From the NCBI RefSeq assembly GCF_024158605.1, contig NZ_JAMZGM010000040.1, positions 1 to 33,858 on the forward strand: 33,858 nt of DNA. Direction: 5' to 3'. The notes under the pieces are model-generated. The model worked only from the letters and a program-made list of their open reading frames with translations, was not told the DNA's origin and did not search any database. Positions within the stretch are counted from its first letter, which is position 1; every line of letters starts with the position of its first letter. Source of the DNA: Sebaldella sp. S0638 (lineage in GTDB: Bacteria > Fusobacteriota > Fusobacteriia > Fusobacteriales > Leptotrichiaceae). Below are positions 1-33,858 of the stretch, piece after piece. The position numbers and the translations under genes are program-made.

Positions 1-77
1 TAATTATTACATAAAGTAACAAAGATTTTAAGTAGTTAATTTAGCTTTTTTAACTACAAACATATTATACAAGGAGG
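1..77. repeat. Left copy of a 77-bp perfect terminal inverted repeat
   Basis: Bases 1-77 are the exact reverse complement of 33782-33858; base 78 is the first mismatch. The copy ends inside the 5' untranslated region, right after the AAGGAGG ribosome binding site of the gene at 84. It therefore carries the whole visible upstream region, including the dyad at 32-57. The repeat may extend outwards beyond the window. No transposase or recombinase gene is associated with it here. Confidence 0.97.
32..57. promoter_or_regulatory. Dyad operator upstream of SRPBCC-marR operon
   Basis: GTAGTTAA (32-39) and TTAACTAC (50-57) form perfect 8-bp inverted arms around a 10-bp AT-rich spacer, just upstream of the ribosome binding site at 71-77. 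MarR proteins commonly repress their own operon from such dyads, so the regulator at 514-966 is the natural candidate; this is inference. A TTTAGC-17-TATTAT pair (40-45, 63-68) could be a promoter, but it would start transcription inside the Shine-Dalgarno, so the true promoter may lie further upstream or outside the window. Confidence 0.55.
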
Positions 78-83
78 AATAAA

Positions 84-509
84 ATGTGGACTTATATTCA
101 TGAGAAAGAATGCAATATAGACATTAACAAACTATGGGATTTGTATTCCAAAGTAGAAAACTGGAAATTATGGGATAAAGAAATAGAGGCTATAAGTCTT
201 GAAGGTGAATTTACAGCCGGCACAAAGGGAGTAATGACAATGGAAGGACAGGAGCCTATGAATTTTACGCTTACTGTTGTTGAAGAAAAAAAATGTTTTA
301 TTGATGAAACGGTTATAGAGCCTTTAAATGTTACTATTGTAGTGGGACATTTTATTGAACAGAAAACAAATGATAGATTTTTTATAAGACATTCTGTTAT
401 AATAAAAGGGGAAAATGCTGATATGGTAGCAGAACAAATAGGCGAAAGTTTTACTGTAGATATACCAAACAGCATGGTGGAACTGATAAAACTATCAAGA
501 AAAGGATAA
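84..509 (+). CDS. SRPBCC (START-like/polyketide cyclase-type) family protein
   Basis: A 141-residue soluble protein with the usual size and layout of the SRPBCC hydrophobic-pocket fold. It has an amphipathic N-terminal helix with a W-D-L-x-S-x-V-x-x-W pattern (about residues 18-30), alternating beta strands in the middle (55-110), and a long C-terminal helix (about 115-138). No signal peptide or membrane segment is seen. The start is fixed by AAGGAGG at 71-77, six bases before ATG. It lies four bases upstream of a marR gene and is surely co-transcribed with it; SRPBCC proteins next to MarR regulators often bind or process small hydrophobic compounds. The ligand cannot be told from sequence. 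The upstream region is shared with the aminotransferase at the far end of the window. Confidence 0.8.
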   Translation: MWTYIHEKECNIDINKLWDLYSKVENWKLWDKEIEAISLEGEFTAGTKGVMTMEGQEPMNFTLTVVEEKKCFIDETVIEPLNVTIVVGHFIEQKTNDRFFIRHSVIIKGENADMVAEQIGESFTVDIPNSMVELIKLSRKG

Positions 510-513
510 AAAT

Positions 514-966
514 ATGAAATCATCTAAATTTGCCGATGGTGACCAGAGTGTTGGTCTTGTCTTTTGGAGAGTTTCTGTTTTATGGCAGAGAAAGGTCAAA
601 GAATCACTGAATCAACTGGGAATTACACATACACAGTTTGTCATTCTTGCCACTGTACAGGAATTAAGCGAAAACAGCATTATTGCCACACAAAAGGAAA
701 TCTCAGATTTTTCATCTGTAGATGTAATGACTGTTTCAAGTGTATTAAGACTTCTTGAAAAGAACGGATATCTTGAGAGAAAGCCGCACCCTAAAGATAC
801 CAGAGCTAATATAATTATAATTACGCCAAAAGGAGTAGAAACTATACATACTGCTATTCCTTTAGTGGAAAATATTGATGAAAATTTCTTTTTTGAAAAT
901 GATGAAGAAAACCAACATTTTCTCGAACTTCTTAGTGAATTGAAAAAAAATAACGAAAAATTTTAA
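514..966 (+). CDS. MarR family transcriptional regulator
   Basis: A 150-residue winged-helix regulator. The DNA-recognition region is clear: T-Q-K-E-I-S-D-F followed by a recognition helix with V-D-V-M-T-V-S-S-V-L-R-L-L (about residues 62-85), then the wing H-P-K-D-T-R-A-N (about 94-101), matching the family D-x-R signature. The flanking N- and C-terminal helices would form the dimer interface. It has no cysteine, so it is more likely to respond to a bound ligand than to oxidation. The gene is four bases after the SRPBCC gene with an AAGGA inside that gene's end, indicating translational coupling. The likely binding site is the dyad at 32-57, whose identical copy sits before the aminotransferase gene at 33772. 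Confidence 0.92.
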   Translation: MKSSKFADGDQSVGLVFWRVSVLWQRKVKESLNQLGITHTQFVILATVQELSENSIIATQKEISDFSSVDVMTVSSVLRLLEKNGYLERKPHPKDTRANIIIITPKGVETIHTAIPLVENIDENFFFENDEENQHFLELLSELKKNNEKF

Positions 967-991
967 ATTCAAAATATTCATCCGAACTAAT

Positions 992-1082
992 AAAAAAGCT
1001 GATAAATATAGATATTATGCGCAAATTACACTGCAATAATATTTTTTAAAAAGTTAAGACTCTATATTTTACCAGCTTTTTT
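992..1082 (+). terminator. Nested stem-loop after marR, candidate terminator or structured RNA
   Basis: Outer arms AAAAAAGCTG (992-1001) and CAGCTTTTTT (1073-1082) pair perfectly. A second stem follows inside (1004-1011 with 1062-1069, 8 bp). An inner hairpin pairs ATATTATGC (1012-1020) with 1033-1042 through one bulged A, closing a 12-base loop. The U-run at 1077-1082 lets it act as a terminator for the SRPBCC-marR operon, but the loop between the outer arms is about 70 bases, much larger than usual for intrinsic terminators. Confidence 0.5.
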
Positions 1083-1133
1083 ATATACTTATTAATTTTT
1101 TATACAATCAATATCAAAATAAAATTCAATTTA

Positions 1134-1168
1134 AAAACAGGACTGTCCTGAAAAGGCAGCCCTGTTTT
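1134..1168 (-). terminator. Terminator of the aldo/keto reductase gene
   Basis: AAAACAGG and CCTGTTTT arms (1134-1141, 1161-1168) are extended inward by CTG/CAG across a G.U pair on the minus-strand transcript, with a U-run on the distal side. It begins 8 bases after the reductase stop codon. Confidence 0.75.
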
Positions 1169-1175
1169 ATATTAT

Positions 1176-2090
1176 TTATGGCAATACATGCCCTGCTGCA
1201 GTATAGATTTCATACCATTCCTCACGGCTTAATTCTATATTGCTTGCTTTTGCTATTTCTTTTAGTCTTCCTGTATTCATAGTTCCCACTACCACCTGCA
1301 TTTTTGCCGGATGTCTTAAGATCCATGCAGTTGCTATTGTTACATTTGAAACCCCTTTTTCTTTTGCAATTCTGTCTATTACAGTATTTAGTGCAGAAAA
1401 TTTATCATTATCCAGAAATACGCCTTCAAAAAAACCATACTGATAAGGAGACCATGCCTGTATTGTAATATCTTTTAATCTGCAGTAATCAAGTGTTCCT
1501 CCGTCTCTCATCACAGAATCGTTATTATACATATTTACATTTATACCTGCATCTATCATAACAGTGTGCATTATCCCAAACTGCATCTGATTTATTACTA
1601 TTTTATGATCCAGAAATTTTTGAAGAAGTTCTATCTGATATGGATTATGATTGCTTACTCCGAAATATTTTACCTTTCCGCTCTGATGCAGATGATCAAA
1701 TGCTTCTGCCACCTCTTCAGGTTCCACTAAAGTATCTGGTCTGTGCAAAAGTAAAACATCTACATAATCTGCCTGAAGTCTTTTCAGACTTTTTTCCACA
1801 GATGAAATTATATGTTCTTTGGAAAAATCAAAAAAGCCTTTTCTAATACCGCATTTAGTCTGAAGTATTATATCTTCTCTTTTTAATCCGAGATTTTTTG
1901 CAGCCTCGCCGAATACTTCCTCTGATTTACCATCCCCGTAAATATCTGCGTGATCAAAATATGTAATCCCCTGATCCATTGCTACACCAACTATATTTTC
2001 CACATCAGAAACAGAAAGAGCCTTCATTCTCATACATCCCAAAGACACTTCCGTTCCTTCAAACATCTTTCCAACAGCAATTTTTTTCAT
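1176..2090 (-). CDS. Aldo/keto reductase (YdhF-like oxidoreductase)
   Basis: A 304-residue NADPH-dependent TIM-barrel oxidoreductase. The catalytic tetrad is readable: D46 and Y51 in F-D-H-A-D-I-Y-G, K79 in Q-T-K-C-G, and H116 in L-L-L-H-R-P-D. The C-terminal W-I-L-R-H-P and V-V-V-G-T-M-N-T-G-R stretch (about 255-280) is the cofactor-binding loop region, and the family is the E. coli YdhF type. The ATG at 2090 is chosen because AAGGAG lies nine bases before it; the longer reading frame from 2129 would place the ribosome binding site inside the gene. It is monocistronic, with its own terminator. The substrate is unknown. Confidence 0.9.
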   Translation of the reverse strand: MKKIAVGKMFEGTEVSLGCMRMKALSVSDVENIVGVAMDQGITYFDHADIYGDGKSEEVFGEAAKNLGLKREDIILQTKCGIRKGFFDFSKEHIISSVEKSLKRLQADYVDVLLLHRPDTLVEPEEVAEAFDHLHQSGKVKYFGVSNHNPYQIELLQKFLDHKIVINQMQFGIMHTVMIDAGINVNMYNNDSVMRDGGTLDYCRLKDITIQAWSPYQYGFFEGVFLDNDKFSALNTVIDRIAKEKGVSNVTIATAWILRHPAKMQVVVGTMNTGRLKEIAKASNIELSREEWYEIYTAAGHVLP

Positions 2091-2185
2091 GTTTTTCATC
2101 TCCTTAATATTTTTATTAATTAGAATCATGTATACGCATATTATTTTTTGTAAACTTTCTTAATATTTCCTGTTTTCTTTAAAAT

Positions 2186-2225
2186 GGAACTTCCTTACTA
2201 CATTTCTATGTAAAACGGAAGTTCC
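2186..2225 (-). terminator. Two-part perfect hairpin after smpB
   Basis: GGAACTTCC (2186-2194) and GGAAGTTCC (2217-2225) are perfect 9-bp arms. Inside them TACAT (2199-2203) and ATGTA (2208-2212) pair around a TTCT loop. It sits 28 bases after the smpB stop and 95 bases before the reductase start. It probably ends the yajC-to-smpB operon, although the following U-tract is weak (ATTTTAAAG). Confidence 0.5.
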
Positions 2226-2253
2226 TTTATTTCTGCCAAGAAAACTGCAGCAT

Positions 2254-2700
2254 TTATCTGCCGAAATCTTTTATTGATCTTTCTATATCTCTCTTCTGGT
2301 CTTTTCTTTTCAGGTCATCTCTTTTATCATAAAGTTTTTTACCTTTAGCAAGAGCCATTTCCACTTTGACAAGTCTGTTCTTAGTATATATATTCAAAGG
2401 GATCAGAGTATATCCTTTTTCAGCTATTTTCCCTGCTAGCTTTTCTATCTCTTTTCTGTGAAGAAGCAGTTTACGTACTCTTGTCTCGGGAAGATTATTT
2501 ATATTGCCGAATTCATAGTTACTTACATGCATATTCATAATGAAAACTTCATTTTTTATAATTCTTATAAAGCTTTCTTTTATGCTGACTTTCCCGTTTT
2601 TTATTGATTTTACTTCTGTTCCGTGAAGCTCTATTCCTGCTTCAATTTTTTCTTCTATAAAATAATCATGAAAGGCTTTTTTGTTTCGTGCTATATTCAT
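2254..2700 (-). CDS. smpB: SsrA-binding protein SmpB
   Basis: A 148-residue RNA-binding protein that carries tmRNA to stalled ribosomes in trans-translation. Family hallmarks are present in order: N-A-R-N-K-K-A-like start (residues 3-8), [11 protein letters not shown] (22-32), the oligonucleotide-binding barrel, K-G-K-K-L-Y-D-K-R (about 120-128), and a basic C-terminal tail that reaches into the mRNA channel. Its length is normal. An AGGAGA precedes the ATG. It lies nine bases after the gene at 2710 and is the last gene of the operon that also holds rnr, whose product degrades the defective mRNAs released by trans-translation. No tmRNA gene is visible nearby. Confidence 0.97.
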
Positions 2701-2709
2701 ATTATTCTC

Positions 2710-3297
2710 CTATTCTTCGTCGTCAACCACAAATACCTGTCCCGCTACACCAGGCTCAAGTATCTTTCCTATATCATCTTTTGTACTTTTAGCTCTGTAT
2801 ACTTCCAGAGTTTTATTGTCTATTACCTCTATTACTGCGTAATATTTTTTACCTTTAGTTCTTTTTATTGTAACATTAAATGTTTTTACTGTATCTGCTC
2901 TTCCGGCATGCTTTATGGAATAATCATTATAGAATACCTCATCAGCAGGATAATCTGCCAGTAACGGATCATATTCATATATTGATACTGCTACGTCTCC
3001 GTTTTTTATTGCAGGAATATTTTTACTTATTTTTAGTTTAAGTGTAACTTTTGTACTAACTGCTTTGTCTCCTTTTGGTTCCTCAGGTATTGCTTCCTCT
3101 TTTGCAGTCTGCTTAGTAGTTGCCTTTGGTGTTGTTTTAGGTGCAGTAGTTCTAGGCGTTGTCTTTGGAGCTGCGTTTTCCTGCTTTATTGCCGCATCAT
3201 CCGGCAGTGTTTCCAGTGTATTTACCTCATCAGGGATATTTTCAGTAAATCCCAGTGTAAAAATTAATATAAACAATGTAAAAATCAGCTTTTTCAT
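2710..3297 (-). CDS. Secreted protein of unknown function with Thr/Pro/Lys-rich linker
   Basis: A 195-residue protein I do not recognise. It starts with a signal peptide (M-K-K-L then a hydrophobic core to about residue 18). There is no lipobox cysteine, so it is probably periplasmic or surface-exposed. Residues about 44-66 form a low-complexity linker repeating T-T-P-K/R-x-T. The C-terminal 110 residues alternate beta strands (V-T-L-K-L-K-I, V-A-V-S-I-Y-E-Y, T-F-N-V-T-I-K, Y-Y-A-V-I-E-V) like an immunoglobulin-type sandwich. It sits between rnr and smpB, two genes often adjacent in other bacteria, and is evidently co-transcribed with them. A functional link to RNA quality control is not supported by its export signal. 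Confidence 0.8.
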   Translation of the reverse strand: MKKLIFTLFILIFTLGFTENIPDEVNTLETLPDDAAIKQENAAPKTTPRTTAPKTTPKATTKQTAKEEAIPEEPKGDKAVSTKVTLKLKISKNIPAIKNGDVAVSIYEYDPLLADYPADEVFYNDYSIKHAGRADTVKTFNVTIKRTKGKKYYAVIEVIDNKTLEVYRAKSTKDDIGKILEPGVAGQVFVVDDEE

Positions 3298-3320
3298 ATT
3301 TTCACCTTTCCTCTCAAAAA

Positions 3321-5408
3321 TTATTCCTTATATGGAATTACTTCTATTTCCATTTTCTCAAAACTTGCACTGGTTACAAATACTTTTAACGTGTTTCCTA
3401 TTGTATACTCCAGACCATTATGCGTATTTATCATTTTGTAGTTTTCTTCATCATACATATAGTCGTCTTGTTCTCCATGTATATTATAAACCACTTCAAC
3501 ATGATTTTCCAGTTCCATAAATATCTTGCTTTTATTCATTCCGCTTATTCTTGCCACAAATACTTCTCCGACTTTATCCTGCATGTACTCAATTAATTTT
3601 ATTTTTATACTTTCCTCTTCCATTCTGTCTGCATCTCTTTCAGTTTTGGAAATATGCTTGGAAATCAATTCATATTCAGAAAGCATTTCTTCTTTTTCCT
3701 TTTCTTTTATAAATTTCTCAAGCGACTTGCCAAGTACCCTGTGCACTATCAAATCTGAATATCTTCTTATCGGCGATGTAAAATGCAGATAAAATTTTGA
3801 TGATAACCCAAAGTGTCCAAGATTTTTGTTGTTATATCTGGCTCTCTGCATAGCTCGTAAAATCAGCTTATGTATCAGATACCCTTCGTCAAGATCCTTT
3901 GTTTTCTCTATTATAGTCTGAAATTTTCCAGGATGTATGTCTTCCAGATTTTTCAGGTGATATCCGAATTTTATCAATGTGTCATTCAGAGTTTTTATCT
4001 TTTCCTTGTCAGGATCTTCGTGGACTCTGTATATAGCCGGAATTTCTTCCCAGAATAACTTTTCCGCTACAGCCTCATTTGCTGCAACCATGAAATCTTC
4101 AATTATTCTTTCAGATTCTCCTCTTTTTCTCAATTCTATATCTTTCACGCTTTTGTCATCATTTAATACTACTTTTATCTCAGGAAGCTCAAAATCTATA
4201 CTTCCTCTTCTTTTCTTTGCCTCTCTCAAAAGCATTGATAATTCAAGCATTTCAGTAATCATTTCTTTTATATCCTGATATTCTGCATTTGCTTCTTCTG
4301 ACTCTGCTATGATTTCATTTACTTTCGAGTATGTCATTCTGTGCTTTGATTTGATTACTGACTTATAAAAATCATTTTTCACTACTTTTCCGCTGTTATC
4401 AAAGTGTATTTCAGCTGAAAAAGTCAGCTTATCCTCATTTGGATTAAGCGAACACAAATCATTCGAAAGCTTTCTCGGGAGCATTGGTATTACTCTGTCC
4501 ACAAGGTATATCGAGTTCCCTCTTTTCAATGCCTCTTCATCCAGCTTTGTTTTTTCTTTTACATAGTGGGAAACATCCGCTATACTTACTATCAGTCTGT
4601 ATCCTTCAGATGACTTCTCCACATAAACAGCATCATCAAGGTCTTTTGCATCAGAACCGTCTATGGTAATAATGTCCAGATCCCTAAGATCCTTTCTCCC
4701 GTTCAGATCAACAGCATTTAATTTCTCCATTTTTGCCAATTCTGCTTCTACTTCATCAGAAAATTCCTCGCTTATTCCGTTATTAATAAGAATAGCATTT
4801 ATAAGGGCTTCTGTATCATGAGGATCACCAAGGATACTTATTATTTCACCTTCCGGCTTTCTGTCCTCATCTCCCCAGAAGTAAATTTTTACTGCAACAA
4901 GGTCACCGTTTTTGGCTCCTCTTACTTTTTTCTTACTTACATAAACATCTCTTCCCATTGCTTCTCTAGGCAGAACAAAACCAAAATTATCATTTTGCTG
5001 ATAAACTCCGATTATTACATTTTTGGCTCTTTCTACTATTTTGTATACTTCGCCTTCTCTGCTCTTTCCTGCCTTTGCCTCTTTCAAAATTCTCACAAGA
5101 ACGGTATCACCGTTCATTGCTCCTTTCAAATACGGCCCGGGAATAAATATACTGTTTTCTCCTTCCAGATCCAAAAAGCCGAATTTCCCTGTTGTAATGG
5201 AAATATCTCCTCTTATATACCCTTCTTTTTCAGGAAGTGTATATTTACCGCTTTTTACCAGAAGTATTTCGCCTCTGTCTATCCATTCTTCCAGAAGCTG
5301 TTTATTTTTTTTCCTGCTTTTTTTAGACCATCCAAGACTGCTGATTATTTCATTATATGTCATGGATTTATGCTCTAAAAGCTCTTTTAAATCTTTCAAT
5401 TCTCTCAT
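3321..5408 (-). CDS. rnr: Ribonuclease R
   Basis: A 695-residue processive 3'-5' exoribonuclease of the RNase II/R family that degrades structured RNA, including defective mRNAs from trans-translation. An N-terminal helical winged-helix region (1-60) and cold-shock-type RNA-binding domains (about 60-190) precede the RNB catalytic domain. Its Mg-binding aspartates are D250, D256, D258 and D259 in I-D-G-S-D-A-K-D-L-D-D-A. The family signature F-T-S-P-I-R-R-Y-S-D-L appears around residue 560, and an S1 domain closes the protein (about 620-692). The ATG overlaps the yqeK stop as ATGA, so the two are translationally coupled. Confidence 0.96.
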   Translation of the reverse strand: MRELKDLKELLEHKSMTYNEIISSLGWSKKSRKKNKQLLEEWIDRGEILLVKSGKYTLPEKEGYIRGDISITTGKFGFLDLEGENSIFIPGPYLKGAMNGDTVLVRILKEAKAGKSREGEVYKIVERAKNVIIGVYQQNDNFGFVLPREAMGRDVYVSKKKVRGAKNGDLVAVKIYFWGDEDRKPEGEIISILGDPHDTEALINAILINNGISEEFSDEVEAELAKMEKLNAVDLNGRKDLRDLDIITIDGSDAKDLDDAVYVEKSSEGYRLIVSIADVSHYVKEKTKLDEEALKRGNSIYLVDRVIPMLPRKLSNDLCSLNPNEDKLTFSAEIHFDNSGKVVKNDFYKSVIKSKHRMTYSKVNEIIAESEEANAEYQDIKEMITEMLELSMLLREAKKRRGSIDFELPEIKVVLNDDKSVKDIELRKRGESERIIEDFMVAANEAVAEKLFWEEIPAIYRVHEDPDKEKIKTLNDTLIKFGYHLKNLEDIHPGKFQTIIEKTKDLDEGYLIHKLILRAMQRARYNNKNLGHFGLSSKFYLHFTSPIRRYSDLIVHRVLGKSLEKFIKEKEKEEMLSEYELISKHISKTERDADRMEEESIKIKLIEYMQDKVGEVFVARISGMNKSKIFMELENHVEVVYNIHGEQDDYMYDEENYKMINTHNGLEYTIGNTLKVFVTSASFEKMEIEVIPYKE

Positions 5409-5989
5409 ATTTTTTCTCTCTCTTTTTTCTTTTTAGTTAGTAGATCATTTCTAAAAGTCAGTGTATTAGGGTGTATCAGAGAATCCTTTTTTATAAGATA
5501 CTCTATCTTTTGGTTTAATTCATAAATTATAGCTGTATCTATATTTTTTTCGGCAAGTTTCCTTGTCTTTACCACTCCGAGCCAGTCCCTGTCATCTTCT
5601 ATAGCATCTGCGAGATACACTATCTTAGCTGTGAGTGACATATCCTTCTTACCTATTGTATGGTATCTAATGGCATCCAGAATTTCCTCATCATCTATGC
5701 CAAGCTCTTTTTCTGCCACTTCTGCCGCTGCAAATCCGTGAAGTATCTGCCCGTTTCTGTATACATCACTGTTTACTTCGGGATATTTATCTCCCACCAG
5801 TTCTACCATATCGCTTAGCTTATAAAATTTAGCTATATCATGTAAATATGCACCTATTTTGACTTTGTCAATAGGTGCATTATATAATTTAGCCAGTTGT
5901 TTGGCTTTTTTCACTACTCTTTTTGTATGGTTGTATCTTTTTTCATCCAGCTTTGTTTTTACATATTCGCTTATCTTTTTCATTTCCAT
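5405..5989 (-). CDS. yqeK: HD-domain hydrolase YqeK (bis(5'-nucleosyl)-tetraphosphatase, symmetrical)
   Basis: A 194-residue HD-superfamily phosphohydrolase matching YqeK, which cleaves the alarmone Ap4A symmetrically to ADP. Metal and active-site residues fit: H21, the H50-D51 pair in Y-L-H-D-I-A-K, H84 in L-H-G, H110 in I-R-Y-H-T-I-G, and D128 in Y-L-A-D-A-I-E. The ATG at 5989 is preferred because AAGGTGAT lies just before it; the longer frame to 6022 would run into the preceding gene. It starts ten bases after the GerMN gene and overlaps rnr by four bases. Confidence 0.9.
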   Translation of the reverse strand: MEMKKISEYVKTKLDEKRYNHTKRVVKKAKQLAKLYNAPIDKVKIGAYLHDIAKFYKLSDMVELVGDKYPEVNSDVYRNGQILHGFAAAEVAEKELGIDDEEILDAIRYHTIGKKDMSLTAKIVYLADAIEDDRDWLGVVKTRKLAEKNIDTAIIYELNQKIEYLIKKDSLIHPNTLTFRNDLLTKKKKEREKI

Positions 5990-5999
5990 GATGATCACC

Positions 6000-6503
6000 T
6001 TATAATATAGAATCTCCGTCAATCTGAACTACAACTTCCTGTATGTTAAACTTCTCCGCAATCGTCTTTTTTACAGACTCCACAAATCCGTTATACAGTG
6101 TTTCATTAGTTGCTTTAAGGCTTCTAAGGTCCGAATTGAATATGATTATTTCTTTCTTTCCGCCGTCCACTCTGTAAGCACTCAAAAATTTTGCTTCTTT
6201 TGGTACAAATGTAGATTTAAGTATTATCTGATTCACATAGTCACCTTCTACTATGGTTCTTCTGCTTTCTATACCGTTTGAAACCTGATCTATCACATTC
6301 GTTGCCGGGTTATAGACATAAAAACTTATCTGCTCCATCTGAGTCTGTATATCTTCCTGACTGGCAGAATTCTTTACATCTACCTTTTTTATTGCATTTA
6401 TATCTACTTTAGAATCTCTGTAAGATAAAATCCCTACTAATACCGCCAGAATCATCATAAATATGACAAATTTATTACCGGCCAGAATCTTTTTAATATC
6501 CAT
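6000..6503 (-). CDS. Membrane-anchored GerMN-domain protein
   Basis: A 167-residue protein with a short cytoplasmic start, one membrane helix (about residues 12-28), and a single extracytoplasmic domain of about 110 residues. The domain resembles GerMN: a beta start (I-S-F-Y-V-Y-N), a helix before strands K-E-A-K-F-L-S-A-Y-R-V-D-G-G, and the closing helix plus strand E-V-V-V-Q-I-D-G-D. GerMN domains usually accompany cell-wall-related or spore-germination proteins. Here it lies between an N-acetylmuramoyl-L-alanine amidase (upstream, 15 bases) and yqeK, which supports a role at the peptidoglycan. The assignment rests on pattern, not alignment. Confidence 0.7.
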   Translation of the reverse strand: MDIKKILAGNKFVIFMMILAVLVGILSYRDSKVDINAIKKVDVKNSASQEDIQTQMEQISFYVYNPATNVIDQVSNGIESRRTIVEGDYVNQIILKSTFVPKEAKFLSAYRVDGGKKEIIIFNSDLRSLKATNETLYNGFVESVKKTIAEKFNIQEVVVQIDGDSIL

Positions 6504-6518
6504 GAACCTTTACTCCTT

Positions 6519-7535
6519 CTAATAAAAGTGTTTTCTGACACCTTCAGCTATAGATTTAGCTACTACCCTTTTATAATAATCATTCCCAAAATATGACATA
6601 TCTCCGGAATTAGATATAAATCCTATTTCTACCAGTATTGAAGGAGACTTGCTTCCTCTTAATACCGCAAAATTAGCTCCGAAGACACCTCTTTTTCTCA
6701 GTCCTATATCACCAACCATATTATCCAGAACATCTGTAGCTACTGCAGCACTTTTCTGCTGATTAGCCCTGTAAAATATATCGTTTAAAATAAAATCCGA
6801 TACAGGCTCTGTTACTCCGTATTTAGAATCCACACTATTCTCAAATTTTGCTACTTCAGCTGCATATGATGATTCTTTTTTTGAGTAATAGAATACTTCT
6901 GCTCCGTTACCTGAGCTGTTTGAAGCGGAATTTAAATGAATACTTATAAAGAAGTCAGCATTGGCATCATTACCTATATCTGCTCTTTCACCAAGCGGTA
7001 TAAATACATCGCTGTCTCTTGTCAAAATTACTTTATAGTCGTTTCTTAATTCACTTGCCAAATATCTTGCCACATCCAGCGCTATATCTTTTTCTCTGTA
7101 TCCGTTCCCGGTTGCACCTGAATCTTTTCCTCCATGGCCGGCATCTACTATTATAGTATATTTTTTCTTTGCTGCTGTCGCCTTAGTGAAGGTAACTCTT
7201 AATTCTCCTCCGAAAACTGCTACTTTGTAGTCTACCCCTCTTGCAAGGTATATTGTCGTACTGACTGTATTGTTCAATGTGCTCATAGCCACTGTATCTA
7301 CGAATTTATCATTTATATTCAGTGTATTTGGCACTGTTTTACTTATTGTTGAATTAGAAAACTCTATTACTAATGCATCCTGTCCTTTATCATATCTGGT
7401 CTTATACTGCGGAACTTTTTTTTCTTTAAAGAATATAGAATAAGTTCCTGATTTATATGTAGTTCTGTCTAAAGTTTCACCTAACAGAGTAAAACTAAAT
7501 AAAATAATTGACATTAATATAACTATTTTTTTCAT
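6519..7535 (-). CDS. amiC: N-acetylmuramoyl-L-alanine amidase, AmiC type
   Basis: A 338-residue exported zinc amidase that cuts the bond between N-acetylmuramic acid and L-alanine, typically to separate daughter cells. It has a signal peptide (1 to about 20), a beta-rich N-terminal AMIN-like targeting domain (about 25-120), and an Amidase_3 catalytic domain (126-336). Zinc ligands and catalytic residues are H134 in D-A-G-H-G-G-K-D, E148 in R-E-K-D, H200 in S-I-H-L-N-S, and E303 in V-E-I-G-F-I-S-N. It follows yajC by 23 bases and is followed closely by the GerMN gene. Confidence 0.93.
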   Translation of the reverse strand: MKKIVILMSIILFSFTLLGETLDRTTYKSGTYSIFFKEKKVPQYKTRYDKGQDALVIEFSNSTISKTVPNTLNINDKFVDTVAMSTLNNTVSTTIYLARGVDYKVAVFGGELRVTFTKATAAKKKYTIIVDAGHGGKDSGATGNGYREKDIALDVARYLASELRNDYKVILTRDSDVFIPLGERADIGNDANADFFISIHLNSASNSSGNGAEVFYYSKKESSYAAEVAKFENSVDSKYGVTEPVSDFILNDIFYRANQQKSAAVATDVLDNMVGDIGLRKRGVFGANFAVLRGSKSPSILVEIGFISNSGDMSYFGNDYYKRVVAKSIAEGVRKHFY

Positions 7536-7558
7536 TACTGATTACTCCTTATTATTAT

Positions 7559-7816
7559 TTACCCTTTTCTAGCTATAGCTGATCTTATCACTGTTATTTT
7601 AGCATTATTGTCGATCTTTATATCTACTGAATTATCCTCTTCATTTACTCTTGCGATTGTTCCTTTTATTCCGCCTATTGTTACTACTTTATCCCCTGTT
7701 TTAAGGCTGTCCATTAATTTCATCTGTTCCTTTTTTCTCTTATTGCTTGAATAAAAAATTATAGCAATCATTACAATTAATGGTAAAAAATATATATACT
7801 GAACATAAGCTCCCAT
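7559..7816 (-). CDS. yajC: Preprotein translocase subunit YajC
   Basis: An 85-residue inner-membrane accessory of the Sec translocon. It has an N-terminal membrane helix (about 7-23), a basic segment R-K-K-E-Q-M, and the typical cytosolic strand region G-D-K-V-V-T-I-G-G-I-K-G-T-I (about 41-54). It is the first gene of the seven-gene minus-strand operon, with AAAGGAGT before the ATG and a clear promoter at 7851-7880. Confidence 0.95.
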   Translation of the reverse strand: MGAYVQYIYFLPLIVMIAIIFYSSNKRKKEQMKLMDSLKTGDKVVTIGGIKGTIARVNEEDNSVDIKIDNNAKITVIRSAIARKG

Positions 7817-7850
7817 ATTACACTCCTTTTAATTGATATAAATCTACAGT

Positions 7851-7880
7851 ATTATAACATAAAATATCATTAAACACCAA
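7851..7880 (-). promoter_or_regulatory. Promoter of the yajC-to-smpB operon
   Basis: On the minus strand, TATAAT (7851-7856) lies 18 bp from a partial -35, TTGGTG (7875-7880). The start point would fall about 28 bases before the yajC ATG. Confidence 0.6.
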
Positions 7881-7922
7881 ATTTAAATTTATAATTCTAA
7901 TACATTTCAAAGTTATAAAACT

Positions 7923-8936
7923 TTAAAAAACCACACATGTAGGTTCTTTTATCTGCATTTCATATTCACTCTTCACGAGTTTTTTCCCGTCTTCCGATAC
8001 CAGAAAAGTGATCAGATTATTCGAGAATCTGTTCGCTGCTATAAGCACTTTCCCTTCTTCATCGATGTTTATATCTCTTGTATGCTCCCCGTAAGATGAT
8101 ACTGTATCCAAAAGAACAGGCTTTTTTGTTTCCCTGTCTATCTCAAACATTGATACAGCCCCCGGTTTTCTGCTTGAACTAAAAAGCCTTGTACCATCCT
8201 TTGAAAGCCTAATGGCTGCGCCGTCTCCTTCATTCTCAAATCCGGCTCCCAGAGCTTTGATATAATCAGTTATTTCCAGTCCCTCTGTCTCAGAATACTT
8301 CATAGTTACTATTTCTGTGGAATATTCAGTAATGAGATACGCATACTTTCCCTCATTATCAAACACTATGTGTCTTGGCCCGCAGCCTTTTTTAAATAAT
8401 ACTTTCTGAAAAATCTCCCCGAGTTCCCCATTGGAATAATTATATAAAATTATCATATCCAAACCTAAATCCACTACAAACAAATACTTTTCATCAGGAG
8501 TAAGCCCTATATAATGCGGATGTGTTTCCCCCAGACCGAGATCATTATGATTTGTTTCGGAAGAAACCCCGTTAAGACTTCCGTTTTCATCTAGACTGTA
8601 CACTTTTACCGCTCCGGTTCTGTAGTTGGCAGAAAACAAAAATGATTTATTCTTATCAATATTCACATGACACGGCAGGTGCCCGTTTGACAAAATTTTA
8701 GAAAACGGTGCTGCTGCATCTGCAATTTTGGATACACAGACTCCTCCTTCATCACCATCTTTTAAAACCGAATAAATCAGCTTTTTCTCCTTATTCATAA
8801 CCATATAATTAGGATTCAAAACTTTGGAAATCTGTGTAAGTCCACTCATCTCCCCTGTTTCTGTGTCCAGACTCATCCTGAAAATTCCGCTGTTTTTCTC
8901 ATTATTATATGTACCTATATAGACTTCTCTTTTCAT
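7923..8936 (-). CDS. Lactonase family beta-propeller protein (6-phosphogluconolactonase/YbhE type)
   Basis: A 337-residue protein with seven repeated strand groups, the seven-bladed propeller of the Pgl/YbhE lactonase family. Diagnostic stretches include Y-I-G-T-Y-N at the start, H-P-H-Y-I-G-L-T-P-D-E-K-Y-L-F-V-V-D-L-G (about 139-158), C-G-P-R-H-I-V-F (about 184-191), and the late A-N-R-F-S-N-N-L (about 298-305). In E. coli this family hydrolyses 6-phosphogluconolactone in the pentose phosphate pathway, but other members act on different lactones, so the substrate is not certain. AAGGAGC precedes the ATG. It stands alone between two operons on the same strand. Confidence 0.85.
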   Translation of the reverse strand: MKREVYIGTYNNEKNSGIFRMSLDTETGEMSGLTQISKVLNPNYMVMNKEKKLIYSVLKDGDEGGVCVSKIADAAAPFSKILSNGHLPCHVNIDKNKSFLFSANYRTGAVKVYSLDENGSLNGVSSETNHNDLGLGETHPHYIGLTPDEKYLFVVDLGLDMIILYNYSNGELGEIFQKVLFKKGCGPRHIVFDNEGKYAYLITEYSTEIVTMKYSETEGLEITDYIKALGAGFENEGDGAAIRLSKDGTRLFSSSRKPGAVSMFEIDRETKKPVLLDTVSSYGEHTRDINIDEEGKVLIAANRFSNNLITFLVSEDGKKLVKSEYEMQIKEPTCVVF

Positions 8937-8987
8937 AAAACCAGCTCCTTATAAATGTATTAATATCATTTATTTTTTAAATACGAA

Positions 8988-9019
8988 AAACCATTTGACA
9001 ACTATTTATCAAATGGTTT
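8988..9019 (-). terminator. Terminator of the heat-shock operon after dnaJ
   Basis: AAACCATTTGA (8988-8998) and TCAAATGGTTT (9009-9019) are perfect 11-bp arms around a 10-base loop, followed on the minus strand by a U-run. It starts 8 bases after the dnaJ stop. Confidence 0.85.
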
Positions 9020-9026
9020 ATTCATT

Positions 9027-10181
9027 TTAAGCATCTGCTCCGAAAAATTTCTTTACTTTATCAAAAAAACTCTTAGAATTTTTATAATTTTTGTCGCTTA
9101 AAGAATCCCCGAATTTTTTCAGAAGATCTTTTTGCTTATTACTTAGTCCTGTAGGTATTTCTACTTTTATTTCCAGTATTTCAGATCCTTTATAATTTGA
9201 ATGAAGTCTTGGTATTCCTCTGTCTTTTAGTCTGAATACTTTCCCGCTTTGCGTTCCTTCCGGTATTTTTATTTTAGTTTTCCCGTCAAGCGTAGGTATT
9301 TCCACTTCTCCGCCGAGTATAGCAGTTGTTAATTCCACAGGAATTTCACAATGAATATCTGTCTCATTTCTCGTAAATATCGGATGTTTCTTTTCCAATA
9401 TACGAATACGCAGATTACCGTATTCTCCGTTATTATTTCCGGCATCACCTGCACGCGGCACATTTAATTCCATACCGTTCATTACACCTGCCGGAATTCT
9501 TATTTTTTTTGTAGTCGTTTCTCTTACTGTTCCGCTTCCATGACATACATGACACTCTTTTTCAGGAATTTTACCAGTTCCGTGACATTTATCACACGGT
9601 TCTATAGATGTACTTATTCCAAAAATCGTTCTTATCTGTACTCTCATCTGTCCTGAACCATTACACTTATCACAGGTATTCATCTTATGTCCCGGTTCTG
9701 CTCCCGAACCGTCACATGTGGTACATTTTCCTTTTCTTCTGTATTTTATCTCTTTTTCTACACCTGTTGCTATCTCTTCAAGTGTCATATCCATACTGTA
9801 ACGAATATCACTTCCTCTTTGTACAGCTGCCTGTCTTCCAGACCCTCCGCCAAATCCGAAACCGCCTCCAAACATACCTCCAAGTATATCATTAAGATCG
9901 TCAAAAGAAGCACTGGAAAAGCCACCTGAAAATCCTCCTGCACCTGCTCCGCCATTTTCAAATGCACCATGCCCGAACTGGTCATATTGTGCTTTTTTTG
10001 TAGCATCAGAAAGTATTTCGTATGCTTCCGAGGCTTCCTTAAACTTTTCTTCTGCTTCTTTGTTGTCCTTATTTCTGTCAGGATGATATTTCATAGCCAG
10101 TTTTCTATAGGCTTTTTTTATTTCTTGTTCAGTGGCATTTTTTTCTACTCCCAAAACCTCATAATAATCTCTTTTTGCCAT
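9027..10181 (-). CDS. dnaJ: Chaperone protein DnaJ
   Basis: A 384-residue full-length type I Hsp40. The J domain (1-70) carries the H33-P34-D35 motif that stimulates DnaK ATPase. A Gly/Phe-rich linker follows (about 74-118), then four C-x-x-C-x-G-x-G zinc-finger repeats at C153/C156, C170/C173, C196/C199 and C210/C213, and the C-terminal substrate-binding domains. It is preceded by AAAGGAGAAGG and starts 17 bases after the epimerase stop. It is part of the CIRCE-controlled operon but separated from dnaK by the epimerase gene. Confidence 0.97.
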
Positions 10182-10198
10182 TTCCTTCTCCTTTAAAA

Positions 10199-11062
10199 TT
10201 ATACTTTCATAGATATAGAAAGTTTCGCGGTAAATCTGTCTTTTACCTTTTCTATTCCTTCTTTTTCTGTAAGTTCCCCGCTTGCATCAGCAAAATCAGA
10301 CTGACCATACCATGGCTCTATACATACAAATGGTGCATTCGGCACACTCCAAAATGCTATATAAGGAAATTTATCATATTCTACTTTTAATTCTCTGCTG
10401 CTTTTTTTACATTTTATTGTTACTTCGTTAGAATCCAGACCTCTGAAAATAATTGCATCATCATCGAATACATGTTCTCCGAGATTTATTATACTTTCAT
10501 TTTTCAGATATTCTTTTTTCTCTCTGATTAATAATGCGCCTTCATTTTGATAAATTTCTGCTGTTTCTTTTTCATTTAGTTCCAGATAATAATCGCTTAG
10601 CTTAATTTCATCACTAACAGGTGTAGCAAAAGCCGGATGTGCACCTATTGAAAAATACATTTCATCTTTATCAAGATTCACTACTTCATAAATCATATCT
10701 ACTTTTTCGTTTTCTATTTTGTATGTCAGATATAATTCAAAATTAAAAGGATAAATTTTTAGAGTAGTATCATTTGATTTCAAAAGAAATTTCAGAAAAT
10801 CCTCACCTTTTTCCACAAGTTCAAAATCATTGTCTCTTGCGAATCCGTGTCTTGTTTCCATTGAATATTCTTTCCCGTTATATTTATACTTTCCGTCTTT
10901 TAATGATCCTACAAAAGGAAACAATATCGGTGATGATTTTCCCCAGAATTTTGAATCTCTTTCCCATATAAATTCTGTACCGTCTTTCTTAAGACTTACT
11001 AATTCTGCACCTTTTCCCAAAACTCCAAGTTCAATATTTCCTTTTTTAATTTTATATTCCAT
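10199..11062 (-). CDS. Aldose 1-epimerase family protein (LacX-like)
   Basis: A 287-residue galactose-mutarotase-fold protein. Likely active-site residues are H72 in [10 protein letters not shown]142 in S-I-G-A-H-P-A-F, and E249 in C-I-E-P-W-Y-G. This is the LacX/YihR-like branch that interconverts alpha and beta anomers of hexoses or phosphosugars. The ATG at 11062 is chosen over an in-frame GTG at 11071 because AAGGTG lies six bases before it. It is inserted between dnaK and dnaJ. Its 17-base gap to dnaJ implies a shared transcript, so this sugar enzyme may be co-expressed with the chaperone. Confidence 0.85.
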
Positions 11063-11139
11063 ATAGCGCACCTTCTCCTATTTTTTTATAAATTATAGCA
11101 TTTTATTTATGAAATTGCATATATAAATTATTGAAAATA

Positions 11140-11160
11140 GGAATAGACACTGTCTATCCC
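11140..11160 (-). terminator. Weak hairpin after dnaK
   Basis: ATAGA and TCTAT arms, flanked by GG and CC, form a near-palindrome in the 174-base gap between dnaK and the epimerase gene. The following minus-strand sequence has only a broken U-tract, so it may lower rather than stop transcription into the epimerase and dnaJ genes. Confidence 0.4.
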
Positions 11161-11236
11161 TACACTTCAATAAAGACTCTTATCATGAATAGATATTAGT
11201 ACCTTGTTTTATTCTAAATTTTACTTTGACAAAACT

Positions 11237-13081
<1,845 letters not shown>

Positions 13082-13085
13082 TTAT

Positions 13086-13649
13086 TTAGTTTTTTTTATT
13101 TACTTTTACCATTGCCGGTCTGATTACTTTTCCTTTTAATTTATATCCTTTGTTAAAAACATCAAGAACTACATTGTTATCTTTTTCGTTAATATTTTCC
13201 ACCATCATTGCCTGATGCTCGTATGGATCGTATTCTCTACCGTCTGCTTCTATCTCTTCCAGACCTTCTGATACCAGAACTTCTTTTATTCCTTTCAGCA
13301 CCATATCCAGCCCGGATATAAGTGAATCTACATCCTTGTTTTCTTTGGAAGCAGATACTGCTCTTTCAAGATTATCCACATTATCCAAAATTTTCAGTAT
13401 TAACCCTTCTGCTGCATACTTTTTCAATTCAGCCAGTTCATTATCTTTTCTCTTTGAATAATTCTGAAAATCGGCAAGCTTTCTTGTATAAGCTGTTTTC
13501 CACTCTTCCAGCTCTTTTTCCAAAGTATTTATCTTTGCCGTTATCTCATCCTGAACCGCTTCTTCATGAACAGTTTTCTGTGAATCGTTTTCCATATTTT
13601 CCACAGGTGCTTCACCGTTCATTCCGTGGGTTTTGTTGTCTTTTTCCAT
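13086..13649 (-). CDS. grpE: Nucleotide exchange factor GrpE
   Basis: A 187-residue DnaK nucleotide-exchange factor. An acidic, low-complexity N-terminus (1-30) precedes the long dimerising coiled-coil helix (about 35-85, with K-R-K-L-A-D-F-Q-N-Y-S-K-R-K-like pattern). The C-terminal beta domain contains H-Q-A-M-M-V, V-L-D-V-F-N-K-G-Y and R-P-A-M-V-K-V, all typical for the family. It sits 12 bases after hrcA and 22 bases before dnaK, with AAAGGAGTG before the ATG. Confidence 0.96.
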   Translation of the reverse strand: MEKDNKTHGMNGEAPVENMENDSQKTVHEEAVQDEITAKINTLEKELEEWKTAYTRKLADFQNYSKRKDNELAELKKYAAEGLILKILDNVDNLERAVSASKENKDVDSLISGLDMVLKGIKEVLVSEGLEEIEADGREYDPYEHQAMMVENINEKDNNVVLDVFNKGYKLKGKVIRPAMVKVNKKN

Positions 13650-13661
13650 TGTTCACTCCTT

Positions 13662-14672
13662 TTATTCTATTTTTTTCATCATTTTTTTCACTTCTACAGA
13701 TACATGGTTTACCAAACCTACTGTTTTAGAATATTCCATCCGTTTCGGCCCGATTACTCCAATAATCCCTTTTGAACCTTCTACCGTGTAAACCGAAAAA
13801 ACAAAACTAAAATCTTCCAGTTCCTTTACTTCAAAGTCCTCGCCAAAAACTATATATACTTCTCCGTTTTTGTATTTATCAGTTTCAATCAGCTTTACAA
13901 ATATGGACTTCAGATAATCCGGCCGGTTCAGGAGCTTTGCCCTGTCTATTACTGCTTCTACATTAGTAGCATTGCTGTCCAGTAGATTTGATATTCCGTC
14001 AAAAAATATTTTTTCCTTTTCATTACTGCTTTTGTCTTCTATTTTTATATGTTCGAATTTATTCATTCTCTGCAGTAATTTTTCCAGTTCTGATACTGTA
14101 AAGGTAATATTCTGTTCTGTTATCAGACGGTTTAATATAGAGTTGGATTCTTTTACCTCTGTTTCTGTAACAGGATTTTCATAGTAAAGATTTATTGTTT
14201 TTACATGTGAATTATTCATGACTATCACTGCCAGAGACATATGATTATTAACATGAACAAGTTCCACCTTTTTTATGCTCTCTTCTTTTATAAAAGGCTC
14301 TATTACTATCCCTGCATAAGAAGTTATCTTAGACAGAAGTTTCGATGTTTCTTCCATTATACTGTCAATCTGATTTATCTTATTTTTATATACTTCTTCT
14401 ATTCGCTTTTTTTCATTCAGGGAGATTTTTCTAATTTTTATCAGTTCTTCTACATACAACTTATAACCGCTGTTTGTAGGGACTCTCCCAGAAGAAGTAT
14501 GCATCTTCTCTATTAAACCCTGATCTTCCAAATCAGCCATTACATTTCTGATAGTTGCCGAAGATACTCCTATATTATATTTTTTTTCTAAAGTACGAGA
14601 TCCTACGCTTTCTCCGTATTCCAGATAGTGTGTTATTATTGCTGTAAGAATCGCTCTTTCTCTTTCATTCAT
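13662..14672 (-). CDS. hrcA: Heat-inducible transcription repressor HrcA
   Basis: A 336-residue repressor of class I heat-shock genes. An N-terminal winged helix (about 1-75) includes V-G-S-R-T-L-E-K-K-Y, S-S-A-T-I-R-N-V-M-A-D-L-E and H-T-S-S-G-R-V-P-T, which are family signatures; a GAF-like middle and C-terminal region follow. The ATG at 14672 is chosen since GGAAGGTG lies seven bases before it. A longer frame to 14708 would run into the CIRCE operator. HrcA folds with the help of GroEL in known systems, so it reports chaperone availability. It controls its own operon through the CIRCE at 14692-14718; no groES/groEL is in the window. Confidence 0.96.
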   Translation of the reverse strand: MNERERAILTAIITHYLEYGESVGSRTLEKKYNIGVSSATIRNVMADLEDQGLIEKMHTSSGRVPTNSGYKLYVEELIKIRKISLNEKKRIEEVYKNKINQIDSIMEETSKLLSKITSYAGIVIEPFIKEESIKKVELVHVNNHMSLAVIVMNNSHVKTINLYYENPVTETEVKESNSILNRLITEQNITFTVSELEKLLQRMNKFEHIKIEDKSSNEKEKIFFDGISNLLDSNATNVEAVIDRAKLLNRPDYLKSIFVKLIETDKYKNGEVYIVFGEDFEVKELEDFSFVFSVYTVEGSKGIIGVIGPKRMEYSKTVGLVNHVSVEVKKMMKKIE

Positions 14673-14691
14673 TAACAAGCACCTTCCTCTG

Positions 14692-14718
14692 TTAGCACTC
14701 ATCTTCATAGAGTGCTAA
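14692..14718. promoter_or_regulatory. CIRCE operator (HrcA-binding site)
   Basis: TTAGCACTC (14692-14700), nine-base spacer, GAGTGCTAA (14710-14718): a perfect match to the CIRCE consensus. It lies between the promoter and the hrcA start, in the 5' untranslated region, where bound HrcA would block transcription. Confidence 0.98.
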
Positions 14719-14726
14719 CTAAACAT

Positions 14727-14755
14727 AATATATTACATTTTTCTGATTTTGTCAA
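14727..14755 (-). promoter_or_regulatory. Heat-shock operon promoter
   Basis: TTGACA (14750-14755) and TATATT (14727-14732) on the minus strand with a 17-bp spacer: a near-consensus sigma70-type promoter directly upstream of CIRCE. Confidence 0.88.
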
Positions 14756-15007
14756 TAGTTTTTTTTATTTTTTTTCAATTTTTTTAGCATATTATCATTG
14801 AACCCGCTATTTTTTTAATTTATTATACTGTTAATTTTTTTTAATATTTTTTATATGAAAGAAATACTGAAAAAAGTGTATTTTTTTGTCTGCGATATTT
14901 TTTAAAAGCAGATTTTTCAGGTATTTTCGATTTTTTATTTTTATATTATTTTATGTGTTTTTTTATTTAGCTGTTTTATAAAAAAATTATTTTACTGCAG
15001 TATTTTA
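14756..15007. other. AT-rich intergenic stretch
   Basis: About 250 bases of T-rich sequence between the heat-shock promoter and the terminator of the von Willebrand gene. I find no ORF with a ribosome binding site and no convincing structure. A short TCTGC...GCAGA pair near 14890-14914 is too weak to call. Confidence 0.6.
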
Positions 15008-15033
15008 AAAAGCAGGTTTTTCGACCTGCTTTT
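15008..15033 (-). terminator. Terminator of the von Willebrand A gene
   Basis: AAAAGCAGGT (15008-15017) and ACCTGCTTTT (15024-15033) are perfect 10-bp arms with a six-base loop and U-run, 43 bases after the stop codon. Confidence 0.85.
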
Positions 15034-15076
15034 ATTTATATGATTTTATTTTATCATGCATTAATATATGTATCTG

Positions 15077-15784
15077 TTATTCCGGATTTTTTTCCAATTC
15101 ACTGAAATCTATCTCTTTTCCGCTCTGTACATTAGATATATTTTCATTTAATGATCTATACATTTTGTCATTTCCTGTTGTTGACTGAATATAAGTAGCT
15201 GACTGCTTTGCAGGTATTTTCAATCTTTTAGCCTCTTTTGACGCATCTATATTTGCTCCAAGAAACATAAACACCCATCCGCTTTTCTTCTGCTGCTCGT
15301 CTATCATTTTCCCCACGTTTTCATATGTGTACTCTTTGCTCGCATTTTCCATACCGTCTGTAGTGATAACAAAAATAACCTTTCTCTCACCAAGTCTTTT
15401 TTCACGTGCTTTTACATCATTTATTGTTTTCCCTATTGCATCAAGCATTGCTGTATTCCCGCCTACAGTATAGTTACTTGTATTAAGTTCCGCTTTTTCA
15501 GGCTTCACTCCGTCAAATAAAACTTTATACTCATGGCTGAACAATACAGTGGTTACAGTAACATCACTGCCTTTCCCCTGCTCTTTCAGAACTGTATTAT
15601 ACCCTCCTATGGTATCACCTTCAAAGCCTGACATAGACCCGCTTCTGTCCATTACAAAAACAAGCTCCACTGGAAGTGAGTCCTTATCTGTATTTACTGC
15701 CGGCTTTACGACTATTGATCTGGAAAACAACACAGAAAATACAAATAAAAATAAAATAACTGCTAAAATACTTAACTTTTTCAT
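15077..15784 (-). CDS. Secreted von Willebrand factor type A domain protein
   Basis: A 235-residue exported protein. A signal peptide (1 to about 21) is followed by one vWA domain with an intact metal-ion-dependent adhesion site: D46-R-S48-G-S50, T111 in G-G-N-T-A-M-L-D, and D143 in T-T-D-G-M-E-N. Such domains bind ligands through a divalent metal. The N-terminal helix could also remain as a membrane anchor, since no clear cleavage motif is seen beyond F-S-R-S. It is transcribed divergently from the secreted unknown at 15938, sharing a 153-base promoter region. The role could be adhesion or envelope assembly; no partner such as a MoxR ATPase is nearby. Confidence 0.87.
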   Translation of the reverse strand: MKKLSILAVILFLFVFSVLFSRSIVVKPAVNTDKDSLPVELVFVMDRSGSMSGFEGDTIGGYNTVLKEQGKGSDVTVTTVLFSHEYKVLFDGVKPEKAELNTSNYTVGGNTAMLDAIGKTINDVKAREKRLGERKVIFVITTDGMENASKEYTYENVGKMIDEQQKKSGWVFMFLGANIDASKEAKRLKIPAKQSATYIQSTTGNDKMYRSLNENISNVQSGKEIDFSELEKNPE

Positions 15785-15830
15785 TAATTACCTCCAAATA
15801 TTATTTTTCCTTACTGAATTACCTTATTCA

Positions 15831-15859
15831 ATTTTACCTGACTTATTTCAATATGTCAA
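15831..15859 (-). promoter_or_regulatory. Promoter of the von Willebrand A gene
   Basis: Minus strand TTGACA (15854-15859), 17-bp spacer, TAAAAT (15831-15836). Confidence 0.8.
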
Positions 15860-15880
15860 TTTTACATATAAAATAGTTAT

Positions 15881-15909
15881 TTTACAATAGTTATTTTTTG
15901 TACTATAAT
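15881..15909 (+). promoter_or_regulatory. Promoter of the secreted unknown at 15938
   Basis: TTTACA (15881-15886), 17-bp spacer, TATAAT (15904-15909). An ATAGTTATTTT sequence occurs twice in tandem, 13 bases apart, from about 15873 to 15897, over the -35 and spacer, and could be a regulator site. Confidence 0.8.
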
Positions 15910-15937
15910 TGAAACAAAAACTGTTTTGGAGGTAATT

Positions 15938-16450
15938 ATGAAGAGATTAATTATTCTTATTTTATTTTTTACTGCGGCTTTAGTTTTCGCAAAAAATGAT
16001 TTCGGCACTAATAACACATGGTTGTTAGACACAGGCAATGAAGATTACAGAGTAATCTACAAAGGGACTGTTGATAAAGATATTACTGTCGATAATGCAG
16101 AACATACTCCTGATGATGTTATATCGGCAGGAACTATTCATTATAAGAATATGACAATAACATCAAACGATCTTATTACATTCAGCAAATCAAATTCCGG
16201 ATATACTTTTTTGGATTCTATAAAAAACCCTACACTTATTCCTTTGGACAATGAATTAAAAAATACAGATTTAATTGAAATACAGCCTGTTTCAGGAGAT
16301 TTCACCGTAGTTATCCCGGGAAAAGAATATAAAAAAATCAAAGTTTTCAAAATTTCAAAATCAAGAACTGCTGTTCAATATTATAATATGACCTTCCTTT
16401 TTTCAAATGACGGTTATACTATCAAAGCAGCAGCAGGTGAAGACCAGTAA
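15938..16450 (+). CDS. Secreted protein of unknown function
   Basis: A 170-residue protein with a clear signal peptide (M-K-R-L-I-I-L-I-L-F-F then cleavage near V-F-A-K, about residue 18) and no membrane segment after it. The mature part is rich in beta strands and Asn/Asp/Thr, suggesting a small soluble periplasmic or surface domain. I do not recognise a family. The ATG at 15938 follows GGAGG by five bases; an upstream in-frame TTG at 15926 precedes the ribosome binding site and is rejected. It is divergent from the von Willebrand gene and has its own terminator, so it appears to be a single-gene unit. Confidence 0.8.
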   Translation: MKRLIILILFFTAALVFAKNDFGTNNTWLLDTGNEDYRVIYKGTVDKDITVDNAEHTPDDVISAGTIHYKNMTITSNDLITFSKSNSGYTFLDSIKNPTLIPLDNELKNTDLIEIQPVSGDFTVVIPGKEYKKIKVFKISKSRTAVQYYNMTFLFSNDGYTIKAAAGEDQ

Positions 16451-16496
16451 TATTCAGGCATATACCTTTCAGAACATCTGGTTTTCTGCGAAAAAT

Positions 16497-16534
16497 AAAA
16501 AGGACTACAGCAAAAAATTGTTATAGTCCTTTTT
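16497..16534. terminator. Bidirectional terminator between secreted unknown and prfH
   Basis: AAAAAGGACTA (16497-16507) and TAGTCCTTTTT (16524-16534) form perfect 11-bp arms, with U-runs on both strands, between convergent genes. Confidence 0.88.
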
Positions 16535-16555
16535 TAGTTTATCATTTAGAATAAA

Positions 16556-17170
16556 TCATTTTATCCTTCTAAATTTATCTCCTCTAAAAACAAGATCGGG
16601 ATTTCCCCTCTCTATTCCGTTTTTAGCACTCCATATTTCCAGTTCTTTTTTGTTCAAACTGTGAGCTTCCAGATTATTCAGCTGCTCTTCGAGCTTTTTT
16701 ACCGCTGTTTTTTTGTTGGAATACTGTGTTCTTTCCTCTCTGGAAACTATGGAAATTCCAGTGGGAATATGTTTTATTCTTACGGCTGTTTCCAGTTTAT
16801 TTACATTCTGACCGCCGTTCCCACTGCTTCTCATAGTCTTTACTTCTATTGTATCTTTGCTGATATTTTTATTCACAGCTTCATTCTCATCAATTAAAAC
16901 TGATTTTATATACCAGTTTTTTCTTCTGTGGTTTTTTCTGTAACAGCTTTCATTTATCCATAAAACAGTTCCTGTATATTCATTAAGAATCTCTGTGTTC
17001 CCTTCTGTTTTCAAAATAACCGATTTGTATGTTTCCGGTTTATTTCCGGAATCACTTTCTGTACATTCATATTTTATCCCTAGCTTTACAAGCTCTTTTT
17101 CCAAATATTTCAAGTATTCATATACTGCTTTTTCACATTCTTCAGGGCCGTTTCCCGAACTTATTATCAT
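16556..17170 (-). CDS. prfH: Peptide chain release factor homologue PrfH
   Basis: A 204-residue release-factor paralogue. The peptidyl-tRNA hydrolysis motif G119-G120-Q121 sits in R-S-S-G-N-G-G-Q-N-V-N-K, the strongest signature of class I release factors, and the C-terminal tail is basic. The stop-codon recognition domain of RF1/RF2 is replaced by a shorter N-terminal region, as known for PrfH. In characterised systems PrfH releases the nascent chain from ribosomes whose 16S rRNA was cut in the decoding centre, so that RtcB can reseal the rRNA. It begins 10 bases after the rtcB stop. The ATG at 17170 is preferred over one at 17176 because AAGGG lies seven bases before it. Confidence 0.93.
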   Translation of the reverse strand: MIISSGNGPEECEKAVYEYLKYLEKELVKLGIKYECTESDSGNKPETYKSVILKTEGNTEILNEYTGTVLWINESCYRKNHRRKNWYIKSVLIDENEAVNKNISKDTIEVKTMRSSGNGGQNVNKLETAVRIKHIPTGISIVSREERTQYSNKKTAVKKLEEQLNNLEAHSLNKKELEIWSAKNGIERGNPDLVFRGDKFRRIK

Positions 17171-17180
17171 CAGCATGCCC

Positions 17181-18254
17181 TTATCTCTTAAAAGTAATAA
17201 GAGGTTTTAAAGAAGCTACAATTTCTATCATATCATGTTCAACAAGATCCTGTATTACTCTTTCTATATTTTTGTATGCTTCCCTTGATTCTTCAAATAA
17301 TACTTTTCTGTCAGAATATATGAGATTTTTATTCATCTGTATTATTTTATTTTTCCCGTGAATCTTCAGCATTCTGTCTTTCGAACCTTCACGCGTCCAT
17401 TTTCTCCCTGCTCCGTGTGAAACAGAATAGCTGTATTCAGAAAGATTTTCCTTAGGCTTGACAATATATGAAAGACTATCTCTCGTTCCGGCTATCACTA
17501 TCATCCCCATATCTGAAGGTGCTGCACCTTTTCTGTGAATATATATGTTTCGTCCGTTTTCTGCTTTTCCTGCTATCATATTATGTGAACTGTCCAGCAC
17601 TAAATCCGGTTTTTCCTTGCCGGTAATTTTCAACAGTTTTTCTGCTATTATTTTTCTGTTCACTTTTGCATATTCTGCTGCATTATCATGTTCTTTCATA
17701 TATTCGTTAAATTCAGCACTGCCCTCTTCCAAAGGAAGTGTTCCGAAACTTTCCAGATACTTTTCCAGTACAATCTGACCATATACCCTCGAACCGCTAT
17801 GCACCAAAAGCATAAGGTTATCTTTGCTTATATTTAATTTATCAAACTCATCTTTTAAATATACTTTCTCAATTTTCTGAAATTCGGCAAAATGATTCCC
17901 CGATCCTATTGTACCAAGCTTTTCCATGTATGGAAACTTATACTCTGATAAATCGGCATGGATATCTTCCAGATATTTCACCTTATTCAAATCCCTTATA
18001 AAATTTTCCCTTTTAAACTTTTTCATTCTAACATTTGTATCAAATAGGGCTATCCCGCACCCGATATCTGAGCCTGTCAGATAAGGATATATTTTTTTCT
18101 CAGTCACAAATGCTGCTCCTACAGGTACTCTTCCCGCATGTAAATCAGGCAGTCCTGTTATTCTTATCATCCCGTCAAGCTTTTCATATTTTTTCAGCTG
18201 TTCTACAGCGTTGCTTTCTATCCAAGATTTTTCATTTCTTACTATGTTTATCAA
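17181..18254 (-). CDS. rtcB: RNA-splicing ligase RtcB (PrfH-associated type)
   Basis: A 357-residue GTP/Mn-dependent RNA ligase that joins 2',3'-cyclic-phosphate or 3'-phosphate ends to 5'-OH ends. Metal and catalytic residues are visible: D63 and C66 in G-S-D-I-G-C-G, H121 in G-S-G-N-H, H152 in H-S-G-S-R, H224 in D-S-S-H-N, and the guanylated H280 in S-H-G-A-G-R. It is shorter than the canonical enzyme of about 400 residues, as in the prfH-linked branch. The start is TTG, preceded by GGGAG nine bases away; the next ATG (residue 29) would remove conserved sequence. Its ribosome binding site lies in a switchable hairpin. Confidence 0.94.
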   Translation of the reverse strand: MINIVRNEKSWIESNAVEQLKKYEKLDGMIRITGLPDLHAGRVPVGAAFVTEKKIYPYLTGSDIGCGIALFDTNVRMKKFKRENFIRDLNKVKYLEDIHADLSEYKFPYMEKLGTIGSGNHFAEFQKIEKVYLKDEFDKLNISKDNLMLLVHSGSRVYGQIVLEKYLESFGTLPLEEGSAEFNEYMKEHDNAAEYAKVNRKIIAEKLLKITGKEKPDLVLDSSHNMIAGKAENGRNIYIHRKGAAPSDMGMIVIAGTRDSLSYIVKPKENLSEYSYSVSHGAGRKWTREGSKDRMLKIHGKNKIIQMNKNLIYSDRKVLFEESREAYKNIERVIQDLVEHDMIEIVASLKPLITFKR

Positions 18255-18256
18255 TT

Positions 18257-18326
18257 TTATTCTCTCCCGTGTTATGATTATTTTTATTTTTTATTTGAGA
18301 GAATAATAGAACATGTCTATCCTCTC
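18257..18326 (-). promoter_or_regulatory. Candidate translation attenuator over the rtcB start
   Basis: On the minus-strand RNA three segments compete. Segment 1 (18326-18316) carries GAGAG and AUAGA. Segment 2 (18310-18297) ends UUAUUCUCUC. Segment 3 (18266-18257) is GAGAGAAUAA and overlaps the rtcB Shine-Dalgarno. Segment 2 pairs with segment 3 over 10 perfect bp, hiding the Shine-Dalgarno, or with segment 1 over about 10-11 bp with a bulge, leaving it free. Segment 1 is the end of the leader ORF. The pairings are seen in the sequence; the switching is inferred. Confidence 0.55.
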
Positions 18327-18349
18327 ATGCTCCACTTATCTATTTTCAT
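18317..18349 (-). CDS. Putative leader peptide of the rtcB-prfH operon
   Basis: A ten-codon ORF, M-K-I-D-K-W-S-M-R-G then TAG, on the rtcB transcript. AAAAGGAG lies nine bases before its ATG, a better ribosome binding site than that of rtcB itself. Its last three codons and the stop form the 5' arm of the first attenuator hairpin, so a ribosome finishing the peptide would cover it. The tiny length alone would not support a call; the strong ribosome binding site together with the hairpin arrangement does. Confidence 0.5.
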   Translation of the reverse strand: MKIDKWSMRG

Positions 18350-18384
18350 TAAAACCATCTCCTTTTATTCCATATACAAAATCT

Positions 18385-18414
18385 ATTCTATCATATATCA
18401 CATATATAAATCAA
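18385..18414 (-). promoter_or_regulatory. Promoter of leader-rtcB-prfH
   Basis: Minus strand TTGATT (18409-18414), 18-bp spacer, TAGAAT (18385-18390). The start near 18378 would leave a short untranslated region before the leader ORF at 18349. It lies after the hxlR terminator, so rtcB-prfH is an independent unit. Confidence 0.6.
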
Positions 18415-18429
18415 GTTTTTATTATATAT

Positions 18430-18453
18430 AAAAACAGACAGATCATAATCTGT
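18430..18453 (-). terminator. Terminator of the hxlR gene
   Basis: ACAGAT (18438-18443) and ATCTGT (18448-18453) pair perfectly around a four-base loop, followed on the minus strand by CTG and five U. It starts 15 bases after the stop codon. Confidence 0.7.
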
Positions 18454-18467
18454 GCAAACATACCTTA

Positions 18468-18764
18468 TCACAAATTATTTTCTGCCCATATTTCAATTTC
18501 TCTCATTGATTTTTCCAGTTCTTTTCCTTTTTTGGTCAGCTCATATTCCACTTTTACAGGTATTCTGGTATATACATTCCTCTTCACCAGCTGGAGCTGT
18601 TCCAGCTCTTTCAGCCGTTCTGCCAGAACCCTGTCACTCAGTTCGGGGATATTTCTTCTTATATCAGTAAATCTCATAGGATCTTCCAACAGAGTGTACA
18701 ATACCAGTCCAGACCATTTTTTCCCCAGAATCTCAAAAGCTTTATGTATTTTTATAAATACCAC
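18468..18764 (-). CDS. HxlR family transcriptional regulator
   Basis: A 98-residue winged-helix regulator. Family signatures run in order: G-K-K-W-S (about 14-18), R-F-T-D-I-R-R-N-I-P-E-L-S (about 31-43), R-V-L-A-E-R-L-K-E-L-E (45-55), and V-E-Y-E-L-T-K-K-G (about 72-80). Unlike redox-sensing members (YodB, HypR), it has no cysteine at all, so thiol sensing is excluded. The GTG start is supported by AGGGGG seven bases before it. It is followed by a terminator and faces a long intergenic region upstream of the plus-strand gene at 19218. Regulators of this family commonly act on the divergent neighbour. Confidence 0.9.
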   Translation of the reverse strand: MVFIKIHKAFEILGKKWSGLVLYTLLEDPMRFTDIRRNIPELSDRVLAERLKELEQLQLVKRNVYTRIPVKVEYELTKKGKELEKSMREIEIWAENNL

Positions 18765-18800
18765 TTTTCTACCCCCTCTGAATCACATTGCTTATACCAT

Positions 18801-18829
18801 ATTTTATAGTTTTGTCCCCAAAATGTAAA
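18801..18829 (-). promoter_or_regulatory. Promoter of hxlR
   Basis: Minus strand TTTACA (18824-18829), 17-bp spacer, TAAAAT (18801-18806). A GTAT-N3-ATAC palindrome lies a little further upstream, near 18843-18853, and could be an autoregulatory site. Confidence 0.5.
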
Positions 18830-19125
18830 TACCATAAAAAGAGTATATCATACATATAAAAAAGTATTTTTTGTCAAAATTTATCTTATAAAAAGTAAGT
18901 TAATAATTATTTTATACCGAAATTAAAAAATGTCTCTTTATATCTACAGAAATCTACTTTTTTATTGTGTATTTTTTCGCTGTTAAAATGTTTAAATTAC
19001 ACTCTAAAAAGAATTTTTATTTCATATCTGTCTGTTTTTTATGTATCTAAAATTTATGATTTTTTTATATCTTCATGACAATATCAGCCTATTTATAAAT
19101 TATATAATTGAAAATATATTTATAT
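18830..19125. other. Long AT-rich intergenic region
   Basis: About 300 bases between the divergent hxlR and 19218 promoters. Apart from the small palindrome near 18843 and A/T runs, I see no ORF with a ribosome binding site, no RNA gene and no strong hairpin. Confidence 0.6.
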
Positions 19126-19154
19126 TTGACTTTTAGGCTCTAAAGTCGTACAAT
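19126..19154 (+). promoter_or_regulatory. Promoter with internal dyad, upstream of 19218
   Basis: TTGACT (19126-19131), 17-bp spacer, TACAAT (19149-19154). A dyad, GACTTT (19128-19133) with AAAGTC (19142-19147), also readable as TTTAG-GCT-CTAAA (from 19132) with its 3-nt centre, fills the -35/spacer, so a repressor bound there would block RNA polymerase. Confidence 0.7.
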
Positions 19155-19217
19155 AAGATGAATTTTTCAAACACATGTTTTTTACATATAAATTTATAAA
19201 AGGAATATTGATCTACA

Positions 19218-19856
19218 ATGATAAAATTTAATGTCAGGTTTCAATTTAATTTTACCAATATCATAAATAAGAATGTAAAGTCTATTTCAAAGCAGGCGCA
19301 TTCTTATTTTGACGACCGTATAAAAAACATTGATGATTTTATTTCTGAAAGACAGGACTGGTTCAATAATCTCAACTTTGATTTTGACCTTAATAAAAAT
19401 ATAAAGGCCTTTTCTAAACATGCCTCTTCTTATTTTGATGACAGCCTGAGCTTCATAAATGAAAAATTTGAAAATTCCAACATAAAAATTTTATCAAAAC
19501 AAGCGTATTCATATTTTGATGAACGTGTAAAAAATATTGATCTTATAATTTCTGAGAAACAAAACTGGTTATCCCAAAAAACAAACAAAATTACTGATTT
19601 AATTAAAAAAAATCATGTTTTAGGCAATAGAAAGATTATACTTATTGAAAATAAACATGCCGGCTACATTTTAGAAAAACTGGATAATTTTCACTTTGTA
19701 AATCGTTCTGATTTCCCTGTATTTTTCTTAATTAAATTTATAAGAAGACTTTTGGAACTGGCAAAATTAGCCATACTTATGTCTTTGTCAAAAAAGAATC
19801 TTTATTCTTTTGAAGTGACTCAGATAAAAATCGTAAGGGCTCCGCCTTTTATTTAG
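19218..19856 (+). CDS. Unknown protein with three S-K-Q-A-x-S-Y-F-D repeats
   Basis: A 212-residue protein I do not recognise. Its core motif recurs three times: S24-K-Q-A-H-S-Y-F-D-D33, S66-K-H-A-S-S-Y-F-D-D75, and S93-K-Q-A-Y-S-Y-F-D-E102. Copies 1 and 3 also share the following 18 residues (K-N-I-D... I-S-E-x-Q-x-W). The repeats are probably amphipathic helices. After residue 125 the protein becomes basic with a hydrophobic stretch (about 167-192), which may be membrane-associated. No signal peptide is seen. The nearest ribosome binding site, AAAAGGA, is 13 bases from the ATG, which is far. It is 34 bases upstream of the nitronate monooxygenase gene and probably co-transcribed. Confidence 0.7.
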   Translation: MIKFNVRFQFNFTNIINKNVKSISKQAHSYFDDRIKNIDDFISERQDWFNNLNFDFDLNKNIKAFSKHASSYFDDSLSFINEKFENSNIKILSKQAYSYFDERVKNIDLIISEKQNWLSQKTNKITDLIKKNHVLGNRKIILIENKHAGYILEKLDNFHFVNRSDFPVFFLIKFIRRLLELAKLAILMSLSKKNLYSFEVTQIKIVRAPPFI

Positions 19857-19890
19857 ATTATCCGTAAAATTATTTTAAGTAGGAGGAAAA

Positions 19891-20976
19891 ATGAAAGGAA
19901 TTCGTATAGGAAAATATAATATAGATATGCCCATTGTCCAAGGAGGTATGGGTGTAGGAGTGAGCTGGGACCAACTGGCAGGTACTGTTTCTTCACTTGG
20001 AGGACTTGGTACTATTAGTGCAATATGCACAGGTTACTATAAAAACATGCAGTTTATAGATAAACAGGTAGACGGGAGACCGCTTGATACTGAAAATACT
20101 TACTCTGCGAGAGCTCTTGAAGAAATTTTCAAAAATGCGAGAAAAATATGCGGTGACAAACCGCTGGCGTGTAATATTCTGCATGCTATTAATGATTACC
20201 AGAGAGTAGTAAAAGATGCCGTGAAAGCCGGTGCTAATATAATAGTTACAGGAGCAGGACTTCCATTGGAGCTCCCTTCACTTGTAGCGGACAATCCTGA
20301 CGTGGCAATTGTTCCTATAGTTTCATCTGACAGAGCATTAAGAATCATAGCTAAAAAATGGAAACAATCAGCAGGGCGTCTTCCTGATGCAGTTATTGTA
20401 GAAGGGCCTAAAAGCGGCGGACATCAAGGTGCTAAAAAAGACGAGTTATTTTCGCCTGAACATCAGCTGGAAGCTATTCTTCCACAAGTAGTTGCTGAAA
20501 GAGACAAGCTTGGAGACTTTCCTGTAATCGCTGCAGGAGGAATTTTCGATAAAGATGATATAGAAAAAATGATGGCTCTTGGCGCTGATGCAGTTCAGCT
20601 GGGAACAAGATTTATTGCTACCCCTGAATGTGATGCCAGTGATGAATTCAAGCAGATGCTGATTAATTCTAAAGAAGAAGATATGATAATCGTAAGTTCA
20701 CCTGTGGGATATCCGGGGCGTGCAATGAGATCACACCTTACAGAGAATTTGAAACCGGAAGAAACACCTATAAAATGTATCAGTAATTGTATTTTCCCTT
20801 GTAAAAGAGGAGAAGGTGCAAGAAAAGTAGGTTATTGTATAGCTGACAGTCTTGGGGATTCGTATCTTGGAAGACTTCAAACAGGTTTATTTTTCTCAGG
20901 GGCTAATGGATACAGAGTTAATAAAATGATGTCTGTAAAAGAGCTTATTGATGAATTATTAAATGGAGCGAAATAG
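19891..20976 (+). CDS. Nitronate monooxygenase / FabK-like FMN enzyme
   Basis: A 361-residue FMN-dependent TIM-barrel protein of the 2-nitropropane-dioxygenase family. Visible landmarks are I-V-Q-G-G-M-G at the start (about 15-21), the active-site H178 in E-G-P-K-S-G-G-H-Q-G, the phosphate-binding A-A-G-G-I-F and L-G-T-R-F (about 215-240), and a C-terminal cysteine-rich stretch C-I-S-N-C-I-F-P-C. Family members oxidise alkyl nitronates such as propionate-3-nitronate; some are enoyl-ACP reductases (FabK). I favour nitronate monooxygenase; FabK, usually shorter and next to fatty-acid genes, is less likely here. AGGAGG lies just before the ATG. Confidence 0.85.
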   Translation: MKGIRIGKYNIDMPIVQGGMGVGVSWDQLAGTVSSLGGLGTISAICTGYYKNMQFIDKQVDGRPLDTENTYSARALEEIFKNARKICGDKPLACNILHAINDYQRVVKDAVKAGANIIVTGAGLPLELPSLVADNPDVAIVPIVSSDRALRIIAKKWKQSAGRLPDAVIVEGPKSGGHQGAKKDELFSPEHQLEAILPQVVAERDKLGDFPVIAAGGIFDKDDIEKMMALGADAVQLGTRFIATPECDASDEFKQMLINSKEEDMIIVSSPVGYPGRAMRSHLTENLKPEETPIKCISNCIFPCKRGEGARKVGYCIADSLGDSYLGRLQTGLFFSGANGYRVNKMMSVKELIDELLNGAK

Positions 20977-20990
20977 TAAATAATTTATAA

Positions 20991-21027
20991 AAAAGAGTTT
21001 TTTCATAATATTTGAAAAAACTCTTTT
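20991..21027. terminator. Bidirectional terminator
   Basis: Perfect 15-bp arms (20991-21005 and 21013-21027) around a seven-base loop, with A/T tails on both sides, between the convergent nitronate monooxygenase and udp genes. Confidence 0.93.
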
Positions 21028-21030
21028 ATT

Positions 21031-21783
21031 TTATCCCTTAATAAGCACCCTCACAGCCTCCACAGCTGTTTTTATAGCTAATTCCGTATCATCTGCAAAG
21101 ACATTCTCAAGTCCGAGCTTTTCACGCTCCTGATTAGCCACTGCAAGCAATATTGTTCCTACCCTGACTTTTCTATAACTTCCCACAGTAAATAACGCCG
21201 CAGATTCCATTTCAGAGCATAATGCCCCGCCTGCAAGATAAGCCTCCCATTTATGTTTTAAGTCACTTCCCACCGGCATTTTTTCCGGCGTATGCTGTCC
21301 GTAAAAAGAATCTTTACAGTGAACTACTCCTATATGATAATTTCTCCCAAGTATTTCCGCTGCTTTTATAAGTGCTGTCATCACTTCATGATTAGCAACC
21401 GCAGGAAATTCAAGCGGAAGATACTCCTTACTCGTCCCCTCGTTTCTTATTGCCCCTGAAGCAATTACCAAGTCGCCGCCTTTTATATTAATGTCCATTC
21501 CTCCGGCAGTTCCCACTCTTATAAAAGTGTCACCGCCTATATTGGCAAGCTCTTCAAGTGCAATTGCCGCCGACGGTCCTCCTATTCCAGTAGAACACAC
21601 AGATACCTTTTCACCGTCAAGATACCCTGTATATATGGTATATTCTCTCTTTTGCTGTACTTTTACTGCATTATCAAGATACTTTGCTATCTTCGGCACT
21701 CTGTCAGGATCTCCGGGTAATAAAACATATCTGCCTATATCACCTGTTTTACACTTTATATGAAATTCACTTTTCTCAGTCAT
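21031..21783 (-). CDS. udp: Uridine phosphorylase
   Basis: A 250-residue cytoplasmic phosphorylase that converts uridine and phosphate to uracil and ribose-1-phosphate. NP-1 family residues are present: G24-D25-P-D-R28 in the phosphate site, R-V-G-T-A-G-G-M (89-96) in the nucleoside site, and C-S-E-M-E-S-A-A (189-196) for ribose. The ATG at 21783 overlaps the end of the nucleoside hydrolase gene by 8 bases, so the two are coupled; a longer frame to 21837 would overlap too far. It is the last gene of the nucleoside operon. Confidence 0.9.
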
Positions 21784-22720
21784 TATTCTGTTCACCCCTT
21801 TTATATGCCGATAATCTCTCCCTGATAAATTCAACAAATTTTTCCCTATTCACTCCCACGGCTACATAAGCATTTTTTTCCTTGCCGTATTTATTTTTCA
21901 GGTCTGCTACTGTTTCACCTCTTGTAAACTCTCCTTTAGTCTCCACATCCACATGACAATGCACTGTCTCGAATATTTCAGGCTTTATCAGCTGAGCCAC
22001 GGCACAAATATCATGCGGAGGATCACCTGCAAAATTTTGTTTTCTGTAAAATTCCCTGTGATATCTCAGGAAATCAGCACCCAGTCTGGCCTCTTTATTT
22101 CCCAGAGCTGCTATCTCCTCTATTTCATTATCATATACCAATGCATTAAATGTCATATTTAAGCCGCTCATAATTACGGGAATTCCTGATTCAAAAAGAA
22201 TTCTTGCAGCTTCAGGATCATTTGATATATTGGCTTCTGCTACCGGGGACTTATTTCCCATTCCCACTGCACCGCCCATTATAGACACTTTTTCTATTTT
22301 CTCCTTTAATTCAGGATACTTTTTCAGTGCTGTCCCTATATTAGTCAAAGGGCCTGTAGCAATTAAAGTTATTTTTTCATCACTGTTCATTGCAATTTCA
22401 TAGATAGTCTCTACTGCGTTTTTATCATATGGTCTAAAATCAGTTTCCGGGAGATTTATATTTTTAAACCCGTCCTCACCATGTACATAAGGTGCAATAT
22501 CAGTTTTCCCAATTGTAGACTCAAATGCTCCCATTGCTACTTTCACATCTTTCCTTCCAAGAAAATCCATAAGTCTTAATGCATTTCTGGTTGTATTTTC
22601 CACTGTGGAACATCCAAAAGCTGTGGTTATAGCTTTTATATCAAATCCTTCATAACTGAATGCAGTCAGCAGAGCTATCCCGTCATCCAGTCCCGGATCA
22701 CAATCAAATATAATTTTCAT
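21776..22720 (-). CDS. Inosine-uridine-preferring nucleoside hydrolase
   Basis: A 314-residue enzyme that splits ribonucleosides to base and ribose. The calcium-binding aspartate cluster D6-C-D8-P-G-L-D12-D13 defines the family. Further landmarks are [12 protein letters not shown] (about 113-124), I-M-G-G-A-V (about 137-142), and H-D-I-C-A-V-A near residue 240, with the conserved active-site histidine. Base preference cannot be read from the sequence. It starts nine bases after gntR and overlaps udp, so hydrolysis and phosphorolysis of imported nucleosides are encoded together. Confidence 0.92.
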
Positions 22721-22729
22721 ACTTATCCG

Positions 22730-23473
22730 TCACTTTCTTTTTATGTAAAATTCATAATATTTTGGGACACAGTAAGTTTTCATAGTGGCAATAGGCATTC
22801 CAAGATCTGAATGTACTATCTCGTCAAATACTGCCAGTGACTTTGTATTCTCAGAATCAAACTTTTTCCTGTGCTCCTTTTCTACCTCAATTATCGTAAG
22901 CTTTGTTCTTATATCCATTACATTTTTTTCTACATATTCAAAAAGAGACGCCGCTATACTCTTTTTATCCTTAAAATCAATATTATACTCACTTATGTTA
23001 TCATAAGGCAAAAACGCCACCATATAGCACACACGTTCTCCGTTTATATAAAAATCAATATCAAAAGCAGCTACCATTCTGGTACTTTCTATATTCAAAG
23101 CTCTCTGCAGCTTCACAGTGGGAAGCTGAAAAGCCACTTCCGCTTCTATGCCGCTGTACTCCTGAATATTACATGCAGTTGCTATTATCACTTCTTTTTG
23201 TGCTGTTTCATTTATTTTAAATTTATTATTAGTAATGAAGTTCCCTTTTCCCTGATAGTTAAAAATAATATTATCTTCCTGAAGCAGTAACAGGGCCTGT
23301 CTTAATGTTCCCCTGCTGACATTCAGCATTTTGGCAAGTTCATTTTCCCCGGGAAGTTTTTCTCCCAGTTTAAATTCACCCCTGTTTATCATACTGAATA
23401 TCTCTTCATAAACAGTTACATACAAAGGAATTTTATTTTTTACTTTTTCTAAGTCCTTATTTTCTTTAGCCAT
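22730..23473 (-). CDS. GntR family transcriptional regulator (HutC/UTRA type)
   Basis: A 247-residue two-domain regulator. The N-terminal winged helix (about 15-80) shows the classic Y-E-E-I-F-S-M-I-N-R-G-E-F-K-L-G-E-K-L-P-G-E-N-E-L-A pattern and V-S-R-G-T-L-R-Q-A-L. The remaining residues form a UTRA-type ligand-binding domain. It lies mid-operon after the transporter genes and before the nucleoside hydrolase, so it most likely senses a nucleoside or a breakdown product and represses the promoter at 28252-28279. A tandem 11-bp repeat sits immediately upstream at 23506-23527. Confidence 0.9.
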   Translation of the reverse strand: MAKENKDLEKVKNKIPLYVTVYEEIFSMINRGEFKLGEKLPGENELAKMLNVSRGTLRQALLLLQEDNIIFNYQGKGNFITNNKFKINETAQKEVIIATACNIQEYSGIEAEVAFQLPTVKLQRALNIESTRMVAAFDIDFYINGERVCYMVAFLPYDNISEYNIDFKDKKSIAASLFEYVEKNVMDIRTKLTIIEVEKEHRKKFDSENTKSLAVFDEIVHSDLGMPIATMKTYCVPKYYEFYIKRK

Positions 23474-23505
23474 GACATACCCTCTTTTTATTAAATTTTC
23501 TTATT

Positions 23506-23527
23506 ATTGTAACATAATTGTAGCATA
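23506..23527. repeat. Tandem 11-bp direct repeat upstream of gntR
   Basis: ATTGTAACATA (23506-23516) is followed directly by ATTGTAGCATA (23517-23527), one mismatch. It lies 33 bases upstream of the gntR start, in the 104-base gap after the second permease gene, and may be an internal promoter or operator element. Confidence 0.6.
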
Positions 23528-23577
23528 TTAATAAAATTTAAAAAATAAAAATGAAAAGAATTTCTCAAGCGTTAAAA

Positions 23578-24483
23578 TCAGTCGATTTTTCCAAGAGCTT
23601 CCGGTCCTTTTGATTTATTTTTTATAACCACCAATACCACCAGAGTCACCAGATAAGGGATCATTTCTATAAAATAACTTGGTATATCAAGACCTGTAAG
23701 ATAAAATCTCAAAGCCTGTGCCACTGAAAATATAAAACTTGCTATCAGTGATCCCAGAGGATTCCATCCGCCGAAAATATTTGCAGCCAGTCCCATAAAA
23801 CCTCTTCCTGCTGTCATGTCCTTTACGAACAGATTATTAAGCGAAATAGAAAGGTACGATCCTGCCAGTCCTGCTATTGCTCCGCTTATGACAACTGCGG
23901 TATATCTGTATTTATTTACATTTATTCCCGATGTCTGAGCAGTTTTGGGATGGTCTCCTATAGCCCGAAGTCTAAGGCCTACCTTGGTTTTATAGATCAC
24001 AATATAGGAGAAAACTGCTATTATTATTGTAAAATAAAGATAAATCGACTGATTTTCAAATAATACCCTTAAAATCGGTATCTTATTTAACACAGGTATT
24101 GTCACATTAGGTACTGATTTTACTATAGGACTCTGTCCCTCGTTCTGCCAGATTATTTTCAAAAGTGTAGCAGTGATTCCCCCGGCAAATATATTTATTC
24201 CTACTCCCACTACGGACTGATGCGCCCGAAGAGCAAGACAGAAATATGCATGCAAAAATCCCATAACAGAGCATATTATCACTGAAAACAGTATTCCTAC
24301 ATACGGGCTGCCTGATATAAAACTTCCGTATGCCCCGCCGAATGCACCAATAAGCATCATTCCCTCAAGTCCCAGATTTATTACACCGCTTCTCTCGGAA
24401 ATTGTCCCGGCTATAGCTGCAAGTGCAATAGGAATTAGTATCTGGAATGTTATTGCCAAAATATTACTAATCTGTATTTCCAA
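23578..24483 (-). CDS. Nucleoside ABC transporter permease (second)
   Basis: A 301-residue integral membrane protein of the BPD_transp_2 family used by BMP-type nucleoside importers (NupC/NupQ-like). About eight to nine hydrophobic helices are visible, with the family's E-R-S-G-V-I-N-L-G-L-E-G-M-M-L-I-G-A (about 30-47) and a G-A-I-A-G-L-A-G-S-Y-L coupling stretch (about 200-211). The TTG start is supported by GGTGAT five bases before it. It overlaps the first permease gene by 17 bases, implying coupling. Confidence 0.9.
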   Translation of the reverse strand: MEIQISNILAITFQILIPIALAAIAGTISERSGVINLGLEGMMLIGAFGGAYGSFISGSPYVGILFSVIICSVMGFLHAYFCLALRAHQSVVGVGINIFAGGITATLLKIIWQNEGQSPIVKSVPNVTIPVLNKIPILRVLFENQSIYLYFTIIIAVFSYIVIYKTKVGLRLRAIGDHPKTAQTSGINVNKYRYTAVVISGAIAGLAGSYLSISLNNLFVKDMTAGRGFMGLAANIFGGWNPLGSLIASFIFSVAQALRFYLTGLDIPSYFIEMIPYLVTLVVLVVIKNKSKGPEALGKID

Positions 24484-25555
24484 ATCTGATCACCTTCTTA
24501 CTGAAAATTTTGCTTATCTGCGGTGCCGCCACGAATAGTATAACCAGACTCTGTATTACTTTTATCATACTGGAAGAAATAGAGGTTTCCAGTGTCATTC
24601 TAAGAGCTCCCGAATCCAGCATACCAAAAAGCAGTGAAGTAAGTATTATCCCAAACGGATTATTTCTTCCTAATACTGCTACGGCTATTCCCGTAAAACC
24701 ATATGAAGGTGAGAATGTGTCTACGAATCTGTAATATTTAGCTGTTATTTCTGTCACACCTGCCATAGAAGCTATTCCTCCGCTTAATGCCATTGTAGCT
24801 ATCATTGTTATTTTGGGATTTATTCCCGCTGCCTCTGATGAAAAGAAATTCAAGCCGACTGTTCTTATTTTAAATCCAGCTGATGTTTTCCAAAGCAGTA
24901 TATAGACGGCTATTATAATAAGTACAGCTACAAAGACTGCATTCGTCAGCTGTGAACTTGTCGTATAACGTACGAATCTTGCATTTTCCGATATTTGTTT
25001 TGTGTGTGCCTGCATTCCTTCATCTTTAAACGGTCCGTTTACAAGGTAAGAAGTAAAAAGCTGGGCTACATAATTCAGCATTATACATACGATTACCTCG
25101 TTTATTCCCCTTACAGCCTTTAAATACCCCGGAATAAAGCCCCATACAGCACCGCCTATGAATCCGGCAATTATTATAAGAGGGAGCAGTATTACTTTGG
25201 GAAGCCCAGGAAAAGCAAGCGCCGTAAGAACAGAACACATTGATCCTATATAAAGCTGCCCTTCTGCCCCTATGTTAAATAACCCTCCGCGTGAAGCCAC
25301 GGCTACTGCAAGTCCTGTAAACATCAGAGGAATACTCATTGCTATTGTGTTATATAAAGCCCTTGTATTTCCAAAAGCTCCCTGTATGAGATAAGAATAC
25401 GCCTCCACAGGAGATTCATTCATCAAAAGAATAATTACGGAACTTACTAGAAAAGCCAGTATTATAGCTATTATGGACGACCATATATCCTTTACGGATT
25501 TTATGCTCGATATCTCTTTCAAAACCAAACCCAAATCCTTTTTTTTATTTTCCAT
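24467..25555 (-). CDS. Nucleoside ABC transporter permease (first)
   Basis: A 362-residue integral membrane protein (NupB/NupP-like) of the same importer. It has an N-terminal cytoplasmic segment, a first helix (about 24-45), then repeated hydrophobic spans with the family motif R-G-G-L-F-N-I-G-A-E-G-Q-L-Y-I-G-S (about 90-106) and S-S-E-A-A-G-I-N near the coupling loop. It overlaps the ATPase gene by 11 bases and the second permease gene by 17. Confidence 0.9.
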   Translation of the reverse strand: MENKKKDLGLVLKEISSIKSVKDIWSSIIAIILAFLVSSVIILLMNESPVEAYSYLIQGAFGNTRALYNTIAMSIPLMFTGLAVAVASRGGLFNIGAEGQLYIGSMCSVLTALAFPGLPKVILLPLIIIAGFIGGAVWGFIPGYLKAVRGINEVIVCIMLNYVAQLFTSYLVNGPFKDEGMQAHTKQISENARFVRYTTSSQLTNAVFVAVLIIIAVYILLWKTSAGFKIRTVGLNFFSSEAAGINPKITMIATMALSGGIASMAGVTEITAKYYRFVDTFSPSYGFTGIAVAVLGRNNPFGIILTSLLFGMLDSGALRMTLETSISSSMIKVIQSLVILFVAAPQISKIFSKKVIRFGNTD

Positions 25556-27053
25556 ATTTTTCTAACCTTTCCCCTGCCATAAGCAGTCCTATTTCTTCTC
25601 TTTCCAGCTCTCCGGCATTCACAAGACCATTTATCTCGCCTTCATAAAATACAGCTATTCTGTCACTTAGTTTCATTATCTCGGAAAGCTCGGCCGAGAT
25701 CAGAAGTATGGCTTTTCCCTGTGAACGTAATTCCAAAAGAATATTATGTATAAATTCTATTGCACCTATATCCAGCCCTCTTATGGGCTGTGCCGCTATT
25801 ACCAATTCAGGACTGTGGCTTACTTCACGGCTGAGTATTACTTTCTGCTGGTTTCCTCCTGACAGATTTCCTATTGTGTGTTCCGGCCCCGGTACTTTTA
25901 TATCAAATTTTTCTATCATTTCTTTACTGTAGTCTGTAAGTTTTCCATATTTTACGAATTTATTTCTGGTAAACTGACTGCTGTCCTGATACCCCAAAAG
26001 ATAATTTTCCTTTATGCTGAATTCTTTCACCATTGCTCTTTTATGCCTGTCGGAAGGTATATATCCTATTCCCATTTCTCTTCGTTCATGTACACTTTTT
26101 CTCGTAATATTTTCGTTATTTATAAATATTTCCCCGTCCAAAGGCTTTCGCAGACCCATTATTATCTCTTCCAGTTCCAGCTGACCGTTTCCTTCCACAC
26201 CGGCTATCCCGAGAATCTCCCCTGCCCTCACTGTAAAATCTACTTTACTTTGGGATTTCTCTAAAAGTTTCAGTCCTTTTACGGAAAGAATCACATCCCC
26301 GGCTTTCACATCTTCTTTTTTTATTTCAAAATTCACATCTCTGCCCACCATATAATATGCAAGTTCTGCGGGGCTGGTTTCTTCTTTATTCAAGGTTACT
26401 ACTTTTTTTCCATTTCTCAAAACTGTTATTCTGTCAGAAAGCTCCATTGTTTCATTTAGTTTATGCGTAATAAAAATTATTGTTTTGCCGTCTTTTTTCA
26501 GGCTTTTCAATATTTTAAACAGTTCTTCCACTTCCTGCGGTGTAAGCACTGCGGTAGGTTCATCAAGAATAATAATATCCGCCCCTCTGTAAAGGGTTTT
26601 TAATATCTCCACTCTCTGCTTCACGCCTACAGACAAATTATCCACTTTTTCATCCAGTTCTATTTTAAAACTATATTTTTGTGCCAGTTCATTTATAACC
26701 TTACGGCTTTCTTTTAAATCCATAAAGAAATTTCCGTGTTCTTTCCCCAAAATGATATTTTCCAAAACAGACATCTGGCTTACAAGCATAAAATGCTGGT
26801 GAACCATCCCTATTCCTTTGTGAAATGCCTCTCTGGGGTTTGATATGGTGCTTTTCTCCCCGTTTATAAATATTTCCCCCTTATCGGGCTTATAAAGACC
26901 AAACAAAATATTCATAAGGGTACTTTTGCCAGTACCGTTTTCACCAAGCAGACAATGAATCTCGTTTTTTTCCACTTCAAAGGTAATATCATCATTGGCT
27001 TTTACACCGGGAAAGGTTTTTGTTATATTTTTCATTTCTATAACTAAAGACAC
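25545..27053 (-). CDS. Nucleoside ABC transporter ATP-binding protein (tandem ABC)
   Basis: A 502-residue protein with two ABC domains, as in NupA/NupO-type importers. The first domain has Walker A G37-E-N-G-T-G-K-S-T45, signature L-S-V-G-V-K-Q-R, and Walker B I-I-I-L-D-E-P-T. The second has a degenerate Walker A (G-V-E-G-N-G-Q) but an intact L-S-G-G-N-Q-Q-K signature, the usual asymmetry in this family. The GTG at 27053 is chosen because GAGGAG lies four bases before it; the longest frame (TTG at 27086) has no ribosome binding site. It is 54 bases after the lipoprotein gene. Confidence 0.92.
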   Translation of the reverse strand: MSLVIEMKNITKTFPGVKANDDITFEVEKNEIHCLLGENGTGKSTLMNILFGLYKPDKGEIFINGEKSTISNPREAFHKGIGMVHQHFMLVSQMSVLENIILGKEHGNFFMDLKESRKVINELAQKYSFKIELDEKVDNLSVGVKQRVEILKTLYRGADIIILDEPTAVLTPQEVEELFKILKSLKKDGKTIIFITHKLNETMELSDRITVLRNGKKVVTLNKEETSPAELAYYMVGRDVNFEIKKEDVKAGDVILSVKGLKLLEKSQSKVDFTVRAGEILGIAGVEGNGQLELEEIIMGLRKPLDGEIFINNENITRKSVHERREMGIGYIPSDRHKRAMVKEFSIKENYLLGYQDSSQFTRNKFVKYGKLTDYSKEMIEKFDIKVPGPEHTIGNLSGGNQQKVILSREVSHSPELVIAAQPIRGLDIGAIEFIHNILLELRSQGKAILLISAELSEIMKLSDRIAVFYEGEINGLVNAGELEREEIGLLMAGERLEKYGK

Positions 27054-27107
27054 TTTACTCCTCACTTTCACCTGTTTTCTAAACAAATTTCAAATAAATA
27101 TTCCGGT

Positions 27108-28181
27108 TTATTTTGAATAAGTATTATTTTTCAAAAACTCATCTACATTTTCCGGTTTATCCGGTATAACCAATTCTCCGCTGATTATCTTCTGCTTTAT
27201 TTTTTCCACTTCATCTATTATTTCCTGAGGTACTTTTATATTGCTTCCTTCAGTTGTGTATCCTACACCGTCTTCTTTCAGACCAAGTACATTCATTCCC
27301 TGACTGAATTTCCCCTCTTTGATATCTTTTATTGCGGAATATGCAGCAACATCTACTTTCTTTATCATTGTTGCTATTATATTATCCGGTGCAAGTTTAT
27401 TCTGATTTGAATTCACTCCTATTGCTATAAAGCCTTTTTCCTCTGCTGCCTGAAACAGCCCTGTCCCTGATGCTCCCGCAGCATGATAGATAACATCATT
27501 TCCCTTTTGATTCATTGTACTTGCGATTACTTTCCCCGTAGACGGATCATTAAAACCTCCCACATAATCGGCTGTTACTGCATAAGACGGATTAATATAT
27601 CTTATTCCCGCCATATAACCTGTATAAAATTTATTTATAAGAGGTGAATTCACTCCCCCTATAAATCCCAGCTTATTTTCACTGTTGAATTTTGGATCTA
27701 TTTTCTGTTCTTTTGATAATGCGGCAAGCACACCTACAAGAAACGACCCTTCCTGTTCTTTCGCCTCATAAGATGCTATATTAGGCATATCCAATACCCC
27801 ATCAATATATGCGAACTTCTGGTCAGGATATTTTTCCGCAGTTTTTTTCAGCGCGTCCATCTGTTCCTGCCCCACTACTATGATTAATGCATATTCCCCC
27901 GAACTTGCCATTGTTTCCTGTGCATTTTCCTGATCTGCCGCAGTATTCGGTTCCACATTGTTATATTTTATGCCGAAATCCGCCTCTGCCCTTTTTACTC
28001 CTTCGAATACAAGATCATTAAACGAATTTCCTCCAAGTTTTGCTTTAGTATATATAACTCCCACTTTGATGTTCCCTTTACCTGAAGCATCATCTCCGCC
28101 GCTTTCACTTTTTCCGCAGCCTAAAACTGTCAATACCATAGTCATTACCAACAACAGATACTTAAAATTCTTCCTCAACAT
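27108..28181 (-). CDS. bmpA: BMP family nucleoside-binding lipoprotein
   Basis: A 357-residue substrate-binding lipoprotein of the basic-membrane-protein family. A signal peptide ends in the lipobox V-L-G-C22; acylated C22 anchors it at the membrane. The mature protein is a two-lobed periplasmic binding fold with K-V-G-V-I-Y-T-K (about 39-46), a typical G-G-N-S-F-N-D-L stretch, and Y-V-G-G-F-N-D-P-S-T-G-K near residue 210. It is the first gene of the operon, with GAGGTGAT before the ATG. Homologues bind purine or other nucleosides, consistent with the enzymes downstream. Confidence 0.93.
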   Translation of the reverse strand: MLRKNFKYLLLVMTMVLTVLGCGKSESGGDDASGKGNIKVGVIYTKAKLGGNSFNDLVFEGVKRAEADFGIKYNNVEPNTAADQENAQETMASSGEYALIIVVGQEQMDALKKTAEKYPDQKFAYIDGVLDMPNIASYEAKEQEGSFLVGVLAALSKEQKIDPKFNSENKLGFIGGVNSPLINKFYTGYMAGIRYINPSYAVTADYVGGFNDPSTGKVIASTMNQKGNDVIYHAAGASGTGLFQAAEEKGFIAIGVNSNQNKLAPDNIIATMIKKVDVAAYSAIKDIKEGKFSQGMNVLGLKEDGVGYTTEGSNIKVPQEIIDEVEKIKQKIISGELVIPDKPENVDEFLKNNTYSK

Positions 28182-28211
28182 CTTATCACCTCAAATATTT
28201 TCTATATTTCC

Positions 28212-28240
28212 AACTTGTTCAACAAGTTAATCAAGTTGTA
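28212..28240. promoter_or_regulatory. Operator of the nucleoside operon (three half-sites)
   Basis: AACTTGTT-C-AACAAGTT (28212-28228) is a perfect 17-bp palindrome. A further CAAGTTGTA (28232-28240) repeats the half-site, so on the operon's strand ACAACTTG, AACTTGTT and AACAAGTT follow each other. It lies a few bases downstream of the -10, where a repressor would block initiation. The GntR protein at 22730 is the likely binder, by context. Confidence 0.72.
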
Positions 28241-28251
28241 CAATTTAATAA

Positions 28252-28279
28252 GTTATACCTTATTTTTTCTATTTGTCAA
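28252..28279 (-). promoter_or_regulatory. Promoter of the nucleoside operon
   Basis: Minus strand TTGACA (28274-28279), 16-bp spacer, TATAAC (28252-28257). Start near 28245, directly at the operator. Confidence 0.72.
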
Positions 28280-28349
28280 TATTTAATTTTTTCATATACA
28301 TTAATATAACGGTTAAATAATTTTTTTATGCTGAAAACAATAAATTTCA

Positions 28350-28377
28350 TTGACATTATTAATTTTAATGCTATAAT
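28350..28377 (+). promoter_or_regulatory. Promoter of the coiled-coil membrane protein gene
   Basis: TTGACA (28350-28355), 16-bp spacer, TATAAT (28372-28377): near-consensus sigma70-type promoter. Confidence 0.85.
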
Positions 28378-28436
28378 CTTTATGTATGTTTTAATTTTTA
28401 AAATTATACTAAATTAAAAATTCAGGAGAATTTGTT

Positions 28437-28967
28437 ATGAAAAAAAATACTATTATTGCAGTTATAGCTGCTGTGTTTGTATTCCTTCTTTTAGCAATAG
28501 GGGCTTTATCTTTTACCCTTATTTCAAACAACAAAAAGACCGCAGCCGCTGAGCAGGAAGAAAAAATGAATCAGAAAGTAGATGAGCTTGTAGAAGAAAA
28601 GCTTCAGGAAAAAAATGAAGAAGCTAAAAAAGAATCTGAAAAGAAACAGGCTGAGGAAAAAGCAGCAAAGAACAAAGCTAACTTTATCACTGCTAAAGAA
28701 GCTCGTGACGGTTATACAGAAAGAGGTGTAGCTGCCAAGCCTTTAGAATGTGAAATTACCGCTAAAGAAAAGAAAATACCAAGCAATGTAGACCAAAAAG
28801 CCGAAGGCGGAATGATTTCATGCAAGGGAGAGCAGTACAGAGTTTACATAGGAAACAACAGTGAATATAACTACTTCCAAAAAGGTGATTTTGCTACTTT
28901 TGACGTAAGATGGATCGAAAGCAATCTTTATTACTTTTATGTAGACGCTATAGGAGAATGGAATTAA
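28437..28967 (+). CDS. Membrane-anchored coiled-coil protein of unknown function
   Basis: A 176-residue protein. One N-terminal membrane helix (about residues 7-29) is followed by a highly charged Glu/Lys/Gln-rich segment (about 36-78), which is almost certainly a coiled coil or single helix, and then a compact C-terminal domain of about 95 residues. The C-terminal domain has two cysteines (C104 in L-E-C-E-I, C128 in I-S-C-K-G) and aromatic-rich strands, so it may be an extracytoplasmic domain held off the membrane by the helix. No family is recognised. AGGAG lies eight bases before the ATG. It is a single-gene unit with strong promoter and terminator. Confidence 0.82.
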   Translation: MKKNTIIAVIAAVFVFLLLAIGALSFTLISNNKKTAAAEQEEKMNQKVDELVEEKLQEKNEEAKKESEKKQAEEKAAKNKANFITAKEARDGYTERGVAAKPLECEITAKEKKIPSNVDQKAEGGMISCKGEQYRVYIGNNSEYNYFQKGDFATFDVRWIESNLYYFYVDAIGEWN

Positions 28968-28988
28968 TAAATTTATACATAGTAACAT

Positions 28989-29030
28989 AAAAAGAGCTTC
29001 CTATATTTGAAATTACAGGAAGCTCTTTTT
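28989..29030. terminator. Bidirectional terminator
   Basis: Perfect 14-bp arms (28989-29002 and 29017-29030) around a 14-base loop, with a U-run after each side, between the convergent coiled-coil and Nudix genes. Confidence 0.93.
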
Positions 29031-29041
29031 TTATATAATAA

Positions 29042-29572
29042 CTATTTATCCATGAACAGATAATACATCAGACCGCTGAGTGTAAAACCGTCTTTGATCA
29101 CATTATTTTTTATCATTTCTTTTATTTCATCTTTTTTTATCCATTTTACATCTGCTATTTCATTCAGATCAAAGTCCCCGCGTTCCTTTTCCTCGTCTAA
29201 TACAGCCTTTAAAACATGAAATTTCAGGTCAGTGCTTCCGCTTGCAGGAAAATATGAAAAAAGGTGCTGAATATTTTTTATATGATAGCCGGATTCTTCC
29301 CAGACTTCCCTTTCCCCTGTTTTCAAAATATCTTCGCCTTTTTCGGTTCCTCCTGCCGGCGTTTCCCATTCAGCAGTACCAAGCAGATATCTGTGTGCCT
29401 TCACGAATAATATCTCCTCATCTGCATTTTCCACAATGACAGCAACACCTTCTCTCTGGTAATTTATTACATGATAGCTTTCAATGATAGTTTTATCATT
29501 CATTTCTACCCTGTCCAGATAAAAATTAATCCAGTTGCTTTCATACATTACTTTTCTGCCAAGACGTTTCAT
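29042..29572 (-). CDS. Nudix hydrolase (ADP-ribose pyrophosphatase-like)
   Basis: A 176-residue pyrophosphatase. The full Nudix box is present at 74-96: G74, E80, R88-E89, E92-E93 and G95, following P-A-G-G as in ADP-sugar pyrophosphatases, which convert ADP-ribose to AMP and ribose-5-phosphate. The N-terminal strands (V-M-Y-E-S-N-W-I-N-F-Y-L-D) also fit that subfamily. The substrate remains an inference. GGAAGTG precedes the ATG. A hairpin lies between its own promoter and its start. Confidence 0.9.
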   Translation of the reverse strand: MKRLGRKVMYESNWINFYLDRVEMNDKTIIESYHVINYQREGVAVIVENADEEILFVKAHRYLLGTAEWETPAGGTEKGEDILKTGEREVWEESGYHIKNIQHLFSYFPASGSTDLKFHVLKAVLDEEKERGDFDLNEIADVKWIKKDEIKEMIKNNVIKDGFTLSGLMYYLFMDK

Positions 29573-29604
29573 CGCTCACTTCCTTTCATAATATTTACCC
29601 TGCT

Positions 29605-29634
29605 AAAAAAGCTGAACCGAAATCCAGCCTTCTT
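29605..29634 (-). terminator. Hairpin between pepQ-like gene and Nudix gene
   Basis: On the minus strand, AAGAAGGCTG and CAGCTTTTTT (about 29605-29634) pair over 10 bp including two G.U pairs, with a small inner extension and U-run. It fits a terminator for the upstream peptidase gene, but it lies downstream of the candidate Nudix promoter at 29644-29671, so it may instead attenuate that transcript. Confidence 0.6.
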
Positions 29635-29643
29635 AAAAATATT

Positions 29644-29671
29644 GTTATAGTCTAAATAATAAAATCGTCAA
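29644..29671 (-). promoter_or_regulatory. Candidate promoter of the Nudix gene
   Basis: Minus strand TTGACG (29666-29671), 16-bp spacer, TATAAC (29644-29649). Start near 29637, a few bases before the hairpin. Confidence 0.5.
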
Positions 29672-29687
29672 AAATTACAAAAAGATA

Positions 29688-30746
29688 TTATTTTATCATT
29701 ATCAGTTCCTTGTTTGATTTATTCAGAACCACACAGCCGTCTTTTTTCACTATTACATCATCTTCTATTCTTACTCCGCTGAATCCGTCGATATATATCC
29801 CCGGTTCTATAGTGATAAGCATATTTTCTTCAAGGATAATATCTCCCATAGGAGAAACAGTAGGAGCCTCATGTATTTCAAGCCCTATTCCATGCCCTAA
29901 TCCATGTCCGAAATTATCTCCGTAACCTTTTGATGCTATATAATCTCTTGCTATTTTATCAAGATCGCTGCATTTCATTCCGGCCTTCACCTGTTTTATA
30001 GCCATTTTATTAGCTTCCAGAACTATATCATAGATTTCTTTCTGCTTGTCAGAAATTTCATTTCCTACAAAAAACGTTCTTGTCATATCAGACACATAAC
30101 CATTGTAATATGCACCAAAATCCGTAGTTACCAGTTCATTCATCCCGACTTTTTTATCTGAGGCTACTCCGTGCGGCAGTGCTGATCTGTAACCGCTGGC
30201 TACTATAGTATCAAAAGATCTGTTTTCTGCCCCAAGCTTTCTCTGAACATATTCCAGATGAGCAGCTATTTCTTTTTCAGTAATCCCGACTTTTATAATC
30301 TTTAAAGTTTCGCTGAATGCTGTATCTGATATTTCTATTGCCTTTTTTATATTTTCTATTTCATGATCTTTTTTTATAAGTCTCTGTTTTACTAAAGATT
30401 CACCCAAAGGATACATATTTACTTTGAATATTTCTTCCAGCTTTTTGTAATAACTGAATGTCACGTTCAAATCTTCGAATCCTAGTTTTTTTATACCAAG
30501 TTCGTCTATTTTCTCTTTTACCTTATCAAGAGAATTTCTCCCCACTTCTACAAACTTAAAACCATTTGCCTCTACCTGTTTTGTTGCCTGTTCTTTATAT
30601 CTGAAGTCAGAGAAAAAGAAATTCCCCTCTTTTGCAGCAAGTGCCACTCCTGTAGTTCCGGTAAATCCTGTAAAATATCTGAGATTGTATAAATCTGTTA
30701 TGAATATTGCATCCACATTCATGTTTTCCATTATTTTGTTCAACAT
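29688..30746 (-). CDS. Xaa-Pro peptidase (M24 family, PepQ/aminopeptidase P-like)
   Basis: A 352-residue metallopeptidase with an N-terminal creatinase-like domain (1-125) and a pita-bread catalytic domain. The dinuclear metal ligands are D209 in T-D-F-G-A, D220 in S-D-M-T-R, H285 in H-G-L-G-H-G-I-G, E314 in I-E-P-G-I-Y and E328 in R-I-E-D-D; H192 and H292 are the other conserved histidines. Such enzymes free amino acids next to proline in small peptides. The ATG at 30746 follows AAGGAGG by five bases; a longer frame to 30791 includes the ribosome binding site and is rejected. A -10 element TATAAT lies at 30775-30780, with no good -35. Confidence 0.93.
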   Translation of the reverse strand: MLNKIMENMNVDAIFITDLYNLRYFTGFTGTTGVALAAKEGNFFFSDFRYKEQATKQVEANGFKFVEVGRNSLDKVKEKIDELGIKKLGFEDLNVTFSYYKKLEEIFKVNMYPLGESLVKQRLIKKDHEIENIKKAIEISDTAFSETLKIIKVGITEKEIAAHLEYVQRKLGAENRSFDTIVASGYRSALPHGVASDKKVGMNELVTTDFGAYYNGYVSDMTRTFFVGNEISDKQKEIYDIVLEANKMAIKQVKAGMKCSDLDKIARDYIASKGYGDNFGHGLGHGIGLEIHEAPTVSPMGDIILEENMLITIEPGIYIDGFSGVRIEDDVIVKKDGCVVLNKSNKELIMIK

Positions 30747-30841
30747 TTTTTCCTCCTTGAGTGATTTTATTTTTATTATATCACAAAACACTTCTGATTT
30801 TATCTATATTATTTCACTTTACGAAAACAGTTCTTATTTTT

Positions 30842-31387
30842 CTACTTTGATTCAGGAAATTGCTGTGATATAAAAATCCAGTCTTGTGCTGTTTCCTTTT
30901 TAAGCTTCACAGAAAGTTTTTTTCCATTATTAAGCAAAAAATCCACAGTAATTCCGGAGTTTTTATCTGCACCGGCAAAATCAAACATCGGACTGTATGT
31001 GTATGTTCTGCCGTTATTTGAATTTCCTTTATAATTGTTTACAGTGGTTTTTCCTCCGGAAACAGTATTTATGCTGACTTCTCCCGTGAAACCGTCCATA
31101 GGCTTTTCTAATACAAACGAAATACTCGTCTCAGCCTTCTGACCACCGGAATAAAACGTTGTAACCCCTATTGTTACCTTTATCTCTCCGTATTTAGGGA
31201 CATTAATATTGTAATCGGCATCATATGTTACCCCGTCGATATAATTCCCGTCAGCATCTGTTCCCCAAAAAGTCACTCCGCCTTTTAACGGGCCTATGCT
31301 GGGAATTCCTCCGGGAAAATGAGGTGTAGCAAAAATCATAGTAAAACCAATCAAATAAAATAATACTGTTATAACCTTATTTCTCAT
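30842..31387 (-). CDS. Secreted glycine/asparagine-rich protein of unknown function
   Basis: A 181-residue protein with a signal peptide (M-R-N-K-V-I-T-V-L-F then cleavage near M-I-F-A-T, about residue 21). The mature protein is rich in Gly, Asn, Thr and aromatic residues in short beta strands (G-V-T-F-W-G-T-D, I-K-V-T-I-G-V-T, F-V-L-E-K-P), like surface or pilus-type immunoglobulin folds. No cysteine, lipobox or sortase signal is seen. I do not recognise a family. GAGGT lies before the ATG, and it is 69 bases downstream of the two-helix membrane protein on the same strand, so the two may be co-transcribed. Confidence 0.8.
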   Translation of the reverse strand: MRNKVITVLFYLIGFTMIFATPHFPGGIPSIGPLKGGVTFWGTDADGNYIDGVTYDADYNINVPKYGEIKVTIGVTTFYSGGQKAETSISFVLEKPMDGFTGEVSINTVSGGKTTVNNYKGNSNNGRTYTYSPMFDFAGADKNSGITVDFLLNNGKKLSVKLKKETAQDWIFISQQFPESK

Positions 31388-31456
31388 TCACATTACCTCT
31401 TTTCTAAATTCATTTTTATCTTTAATTTTTTATAATTATGATATGCAATATCTAAT

Positions 31457-32011
31457 TCAGCCTGTTTTCTTATTATCTTTTCTCAAAACTGAATCCTCCC
31501 ACAGTATTAAAAGCAACATTCCCAAAGCTGTTATGTCTGCAAAGACCATCATCATCAAATAAACATAAACACTTTTAGAATCACGGTCTCTCTTACTGAT
31601 AACAGGAATTATTTCTTTATTATCAATAAATAATCCAAAAGAATCCACATGACCTTTTGGAAAAATCCTTTTATCCTCATCATAATAAATTTTTACTTTC
31701 TTTCCTAACAGGTTTTCTGTAATATTTCCGTTCAAATAATAATATTCCGAACTATTTTCAAACATAACCTTAGTGTATCTTACACGTGCAAGACAATTAT
31801 TTTTGCAGTTTACATATATAATATCATTACGATTCACAGAGTAATCCTCCTGATCAATAACTTTTCCTCCTGCAATTGTAAGTTTCCCGGGATTCATAAG
31901 TGCTATTTTTCCTTCTGTGTATCTTACCAGATTAAATGCCCAGGTAGTCCCCAATGTTAATAATAGTGCTGTGCCAATGATTCCAAACCATTTGCAAAAC
32001 TTTTTTTTCAT
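31457..32011 (-). CDS. Two-helix membrane protein of unknown function (DUF3592-like layout)
   Basis: A 184-residue protein with an N-terminal membrane helix (about 9-25), an extracytoplasmic domain of about 115 residues, and a second helix near the C-terminus (about 149-171). The external part has three cysteines (C-K-N-N-C close together, plus C5 in the cytosolic start) and a V-K-I-Y-Y-D-E-D-K-R segment that recalls DUF3592 proteins; this is a resemblance only. The ATG at 32011 follows GAAAGGA; a longer frame to 32050 lacks a ribosome binding site. Confidence 0.75.
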   Translation of the reverse strand: MKKKFCKWFGIIGTALLLTLGTTWAFNLVRYTEGKIALMNPGKLTIAGGKVIDQEDYSVNRNDIIYVNCKNNCLARVRYTKVMFENSSEYYYLNGNITENLLGKKVKIYYDEDKRIFPKGHVDSFGLFIDNKEIIPVISKRDRDSKSVYVYLMMMVFADITALGMLLLILWEDSVLRKDNKKTG

Positions 32012-32084
32012 TATTTTCCTTTCAAAACCTGTTCTGCCTGTGAAAACCACAGAAAAATCCTAATTTATTAATCACTTTTATCTT

Positions 32085-32113
32085 ATTTTACTATACTAAA
32101 TTATATTTAACAA
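32085..32113 (-). promoter_or_regulatory. Promoter of the two-helix membrane protein gene
   Basis: Minus strand TTGTTA (32108-32113), 17-bp spacer, TAAAAT (32085-32090). A plus-strand TATAAT at 32176-32181, without a clear -35, probably serves the divergent PepSY gene. Confidence 0.55.
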
Positions 32114-32214
32114 TACAATTAAAAAATTTCTTTATTATAATTTTATATTTTACTTTATATAATTTTATTCTATGATATAATATCAGATAGTCATAATAAT
32201 TTTTGGAGGTAACA

Positions 32215-32784
32215 ATGAAGAAAAGAAATTCTAAAATAATTATTTATTTTTTAGCCGCGGTATTTATATTTCTAACAGCAAATTCAGCAACTGATATTTC
32301 TGACATCAACTGTTTGAATAAAAAAACAAAAAGCAGATTTGTAAAACCTGAACTGACTGTGGGACAGGCAGGAGAAATCGCACTGAAAAAATCCGGCGGG
32401 GGAGATATTACAAAGTGTGAAATTGACTACGATGACGGATATGTTATATATGAAATTGAAGTTTTGAACAGTAATATAAAATATGAATTTGAAATAGACG
32501 GTATAACAGGAGATATTCTGGAGTCAGAATCTAAAATAAAAAACAAACCCCGGTCTTCAAAAACACTTTTGCCCAGTATGCTAAATGCTGAAGAAGCAGA
32601 AACAATTGTTCTGAATCATGCCGGTTTTACAAAATCAAATGTAAGCTTTGTTAAATTCGGCAATTACGACAAACGCGGAAAAATGTTATATGATATTGAA
32701 TTTCTAACTGATTCAAAAAAATATAGTTATGAAATAGACGCTGTTACCGGACAGATTATTTCATATCATGTTAAACAAAGATAA
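32215..32784 (+). CDS. Double-PepSY-domain exported protein
   Basis: A 189-residue protein with a hydrophobic N-terminal signal or anchor (about 8-25) and two PepSY repeats. Each has the family end pattern Y-x-x-E-I-D-x-x-T-G-x-I: about residues 50-105 (Y-E-F-E-I-D-G-I-T-G-D-I) and 120-187 (Y-S-Y-E-I-D-A-V-T-G-Q-I). PepSY domains are thought to inhibit or guard peptidases outside the cytoplasm. The ATG at 32215 follows GGAGG by five bases; the in-frame TTG at 32203 lies before the ribosome binding site. It is a single-gene unit with a terminator at 32794. Confidence 0.87.
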   Translation: MKKRNSKIIIYFLAAVFIFLTANSATDISDINCLNKKTKSRFVKPELTVGQAGEIALKKSGGGDITKCEIDYDDGYVIYEIEVLNSNIKYEFEIDGITGDILESESKIKNKPRSSKTLLPSMLNAEEAETIVLNHAGFTKSNVSFVKFGNYDKRGKMLYDIEFLTDSKKYSYEIDAVTGQIISYHVKQR

Positions 32785-32793
32785 TTTCTTATA

Positions 32794-32825
32794 AAAATAA
32801 GGCTGTATTTTCACAGCCTTATTTT
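32794..32825. terminator. Bidirectional terminator
   Basis: Perfect 13-bp arms (32794-32806 and 32813-32825) around a six-base loop, between the convergent PepSY and aminotransferase genes. Confidence 0.92.
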
Positions 32826-32833
32826 ACATATAT

Positions 32834-33772
32834 TTAAAATACTTCCAACCAGTCTTTTGATTTTTCATGTTCTCCATTTATTACTTTTTCAAATTCTTCC
32901 TGTAAAAACTTACAGAATTTTCCCGGTTTTGCTTTTTCGGAATAGTTAGGAGTTCCTATTGGTCTTCCGTCCAAAGATTCTGCATAAACTACTTTCATGG
33001 CAGTCCCTGTCACCAGTAACTCATCAGCAGAAAAAATCATTGATCTGTCTATTCTTTCTCTCTCCACAGTGTATCCTGCATGCTCTAACAGCTCTACAAC
33101 AGTTCTGATTGTTATTCCTTCCAGTGCTGCTGCTCCTGTGTCAGGTATCAGAAGTCTTCCTCTATATACTACCAGAACGTTCGCCACTGCGGCTTCTACC
33201 ACATTCCCGTGATCATCCATCATAAGTGCTTCGTCATAACCGTTTCTAATGGCATCACTTGTTGCCAGAAATGAATTTATGTAAGCTCCTCCGGCTTTAG
33301 CCTTTGTCGGTATAGAAGCGTCATTATATTTTCTGTATGTAGAACTCATGAATCTGACTCCTCCGTCAAATTTCACATAATCATCCATACGCAGAAAATA
33401 AATTGCCAGATCAAATTCCAGCCCCGGCTTTTTTGGTGCTATCCTTGGAGTATCACAAAATATAAACGGTCTGATATAAAAATCTCCCGATACATTATTT
33501 TTCTTTATCAGTTCACCCATTATATTTTTAAATTCTTCATACTCTATGTAATACTCAAAACCTAGCATTTTTGAAGCATTCATTAATCTTTCGTGATGCT
33601 CTCTCAGTCTGAATATTGTTGTTTTCCCGTTTCTGCAATATCCTCTGATGCCGCCAAAAGCAAGAGTTCCATATTGCAGACTATTTGCCGCTATACTTAT
33701 CTGTGCTTTTGCAAACTCGGTTATATTCTTTCTAAAATAAGCATATTCCATAAAATCTGCTGTTTCAGCCAT
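32834..33772 (-). CDS. ilvE: Branched-chain amino acid aminotransferase (class IV, IlvE-like)
   Basis: A 312-residue PLP enzyme of aminotransferase fold type IV. The PLP lysine is K159 in I-P-T-K-A-K-A-G-G-A-Y-I-N-S, and E193 in G-N-V-V-E-A-A-V-A-N is the conserved pyridine-contacting glutamate. R101-P-F and the early Y34-G-T-L-A-F-G-G-I-R are also typical. IlvE transfers the amino group between branched-chain amino acids and 2-oxoglutarate; D-amino-acid aminotransferase and aminodeoxychorismate lyase are related but fit less well in length and motif. The ATG follows AAGGAGG by nine bases. That ribosome binding site and everything upstream belong to the right terminal repeat, so this gene shares its control region with the SRPBCC/marR operon. 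Confidence 0.85.
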   Translation of the reverse strand: MAETADFMEYAYFRKNITEFAKAQISIAANSLQYGTLAFGGIRGYCRNGKTTIFRLREHHERLMNASKMLGFEYYIEYEEFKNIMGELIKKNNVSGDFYIRPFIFCDTPRIAPKKPGLEFDLAIYFLRMDDYVKFDGGVRFMSSTYRKYNDASIPTKAKAGGAYINSFLATSDAIRNGYDEALMMDDHGNVVEAAVANVLVVYRGRLLIPDTGAAALEGITIRTVVELLEHAGYTVERERIDRSMIFSADELLVTGTAMKVVYAESLDGRPIGTPNYSEKAKPGKFCKFLQEEFEKVINGEHEKSKDWLEVF

Positions 33773-33781
33773 ATTTTTCTA

Positions 33782-33858
33782 CCTCCTTGTATAATATGTT
33801 TGTAGTTAAAAAAGCTAAATTAACTACTTAAAATCTTTGTTACTTTATGTAATAATTA
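33782..33858. repeat. Right copy of the 77-bp perfect terminal inverted repeat
   Basis: Exact reverse complement of 1-77; ends inside at 33782, just after the ilvE ribosome binding site as read on the minus strand, and outside at the last base of the window. Whether it continues beyond the window cannot be seen. Confidence 0.97.
33802..33827. promoter_or_regulatory. Dyad operator upstream of ilvE
   Basis: Exact inverted copy of the dyad at 32-57: GTAGTTAA and TTAACTAC arms around 10 bp, facing ilvE at the same distance from the AAGGAGG. The MarR protein at 514 is a candidate regulator by identity of the site. Confidence 0.5.

Follow-up and report, generated by a model that had tools for sequence, protein, structure and literature searches.

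A candidate leader-peptide attenuator upstream of the rtcB2-prfH ribosome-repair operon in Sebaldella

The rtcB2-prfH operon and its leader

The stretch of DNA analyzed here (the window) comprises 33,858 nucleotides of Sebaldella sp. S0638, whose genome (G000) is 4.27 Mb in size. Two adjacent genes on its minus strand concern us:

17181..18254, minus strand: rtcB2, PrfH-coupled RNA ligase RtcB, 357 aa, TTG start at 18254
16556..17176, minus strand: prfH, peptide chain release factor H, 206 aa

The ligase matches profiles NF007153 (465.2 bits) and TIGR03073 (362.6 bits), and its neighbor matches TIGR03072 (198.8 bits), all above the curated cut-offs. PDB relatives of the prfH product (9mor and 7sa4) are both named release factor H. 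The TIGR03073/NF007153 and TIGR03072 proteins are thus encoded side by side in the correct order for an rtcB2-prfH operon. Three of four genomes of the genus carry rtcB-prfH, and no match was obtained in the fourth, an incomplete assembly (86% complete). Across the phylum, rtcB2 scores above its cut-off in three of the 98 genomes searched, all of this genus. The RtcB proteins of the other two carriers, G003 and G002, are 88% and 63% identical to that of the window.

A gene for an RrpB-like regulator (in the window, 98 aa, 18468-18764; NF047364, 68.9 bits, under its cut-off of 175) precedes the operon in each of the three congeners. It is adjacent to the operon in two of them, and another ORF intervenes in G002. 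By eye, a terminator-like hairpin follows this regulator gene in the window.

A preliminary description of this DNA had proposed that rtcB2 is preceded by a promoter, a ten-codon ORF with a strong Shine-Dalgarno (SD) sequence, and pairing arms that form two alternative hairpins. These elements are all present when the minus strand is read directly. The list below also includes a further predicted hairpin (arms 1' and 3'), which is missing from that description.

18385..18414, minus strand: candidate sigma-70 promoter, TTGATT - 18 nt - TAGAAT with an extended -10 (TATGatagaat), from a consensus scan
18360..18367, minus strand: leader SD AAAAGGAG, read directly
18317..18349, minus strand: leader ORF MKIDKWSMRG, ten codons and stop TAG, read directly
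18326..18335, minus strand: arm 1' GTGGAGCATG, within the ORF, pairing with 18315-18306 and enclosing arm 2 in the minimum free energy (MFE) prediction
18317..18326, minus strand: arm 2 GAGAGGATAG, covering the stop and last codons of the leader ORF, able to form 10 pairs with arm 4
18306..18315, minus strand: arm 3' CATGTTCTAT, pairing partner of arm 1' in the MFE prediction
18297..18306, minus strand: arm 4 TTATTCTCTC, anti-Shine-Dalgarno, pairing with arm 2 or arm 5
18257..18266, minus strand: arm 5 GAGAGAATAA, overlapping the rtcB SD (GGGAGAG), pairing with arm 4

The codons of the ORF are ATG AAA ATA GAT AAG TGG AGC ATG AGA GGA TAG. The promoter scan returned seven such sites in the region (4.0 expected). 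The helix between arms 4 and 5 (helix 4:5) consists of 10 Watson-Crick pairs, and that between arms 2 and 4 (helix 2:4) of 10 pairs, two of which are G-U. Because arm 4 pairs with either arm 2 or arm 5, the two helices are mutually exclusive, as had been proposed. The window and six loci were also scanned against Rfam, and nothing reached the gathering scores.

When the 80 bases from 18349 to 18270 were dinucleotide-shuffled with arm 5 held fixed (n = 5000), an SD helix of equal quality arose in a single shuffle, and the two-helix switch was matched in none. Switch scores were also compared among 61 SD-bearing gene starts, taken from the window and four stretches of the two congeners with rtcB starts included. 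The rtcB starts of G003 (21.5) and the window (20.0) rank first and second, and that of G002, for which the start was set to the in-frame ATG lying 6 nt before its TTG, ranks sixth (13.5). A short ORF with a strict SD is found upstream of five of the 61 starts; all five are rtcB-family starts, three of them rtcB2. The 4.27-Mb genome contains a single copy of the three-arm pattern, GAGAGGATA..TTCTCTC..GAGAGAA, and no match to a reversed control pattern. The z score of the whole-leader fold is only -1.7, and 10 of 200 shuffles fold equally well.

The preliminary description had called for a check on conservation of the short ORF, and the three congeners that carry rtcB-prfH do keep it, together with the promoter, the SD, arm 2, arm 4 (core TTCTCTC), and arm 5. 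In G003 the leader peptide is identical to that of the window, with two synonymous changes, one of them in the stop codon; G002 encodes MTILNKRGLRG and keeps GAGAGGATAA, TTCTCTC, and GGAGAGAAT. Between the window and G003, 31 of 33 positions of the ORF and all 10 of arm 4 are identical, compared with only 19 of 28 in the spacer 3' of arm 4. Identity across the three congeners is 6/6 in the -35 element, 8/10 in the extended -10, 6/8 in the leader SD, and 9/10 in each of arms 2 and 5. The three-congener alignment sets arm 4 of G002 three columns off (3 of 10 columns identical), and TTCTCTC is read directly in all three. The core pairs are invariant among the congeners and therefore give no covariation.

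Predicted folding with a ribosome on the leader

The leaders of the window, G003, and G002 were folded with the footprint of a ribosome masked codon by codon. In a transcript that ends just past arm 4, a ribosome on codons 1-3 leaves helix 2:4 with a pairing probability, P(2:4), of 0.83-1.00 in all three species (0.49-1.00 with 3' footprints of +12, +15, and +18). P(2:4) is 0 from codon 4 (window), codon 5 (G003), or codon 6 (G002) onward, and the codon at which the helix vanishes moves by at most one codon either way with other footprints. In the free transcript ending after arm 4, helix 2:4 is favored in G003 and G002, not in the window.

Full-length RNAs differ among the species. In the window, helix 4:5 wins under every masked state (P 0.90-1.00), and P(2:4) is at most 0.09. 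In G003, P(2:4) is 0.07 at codon 1 and 0.86-0.97 at codons 2-3, and in G002 it is 0.91-0.96 at codons 1-4. Release of the SD from full-length RNA is thus predicted for G003 (codons 2-3) and G002 (codons 1-4), not for the window, and its sequestration by a ribosome late in the ORF is predicted in all three species. Since helix 4:5 wins the full-length equilibrium of the window even with a ribosome on codons 1-3, opening of the window's rtcB must be kinetic, with helix 2:4 forming first during transcription.

Untranslated full-length RNA of the window and of G003 is predicted to be closed by helix 4:5, with the hairpin 18335-18326/18315-18306 around arm 2. The hairpin of arm 1' is absent from the prediction for G002, whose untranslated full-length RNA is open. 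The proposal that ribosomes failing to load would leave rtcB open is consequently unsupported for the window; at full length, the predicted fold of G003 also speaks against it, and that of G002 agrees with it. Because untranslated window RNA folds closed, early stalling rather than loading failure should open rtcB there. The proposed polarity, in which full translation closes rtcB and an early stall opens it, is supported. In these predictions, the choice that the leader makes between exclusive RNA segments depends on its translation.

We conclude that the leader feature is real and that it is probably a functional attenuator. Specifically, we consider it likely that rtcB-prfH is controlled by a translational attenuator of the leader-peptide type, one that tests whether elongation proceeds beyond the first three or four codons. 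Healthy ribosomes would translate MKIDKWSMRG through to the stop and, from about codon 4, would cover arm 2 (18326-18317). Arm 4 (18306-18297) would then pair with the rtcB SD (18266-18257), and rtcB would be closed. A ribosome that initiates and does not elongate (with a damaged decoding center, bound by a drug, or starved) would sit on codons 1-3, disrupting the hairpin 18335-18326/18315-18306 and leaving arm 2 free to capture arm 4 before arm 5 is transcribed. With rtcB open, intact ribosomes could translate rtcB and then prfH. Leader translation, the operation of the switch in the cell, and the inducer are the parts of this model that we infer from the sequence.

The model resembles ermC-type translational attenuators, in which a ribosome that stalls within a short leader shifts the pairing of the arms and so exposes the SD of the gene; in full-length RNA a similar rearrangement is predicted for G003 and G002, and in the window it would have to be kinetic. 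Unlike those systems, the congeners have no conserved stalling peptide (MKIDKWSMRG versus MTILNKRGLRG). Any early block of elongation should suffice, because arm 2 begins just beyond the initiating ribosome. Direct sensing of cleaved ribosomes is plausible. Cleavage by colicin E3 impairs decoding, as stated by the title of a reference in the available part of PMC9223846, and impaired decoding after such cleavage agrees with a ribosome able to initiate and unable to elongate.

Alternatively, helix 4:5 might be a static hairpin that masks the SD, with a leaky upstream ORF that feeds melting or re-initiating ribosomes to rtcB and with no sensing of stalls. The dominance of helix 4:5 in every masked state of the window is what this reading would predict. 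However, 9 of the 10 positions of arm 2 are kept in three species, although helix 4:5 alone would suffice, and in Gammaproteobacteria compensatory changes are seen where arm 2 pairs with an arm downstream of it (see below). We therefore rejected a static hairpin as the sole function, and we regard the reading in general as unlikely.

Leaders of other rtcB loci

The preliminary description also held that no leader had been described for rtcB-prfH, which proved incorrect. As given in the available parts of two papers (PMC13041342, PMC12057347), armZ (PA5471, RtcB-like) and PA5470 (prfH) of P. aeruginosa are under the leader PA5471.1, whose complete translation forms a terminator and is proposed to shut ArmZ off. 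ArmZ is raised by a stop at leader codon 3 or by deletion of the leader region, and the inducers of armZ are ribosome-targeting drugs and translation defects (PMC13041342, PMC12057347; available parts). In the portions available, the 2025 review (PMC12057347) states that the attenuation mechanism of PA5471.1 still needs confirmation and that anti-repressor control by a leader peptide appears unique to MexXY. The word "leader" is absent from the available parts of PMC9223846 and PMC1586002, both of which concern RtcB2-PrfH. Leader control of rtcB-like-prfH operons is already known in one species, P. aeruginosa; the window contributes an RNA of unrelated sequence from a different phylum, and its action is probably at the level of translation.

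Both leaders place a short, SD-led ORF directly upstream of an rtcB-like gene and prfH. They also share a polarity, reported for PA5471.1 in the partial sources above and predicted for the window, in which full translation turns expression off and an early block or stall turns it on through alternative RNA segments. This likeness raises the possibility that, as proposed for PA5471.1, alternative hairpins in the window decide termination of transcription before rtcB. PA5471.1, as presented in those sources, is the closest described leader, and in the two congeners the leader of a stand-alone rtcB has a terminator-like hairpin and T-run behind it. In contrast, no terminator-like site was found on the minus strand from 18100 to 18900 of the window, and arm 5 is the SD itself, followed by AATTG and not by a T-run. 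Transcription attenuation is thus very unlikely here, and the window leader, which lacks a terminator and masks an SD, probably acts on translation instead.

The stand-alone second rtcB of G003 and G002 (379 aa) has an SD-led leader of 30 or 29 codons, respectively, about 205-218 nt upstream (L030, about 4415-4640, plus strand; L031, about 6600-6830, minus strand). Its terminator-like hairpin and T-run (AGTAAGGTGCTTACCTTACTTTTTTT in G003) lie directly before the gene, which makes this leader a candidate transcription attenuator. A search for such a stand-alone copy in the window's genome gave no match.

The RtcR-activated rtcAB operon of E. coli is sigma-54 dependent. The window differs in having a sigma-70-like promoter and an RNA leader instead of a protein activator, and in its rtcB family. 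Activation of E. coli rtcAB by RtcR is nevertheless a case of induced control of an RNA-repair ligase (PMC5175333, available part).

Beyond the genus, a scan of genome contigs for RtcB yielded eight loci, all distant (34-45% identity), and distant rtcB2 loci likewise have SD-led short ORFs. A GGQN search downstream of one set of rtcB loci was too strict, in that L082, a known prfH carrier, gave none. A scan of viral contigs found one partial E. coli-like rtcB locus, which was left out of the analysis. In the order of Algicola, E. coli-type RtcB2 (E <= 1e-60) is present in 36 of the 394 genomes drawn.

Of 44 gammaproteobacterial rtcB2 loci that were scanned, three E. coli chromosomal alleles among them, 42 share a sequence-conserved leader module (criterion: arm 2 within 2 of 9 mismatches of CTTTGCAGG; L118 and L120, at the same places as L020 and L083, are not counted). 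Its arm 1 is the leader SD within CTGYAAAGGAG, arm 2 is CTTTGCAG, 18-24 nt after the start of an ORF of 12-16 codons, arm 3 is a later CTGCCAA, and arm 4 is the rtcB SD, often GGAATTGG. Arms 3 and 4 were taken as the best matches to a consensus built from these same loci. Four gammaproteobacterial loci outside the 44 (L084-L087) lack such a module; by eye, L084-L086 have no clear leader (for L084, also further upstream), and L087 has a candidate leader, MQQLHLQYLFGI. A loose pattern of arm 1, start, and arm 2 gave 24 matches in 17 of 22 carrier genomes; these are not all at rtcB2, and the pattern alone is therefore unspecific.

Each locus's own arms were compared with arms dealt out among 28 loci that remained after pruning, in 5000 permutations that keep composition but not relatedness (L145 and L146, with SD-led short ORFs and 5 and 4 mismatches in arm 2, were excluded). 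The observed value was reached in 0 (arms 1:2), 0 (2:3), and 78 (3:4) of the 5000 permutations and, after stricter pruning to 15 loci, in 13, 0, and 61, respectively, so that arms 3:4 have the weaker support. In 24 loci, helix 2:3 is paired in 162 of 168 cells, 20 of them changed on both sides, and sliding the helix by 1-3 bases gives 0-6 both-side-changed cells. This set excludes L117 and L140, for which the choice of arm 3 looks wrong, and the deviating L113 and L124; with these four, all 28 loci give 178 of 196 cells and 22 both-side changes. For helix 1:2, 225 of 280 cells are paired, and its five both-side changes are no more than the one to five of slid controls. Compensatory changes, which the preliminary description had suggested seeking in relatives of the window, are therefore found in helix 2:3 of the gammaproteobacterial module, whereas the core pairs within the genus do not vary.

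Masked folding puts the threshold in Gammaproteobacteria at a similar place: the mean P(2:3) is 0.91 at codon 1, 0.80 at codon 2, and 0.83 at codon 3, compared with 0.21 at codon 5. Openness of the rtcB start region is nearly flat (mean 0.37 at codon 1 and 0.31 at the last codon), so the output in these bacteria may not be SD masking alone.

Two Pseudomonas-like loci (L169 and L170) have a 13-codon leader, MQALITLCRSRLA, that carries the gammaproteobacterial module with a T-run after arm 3. Their genomes (6.2 and 6.7 Mb; locus GC 69 and 67%) are probably of Pseudomonas. These two leaders, rather than the sequence of P. aeruginosa itself, are what links PA5471.1 to the module. With the module standing in for PA5471.1, the window leader shares no arm with it (CTGYAAAGGAG, CTTTGCAG, or CTGCCAA).

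Several observations were made on individual loci. The E. coli alleles L148, L149, and L150 keep the leader and arms, with distances from arm 3 to the rtcB SD of 79, 151, and 84, respectively, versus 24 in L066; for K-12 (L149) and strain 190693 (L148), the annotation lists both rtcB2 and prfH as pseudogenes. A Klebsiella IncC plasmid (L067) carries rtcB2-prfH with the full leader module, adjoining sul1. In L083, arm 2 (GCAGATCTTTTTAGC) pairs without a mismatch over 15 bp with arm 3 (GCTAAAAAGATCTGC), which lies more than 100 nt away. Elsewhere, L173 has a 14-codon leader candidate without the gammaproteobacterial module, the scan found no leader candidate at L175, and the leader region of L174 is cut off by the contig end.

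Alphaproteobacterial rtcB2 loci L157 and L161-L164 have leader ORFs of 32-33 codons, and L158 and L027 have a similar layout by eye. Leaders of this type end in a hairpin, the two arms of which vary in concert (GGTGGTTATGACCACC and GGTAGCACAAGCTACC, among others), and several hold a ATGGGCAATTC-like start in another frame. At alphaproteobacterial-type loci L069, L153, L154, L155, and L176 (the last by eye), an SD-like sequence is followed by an ORF of 13-16 codons; these ORFs are unrelated in sequence. No convincing leader was seen at L151, L152, or L165, and L160 and L166 were left out of this reading. Taken together, the comparison across loci suggests that leader control of rtcB2-prfH is widespread.

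Conserved RNA and possible biologic roles

The leader peptide might itself stall ribosomes on a specific drug or metabolite, with the specificity of erm leaders, and the window and G003 do encode the same peptide. However, the peptide of G002 differs, those of the gammaproteobacterial loci vary too, and the frame in which TTTGCAG is read there also varies (Leu-Cys-Arg versus Phe-Ala-Gly). Because both peptide and frame vary, it is the RNA rather than the peptide that is conserved, and we view an arrest peptide as highly improbable. A chance arrangement without function, to which the AT-rich leader and modest whole-fold z score might point, was rejected given the absence of an equal switch among 5000 shuffles, the single occurrence of the pattern in the genome, and conservation in three species; we accord it hardly any probability. 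Amino-acid attenuation was rejected as well, there being no repeated codon in the leader.

A translational attenuator that tests elongation past codon 3 or 4 thus remains our preferred reading of the window leader. A broader reading, which we advance tentatively and as a whole, is that leaders of this kind are the general control of rtcB2-prfH. Gammaproteobacteria (E. coli, Klebsiella, Proteus, and others) would share one RNA module, and Fusobacteria would apply the same logic to the SD with an unrelated RNA. PA5471.1, known only as a drug-response switch for mexXY, would be a co-opted member of the module, and Fusobacteria would have evolved a second, terminator-based leader for stand-alone rtcB. 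Under this reading, the leader would sense decoding-center cleavage directly, because what it tests is A-site decoding itself.

In the literature searched, P. aeruginosa is the only species for which we found it explained how cells turn on rtcB2-prfH to repair ribosomes that have been cut in the decoding center. The comparison would also recast the PA5471.1 response as one case of a widespread control. The idea can be tested in laboratory E. coli, where the module is present at the rtcB2 locus even though the K-12 genes are annotated as broken, and the predicted threshold, at codon 3-4, is sharp enough to be falsified. Provided that the switch behaves as predicted, the operon would read the very failure it repairs and would need no protein sensor.
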